A stretch of 21,342 nt of DNA from a virus, in IMG/VR virus record IMGVR_UViG_3300032220_001606, positions 1 to 21,342 of that record; one strand, 5' to 3'. Below the pieces are notes generated by a model. The model saw nothing but the letters and a program-made list of their open reading frames with translations, did no database searches and had not been told where the DNA came from. The position numbers were made by a program, and so were the translations under genes. Shown here piece after piece: positions 1 to 21,342 of this stretch. Each line of letters opens with the position of its first letter. Position 1 is the stretch's first letter.

Positions 1-1
1 A

Positions 2-367
2 AAGCTAAAAATGGATGAAGCTAAGAAATACGCTGAAATGATGATTAATGAACATTCAGCCAATGAAAAAAATGCACAAGCGTTAGCAAGTCGGTTAAAA
101 TTGATTTCACAAGCCAGCAATCTTAGTAAATCATTGCAAAATGATAGTGATAAAATTGTTAGTAAGCTTAATCAAACAACATCAAATATTGATAAAAATT
201 ATATTATGAGTCAAGTTGAAGGTCACCGTAAAGTTTTGACGATAATTGATAAGCAGTTAATACCAAACACGAAAAGTTCTGAATTAAAAAATATGCTCGT
301 ACAAACACGTGAGGCCGTTTCTAAACACCTAAAAGCGGCTGAAGATACATTTAAAAAGATTAAATAA
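2..367 (+). CDS. DUF4142-type protein, 3' part (5' end outside window)
   Basis: The frame is open from the first bases of the window, so the 5' end is cut off. The first ATG at 11 already lies inside the usual domain. The visible helical part has the pattern AKKYAEMMINEHS at its start and a VEGHRKVLTIIDKQLIP block in the middle, which resembles the helices of DUF4142 ferritin-like proteins; their biochemical role is not established. Full-length family members usually carry an N-terminal export signal, which would be upstream. A rightward intrinsic terminator follows at 401-432. Domain assignment is by eye and moderately sure. Confidence 0.7.
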   Translation, partial: KLKMDEAKKYAEMMINEHSANEKNAQALASRLKLISQASNLSKSLQNDSDKIVSKLNQTTSNIDKNYIMSQVEGHRKVLTIIDKQLIPNTKSSELKNMLVQTREAVSKHLKAAEDTFKKIK

Positions 368-400
368 TATATAATCATAATATCTTTTGAAAATATTTTT

Positions 401-432
401 AAAAGTCTAGTATCAATTAACTAGGCTTTTTT
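401..432 (+). terminator. Rho-independent terminator after DUF4142 gene
   Basis: The arms at 401-410 and 421-430 (AAAAGTCTAG / CTAGGCTTTT) pair with one G-U, the loop is 10 nt, and the right arm runs into a T tract ending at 432. It lies 34 nt after the stop codon. Confidence 0.75.
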
Positions 433-751
433 AAATTGCATATAAATAAAAATCATAATTTGCTGCAGAACAGTGTAAAGTTGGAATATTATGTGTAATG
501 TTTAAGCTAGCAAAATATAATGAATGTGGGATGAAGGATGATATGGTTGCGAAGACTATTTGAACAAGAATTTTTATTAATGAGAAATAATTTTTAAATT
601 AATAACATCTCCTTACTTAATATGGGTGGTTATTAAACATAACCAACCTAAAGGTGGGTTATAATAATAACTGTCAAGCATATTTCAAAAGTTCTTTTAA
701 ATTCTAGCTCTTTTGAAAGACACTAGATTTTAAAATATAAGGAGTAAGAAA
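433..751. other. Intergenic stretch with alternative hairpins
   Basis: No coding frame of interest is seen. At 624-662 three related segments occur: GGGTGGTTAT (624-633), ATAACCAACC (639-648) and AGGTGGGTTAT (652-662). The middle one can pair with either neighbour, so two mutually exclusive hairpins are possible upstream of the gene at 752. The rest is AT-rich sequence in which I see no clear signal. Confidence 0.3.
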
Positions 752-1378
752 ATGGTAAATACAAAACAATCAAATTCAGATGGTAATCATACGACTCAAA
801 AAGAGCCATCTTCTAATGGTAATGTATCAAATAGCAAACCGTTACAAGACACTTCATCCACAATTGATAATGCTCGTCCAGATTTAAACTCTCCACCGGC
901 TAATAACAATCATGTACCCGATATGAATGAGGGGGGAGAGGATTTGGTTGCTACAGGTGCAGGAACCTTGGGAGGAGCGGCGGTAGGTGCTGCATTTGGT
1001 GTTGTTGGTGGCCCTCCAGGTGCTGTTGTTGGGGGGATTATTGGTGGTGTGGTAGGGGCAATAGCAGGTAATGACATAGCCCAAACAAATAATAAAAAAG
1101 ATGACAGTGATTACTGGCCAGAAGATAATTATTGGCGAGAAAACTATAAAAAAATGCCATATTATACTGAAAATAAGAATCTAGAATATGATCGTGATTA
1201 TCGTGCAGCTTATCGTTTAGGTTATGATAATCGCGTGCATAATAATGCAGATATTAATTTTTCCGAAGTTGAATCTAAATTGAAAACTAAATGGGAACAA
1301 GTTAAAGGCAGTTCACGTTTACAGTGGAAGGAAGCTAAATTTGCTGTAAAAGATGGATGGGAGAAAATTATTCCTTAA
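752..1378 (+). CDS. Glycine-zipper domain protein, stress-type
   Basis: Protein of 208 aa. Residues 1-60 are polar, low-complexity and rich in Asn, Ser and Pro. Residues about 67-107 form a Gly/Ala/Val zipper (repeated GxxxG spacing, including AVVGGIIGGVVGAIAG), which suggests insertion in or association with a membrane. Residues about 125-205 are Tyr- and Trp-rich, with a DRDYRAAYRLGYDNR block and a final helical section with Trp at regular spacing. This resembles a family of bacterial proteins linked to surface or osmotic stress, but no enzyme motif is present. The start is supported by a strong Shine-Dalgarno (AAGGAG, 740-745). No N-terminal signal peptide is seen. A hairpin at 1395 may end the transcript. 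Confidence 0.85.
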   Translation: MVNTKQSNSDGNHTTQKEPSSNGNVSNSKPLQDTSSTIDNARPDLNSPPANNNHVPDMNEGGEDLVATGAGTLGGAAVGAAFGVVGGPPGAVVGGIIGGVVGAIAGNDIAQTNNKKDDSDYWPEDNYWRENYKKMPYYTENKNLEYDRDYRAAYRLGYDNRVHNNADINFSEVESKLKTKWEQVKGSSRLQWKEAKFAVKDGWEKIIP

Positions 1379-1394
1379 GTCATTTAATACTTAG

Positions 1395-1420
1395 AAAGTC
1401 TTCTCTATGGGGGAGACTTT
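1395..1420 (+). terminator. Possible terminator after glycine-zipper gene
   Basis: The segments AAAGTCTTCTC and GGGGAGACTTT form an 11-bp stem using G-U pairs, with a TATG loop. The T tract is not immediate (a T run lies about 12 nt further on), so this is weaker than the other terminators in the window. Confidence 0.4.
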
Positions 1421-1559
1421 GCGATGATATATTTTTTAAGCTAATTTTTAATTCTAAAGATCGCTTTTATAGTCGAAAGTTGGCTCAAGTAGGTTTAGTA
1501 ACTGTGCTCGACTTCGAGTTATTGGCTCGTAGTTTGCATACATTACAACCTCCATTTTT

Positions 1560-1880
1560 ATAAATACTATCTTTTAAGCATCGGCATCTTATGTTTCTTA
1601 TCAGGTTGCACTGCACATACGATCAATAACAATATACAAGCAGGAGTATGCGCAAAAGTAATATAGAAACAAAGATTTTAAAGTTTTAACCAATAAAAAC
1701 ATTGGGTACAAAACAGTGTGGTGAACAATACACTGATTACAGATGTAGAAGTACAAAATGATATTGCTACATAAGTGTAGGAGTATAGGTTTATGGTAGA
1801 AAGTGAAAATGAAGTTCTACATATAAATTGCAAAAGATCAACTCCAAACTTGATCGTAAGTGTTATTACTTTACATTTAT
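1560..1880 (+). pseudogene. Decayed lipoprotein gene remnant
   Basis: A hydrophobic stretch followed by a lipobox-like LSGC (Cys codon at 1607-1609) and TAHTINNNIQAGVCAK can be read at about 1567-1660, but without a start codon. Sense-like peptide continues in other frames: KSNIETKILK at about 1648, QCGEQYTDYRCRSTK at about 1713-1760, and VESENEVLHINCKRS near 1797-1842 after in-frame stops. The pattern is that of a small lipoprotein gene broken by several frameshifts and stops. The original family is unknown. Confidence 0.35.
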
Positions 1881-1890
1881 TTGAGTAGAG

Positions 1891-1924
1891 AATAGCGGCA
1901 AGATTTTGTACTTGCCGCTATTTT
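1891..1924. terminator. Strong hairpin terminator, usable on both strands
   Basis: A perfect 12-bp inverted repeat (AATAGCGGCAAG / CTTGCCGCTATT) with an 8-nt loop is followed by T residues on the + strand. It lies after the lipoprotein remnant and, on the other strand, about 90 nt past the end of the umu operon. Confidence 0.7.
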
Positions 1925-2012
1925 ACTAATTGCACCGCGCAGGTCTGAGAGCAGAAATATTATTTTAGGTGGGTATATGTGTATAAGCCCTCATTTAGAG
2001 AGCTTATTTCAA

Positions 2013-2187
2013 TTAGTTAATCTTAGGACTTGACCAAGGTAATATAGTGTTAAACATTGAGCTGTCAGCTTTAAATTGCTTAAAGGCAAGTTTTCTAGCA
2101 TCGTCTTCACTAGAGGCTGAAACTAATCCCATTCCAAATTGTTAAATTCTTATCGTCTTGATAAAAACACACCTGAAATCTTTCCAT
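2013..2187 (-). pseudogene. Small frameshifted gene at the end of the umu operon
   Basis: A start at 2187 with an AAGAGGG ribosome site encodes MERFQVCFYQDDKNL and then reaches a stop after about 25 codons. In the +1 frame the sense continues as QFGMGLVSASSEDDARKLAF and on to PWSSPKIN, ending with TAA at 2013-2015. One extra base near 2143-2148 would explain the break; the intact protein would be about 57 aa. It lies 22 nt after the 72-aa gene and is in the same operon by position. It is a pseudogene, or a single-base sequence error, or less likely a programmed frameshift. The function is not recognised. Confidence 0.55.
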
Positions 2188-2209
2188 GTATTGAGCCCTC
2201 TTAATTACA

Positions 2210-2428
2210 TTAATCGACTGTACCAACTATTGGCATTAGTTGAGGACCAGCAAGCCTCGCTTTGCTAATAATCTCAACAAGTTCATCATAACTCAGATCA
2301 AACCAATCAGATTGATCAAAAACATACTCGACATTCTTTTCTTCCAATTCAGCAGGCTTTGCTGGCACAAATCGTTTCGGAATGAGGATCTGTGCAAGTT
2401 GTTCGTTCGATAATTTAAAAATATGCAT
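2210..2428 (-). CDS. Small unknown protein downstream of umuC
   Basis: Protein of 72 aa, starting 5 nt after the umuC stop codon with an AGGA ribosome site that overlaps that stop, so it is surely co-transcribed and probably translationally coupled. The sequence is mixed-charge, with a central acidic and aromatic section (DQSDWFDLSYDELVEI). No domain, signal peptide or membrane segment is recognised. Its place in a DNA-damage operon suggests an accessory role or a conserved passenger; nothing in the sequence decides between these. Confidence 0.7.
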   Translation of the reverse strand: MHIFKLSNEQLAQILIPKRFVPAKPAELEEKNVEYVFDQSDWFDLSYDELVEIISKARLAGPQLMPIVGTVD

Positions 2429-2433
2429 AGTGT

Positions 2434-3732
2434 TTATCCTGTTATAAGTAATAGCTCATCCCATTTGAAAGGGTTTTTACTTAATTTGTCGCGTGACATT
2501 GACCAATTTCGATTGGGGACAAAACAAGGCCCAATTCCTATCTTTTTCTTTCCAAATTTCTGATGAACACATTCCATTGCTTTCATAAGCCTTTCTTTCT
2601 TCTCTATCTCATCAAAATCTGTGAGTAGGTCATATGTGTGACCACTCTTTGGCTCTAGGCATGTCAACAACACGCCACACTTCTTATATTTAATTCCAGC
2701 TTTGAAAATGTGATTTAGCATCAATGTTGCTGCCTTGGCCAAATCAGGTGCAAAGTCGGTAGGCTCAGGAAATGTATAACTGACCGACTTGTTATAGAAC
2801 GGCACATTGGGGTCAAATGGGTTAGATTGAACAAAAGCAATGATAGTGCCACAGAGAAGGTCTTCACTTCTTAATCGGGTACATGCATCTTGAGTGTACA
2901 TCGAGATAGCTTCTTTTAAGTCTGTTAGTTCTGTAACACGATTACCAAAGGACCTACTGGCAACAATCTGCTTTTTGCTTGGAGGTGTATGTTCAACCTC
3001 AATGCATGATATTCCTTGAAGCTCAGCGACGGTTCTAGCCATCACAATAGAGAATCGCTTTTGCATTTCTCGTGGATCTGAGCTCGCCAGATCAAGCACA
3101 GTGTTAATGTCCATTGCTTGAAGCTTTTTCGATATTTTACGTCCGACACCCCAAACCTCAGAAACATCAATGTTCGCCAGGTAATCTTCTTTGTTACACA
3201 GATCCATATTCACAAGATCACATACGCCGTCAAAGCTCGGGTTTTTCTTTGCGATATGGTTTGCAATCTTTGCCTCTGTCTTTGATCTACCGATTCCAAC
3301 ACAAACAGGAAGCCCAATCCATTTTAGGATCTTCTGGCGCATGTCTTGGCCGTACTCAGTCAAATCATAATTTTTGTAGTAAGCGGAAAGGTCTAGAAAG
3401 CATTCATCAATAGAATAAATCTCTTGTTCAGCTTCAGTGACGTATTGACCAAGGATCTTGTGAAAACGGCGGGACATTTCAGCATATAGAGCATAGTTAC
3501 TTGAAAGAACTTGGACATTGTGCTTTTGAACGATATCTTTGATTTGGAATAAGGGAACACCCATTTTGATTCCAAGGGCTTTCGCTTCATTAGATCTAGT
3601 CACGGCGCAACCATCATTGTTGCTCAAGACAATAACCGGCTTATCTCTCAAACTTGGATTAAACATGCGTTCACAGCTGACGTAGCAATTGTTTACGTCA
3701 ACTAACGCAAATACTTTGTTTTCGTACTTCAT
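2434..3732 (-). CDS. umuC: DNA polymerase V catalytic subunit UmuC
   Basis: Y-family translesion polymerase of 432 aa, close to the usual 422 aa. The start at 3732 is chosen because its ATG overlaps the umuD stop as ATGA and because the protein then begins like UmuC (FALVDVNNCYVSCE); an upstream in-frame start adding 14 aa is inside umuD and unlikely. Visible motifs are the metal-binding Asp12 in LVDVNN, a Tyr17 in the steric-gate region, and YSIDECFLDLS with Asp109-Glu110. These are followed by the helix-hairpin-helix region (VWGVGRKISKKL) and the little-finger domain. With activated UmuD it forms Pol V, which copies past DNA lesions at the price of mutations. All key residues are present, so it should be active. 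Confidence 0.96.
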   Translation of the reverse strand: MKYENKVFALVDVNNCYVSCERMFNPSLRDKPVIVLSNNDGCAVTRSNEAKALGIKMGVPLFQIKDIVQKHNVQVLSSNYALYAEMSRRFHKILGQYVTEAEQEIYSIDECFLDLSAYYKNYDLTEYGQDMRQKILKWIGLPVCVGIGRSKTEAKIANHIAKKNPSFDGVCDLVNMDLCNKEDYLANIDVSEVWGVGRKISKKLQAMDINTVLDLASSDPREMQKRFSIVMARTVAELQGISCIEVEHTPPSKKQIVASRSFGNRVTELTDLKEAISMYTQDACTRLRSEDLLCGTIIAFVQSNPFDPNVPFYNKSVSYTFPEPTDFAPDLAKAATLMLNHIFKAGIKYKKCGVLLTCLEPKSGHTYDLLTDFDEIEKKERLMKAMECVHQKFGKKKIGIGPCFVPNRNWSMSRDKLSKNPFKWDELLLITG

Positions 3733-4223
3733 ATTTTTCTTGTATTTTTCAGTACGAAAGTAACGACACCCCAAACTTCTAGTTGTTGGCCGTCATCAAA
3801 ATAAATATTGCTGTACTCCGGATTCTCGGCTTTTAACCAGATTCGACCATCTTCATCTAGCATTAAACGTTTAACAGTAAAATCATTGTCGACCAGAGCA
3901 ACGATGATATCTCTGTGCTTGGCTTCTAAACTACGATCGACAATCAACTCATCATCAATATCGATGCCAGCGTTAATCATTGAAAGGGAAGCCACTTTGA
4001 CAATGAATGTTGCGCACTCGTTTTGGATTAAGTGCTCATTCATATCGATCTTTTTATCAATATAGTCTTGAGCTGGGGAGGGGAAACCTGCTGAAATCTT
4101 TTCAATCGCTACTGAAATCTCCATTCGAGTAGCTGGATCAACAAGTAGAATCGATTTAACTTCAGAGAAGTATTCACGCCTGAGGTGATTCTTGATCTCG
4201 ATGATTTGGTTTGAATGGCTCAT
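3729..4223 (-). CDS. umuD: UmuD, self-cleaving Pol V subunit
   Basis: S24-family protein of 164 aa from the ATG at 4223; a GTG three codons upstream (4232) is possible but lies inside the operator. From the ATG, Ala45-Gly46 (ISAGFPSPAQDYI) is the cleavage site, Ser81 (SLSMINAG) the nucleophile and Lys118 (DFTVKRL) the general base. RecA filaments trigger cleavage, and the processed form joins UmuC. It is longer at the N-terminus than E. coli UmuD (139 aa), by about 20 residues before the cleavage site, but lacks an obvious DNA-binding domain. It is therefore read as the polymerase subunit rather than the long UmuD-like repressor of Acinetobacter. The umuC start overlaps its stop by 4 nt. Confidence 0.94.
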   Translation of the reverse strand: MSHSNQIIEIKNHLRREYFSEVKSILLVDPATRMEISVAIEKISAGFPSPAQDYIDKKIDMNEHLIQNECATFIVKVASLSMINAGIDIDDELIVDRSLEAKHRDIIVALVDNDFTVKRLMLDEDGRIWLKAENPEYSNIYFDDGQQLEVWGVVTFVLKNTRKI

Positions 4224-4232
4224 AGCTATCAC

Positions 4233-4253
4233 TTGAATTTGTTACGTATTCAA
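4233..4253. promoter_or_regulatory. SOS-type palindromic operator upstream of umuD
   Basis: The 21-bp palindrome TTGAAT-N9-ATTCAA begins about 10 bases upstream of the umuD ATG. Acinetobacter lacks LexA, and a long UmuD homologue is reported to repress umuDC-type operons through palindromes with TTGAA/TTCAA ends. The half-sites here are perfect, so damage-inducible control of this operon is a reasonable inference. Confidence 0.7.
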
Positions 4254-4486
4254 AATGATATTCTAGAGATGAGTTAAAATTCAAATTTATTTATCTGTGG
4301 ATAAACAATGACAAGTCATAAGTTGTCGCGTATTTAAAAAAAAATTTAAAAAAACATATAGGATGAAGACAGCAAATGCGTGGTGTGAATAAAATTATTT
4401 TTTTGTTAACCCATTGTTTATTCTGTTTTATTTTAAGAAGGTTTACACCAAGACAAAAGGTGGCATGGACAACTTTTTTAAAAGAT
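4254..4486. other. AT-rich intergenic region upstream of umuD
   Basis: No protein gene was found on either strand. The umuD promoter must lie at its left end, but I cannot name its boxes with confidence. A long A/T run lies at 4335-4354. The rest carries no recognisable signal. Confidence 0.4.
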
Positions 4487-4720
4487 TTGACATCGAAAAG
4501 AATTTAGTAAAATGTCAAGAATTGATCGGCTTTGTAATTTGAAATAAAGTAAAGCATGTGAGGGCACATTAAGTGATTCTCATGGCAATAAAATCTGATT
4601 ATTTTTTCGATTAGATCAATTGTTAAGGGCTACCCACTCAGCTGATTTATTCTTTGCTTGAAAACACAGCTAAAGTGGGTAGTGAAATTTTGCTACGTTG
4701 TTGTATAACGTAACTTACAC

Positions 4721-4797
4721 CAAAGCCTCTTTGCTTCCAACATCGAGGCAGATGTATCGTTAAACGAACCTCATCAAAGCCTCTTTGCTTCCAACAT
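4721..4797. repeat. Pair of 23-bp direct repeats, 54-bp period
   Basis: The unit CAAAGCCTCTTTGCTTCCAA plus CAT occurs exactly at 4721-4743 and 4775-4797. The similarity continues more loosely after each copy (AGGCAGATGTATCGT versus AGGTAGATGTTTCGT), so the true repeat is close to the whole 54-bp period. Confidence 0.85.
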
Positions 4798-5003
4798 TAG
4801 GTAGATGTTTCGTCAGACGATACATTAATTAAATCGTATTTTGCGGTATATGGCAATGCTCATAGTGAGTATTTTCATATGGCTTTTTGGAAGCTAGCAG
4901 CATACATCTGCTTTGAACTTGTTAATTTAATTGCGAATTTAGTTCAAGTTGCAGAGTTCATCATTAGATAAATGATTGAAAAAGTATTGTAAATATTTGG
5001 AAG

Positions 5004-5031
5004 ACCGCTTGCTTAGGCAGGCGGTTTTTTT
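5004..5031 (+). terminator. Rho-independent terminator, rightward
   Basis: A 9-bp GC-rich stem (ACCGCTTGC / GCAGGCGGT, one G-U) with a TTAG loop is followed by seven T. The T tract is on the + strand, so it serves the region to its left rather than the SRAP gene, whose stop codon overlaps it from the other side. Confidence 0.8.
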
Positions 5032-5674
5032 AATATGTGATTGCTCTAAATTTATGCATTTCATTTTTTGGCGCTGCAGTGTACTCATCAACTGGCATAT
5101 CTACTAGAAAGTCCCTTGCTTGATCGTGGCTGCAGGTAAGCCAATCATTACGGCGTCCTTTAGGTATGACAACAATAGAGCGCTTTTCATCATCTAGCGC
5201 GTGGAATTGATTCATGAATGGATGATCATCAGCATTGATCGTTAACATGCTCATTGAAATGACTGGTTCGCCGTTAATGGTCGCATGCTCATAAATACCG
5301 GCGACTGTAAAAGGCATTTCATCTTCACGATAAATCCCGTACCAGTGCGATTTCCCATCTATATATTTTGGCTCATAGATGGTCTCAACTGGTATTAAGC
5401 AAAATTGATTTTTAGACCAGGCATGCCGAAAGCTCGGCTTTGTGGCCACTGTTTCCGAACGTGCGTTATATGTGTTGCGAACTTTTTTAATGTCATCAGC
5501 CCAATTTGGTATCAGACCAAAGCGGGCAGACCGCCACTCTAAGCCTTGCTCAGTTGCGATGATGATTGGTCCATCGTAACCAGGGAAAAGGTCCGCTTTA
5601 TATTCAAATGTCGGCTCATATAAATTTAGTAATTGAGCGCGGCTTTTTGAGATAGGTTCGTAATTAGCGCACAT
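5030..5674 (-). CDS. SOS response-associated peptidase (SRAP/YedK/HMCES)
   Basis: Protein of 214 aa. The start at 5674 gives MCANYE, placing the catalytic Cys at position 2, which the family needs after Met removal; TGGAGA precedes it as ribosome site. An upstream in-frame ATG adding four residues would bury this Cys and is rejected. Other active-site residues are Asn70 (YNARSET), Glu101 (ETIYEPK) and His158 (FHALDDE), matching the Cys-Asn-Glu-His set of YedK. Such proteins trap abasic sites in single-stranded DNA as a thiazolidine crosslink and shield them from cleavage. The IPVETIYEPK segment departs from the common IPADGFYEW. Its nearness to umuDC fits a DNA-damage cluster. Confidence 0.93.
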   Translation of the reverse strand: MCANYEPISKSRAQLLNLYEPTFEYKADLFPGYDGPIIIATEQGLEWRSARFGLIPNWADDIKKVRNTYNARSETVATKPSFRHAWSKNQFCLIPVETIYEPKYIDGKSHWYGIYREDEMPFTVAGIYEHATINGEPVISMSMLTINADDHPFMNQFHALDDEKRSIVVIPKGRRNDWLTCSHDQARDFLVDMPVDEYTAAPKNEMHKFRAITY

Positions 5675-5777
5675 GAGAATCTCCAATAAATATTAAAAAT
5701 ATGAGCAAATTCTTCGTTTAATTGGTTAATATTTTTGTTATAAATATTAGGTATATGTAAATATCAAACTTGTGAAA

Positions 5778-6581
5778 ATGAAGAACTTTCTGAAAAATAA
5801 TTTATTGACTACTATAGGTTGGTTCTTAACCCTTCTATGGCTAGTATTTGTAGGTGTTTTATTGGGTAATCACGATTTCCCAGATGAGTTAAACAGTATT
5901 GGAGATTTCGTAGCGGGGATGGCTTCGCCTTTAGCATTTTTATGGGTTGTTATAGGTTATTACCAAAGCCAGAAATCTCTACAGCTGCAGGCACAAGAGC
6001 TTGTAGTAAGTAATCAAGCATTAAACGCTCAAGTTGAAGAACTCAAAAGTAGTGTTGAACAACAAAAAGAAATGGTAAAGTTAACAAATGCTGAATTTGA
6101 ATTTTCAGTTGAACAAATATCTACGCAAAAGCAAAAAGAAGTTGTTTTAAGACAACCATTTATTCATCTTGATTCTGCTAATATTAATCGTGGGGTTAAT
6201 AAGCCTTTTGATCCAGATCTCAACTTATGGGAATTATCAGATTCTGAATTTGATTTATTAGAAGTTGATCTTTCTTTAATTAATAGTCGCTCAATTGCAA
6301 GAGATTTAAGGATAGGTGTCTCAAGAGATTCAAAAGGAATTTTTTATACTAAGACATTGAATGTATTCAAATTAAACATTAAAGAAAGTTTTGGATTTAA
6401 ATTAGATTACCCGGATATATTTGCTTCCTCGGATAAAGCAGAGTTTGAGATTATTTTCTTATACCTAGATGAATTAGATAATCAGATGGAGCAACGTTAC
6501 GCATTTGAGATTCGACGTGTCCCTAACAGAGATGATTATGATTTTTCACGTAGCTTTTATCTTAAAAATAAATCGTATTGA
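5778..6581 (+). CDS. Two-TM coiled-coil protein, possible phage-defence type
   Basis: Protein of 267 aa from the ATG at 5778; a GTG two codons earlier is equally possible and no clear ribosome site decides. It has TM segments at about residues 10-30 and 46-62, separated by a loop with NSIGDFVAGMASP. A coiled coil (about 65-120, Gln/Glu/Leu-rich) follows, then a soluble C-terminal domain of about 140 residues with no recognised catalytic motif. The pattern of two TMs around a GDF-G-P loop followed by a coiled coil resembles membrane proteins annotated as putative abortive-infection (putAbiC-like). It sits alone next to an integrase, converging on it. A defence role is inference only. Confidence 0.75.
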   Translation: MKNFLKNNLLTTIGWFLTLLWLVFVGVLLGNHDFPDELNSIGDFVAGMASPLAFLWVVIGYYQSQKSLQLQAQELVVSNQALNAQVEELKSSVEQQKEMVKLTNAEFEFSVEQISTQKQKEVVLRQPFIHLDSANINRGVNKPFDPDLNLWELSDSEFDLLEVDLSLINSRSIARDLRIGVSRDSKGIFYTKTLNVFKLNIKESFGFKLDYPDIFASSDKAEFEIIFLYLDELDNQMEQRYAFEIRRVPNRDDYDFSRSFYLKNKSY

Positions 6582-6616
6582 TAAAGTATTATAGGTCAAT
6601 AAAAGAATATTAATAT

Positions 6617-6653
6617 ATAAGAGTCCCTAGATAATTTTTGTAGAGACTCTTAT
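6617..6653. terminator. Bidirectional terminator between convergent genes
   Basis: ATAAGAGTCCCTA and TAGAGACTCTTAT pair over 13 bp with one mismatch, with an 11-nt loop. It lies between the end of the coiled-coil gene and the end of the integrase gene, and A/T runs flank it on both sides. Confidence 0.7.
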
Positions 6654-6660
6654 ACAAAAA

Positions 6661-8274
6661 TCACAGTGGATTTTTTACATGATAATGTTCTTCAAAATAG
6701 TAGTCATTAGAAATATCTAACCAAGCATTCAATTCGGTATTAAACTCCAAAACCCTATTCTTAAATAGCCGAATTACACGATTATTTTTAAATCCAAAAT
6801 GTGAAGCTTCACTAGGTAATTCAGACCAATCCACATGGCCATGCTCAGCAAACCAATCTTCCCATGCAATCTGAATTTCTTTAATGTAAAACTCTTGCTT
6901 TACTTTATTCCAAGCAAAAGGATGCTCTGTATTTAGTTTAGTTACATGTTTTCGGATGAAGTATTTATTTTGCTTATGCTCATCTATGAAAAAGTTTAGC
7001 TGATCTACAAGGAATTTATAAGGCACTGTAATAGTGTCATCCAGCGAGATATCAAAGGCTTCAAAAGTATCTATTTCTGAAATAACTCGCTGAGTTTTAT
7101 TCCATTCTTTGAAGTGGTCATTGTATGTTGATTCAGCAACACTCATTGCCTCAGCGAAATCTAAACGATGTTCACCACGTTTCTTTAAGTTCACATATCG
7201 CTTTAATGTGTTCCAAGATTCATGCAATGTGATTGTCTGCAACTGCGGGATAGTAAAACCTTCCTCAGCGTATCGTGTGGCCGCTTCATGTCTTAAGTCA
7301 TGGAATCTAAGATCTTCAATATTGAGCTGATTACACGCCCTAGTGAAATAAGCTGAAACTGTTTGGGTGTTTACTGGGACCAATAAATTATCACTGTATC
7401 CCATCTCTAAAACACGTGCCCGAGTTTCCTTTTCCATGAACTTGCTTATAAGCATAGTTGTTTTGGGTTCAAGGTGGAAATACTTGTGATTTCCCTCAGA
7501 TCCGTCCGGATGCTTTGCATCTCTTACTAACCACTGAGTATTGTGTCGATCGTAATCTGATAGGCGTAATGAGCAAATCTCATCTTCACGTCTACCAGAA
7601 TAAATGGCGAACCACATGATTAAATGCATTGGAACGGAGCGTTTCTTTCTTTTCCACTTTCGATAAAAGTGTGTTGTGAGTGCTTGTAGCTCTTCAGAAG
7701 TGGGGAGACGGTCCCGAAGTTTACTTTTAGTCACGATGCGTGACTTGCGCAGGCCAGTCAGAGACTTTTCAAATTCATCAATAACATTTTCAATATTTTT
7801 GCCCCACACGAATTGGGCATGCACCATAACAGCTTTAATGTGGCTTAATTCTTTTAGAACGGTAGAAGGGGCAACACCATCTATTCCCCGAACAGGATCA
7901 CCCTTGCGCCGTCCGATAGCATATTCAGAGAAATCCTGACGTGTTAAGGAATAGATATTTTTTTCAGATAGCTCTACACTAGCGATCTGTTTTAGCGCAC
8001 CGGTTTTTGTCCTGGCGAAGCTATCCGCTTCCTCTAAGTATGCTGTAATAAACTCGGCCAATGTTGCCTGCTTTAATTCTTCTGCAGGATTCAGCATTTT
8101 TTCGGGATTTATTTCGATCTCGGCCTCAGTTCTTCTAATCCATTCCTCAGCTAATGATTTTTTACTGAATGTCTTTGATGCATTAAAAATGGGATAACCT
8201 TCGCGCTTAATACGGACCTGTGCACGATAGCGGGTAGTGCCATCTGCCTGTGTACGTTTTGTGACTGTTCCCAT
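6661..8274 (-). CDS. int: Tyrosine recombinase (phage or island integrase), C-terminally extended
   Basis: Protein of 537 aa from the ATG at 8274 (MGTVTKRTQADGTTRYRAQV), a typical integrase start; an upstream start adds 14 unlikely residues. It has an N-terminal arm-binding domain (1-60), a SAM-like core-binding domain (70-170) and a catalytic domain (190-370). The catalytic residues seen are Arg229 (YSGRRED), His325 and Arg328 (FHDLRHEAA), His351 (TLHES) and Tyr360 (KRYVNL). Residues about 375-537 form an extra, Trp- and Phe-rich domain that ordinary integrases of about 390 aa lack. The upstream intergenic region carries repeated motifs and an attachment-site candidate. The gene is monocistronic: the leftward prophage operon stops at a terminator before it. 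Confidence 0.95.
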   Translation of the reverse strand: MGTVTKRTQADGTTRYRAQVRIKREGYPIFNASKTFSKKSLAEEWIRRTEAEIEINPEKMLNPAEELKQATLAEFITAYLEEADSFARTKTGALKQIASVELSEKNIYSLTRQDFSEYAIGRRKGDPVRGIDGVAPSTVLKELSHIKAVMVHAQFVWGKNIENVIDEFEKSLTGLRKSRIVTKSKLRDRLPTSEELQALTTHFYRKWKRKKRSVPMHLIMWFAIYSGRREDEICSLRLSDYDRHNTQWLVRDAKHPDGSEGNHKYFHLEPKTTMLISKFMEKETRARVLEMGYSDNLLVPVNTQTVSAYFTRACNQLNIEDLRFHDLRHEAATRYAEEGFTIPQLQTITLHESWNTLKRYVNLKKRGEHRLDFAEAMSVAESTYNDHFKEWNKTQRVISEIDTFEAFDISLDDTITVPYKFLVDQLNFFIDEHKQNKYFIRKHVTKLNTEHPFAWNKVKQEFYIKEIQIAWEDWFAEHGHVDWSELPSEASHFGFKNNRVIRLFKNRVLEFNTELNAWLDISNDYYFEEHYHVKNPL

Positions 8275-8298
8275 GAATTTGCACCACAAAGATTTTAA

Positions 8299-8366
8299 GG
8301 TGCAAATAGGGTGCAACTAAAGTACATGTAAAGTCAAGAATACGCGACTAAACGAGAGTAAACGAG
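8299..8366. repeat. Direct repeats upstream of integrase (possible arm sites)
   Basis: GGTGCAA occurs at 8299 and 8310, and TAAACGAG at 8349 and 8359, each pair about one helical turn apart. Paired short repeats beside an integrase gene are typical of arm-type binding sites or of autoregulation by the recombinase. Confidence 0.45.
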
Positions 8367-8376
8367 GTTTAAGAAA

Positions 8377-8472
8377 TTGAGTCAAAACAACACTATTAAA
8401 GAATTGTTTGATAAATCAATAGATAAGAAACTTTGGGTCGCGCCTATGGCAGGTGGGTTAGACTATTTATAA
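8377..8472 (+). other. Truncated Dus-like 5' end / candidate attachment site
   Basis: A 31-codon frame from TTG (8377), with GAGG upstream, ends KKLWVAPMAGG followed by a stop. VAPM and APMAG are the signature at the N-terminus of tRNA-dihydrouridine synthases, and dusA is a known integration hot spot in Acinetobacter and Pseudomonas, where the element supplies a new 5' end for the gene. The rest of the gene is missing. The likely crossover lies near GTCGCGCCTATG (8447-8458). The reading as a dus remnant is by eye. Confidence 0.45.
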
Positions 8473-8508
8473 TAATAATTTGGAATCAATATCTTAGTGT
8501 TTTTTGCG

Positions 8509-8533
8509 TGGCGTATGGCGTAGAATTGGCGTA
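8509..8533. repeat. Three TGGCGTA repeats flanking the att candidate
   Basis: TGGCGTA occurs at 8509, 8516 and 8527. They lie on the opposite side of the core candidate from the TAAACGAG and GGTGCAA repeats, as expected for recombinase or excisionase sites on the second arm. Confidence 0.5.
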
Positions 8534-8560
8534 AAAAATGAGGTGAAATCAATTCACCTC
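8533..8560 (-). terminator. Terminator of the leftward prophage operon
   Basis: GAGGTGAA / TTCACCTC forms an 8-bp stem with a 5-nt loop, and in the leftward direction it runs into six T. It overlaps the last codons and stop of the PrtN-like gene and separates the operon from the integrase. Confidence 0.8.
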
Positions 8561-8830
8561 ACTCCAATTTCTCTGAGACTCTTTTTGCAGTGAATCCAAC
8601 CAAACTGCAACATCCGTTAAGTTTACAAAGTATTCAGATTTATTACCATCTACCTTAAATGCTGGGAAAGGTAGTTTACATTTAGCTGCTCGTTGTTTTG
8701 CAGCTGCCATATCTAAATGTGGCATGTAATCTTCAACAATATCTTTTAAGGCAACAACAGGTCTTTTATAACGCAGAATCAACATCATTGATGTGTCGAT
8801 TTGGTCATTTCGATTGATAGCTACTCCCAT
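8549..8830 (-). CDS. PrtN-family regulator / excisionase-like protein
   Basis: Protein of 93 aa. After a short lead, the pattern MMLILRYKRPVVALKDIVEDY, then a Lys/Ala helix, LPFPAFKV and LTDVAVWLDSLQKE matches the PrtN (pyocin activator) family, whose compact winged-helix fold also resembles phage excisionases. In Pseudomonas, PrtN activates pyocin genes. Here the gene is the last of the leftward early operon and next to the att candidate, a position that fits an excisionase or recombination directionality role; this is inference. Its ATG overlaps the upstream stop by 1 nt (TAATG) after a GGAGG ribosome site, so it is translationally coupled. The operon terminator overlaps its end. Confidence 0.85.
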   Translation of the reverse strand: MGVAINRNDQIDTSMMLILRYKRPVVALKDIVEDYMPHLDMAAAKQRAAKCKLPFPAFKVDGNKSEYFVNLTDVAVWLDSLQKESQRNWSEVN

Positions 8831-9384
8831 TATTCATCCTCCAGAAAATCATCAATATCAAAACGCCATTTTTCAATTTGACCTTTTTCATCAATATTCA
8901 TAATGATGTAATCGCCATAACCATTTTCAGCAGGGCACAGAGTTCTAGGGACATATCCATCTTCTTGGGATTTAATTGTATTACCAATTGAATCTACCAA
9001 CTCCCAACCACAGCCATCCGCTACTTTAAAATGGATACTTGCAGTTTTCCCAATTTCCCAATTCTCAATAATTCCAGTAGCCACATTAATGACTGGACAC
9101 CATAAATCGCCATTTTTACAAGGTGTGCTGTCACCACTATCAGTATCTTCAACACCATTAATTGTAGAATCTTCCCAATATCGAACAGATGCCTTTACAA
9201 TCACTTTTGCTGGTACCTTTGGGGTTGCACGTGCAATCCAAGATTTTTCGCTTACTTCAAACTCTCGATCTATTTGAGGGTTTTGTTTTAATATAAAGTC
9301 GGCTGGCAAGTTATTTGCCTGAATAAAATAATTAAGATGTGCTTTAAGCTCAGTTTCTAAATCAAAATTTACATTTGTTTGCAT
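8830..9384 (-). CDS. Unknown prophage protein
   Basis: Protein of 184 aa from the ATG at 9384 (MQTNVNFDLE). This start forms TGATG with the stop of the tiny upstream gene; an alternative ATG at 9396 adds four residues. The sequence is acidic with a soluble composition. The centre carries four Cys residues (DSTPCKNGDLWC, GCGW, LCPAE) that might bind metal or form a compact fold, and the C-terminus is strongly acidic (DIDDFLEDE). No signal peptide, TM or known domain is recognised. It is coupled to the PrtN-like gene below it. Confidence 0.8.
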   Translation of the reverse strand: MQTNVNFDLETELKAHLNYFIQANNLPADFILKQNPQIDREFEVSEKSWIARATPKVPAKVIVKASVRYWEDSTINGVEDTDSGDSTPCKNGDLWCPVINVATGIIENWEIGKTASIHFKVADGCGWELVDSIGNTIKSQEDGYVPRTLCPAENGYGDYIIMNIDEKGQIEKWRFDIDDFLEDE

Positions 9385-9467
9385 CACAGCCACCATAATT
9401 CAAAGTTAATAAATACAAATCCGTTCACTACCAACATAATTTCAAGCCACCAGATAACCCATTCCAT
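9384..9467 (-). CDS. Tiny membrane peptide, 27 aa
   Basis: A 27-codon frame from the ATG at 9467, preceded by AAAGGTGA at good spacing. It is almost wholly hydrophobic (for example VIWWLEIMLVVNGFVFI), with Trp residues at both ends, as in a single membrane helix. It starts inside the end of the 105-aa gene and its TGA overlaps the next gene's ATG, so it sits in a coupled chain. The ribosome site, the junctions and the composition argue for a real gene; its shortness is the main doubt. Confidence 0.5.
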   Translation of the reverse strand: MEWVIWWLEIMLVVNGFVFINFELWWL

Positions 9468-9759
9468 GTGATTCACCTTTAACAATATGCAGAATTTCCT
9501 TTTCTGCTTTTGCTGTACAAGTCTGTTCAGGTGCACGAAGATGGTTTTCAAATTCAGCCCCAAGCTCATAAGCTGCTTGATTACCTGAAAGGTCTGAGCC
9601 AACACGCACATAATGATGTGACTTTTTATATGCTCGTTGTGCTTCTCGACTTTTTGCTCGTGCCACAAAACCACCATCTAACTGCTTCACCTCATACCCC
9701 AGTTTTTCTAACCAGATTTTGAAGCCTAAGAAGTTTTTCTGTTTTACTACTGGACGCAT
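9442..9759 (-). CDS. Small unknown prophage protein
   Basis: Protein of 105 aa, basic in its first half, with a segment FKIWLEKLGYEVKQLDGGFVARAKS that looks like a small alpha-beta domain, and an aromatic segment SHHYVRVGSDLSGNQAAYELG. No family is recognised. It starts 13 nt inside the end of the helicase gene, so it is translated from the same message, and overlaps the tiny membrane peptide gene at its 3' end. A role with the recombination genes is possible only by position. Confidence 0.8.
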   Translation of the reverse strand: MRPVVKQKNFLGFKIWLEKLGYEVKQLDGGFVARAKSREAQRAYKKSHHYVRVGSDLSGNQAAYELGAEFENHLRAPEQTCTAKAEKEILHIVKGESHGMGYLVA

Positions 9760-11252
9760 AAGGCATTTACCTCAGCTTGGGTGTTATATCCGATAGCTTT
9801 AAACAGTGGGTTCAATGCAGAAATATCTAACTGCTTTTTAGCTCGAGTAGCAGCAACATATAAAAGTCGAGCTTCATCTTCGGTTAGGATTTTTTCACCA
9901 GGTGCAGCAGCTTCTTTATAAAAGAAATCACCACCAAGTTTGACCTTGTTAAACTCCAAGCCTTTAGACTTATGAGCTGTGGTCACAATGCAGTCATAAT
10001 CACTAGAATTACTTTTTAGTAATGAGCTGATTAGAGCTTCTTCACCCACTTTATTGATTAGGCTAACAAGTGCTTTTAAGTCATTTCCAGAGACTTCATT
10101 TGTGTATTCAATGACTTCTTCCCAATTGCTAAAGCCTTCAAATACACTTCCATCGTGGACTTTTATTCCAGATTTAACTTTTTTGGCATCTTCAATGTTT
10201 TTTAATAAAGAACCTGTATCAACTTCCAAACGTGGTTCACGTCCAATTTTTACCAGCTCAACCATGTTGGAAAGGGCAGCAGCATTGGTACGATAGATAA
10301 ATGCATCTGCAACCATATCGGTGACTTCACCAACATTGGAGTCAATTTGTTCAAAACCACGTAATGGAATTTCTTCATCCAAAACATTGAACAAAATTTT
10401 ATTCGCAAGATCAGCAATGTTTTCACCAAAACGGAATGATTGACTTAAACGTGTTTCAGCAATATCTAGGGATTGCATCGCATTGACAGCACCACGAAAC
10501 GCATAGATTTGCTGGTGACGATCACCCACATAAATTACCTGAGCACGTTGCTTACTCAAAACATTCAACATAATAGGATCAGCATCTTGTGCTTCATCAA
10601 ATAAAATAAAGTCAGCATTAATCACTGGATTGCTCAATGCCCAATATTTTAGGTAATGGTCATGTTCGAGACGGTTAATACCAGCAGGATTTAAAATGTC
10701 ATTCCAGTAATCATGTGCCTTAGGTAAAAGGATATTTGCCAATTCAGCACGATATGTATCATCCATCCAATCAGGTAAAGCAGCGTAAACTTGTGATAGT
10801 TGAATTTCGCTGTAATTAGATCGGCAGAAATAACCAACGGCATTCATCATAGATGTGGCCATACGTTTTGAGTTAAATAAACGCTTCTGGTCATCCTCAC
10901 CACGTTGTTTAACCAATGCCACTGGTACTTGATAATTCTCAAGATCATGGCGAGATGCCAATTGGTTTGACATCAAGCGACGATTTTTTAATTTATTGGT
11001 CAGCCAGCGTGGAACTGAGTTATAAGCAAGGCTGTGAAATGTTTTGCACTTAACATTATGGTTAAATTTAGACTGTGCTTCTGTTGCAATAGCCTTGTTA
11101 AATGCCAAGTACATTCCATGTTGGTGATGCTTTGCATTACCAATCAGTTTAAGGGTGGAAGTCTTACCAGCACCGGCGTATGCGGTCACTTTACAAGACT
11201 GACCATGTAATGCCATATCAATGGCATGTTGTTGTTCAATAGTTGGATTCAT
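9747..11252 (-). CDS. UvrD/Rep-like superfamily 1 helicase
   Basis: Protein of 501 aa, shorter than UvrD (about 720), a compact version common in prophages. It shows the Q motif (EQQHAI), Walker A AYAGAGKTS at 24-32, Walker B/motif II DEAQD at 219-223, motif III GDRHQQIYAFRGA near 243-255, motif V TAHKSKGLEF and motif VI LLYVAATRAKK near the C-terminus. All ATPase motifs are present. It should unwind or translocate on DNA, most likely with the RecT and exonuclease encoded just upstream, in prophage recombination or replication restart. A 53-nt gap with a hairpin separates it from recT; the next gene overlaps its end by 13 nt. Confidence 0.94.
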   Translation of the reverse strand: MNPTIEQQHAIDMALHGQSCKVTAYAGAGKTSTLKLIGNAKHHQHGMYLAFNKAIATEAQSKFNHNVKCKTFHSLAYNSVPRWLTNKLKNRRLMSNQLASRHDLENYQVPVALVKQRGEDDQKRLFNSKRMATSMMNAVGYFCRSNYSEIQLSQVYAALPDWMDDTYRAELANILLPKAHDYWNDILNPAGINRLEHDHYLKYWALSNPVINADFILFDEAQDADPIMLNVLSKQRAQVIYVGDRHQQIYAFRGAVNAMQSLDIAETRLSQSFRFGENIADLANKILFNVLDEEIPLRGFEQIDSNVGEVTDMVADAFIYRTNAAALSNMVELVKIGREPRLEVDTGSLLKNIEDAKKVKSGIKVHDGSVFEGFSNWEEVIEYTNEVSGNDLKALVSLINKVGEEALISSLLKSNSSDYDCIVTTAHKSKGLEFNKVKLGGDFFYKEAAAPGEKILTEDEARLLYVAATRAKKQLDISALNPLFKAIGYNTQAEVNALCVQ

Positions 11253-11269
11253 ACTTCTATCTCACTATT

Positions 11270-11293
11270 GGTACCCTCATGTGTGAGGGCACC
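11270..11293. other. Hairpin between recT and helicase genes
   Basis: GGTACCCTCA and TGAGGGCACC form a 10-bp stem with one mismatch around TGTG. No T tract follows in the leftward direction, so it is not a standard terminator. It may be an RNA-processing or stability element that sets the ratio of RecT to helicase. Confidence 0.35.
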
Positions 11294-11305
11294 ACATGCC
11301 ATTAG

Positions 11306-12316
11306 TCAAGGTGTAAGTTCTGCTGATTTACGTTCAAATAGTGCGCTAACTTCATCAATTTGTTCATCACTCATTAAACTTGAATTGGGTTCAAAACGTT
11401 CAGCCATAATTGAGTTGATTAATTCGATGGTGTCGGCACTATCCAAATCAACCAGTAATTGCACATAACTTTTACGGTTGGCATACGCAGTAGAAATATC
11501 TGTTTTTGCAGGTTCGCCAAGATCGGCAGGAATTGTTTTAGCTAAAGCCTTTAATTCCTCAATTGTGCTTAGAGCATTAATTTGATTAATGAGCCCTTCA
11601 ACATCAAAATTAGGAGCCATATCTATGACCGTTTCTTGTGATTTTTCACGTTCAGCCATCTGAGCTTTAAGCCCACTCGAACCTTGATGTTTTTTTACCG
11701 TTGATTGAACTGGGGTAACATCAAGTTCTTCACGTTCAGCAATTTCATCTGGGGTATAAACACCTAGAATTACATCGGGTGTATATAAGCGTGACCAACG
11801 TTTAATAGCAAGATACGCAAGTTGTTGGCGTGGATCACTTACCCATAAAGGTGAGTTGCGTACTGAGCCTACTTGTCCCATAGAAATATCAATTTCACGT
11901 GGAGAAGTTTCACCCTTTAATGTTGCCCAGACTTTAATGCCTTTATCCCATGATTTATCTTCCTTGCCGTTGATCTTTGCCCAATCGCCATACCATTCAA
12001 AATTTAAACGACCTGTGATAGGTGCACGATTGGTAATCACAGCATTCACAAGTTGCGCTTCATACCCTAATACACCATTAATTTGATGAGTTTTTTGAGC
12101 TACAGCAAAAGGGTCCATTTGCCACTGTGCTGATTGCATAATGATGGCTAAACAATCTCCAGTATTGCCCTGAAGATGTTTCGGCACTGCAAATTTTGAT
12201 GAAGCCATGACACTTGCAATACGCTCAAAACGATCCATAATTTCAGGATTCATCATGATGTCAAAAGCAGTTAAGTGGGCAATCTGACCATTTTGTGGGG
12301 TTGTTAATGCGTTCAT
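11306..12316 (-). CDS. recT: RecT-family single-strand annealing protein
   Basis: Protein of 336 aa. The first 200 residues show the RecT pattern: DCLAIIMQSAQWQMDPFAVAQKTHQINGVLGYEAQLVNAVI, an acidic and aromatic centre, then DPRQQLAYLAIKRWSRLYTPDVILGVYTPDEI. The last third is a variable, acidic linker and tail with helical segments. It binds single-stranded DNA made by the exonuclease and anneals it to a complement. It follows the YqaJ gene by 11 nt, with AAGGA before the ATG, in the classical exonuclease-annealase pair. Confidence 0.95.
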   Translation of the reverse strand: MNALTTPQNGQIAHLTAFDIMMNPEIMDRFERIASVMASSKFAVPKHLQGNTGDCLAIIMQSAQWQMDPFAVAQKTHQINGVLGYEAQLVNAVITNRAPITGRLNFEWYGDWAKINGKEDKSWDKGIKVWATLKGETSPREIDISMGQVGSVRNSPLWVSDPRQQLAYLAIKRWSRLYTPDVILGVYTPDEIAEREELDVTPVQSTVKKHQGSSGLKAQMAEREKSQETVIDMAPNFDVEGLINQINALSTIEELKALAKTIPADLGEPAKTDISTAYANRKSYVQLLVDLDSADTIELINSIMAERFEPNSSLMSDEQIDEVSALFERKSAELTP

Positions 12317-12327
12317 AATAAAATTCC

Positions 12328-13314
12328 TTAAACTGTTTCTTTAAATTTGTTTGAAATACGGAAAACTCGGGTGCTGGAGGTTTTGCTATATTTCGCAAAT
12401 AAATCAGGTTCTTCTTTTTTCAACAGCGTACTGTCGATACGAGTAGAGGATTGTTCTTTGTAGGTGCAGATAGACTTGCCTTGGCTAATCATCATTTCCG
12501 CATCCTGCATCGTTGAGACAATCTTTAATTTGATTTCATCTTCACGAGCCTTATCTGCTTTTAGACGACCTTGAACAGTGATAAGTTCTTCAGCGAGTTT
12601 GATATGTTCAAAATCAGCTTCGACTTGTTTACCCACAACATGATTTGACCAGCGATGTAAAACATCATCAAAACAAGTAGGATCTGGTGGAACATCAGCA
12701 ATGACATGGTTGAACCAAAATGCTTTAACCTGTTTAAAGATTGATTCAATTAAATCGTCATCACGTTCAATGCGATACATGCGGAACTTATTGCCACCAA
12801 TAAGAACGGCAAGGTGCCATACTTGGAAGCCTGTAAGTTTCATGTACCAAAGACACTGAGTAAGGTAATAGTCTGGAATTTGGTCTGAACCTTCTTCACC
12901 GAATAATTTAGAAAGATATTCAGAAGCTGTTTTACATTCCAAGCCTTGGTCTGTTGTCAGCTTTCCTTCTTTGAAATAAACACGTCCTGCGATATCAGGA
13001 TTAACAACAGCACGGTCAATGTTACCGATAGCCCAAGACTCTCCGATGTTTTCAAGAGATAATTGCTGGGTAATGCGTTGAACTTTCATGCCTGAGCGAC
13101 GTGAGAACTCTTTTGCAACAACATCTTCAAGTAGGTTGCCGAAATGCGCAGACTCATTTTGTGATTCTTTACGCTCACTACGACCTGTTTTGTCTAACCA
13201 TAATTGATATGGTGATTTGTACGGACTAAAACCAAGGATTGCAGCAACGTCTGAACCACCGATACCTTTTTTACGACCTGCAAGAAATTGGTCACGATTA
13301 ACTTGTGTATTCAT
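12328..13314 (-). CDS. YqaJ-type viral exonuclease
   Basis: Protein of 328 aa with the lambda-exonuclease/YqaJ fold. It shows GIGGSDVAAILGFSPYKSP at 17-35, Glu63 in FGNLLEDVV, Asp100 in IGNIDRAV and Glu126-x-Lys128 in LECKTAS, which is the PD-(D/E)XK metal site. A following YYLTQCLWYMKLTG segment is also typical. It should resect double-stranded ends 5' to 3' to give substrate for RecT. The C-terminal 100 residues are helical and may mediate oligomerisation or contact with RecT. Its ATG overlaps the upstream gene by 4 nt (ATGA). Confidence 0.94.
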   Translation of the reverse strand: MNTQVNRDQFLAGRKKGIGGSDVAAILGFSPYKSPYQLWLDKTGRSERKESQNESAHFGNLLEDVVAKEFSRRSGMKVQRITQQLSLENIGESWAIGNIDRAVVNPDIAGRVYFKEGKLTTDQGLECKTASEYLSKLFGEEGSDQIPDYYLTQCLWYMKLTGFQVWHLAVLIGGNKFRMYRIERDDDLIESIFKQVKAFWFNHVIADVPPDPTCFDDVLHRWSNHVVGKQVEADFEHIKLAEELITVQGRLKADKAREDEIKLKIVSTMQDAEMMISQGKSICTYKEQSSTRIDSTLLKKEEPDLFAKYSKTSSTRVFRISNKFKETV

Positions 13315-13829
13315 GCTTCAACACTCCCTTTGATACTTTCATAGACACTTTGGCAAGTAGCCCAATTTAGAGAACCGTAATCCTCATTTTCTTCATCCCA
13401 ATCACCGTGAAATGGGTTATCAGAAACAGAAGTCATATGAAATCCAATCGCAGGTACATCTGGATCAGTATCTAAATAGTCTGCAATTGCTGGCCAATGA
13501 TTAATGTGGTTTTCAGGCTGAGGAAAATCATTTAAAAATGCACGTATATCTTGTGCTGCATGTTTGAAATCTTTTTTCTCAATGTACATTCGGTCCATTG
13601 TCATTAAATGGAGAGTACGATGAACCAATGGAACAGATTCATCACGACATAGAGCCCAAAGTTTTTCACCACTATCTTCAAAAGTAGCAGCCATAAAATG
13701 TGGTTTATCCAGATACTTTTGAGCCATGGCATCCCAAATTACTGGTGCTGAACCCCAAGCATTACCAAGTTCAAATAGTTCCTCGACTTTTTCGCCAGGA
13801 TGAACAGCTAAAACAGTTGTATAACTCAT
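13311..13829 (-). CDS. Unknown prophage protein
   Basis: Protein of 172 aa, soluble, slightly acidic and rich in Trp, His and Asp. Features seen are a helical first half with LFELGNAWGSAPVIWDAMAQKYL, a middle section with MDRMYIEKKDFKHAAQDIRAFL, and a C-terminal section with DNPFHGDWDEENEDYG. I recognise no catalytic motif. It overlaps both neighbours by 4 nt (ATGA) and has a GAGG ribosome site, so its product is made together with the exonuclease and RecT. A nuclease-modulating role would be a guess. Confidence 0.82.
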   Translation of the reverse strand: MSYTTVLAVHPGEKVEELFELGNAWGSAPVIWDAMAQKYLDKPHFMAATFEDSGEKLWALCRDESVPLVHRTLHLMTMDRMYIEKKDFKHAAQDIRAFLNDFPQPENHINHWPAIADYLDTDPDVPAIGFHMTSVSDNPFHGDWDEENEDYGSLNWATCQSVYESIKGSVEA

Positions 13830-14203
13830 GCTCTAAATCCTCTACGTGAATTCATGATTTCCAAACGAATTGAACCAATTCCCACGTCAATAACTAATTC
13901 ACGAAAATTTTCATTTGAAGTGATGCCAAATTTGAAAGCCCATCCACCACCAAATCGACCAGAACTTTTGACTTTGAGTGGATTCCACCCCCATTTCTCA
14001 CCATTGAGGTGACTATTTAAAGGGTCACGTGTTTTAATGGTTTGCCAAGGGAAGCCTTCCAACAACACGTAAACAGTCGATTTACCAATGTTGATTTCGC
14101 TATAATCTTTAGGGACAACAGGGCAGAGCATTCTATAAACCAGTGCTTGCAGCTCATTTCGCTGACCTTTAGGACTATGTTTAATCTCAATAAGTTCACC
14201 CAT
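13826..14203 (-). CDS. Unknown prophage protein
   Basis: Protein of 125 aa with a strong GGAGG ribosome site 5 nt before the ATG. Residues 1-35 look helical; the rest is likely beta-rich (STVYVLLEGFPWQTI, GRFGGGWAFKFGI, IGSIRLEIMNSRRGFRA), basic and glycine-rich. No known family is recognised. It overlaps the upstream membrane-protein gene by 8 nt and the downstream gene by 4 nt. Confidence 0.8.
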   Translation of the reverse strand: MGELIEIKHSPKGQRNELQALVYRMLCPVVPKDYSEINIGKSTVYVLLEGFPWQTIKTRDPLNSHLNGEKWGWNPLKVKSSGRFGGGWAFKFGITSNENFRELVIDVGIGSIRLEIMNSRRGFRA

Positions 14204-14651
14204 GAGAACCTCCTAACTTTTGAAGTTTCACTGCGATAGAGTCTTCAAGGGCATCATTGATCTTGTCGATTTCATAACGATCAAGATATGCATTGATTTC
14301 GCCATCTTCATCACCGACCAATTCAGGTTCTAAGCGATCAATCTGAATGCCTACAGCACGATTAAAGCCGTTACCATCATCGAAACCTGAATAGTCAAAA
14401 TTCACCTCGATGTAATACTGGTCATTTGCTGTCAATAAGGTTGCATGACAGTCATGTTGACAGTCGTTGTATGGTCCTAAATCGAGCTCATCCACCTTGT
14501 AGATGTCTGATGCCACTGTGATCTGCTGCTGTTCTTCAACAGGTAGCTTGGCTGGTTGATACATTTGCACAGACGCTAAAACTGCTGTCATCGCTACTGC
14601 ACCACCAAAACCCAACAAAATTGATTTGAAATTTAATGAAACCATGTTCAT
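14196..14651 (-). CDS. Membrane-anchored or exported acidic prophage protein
   Basis: Protein of 151 aa. Residues about 7-28 are hydrophobic with small residues (FKSILLGFGGAVAMTAVLAS): a signal anchor or uncleaved signal, as no clear cleavage site or lipobox is seen. The remainder is acidic and contains a Cys pair (CQHDC). AAGGAG precedes two possible ATGs; the second (14645) has the better spacing, the first (14651) only about 3 nt, so two residues are uncertain. An exported or inner-membrane protein inside a recombination operon is unusual. It lies just after an internal terminator and may have its own promoter. Confidence 0.8.
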   Translation of the reverse strand: MNMVSLNFKSILLGFGGAVAMTAVLASVQMYQPAKLPVEEQQQITVASDIYKVDELDLGPYNDCQHDCHATLLTANDQYYIEVNFDYSGFDDGNGFNRAVGIQIDRLEPELVGDEDGEINAYLDRYEIDKINDALEDSIAVKLQKLGGSHG

Positions 14652-14685
14652 AATCTCCTTATAGCGATTGCTATACCCCCTAAAG

Positions 14686-14720
14686 AAGCCCCGTCCTCGA
14701 TCAAAATTTCGGGGCTTTTT
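14686..14720. terminator. Intra-operon terminator
   Basis: AAGCCCCG / CGGGGCTT pairs perfectly over 8 bp with a long loop. T runs are on the + side (CTTTTT) and a weaker one on the - side (TTCTTT). For leftward transcription it lies between the DUF2303 gene and the membrane-protein gene, so it may attenuate the operon or be a site of antitermination. Confidence 0.65.
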
Positions 14721-14738
14721 ATTGCTTAATTTTTAGTT

Positions 14739-15563
14739 TTAAGCGGAAAAGGTACCAATACGGACAGGGTTTTCAGGAAGCAAGGCAATCACTTTTTCCT
14801 TGAATTCTTGAACAATTTCATTACGCAAGAGTTCTTCTTTCACAATTTGCAATGCAAACGATGGCTCACCATCTGAGCTATTTACTACAAGACGCAAGCG
14901 AATAGTTTTGTCATCAAGACCGACATAAGCTGGATCAATGATTTCAAAATAACTTGGTAATTTCCCTGCTGTGCTTGAAGCTTCAACTTTGTCAAAGACT
15001 GAGCGAGTTTCTTGCATGTTTGATACTGACGAATCAGTAGTTGAAGATGAGCCAACTTTCATGTTGCGAACTGCATTAATTGCTTCCGCAATATGGATCG
15101 TTTCACCAGTTTCACTTGTTGCAGCGAATACACTTGCCCAATCTTCAAGTAATGTTGCAAAACGCTTTTGATTAAGTTTGTTATCTTTAAGCTGATTGAG
15201 CTTTTCCCAAACTACAGTTGGTTCAAGCTGTAATACTGCTTTATGGTCACAATGACCTTGAGCCAATCCAACAACTTTGAAGTTTAAAATTGCCGTTGCT
15301 GATACATTTTTGTGGTCAACAAATACAGGGGCATAAACTTTTACTTCAGGAACAGAATTTTCAGACTGCGTATTACCTAAAACATAACTTTTGAAATCTT
15401 CAAAAGATGGGGTTTTTAAAACACCACGTGCACGGTTACGACCAGCTTGAAATTGTTCTAAATCATGAACATTGAAATTTTCATGAATGGCAACAAGTTC
15501 ACCACGAGATAAATCATTTACAGGTAACGCAAGTTCAACGATTTCTTTAGCAGAGTTTTCCAT
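14739..15563 (-). CDS. DUF2303 (YfdQ-like) phage protein
   Basis: Protein of 274 aa from the ATG at 15563 (MENSAKEIVELALP). A longer frame reaching 15680 overlaps the upstream gene and begins with sequence of no phage-like character. The order of segments agrees with DUF2303 proteins of lambdoid phages: ending VAIHENFNVHDLEQFQAGRNRARG, then a beta-rich core (ATAILNF, KAVLQLEPTVVWEKL) and FATLLEDWASVF. Their role is unknown; they are often next to recombination genes. A Ser/Thr-rich linker (SSSTTDSSVSN) lies near the middle. Confidence 0.88.
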   Translation of the reverse strand: MENSAKEIVELALPVNDLSRGELVAIHENFNVHDLEQFQAGRNRARGVLKTPSFEDFKSYVLGNTQSENSVPEVKVYAPVFVDHKNVSATAILNFKVVGLAQGHCDHKAVLQLEPTVVWEKLNQLKDNKLNQKRFATLLEDWASVFAATSETGETIHIAEAINAVRNMKVGSSSTTDSSVSNMQETRSVFDKVEASSTAGKLPSYFEIIDPAYVGLDDKTIRLRLVVNSSDGEPSFALQIVKEELLRNEIVQEFKEKVIALLPENPVRIGTFSA

Positions 15564-15615
15564 TTTCAGTACCTTATGGATGGTTGGTAAAATTGTTGTA
15601 ATGAGAAGGGGCTGT

Positions 15616-15945
15616 TTAAGCGTCTTCAGTGAATAATTGACTTGTATGGTTAGCGAACAAAGTGACATCACCACCAGCATTCAAATGCATTGGAGTTTTT
15701 GAGGTAGTGTCCTCTGCACGTTTACCTTTTGCTGTTGGTTCAACAAAAGCGAGTGTGTGTGCAATTTCGACCTGGCTTGAATCACCGATACGAGCAATAT
15801 CAAGTGTGATTTTGATTTGCCCTTTTTTGTTGTGCTGAACAGCACCTTGAGAAACCATGCTGATAGCTGCACCGAGTTGGTTAGCAAAGGTTCCTGCACC
15901 TAAGTCAGCAACAAATTGCTGTGCGTTGGTTGGTTTGGTAGTCAT
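15616..15945 (-). CDS. Small phage protein, first gene of the leftward operon
   Basis: Protein of 109 aa. A helical N-terminus (FVADLGAGTFANQLGAAISMV) is followed by a beta-rich centre (KGQIKITLDIARIG, VEIAHTLAFVEP) and an Asp/Glu-ended tail. It resembles small conserved proteins that accompany DUF2303 in phages, with no function known. An AGGT ribosome site precedes the ATG. As the first gene behind the operator-controlled leftward promoter it is made first after induction. Confidence 0.82.
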   Translation of the reverse strand: MTTKPTNAQQFVADLGAGTFANQLGAAISMVSQGAVQHNKKGQIKITLDIARIGDSSQVEIAHTLAFVEPTAKGKRAEDTTSKTPMHLNAGGDVTLFANHTSQLFTEDA

Positions 15946-15978
15946 TTTTTACCTCACATTAGGTTGGTTTGTGAGATA

Positions 15979-16007
15979 AATATGAACCAATAGTTCAACT
16001 AAGTCAA
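15979..16007 (-). promoter_or_regulatory. Leftward early promoter (PL-like)
   Basis: Read leftward, TTGACT (16002-16007) and CATATT (15979-15984) are separated by exactly 17 bp. One operator fills the spacer and a second abuts the -35 box. Repressor binding would block polymerase directly. Confidence 0.7.
15984..15996. promoter_or_regulatory. Repressor operator OL1 (GAACCAATAGTTC)
   Basis: The GAAC-N5-GTTC dyad lies in the spacer of the leftward promoter. It is identical to the copy at 16008, with starts 24 bp apart. Confidence 0.8.
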
Positions 16008-16020
16008 GAACCAATAGTTC
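16008..16020. promoter_or_regulatory. Repressor operator OL2 (GAACCAATAGTTC)
   Basis: Second identical dyad, directly next to the leftward -35 box. The 24-bp step matches that of two operators near the repressor gene start, as expected for cooperative binding. Confidence 0.8.
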
Positions 16021-16037
16021 AATTATTTTTTAATGAC

Positions 16038-16059
16038 AAAAAAACCTGCTCATGGCAGG
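16038..16059 (-). terminator. Terminator of the repressor-lipoprotein operon
   Basis: The CCTGC / GCAGG stem is followed leftward by seven T. It lies 44 nt after the lipoprotein stop and shields the leftward promoter region from read-through. Confidence 0.75.
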
Positions 16060-16102
16060 ACTTAGTAAATTAAGATTAGTTAGAAATAATTATTCATAAA
16101 GA

Positions 16103-16483
16103 TCAATTCGTCCAGAATCGGTCAGTATTAAAGTCTCTCCTAAGTTGAACGCAAGCTTGTATGATTTGATTGTGTTTAATATATGGATTTTTTTCTTTTC
16201 TATCATATATAAGAGGACTTTCAGAAATAGACATATAACTCATGTATGTACTCATAAGTGGAGTGTTTGGATCATTATTTGTTCTGTCTGCTATTTCTCG
16301 ATAACTTAAACTTACAGCTTGTCTGCTAAAAAAATTGGTTCTGAAATGGTCACATTGAGAAACAAGCATTTCAGCATCTACAAAAGATAATTTCTCACCA
16401 TTCAATATAAAACATCCATTATCACATTTTGATGAGCAACCATTTAGAATCAATAAAGATAATAATCCATAAATTATTTTCAT
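16103..16483 (-). CDS. Lipoprotein co-transcribed with the repressor
   Basis: Protein of 126 aa. It has a basic start, a hydrophobic stretch (IIYGLLSLLILNG) and Cys16 in LNGC, a slightly atypical lipobox, so it should be a lipidated envelope protein of about 110 mature residues. The mature part has further Cys residues at SSKCDNGC, SQCDHF and QACVQL, which may form disulfides in the periplasm. It begins 12 nt after the repressor stop with an AGGA ribosome site and is followed by a terminator, so it belongs to the lysogenic transcript. Position and export fit a lysogenic-conversion or superinfection-exclusion lipoprotein; the sequence itself is not recognised. Confidence 0.8.
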   Translation of the reverse strand: MKIIYGLLSLLILNGCSSKCDNGCFILNGEKLSFVDAEMLVSQCDHFRTNFFSRQAVSLSYREIADRTNNDPNTPLMSTYMSYMSISESPLIYDRKEKNPYIKHNQIIQACVQLRRDFNTDRFWTN

Positions 16484-16495
16484 GATTTTTTCCTA

Positions 16496-17200
16496 TCAGG
16501 ATTTCCTAACTCTTTTAGGACGAGAACCGCCAAGAGGTCTGAATGCATCAATCACCAAGCCGACCAATTCCATACCTTCTTCGAATTCAATGATATTAGG
16601 TTGAAAATTTGGGTTAAGTGCTTGTAAATATTTACGTTCGTCACTTTCAATGATTAGTTTCTTAAATGTTGCATCTGTATTATTTCTAACAACAATAAGG
16701 TCTTCCGACAGCAAATCACATACCTGAAATGCAGGATTTACTAAAATATAATCACCATCTTGATAAGTTGGATAATTGCTAATACCTACAACTTTTAAGT
16801 AAAAACAACCATCTGGGTCATCAGAACTTAAAGGGGGAAGCCATTCAGCAATTTCTGAAGGGTTTATTGATTCTACAGATGTCATTGATCCAGCTTGAAC
16901 CCAAGATAAAACAGGTAATAATTTTGAAGTTACAGGGACAATATTATTATCTAATTCATTACTAGATGAACCAGACAAAAGCCACTCAGCATTAGTTTTT
17001 AAAAATTGTGCCAGTACAGGAATTTTTGATGTTTCTGGAATAGCTTCACCATTAAGCCATTTGCCTGCACCTTTGTCTGATACACCGAACTCTTTACTCA
17101 ATATTCGAGCTCGACCTCGCTTTGAATACCCCTGAGCATCCATTGCTTCATGTAAACGCTGGGAAAATGCCAGTTTTACTTCGTCAGTCTTATTATTCAT
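16496..17200 (-). CDS. CI-like prophage repressor, S24 family
   Basis: Protein of 234 aa. It has an N-terminal helix-turn-helix (about 10-60; SKEFGVSDKGAGKWLNGEAIP), a linker, then the S24 autocleavage domain. Ala103-Gly104 (WVQAGSM) is the likely cleavage site, Ser141 (VGISNYPTYQDGDYI) the nucleophile and Lys180 (TFKKL) the base. The usual Ser-Met after the nucleophile is Ser-Asn here. It should hold the prophage silent and be inactivated through RecA after DNA damage. It is divergent from the Cro-like gene, with three operators between them and two more at the leftward promoter. Confidence 0.95.
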   Translation of the reverse strand: MNNKTDEVKLAFSQRLHEAMDAQGYSKRGRARILSKEFGVSDKGAGKWLNGEAIPETSKIPVLAQFLKTNAEWLLSGSSSNELDNNIVPVTSKLLPVLSWVQAGSMTSVESINPSEIAEWLPPLSSDDPDGCFYLKVVGISNYPTYQDGDYILVNPAFQVCDLLSEDLIVVRNNTDATFKKLIIESDERKYLQALNPNFQPNIIEFEEGMELVGLVIDAFRPLGGSRPKRVRKS

Positions 17201-17214
17201 TGATAAACCTTACT

Positions 17215-17227
17215 GAACTAATGGTTC
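17215..17227. promoter_or_regulatory. Repressor operator (GAACTAATGGTTC)
   Basis: GAAC-N5-GTTC dyad just downstream of the leftward -10 box of the repressor gene. Occupancy would shut off repressor synthesis, as with lambda OR3. Confidence 0.75.
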
Positions 17228-17228
17228 A

Positions 17229-17257
17229 ATTATAAATATTGTTGTAAGAACTATCAG
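17229..17257 (-). promoter_or_regulatory. Repressor promoter (PRM-like)
   Basis: Read leftward, CTGATA (17252-17257) is followed after 17 bp by a perfect TATAAT (17229-17234). The -35 box lies inside the central operator. The weak -35 with a perfect -10 would allow either repression or activation by a bound repressor. Confidence 0.65.
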
Positions 17258-17270
17258 TTCCTGTTAAAGT
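17242..17270 (+). promoter_or_regulatory. Rightward early promoter (PR-like)
   Basis: TTGTAA (17242-17247), a 17-bp spacer and TAAAGT (17265-17270) lead to a start near 17277, 22 nt before the Cro-like ATG. The central operator fills the 5' part of the spacer. Confidence 0.65.
17248..17260. promoter_or_regulatory. Repressor operator (GAACTATCAGTTC)
   Basis: Central dyad between the two divergent promoters, overlapping the repressor -35 box and the rightward spacer, so it can act on both at once. Confidence 0.78.
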
Positions 17271-17271
17271 T

Positions 17272-17284
17272 GAACCAAAAGTTC
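17272..17284. promoter_or_regulatory. Repressor operator (GAACCAAAAGTTC)
   Basis: Third dyad of the divergent region, just downstream of the rightward -10 box and 24 bp from the central operator. Confidence 0.78.
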
Positions 17285-17298
17285 ATTTTGAGGTTTTT

Positions 17299-17538
17299 AT
17301 GAAAACCATTAAGACCGCAATAGGTTGTGCAGGTGGTGTCAAGGCTGTTGCTGAAACAGTGAATTTAACGGAACGGGCTATTTACAAATGGATTGTTAAA
17401 AATTCATTGCCATATACCGAATACAAGGGCGAGACCAACTACGCACAGAAAATTGCAGAAATGACCAATGGTCAATTCACAAAAGATCAACTTTTAGAGA
17501 TCGGATTGAGTAAATCTGAAGAAGTTGTTGTTCATTAA
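17299..17538 (+). CDS. Cro-like regulator (YdaS-type HTH)
   Basis: Protein of 79 aa. Residues 1-60 form a helix-turn-helix ([24 protein letters not shown]), the YdaS/Cro pattern in which a short helical protein reads the operator as a dimer. It is first gene of the rightward transcript, with a GAGG ribosome site, and divergent from the repressor. It likely competes with the repressor for the GAAC-N5-GTTC sites during lytic growth. YdaS-type proteins have also been called antitoxins; no toxin partner is seen here. Confidence 0.9.
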
Positions 17539-17552
17539 CAAAAGGAAATCCT

Positions 17553-17879
17553 ATGGAAACAAAAATAATGTTTGTATTCAGCAAAAAACTGTTGGCACCG
17601 ATGTCAACACGTGTACCGCTGGAAGTCCAAGAGATCATTGATACTTTGGCTGAAAGCCAGGGTAGTGATCGTGCTAAGTGGTTAAGAGACGCCATAGATA
17701 AAAAGATCGAACTGGAGACAGGTCAATCATCATCTGAACACATAGAAAAATCAAAGAATACAACGTCTACAAGCGTATTCAAGAATGTATGCAGAAATTT
17801 GAAAAGTTTTTGGCAGGCATTAAAAAAGCCCGACGTTGCAGGTCGAGCTTCTAGTATTCATCAACATTCAGGTAAATGA
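17553..17879 (+). CDS. Ribbon-helix-helix-like regulator, early rightward gene
   Basis: Protein of 108 aa with AAAGGA before the ATG. Residues about 18-55 (STRVPLEVQEIIDTLAESQGSDRAKWLRDAID) show the beta strand plus two helices of a MetJ/Arc-type ribbon-helix-helix domain; the rest is basic and probably flexible. It follows the Cro-like gene by 14 nt, in the position of a lambda CII-type switch protein, though there is no sequence likeness to CII. It could be a transcription factor or a DNA-binding accessory protein. Its stop overlaps the next start (ATGA). Confidence 0.78.
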   Translation: METKIMFVFSKKLLAPMSTRVPLEVQEIIDTLAESQGSDRAKWLRDAIDKKIELETGQSSSEHIEKSKNTTSTSVFKNVCRNLKSFWQALKKPDVAGRASSIHQHSGK

Positions 17880-18163
17880 ACATGAGTAATTTAACAGAAC
17901 ATAAGTGCGCTGGCAAATGTCCAGAATTTAAAGGGGAACAGTGCCATCACTGTTTGATTCAGCAAATTGAAAAACGTGAGTTTGAATTGGGTGTTGCGCC
18001 TGATAGTGCGTATTTCATTGGTATTGATTTAGCTGCTGATGGAGAAGATAAGTCGGTTGAAGTGGCTTATTGCGTAATCTCTAAAAAATACTGTACCTGC
18101 CCAAACGGTGTGCAGATTTGCTTACATGAGCATGGCGGTGCAGTGGTGGAGGTGCAGTCATGA
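17876..18163 (+). CDS. Small Cys-rich protein
   Basis: Protein of 95 aa with two Cys clusters: CAGKCPEFKGEQCHHC near the N-terminus, and YCTCPNGVQICLHEH near the C-terminus with His residues that may complete zinc sites. Between them is an acidic section with FIGIDLAADGEDKSVEVAY. It is likely a zinc-binding protein; the role is unknown. It is coupled by 4-nt overlaps to both neighbours, and GGAGGTGCAG near its end serves as ribosome site for the next gene. Confidence 0.8.
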   Translation: MNMSNLTEHKCAGKCPEFKGEQCHHCLIQQIEKREFELGVAPDSAYFIGIDLAADGEDKSVEVAYCVISKKYCTCPNGVQICLHEHGGAVVEVQS

Positions 18164-18546
18164 AAAACCCAATCTGTCCATACTGCAATAAAGAGTCTGA
18201 TGGGGTAGATGGCACAGCCATTTACCCTCATAGACCTGACCTATCACATAAATGGTTCTACCAATGTGTGCCTTGTGATGCCTATGTTGGTTGTCACCCT
18301 GGTACTAAAAACTCACTTGGTCGATTGGCAAATGCTGAACTTAGAAAATGGAAGTCTATAGCACATCGAGTTTTTGATCCGTTATGGCGTGATGGACACA
18401 TGAAGCGCAAGGAAGCCTATAAAGCTTTGGCTGAGGTAATGAATATTCATCCAAATGACTGCCATATTGGGATGTTTGATGTTGATCAGTGCAAAAAAGT
18501 TTATTCAATTTGCATGAATGAACAAATCAAGAAGGTGACAGCATGA
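18160..18546 (+). CDS. DUF3268 zinc-finger protein
   Basis: Protein of 128 aa. CPYC near the N-terminus and CVPCDAYVGCHPGT in the middle give a four-Cys zinc site. The block NSLGRLANAELRKWKSIAHRVFDPLW matches the DUF3268 zinc-finger family common in phages and plasmids. The C-terminal half is helical. The function is not known in detail; DNA or protein binding is likely. It has ATGA overlaps on both sides. Confidence 0.88.
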   Translation: MKNPICPYCNKESDGVDGTAIYPHRPDLSHKWFYQCVPCDAYVGCHPGTKNSLGRLANAELRKWKSIAHRVFDPLWRDGHMKRKEAYKALAEVMNIHPNDCHIGMFDVDQCKKVYSICMNEQIKKVTA

Positions 18547-19058
18547 TTGATAACACCTCAATTCTCGCCCTAACTGACATTATCCAATTGCCTGAAGCTG
18601 AACGCTTACAGGCAATCAATGATAAGTTTTCAGCAAAATCACAAGATGAATTACTTAATTTACTTGGCAATGTTCTGAATGTTGCTGTGAATTATGCCCA
18701 ATCGTGTGATGAAACATTGTATTTACATCTTGTCACCACTGGCGATATGCACCCACATGCAATTGAAAAATTAATTTCACCTAGTTTTCATGGTGCTTTG
18801 AATGGGCTGATCCTAGCGCAAAAAGCACCTAATCAAGATGTTCTGTGTGAATCGTGTGCTTATCGTTGCAGCACTTTAGCAAATCATTGTCTTTCTACTC
18901 AATCTGACTTGGCTCATGCCTTGGAGTTGGATGCTGTTTTTTATTGCCATAAAGATATTGAAAATTTAGATAGTCCATCTGCTACAGATCGTAAGCGCAT
19001 GAAACCATGCAAAGGCTGGGCACAGCATGTGAAGAAACATAAGGGAGTAGCAGCATGA
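18543..19058 (+). CDS. Unknown Cys-containing phage protein
   Basis: Protein of 171 aa. The first 110 residues are mainly helical (LTDIIQLPEAERLQAIND, ELLNLLGNVLNVAVNY). A Cys-rich segment follows, CESCAYRCSTLANHC at about 112-126, with later Cys residues (YCHKD, KPCKGW) that could complete one or two metal sites. It ends in GVAA, overlapping the next start. No family is recognised. The plan of helical body plus zinc knuckle suggests a scaffold or regulator rather than an enzyme. Confidence 0.8.
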   Translation: MIDNTSILALTDIIQLPEAERLQAINDKFSAKSQDELLNLLGNVLNVAVNYAQSCDETLYLHLVTTGDMHPHAIEKLISPSFHGALNGLILAQKAPNQDVLCESCAYRCSTLANHCLSTQSDLAHALELDAVFYCHKDIENLDSPSATDRKRMKPCKGWAQHVKKHKGVAA

Positions 19059-19312
19059 AATCAAATGAAGCTAAAAAACCTATGTATATCTTTACTGAAC
19101 TAGGTAAAGAAAAACTTTGTAAGCACTGTGATGAATACTGGCCTACAGATTCAGAGTTTTGGTTCATGATTAAATCAAAGTTAAAGGATGGAACCATTAC
19201 ATTTCGACCAGAATCAGCATGTAAAGGCTGCTATGACCGTGTTTATAGACCACATCATGTAAAAGGTGTGAATAAAGTTCGTTCAAGTCATGAAAAGAAG
19301 GTGGCAGCATGA
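19055..19312 (+). CDS. Small CxxC zinc-ribbon protein
   Basis: Protein of 85 aa. CKHCDEYWP near residue 22 and ACKGCYDRVYRPHH near residue 56 form a CxxC-x31-CxxC zinc-ribbon, with a beta-rich loop between. The pattern is like small phage HNH-associated or recruitment zinc proteins, but no HNH catalytic set is visible. It ends in KVAA and overlaps the tiny membrane peptide gene by 4 nt. Confidence 0.82.
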   Translation: MKSNEAKKPMYIFTELGKEKLCKHCDEYWPTDSEFWFMIKSKLKDGTITFRPESACKGCYDRVYRPHHVKGVNKVRSSHEKKVAA

Positions 19313-19389
19313 AAGAACTCCACAAAACTTTACTGTTCATTTTCACGCTCTTTGGGGCAGCTTTAATTCGATTAGGGGGTGTGGCGTGA
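19309..19389 (+). CDS. Tiny membrane peptide, 26 aa
   Basis: A 26-codon frame joined by an ATGA overlap at its start and a GTGA overlap at its end to the neighbouring genes. The ribosome site AAGGTGGCAGC is the same as at other junctions of this operon. After a basic start (MKELHK) it is hydrophobic (TLLFIFTLFGAALI) with a C-terminal Arg and GGVA: one membrane helix. The exact fit between two genes makes it credible. Confidence 0.6.
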   Translation: MKELHKTLLFIFTLFGAALIRLGGVA

Positions 19390-19964
19390 TTAAAAAACGT
19401 AATAAAAAATACAACCCCAATAAACCTGCTTTAAATCCTGTACGCAAGTTTCAGCTTATTGGGGAAGCGATTGAAGAAAATCGCATTCTCGAACTTTGGC
19501 AATTAACAAATGGGAAATCTGAGGATCAAGCGCCTGAGTTAGCCCATTTGCTAACTTTGACCAAGGGTACACTTGTAATTGCCATGCGTAAGGATTTAAT
19601 CGACAACGAGCAAAGCTTCCATATCAGTTGTGACATATACGCAGATCATCCAGATGGCCGATCTATACAGCTCGATTTTGAAATAGCTGTACCTGAACGC
19701 ATGACATATGGACAGTTTTTGAATGGTTGTGAAGAAGATCAAGAGCCGATTTACATCGTTGAATGTGGTGTCAAAACTCGCTGGAAAGGTGCCAACAAGT
19801 TAATGGATGAATATTTCCATGAAGTTGCGGGACCGGGATTCAAAATTGTAAAGCAGCCATACATTGTGACTTGCTTTTCTGCATTCAAGAACGTGGCATG
19901 TCAGCGCGAATTTAAAGCCGTTCAGATCTCCCTTACTGGTAATGGGTTAGGGGTGGCAGCATGA
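19386..19964 (+). CDS. Unknown phage protein
   Basis: Protein of 192 aa. The start is taken as the GTG at 19386, overlapping the tiny gene by 4 nt; a longer frame from 19290 would overlap two genes and is unlikely. The N-terminus is very basic (VIKKRNKKYNPNK), which may bind nucleic acid. It is followed by a helical section and a mixed alpha-beta body with three Cys residues far apart. No family is recognised. It ends in GVAA and overlaps the next start. Confidence 0.78.
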   Translation: MIKKRNKKYNPNKPALNPVRKFQLIGEAIEENRILELWQLTNGKSEDQAPELAHLLTLTKGTLVIAMRKDLIDNEQSFHISCDIYADHPDGRSIQLDFEIAVPERMTYGQFLNGCEEDQEPIYIVECGVKTRWKGANKLMDEYFHEVAGPGFKIVKQPYIVTCFSAFKNVACQREFKAVQISLTGNGLGVAA

Positions 19965-20266
19965 TTATCGGAGTTGCTGTTAAAGCAGGTGAGCTTATGG
20001 TCGCTCTACCAAAACCTAATCGCCATGCAGATTGTATCAATATTATTTTGTCACTTGGTTTGGTACCAGATATTCAAAACCAATGGAGTAAATCATTACA
20101 CCAAGGTTTTTATTGTGAGCAAGGAAAGTTCTATACACGACCACAAGCTTTTTTACATGCAGTTGAATGTGGTCAGTTGGAATTTTGTGCAAATCAACTT
20201 GAACTGATAGCCCTTGGTGAGATGAAGTTTTCTCGCCTTGGGGTATGTAGTGAAGATTTGTGGTGA
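19961..20266 (+). CDS. Conserved small phage protein
   Basis: Protein of 101 aa. The order VKAGELMVALPKPNRHADCI, a helical section, GFYCEQGKFYTRPQAFLHAVECGQ and the closing SEDLW recalls a small protein common in tailed phages that ends in (Y/C)SEDLW, of unknown role. An ATGA overlap joins it to the gene before; the next gene has its own GAGGTGG ribosome site overlapping this stop. Confidence 0.8.
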   Translation: MIIGVAVKAGELMVALPKPNRHADCINIILSLGLVPDIQNQWSKSLHQGFYCEQGKFYTRPQAFLHAVECGQLEFCANQLELIALGEMKFSRLGVCSEDLW

Positions 20267-20276
20267 GGTGGAATTT

Positions 20277-20960
20277 ATGAATCATCGTGATTTGTGTGAA
20301 ATCGGTGCAAAATTTCTAAAACGATCTGAATCTGCAAATGGGCATGGGTGTCATTTCACTATAGTTGAAGCAGCTTGTTATGGTGAGAATCCAGATGTGT
20401 TTGGTATACGTCATGGAGGAATACATGGTCATGGCGTAGGTACTTTCCTATTGGAAGCTAAAATAAGTCGGTCTGACTTTTTGGCTGATAGAAATAAACC
20501 ACATCGTATAAATCCCGAGACTGGTATGGGGAAGTATCGTTACTACATCTGTCCTACAGGTTTAATTAAAATTAATGAATTGCCTGAAAAATGGGGATTA
20601 ATTTACGTCAGTCCAAAGGGTACCTGTAAAGTTATTGCTGGTGTGTTATCCGCACCAAAGATCAAATATTATTGTGAGTGGTCCAAAAAATATAAAAGCC
20701 ACTTTGATCATCATATGATTAAAGAAAATTTTAAAACGTTGGCATTTAATGAGCGAAATATCCAAAACGAATTAAATCTTTTAACGATGGCTTTGGCTCG
20801 TATAGATGATCCTGAACAATTGCTTTATCAGAAAAGAGAATTTTCAAAAACTCTCTTAGAGAATCAGAAGCTTAAACACGAATTACATTTAATTAAACAT
20901 GATCGAAATTTAAAGTCTCTGATTGATGGTTTACCTAATTTGAGAGGTAATCCTGCATGA
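20277..20960 (+). CDS. PD-(D/E)XK nuclease-like phage protein
   Basis: Protein of 227 aa from the ATG at 20277 (MNHRDLCEIGAKFL), with GAGGTGG as ribosome site. A 13-residue longer frame starts inside the previous gene. The core has ENPDVFGIR, then LLEAKISRSDFLAD (the ExK of a PD-(D/E)XK site), then GMGKYRYYICPTGLIKINELPEKWGLIYV. These agree with a phage family of predicted MmcB-like nucleases. The C-terminal 60 residues are a charged coiled coil (ERNIQNELNLL, RIDDPEQLLYQKREF). It is placed directly before the replication gene, so it may act in replication or host DNA processing. Activity is predicted, not shown. Confidence 0.82.
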   Translation: MNHRDLCEIGAKFLKRSESANGHGCHFTIVEAACYGENPDVFGIRHGGIHGHGVGTFLLEAKISRSDFLADRNKPHRINPETGMGKYRYYICPTGLIKINELPEKWGLIYVSPKGTCKVIAGVLSAPKIKYYCEWSKKYKSHFDHHMIKENFKTLAFNERNIQNELNLLTMALARIDDPEQLLYQKREFSKTLLENQKLKHELHLIKHDRNLKSLIDGLPNLRGNPA

Positions 20961-21342
20961 GCAATTTCAACTTTGTTAAAGCTGTACGTCAAATCTCGAT
21001 GCCATCAACAACCAAGTTAGTGGCAATCACTTTGGCTACATACGCTGATTATGAAACTGGTGAATGTTATCCATCTATCCAAACGCTCATGGACGATACT
21101 GGACTATCAAATCGAGCAGTGGGCTTACACATTAAACACATCGAAAATTTAGGAATATTGGTTGTAGATCGTTCAAATGGTCGTCGATCTTATTATCGTT
21201 TTGATGTGGAAATTCTCTCAAAAGCAGTGACGCAGGGTCACAGCTCGGATAATGAAAGCAGTGACTCTGATAACAATACCAGTGACTCTGACGACAGTGA
21301 ACCAGTGACTCTCACGCAACAACCAGTGACTCTGGTGCAAAA
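20957..21342 (+). CDS. Replication-initiation (O-like) protein, 5' part
   Basis: Open at the right edge; 128 codons are visible, starting with an ATGA overlap. Residues about 10-85 form a winged-helix DNA-binding domain (STTKLVAITLATYADYETGECYPSIQTLMDDTGLSNRAVGLHIKHIENLGILVV), as in phage O-type and HTH_36 initiators. A low-complexity, Ser/Asp-rich linker follows, coded by phased DNA repeats that probably are the origin. A helicase-loading part should lie beyond the window, followed by a DnaB- or DnaC-type gene. Confidence 0.85.
   Translation, partial: MSNFNFVKAVRQISMPSTTKLVAITLATYADYETGECYPSIQTLMDDTGLSNRAVGLHIKHIENLGILVVDRSNGRRSYYRFDVEILSKAVTQGHSSDNESSDSDNNTSDSDDSEPVTLTQQPVTLVQ
21225..21335. 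repeat. Iteron-like repeats, candidate replication origin
   Basis: Five copies of CAGTGACtct start at 21225 (variant CAGTGACGC), 21259, 21280, 21303 and 21324, with a partial CAGTGAAC at 21295. The last four steps are 21-23 bp, two helical turns. The copies at 21259 and 21280 are read as SDS and those at 21303 and 21324 as VTL, so the conserved thing is the DNA. The first copy belongs to a GTGAC-N5-GTCAC palindrome (21227-21241). Lambda carries its origin iterons in the same place, inside gene O. Confidence 0.7.

Follow-up and report, generated by a model that had tools for sequence, protein, structure and literature searches.

An O-like initiator gene and its repeat array

The window, a virus record of 21,342 bases, ends within its last gene, which starts at position 20957. 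This gene (20957..21342, + strand) is the 5' part of an O-like replication initiator gene, of which 128 residues are encoded here before the contig end cuts it; the full-length gene product in relatives has 322-323 residues. The N-terminal portion (20957..21214, + strand) encodes a winged-helix head, the presumed iteron-binding domain, which matches Pfam HTH_36 (PF13730) above the cut-off with an E-value of 3.5e-11. The window protein also matches several PHROGs replication-initiator families, the top match being phrog_391, named 'O-like' (E-value of 1.8e-15), over the head. The O-like match and the winged-helix head bear out the first-pass annotation, which had called this an O-type initiator gene.

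The protein of the relative L005 likewise matches HTH_36. An AlphaFold model of its full length is confident over approximately residues 1-90 only, which form a winged helix; residues 94-181, modeled at low confidence, were read as a disordered linker. The repeats described below are encoded within this predicted disordered, low-complexity linker. The head model gives winged-helix matches, a fold common among transcription regulators, and a search of solved structures by sequence returned nothing significant, only weak winged-helix regulators. Pfam Phage_rep_O (PF04492), the family of the lambda O head, is matched by neither the window protein nor that of L005. Lambda O matches PF04492, and its tail matches the C-terminal part of phrog_391. 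Judged from these family profiles, PHROGs joins the window protein and lambda O via phrog_391, though Pfam separates them. A profile comparison of A3 against lambda O using hhalign, with a shallow alignment, gave no meaningful match. Distant nucleotide search of a phage collection with the gene segment (blastn) found no match, and the protein search of plasmids found none.

Within the linker, CAGTGACTCT occurs in four exact copies on the + strand, at 21259..21268 and 21280..21289 (copies 2 and 3) and at 21303..21312 and 21324..21333 (copies 4 and 5), with no further exact copy elsewhere in the window on either strand. The steps between them are 21, 23 and 21 bp. A diverged copy 1, CAGTGACGCA (21225..21234, + strand), sits in the frame of KAVTQGH 34 bp upstream of copy 2; the period of 21-23 bp proposed for the repeat thus holds for the four exact copies and fails for copy 1. 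A perfect dyad, GTGAC-GCAGG-GTCAC (21227..21241), is present at copy 1. The 23-bp step shifts the reading frame, so that copies 2 and 3 read S-D-S and copies 4 and 5 read V-T-L, exactly as the first-pass annotation had it. The contig end cuts the array, and copy 6 (CAGTGACGCA) would begin at 21345, 3 bases past the window. When mismatches are allowed, the motif is counted 16 times in the whole window against 14.4 expected, which is uninformative, unlike the exact clustered copies.

Synonymous recoding of the linker protein with the codon usage of the window yielded at most two copies of CAGTGACTCT in 100,000 trials, and any single 10-mer likewise reached two copies at most in the same recodings. 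Permuting the gene's own synonymous codons (20,000 trials) gave three copies or fewer. As four copies were never reached in the 100,000 recodings, protein-level repetition is very unlikely to be the cause of the array, in line with the original argument. The identical search applied to lambda O as a control recovered the known iterons in three frames, which were not matched in 400 recodings, and a control search of DUF1376-headed initiators and of other window genes returned nothing.

The array in relatives and across head swaps

The right half of the array, beyond the point where the window contig stops, is known from relatives only. Ten relatives finish it, with the sixth copy at gene offset 389; extending the sequence rightward and aligning related prophages, the check suggested at the outset, bore out the prediction. 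The relatives carry six copies of CAGTGAC (seven once) in two frames, and the steps between the six copies are 34, 21, 23, 21 and 21 bp. In L015, positions 1-105 are identical over all 105 bases to window positions 21238-21342, and this contig shows copy 6. Both the window and L015 assemblies therefore break inside the array, with a 105-base overlap. The last copy in relatives has a near-identical dyad box, and the first and last dyads, GTGAC-GCAGG-GTCA(C), bracket the direct repeats.

Comparison of the ten relatives revealed that the repeats are kept as DNA. Variable columns amount to 0/35 in the 7-base cores of copies 2-6, compared to 18/61 between the copies (Fisher p 2e-4), and at third codon positions to 0/17 in the 10-base copies and 5/15 between them (p 0.015); both p values are rough since the sequences are close kin, as are most of the comparison sequences. 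In L013, the most diverged relative, much of the linker peptide is altered and the cores of copies 2-6 are unchanged. The seventh copy, found in one Acinetobacter genome, was gained as one 21-bp, seven-codon unit. Across the whole contigs of eight motif-bearing relatives, every exact copy except one falls in the array. Conservation across frames, which the first-pass annotation had read from the window alone, extends to two or three frames once the relatives are included.

Of 175 Acinetobacter genomes searched with a profile of the head, 20 gave a match, and natural domain swaps are seen in Acinetobacter. In L056 the head is 74% identical and the tail unrelated, and the motif is kept as CCAGTGACTTT; similarly, L052, L053 and L057 have heads of 56-60% identity with other tails and keep AGTGAC in two frames. 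L058 presents the reverse arrangement, in which the tail is 79% identical, the head differs (39%) and another repeat, ACCAGTGCAGCAGATGCA, occurs in three frames. In L073, an L058-type head is joined to a tail nearly identical to that of the window initiator's relatives, and the DNA identity between L073 and L008 leaps to near 100% immediately right of the array. In this L058/L073 type, ACCAGTGCAGNAGNTGCA in three frames replaces the CAGTGAC array. Moreover, L058 and L073 differ by a C to G change at the same base in three copies, which are read in two frames. The two types of Acinetobacter O-like initiator thus share the tail, the array position and the multi-frame repeats, but differ in the winged-helix head (39% identical) and in the iteron (ACCAGTGCAGNAGNTGCA in the L058/L073 type). 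Altogether, these sequence comparisons indicate that among Acinetobacter prophages the repeat tracks the N-terminal winged-helix head, not the C-terminal domain. Since the repeat changes with the head in natural domain swaps, it is most simply understood as the sequence that the head recognizes.

The DUF1376-headed initiators with a related tail (L029 and L030) have no 9-mer cluster of the CAGTGACTCT-array kind; therefore, linker iterons are not universal among initiators with a related tail. For the more distant HTH_36 initiators L066, L068 and L069, the 9-mer search found no repeat of significance, so the evidence for the feature does not extend to the superfamily as a whole. Separately, clusters of AACCA in three frames lie near the tail, right of the array in L058 and L073 and within the L030 gene (1608-2558), a DUF1376-headed initiator that holds seven copies. 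Recoding rarely matched these clusters (2-4 of 500), for a motif picked after looking; they may contribute to a site of unwinding or loading.

A probable lambda-type origin and its alternatives

The ori of phage lambda has four iterons inside gene O. The annotated lambda iterons follow each other at steps of 20, 24 and 23 bp, and, like the copies in the window, they lie in the linker of the initiator gene at approximately two-turn steps (20-24 bp) and in different frames. We conclude that the array very probably represents the iterons of a phage replication origin of the lambda type, embedded in the gene that encodes its initiator. The proposal of an origin with its presumed binder encoded around it is supported, as far as sequence can tell, by linker repeats that are kept as DNA in several frames and follow the head in swaps.

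Compared to lambda, the window motif is different (CAGTGACTCT), the head is HTH_36 rather than Phage_rep_O, the gene downstream of the window-type initiator is not P-like by sequence, and the AT-rich tract is less distinct. That downstream gene matches phrog_1524 (function unknown), not phrog_109, and shares no BLASTP similarity with lambda P; a role as P-like loader thus finds no support from these comparisons. The AT content right of the array is 63-67%, rising to 70%, and another stretch of the gene also reaches 67%; an AT-rich tract is thus too weak to serve as a distinguishing mark.

Two further phage systems provide parallels. Stx phages have the lambda layout with 4 or 6 iterons, and the two additional iterons make O longer by 13 residues (PMC7466680); the extra copy in the relatives of the window likewise adds seven residues. 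In SPP1, oriL lies inside gene 38 and comprises direct repeats, which are read by the encoded origin-binding protein, and an AT-rich unwinding region (PMC6316719). The window array resembles it in having direct repeats within the gene of the presumed binder. In contrast to SPP1, which has a second origin, oriR, the contigs of the relatives contain no second motif cluster. Among the open-licence papers searched, no description of Acinetobacter prophage iterons was found and the motif is absent, consistent with the initial remark that it was unfamiliar from described phage origins. The design is already known from lambda, and the window array is a further example with a motif new to the searched literature.

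By analogy with lambda, we infer binding, unwinding, helicase recruitment and replication at this site. The O-like protein would bind the CAGTGAC copies through its winged-helix head, and because the copies are spaced by approximately two helical turns (21-23 bp), the bound heads would share one face of the DNA and assemble into a complex resembling the O-some. The flexible linker encoded by the iterons presumably tolerates nearly any sequence, which would allow a DNA code to persist there. The tail may then recruit the helicase machinery, with DNA opening expected to the right of the array.

The winged-helix fold of the head, common in transcription regulators, also permits another reading, in which the repeats bind the encoded protein or another regulator and control the O gene or its operon, as an operator or roadblock, rather than the start of replication; such sites could autoregulate. 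However, the array lies approximately 270-400 bp into the gene rather than at a promoter, its spacing and place match those of the lambda ori, and initiator-type tails are retained alongside it, which leaves this regulatory role quite unlikely. We consider it even less probable that the array serves recombination or module exchange between prophages and is retained since it helps to swap initiator heads. Head and array are indeed swapped together, the switch point lies just to the right of the array, and the contig ends of the window and of L015 both fall within it; but the motif differs from one head to another, so that the array offers no crossover sequence in common, and contig ends at repeats are a common assembly effect. 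The least probable reading, tandem duplication of a short linker peptide without any role of the repeats as DNA, would suit the predicted disorder and low complexity of the linker as well as the whole 21-bp, seven-codon unit gained in one genome, but is largely refuted by copies that lie in two or three frames, are not produced by synonymous recoding and co-vary at the same base across frames.

As a lambda-type origin, the array would provide a compact, testable origin in a group of Acinetobacter prophages, along with its initiator. The natural head swaps predict a pairing of head and iteron, and the series could be used to study DNA recognition by winged-helix initiator heads. It would also confirm the lambda design outside enterobacteria, leaving the general view of phage origin construction unchanged.

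A head-HNH fusion and other genes

In L005 (2516-3004), and at the same place in L006, L007 and L008, the gene just upstream of the initiator encodes a fusion of a head with an HNH nuclease. The fusion head is of the L073 type, that is, the head of the sibling initiator, and is 94% identical to that of L058. Codon differences among the four copies of the fusion gene are mostly synonymous. Compared to L073, a stretch of 128 bp (linker and type-2 iterons) is replaced in L005-L008 by approximately 613 bp, which hold the HNH part, the new head and the type-1 iterons, and the flanking pieces are ~84-97% identical. Within two mismatches, the type-2 motif is absent from the four L005-L008 contigs. 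The fusion is absent from the window.

Two further Acinetobacter genomes (L081 and L082, both at 1468-1872 on the - strand) carry HNH genes whose head is different and rich in cysteine; these genes are located directly upstream of, and overlap, O-like initiator genes. Since O-like initiators elsewhere are thus directly preceded by an HNH gene that has its own head, the head-HNH fusion may be a by-product of mosaic recombination. A more far-reaching idea is that head and array form a mobile origin-specificity module, and that the fusion of the old head with HNH could cut old-type origins of competing prophages; we regard this as improbable. If true, a nuclease that has taken over the DNA reader of an initiator would serve to spread or defend an origin type. 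Elsewhere in the window, adjacent genes for a RecT-family protein and a YqaJ-like nuclease (11306-13314, - strand) and a gene for a UvrD-like helicase (9747-11252, - strand) are found.
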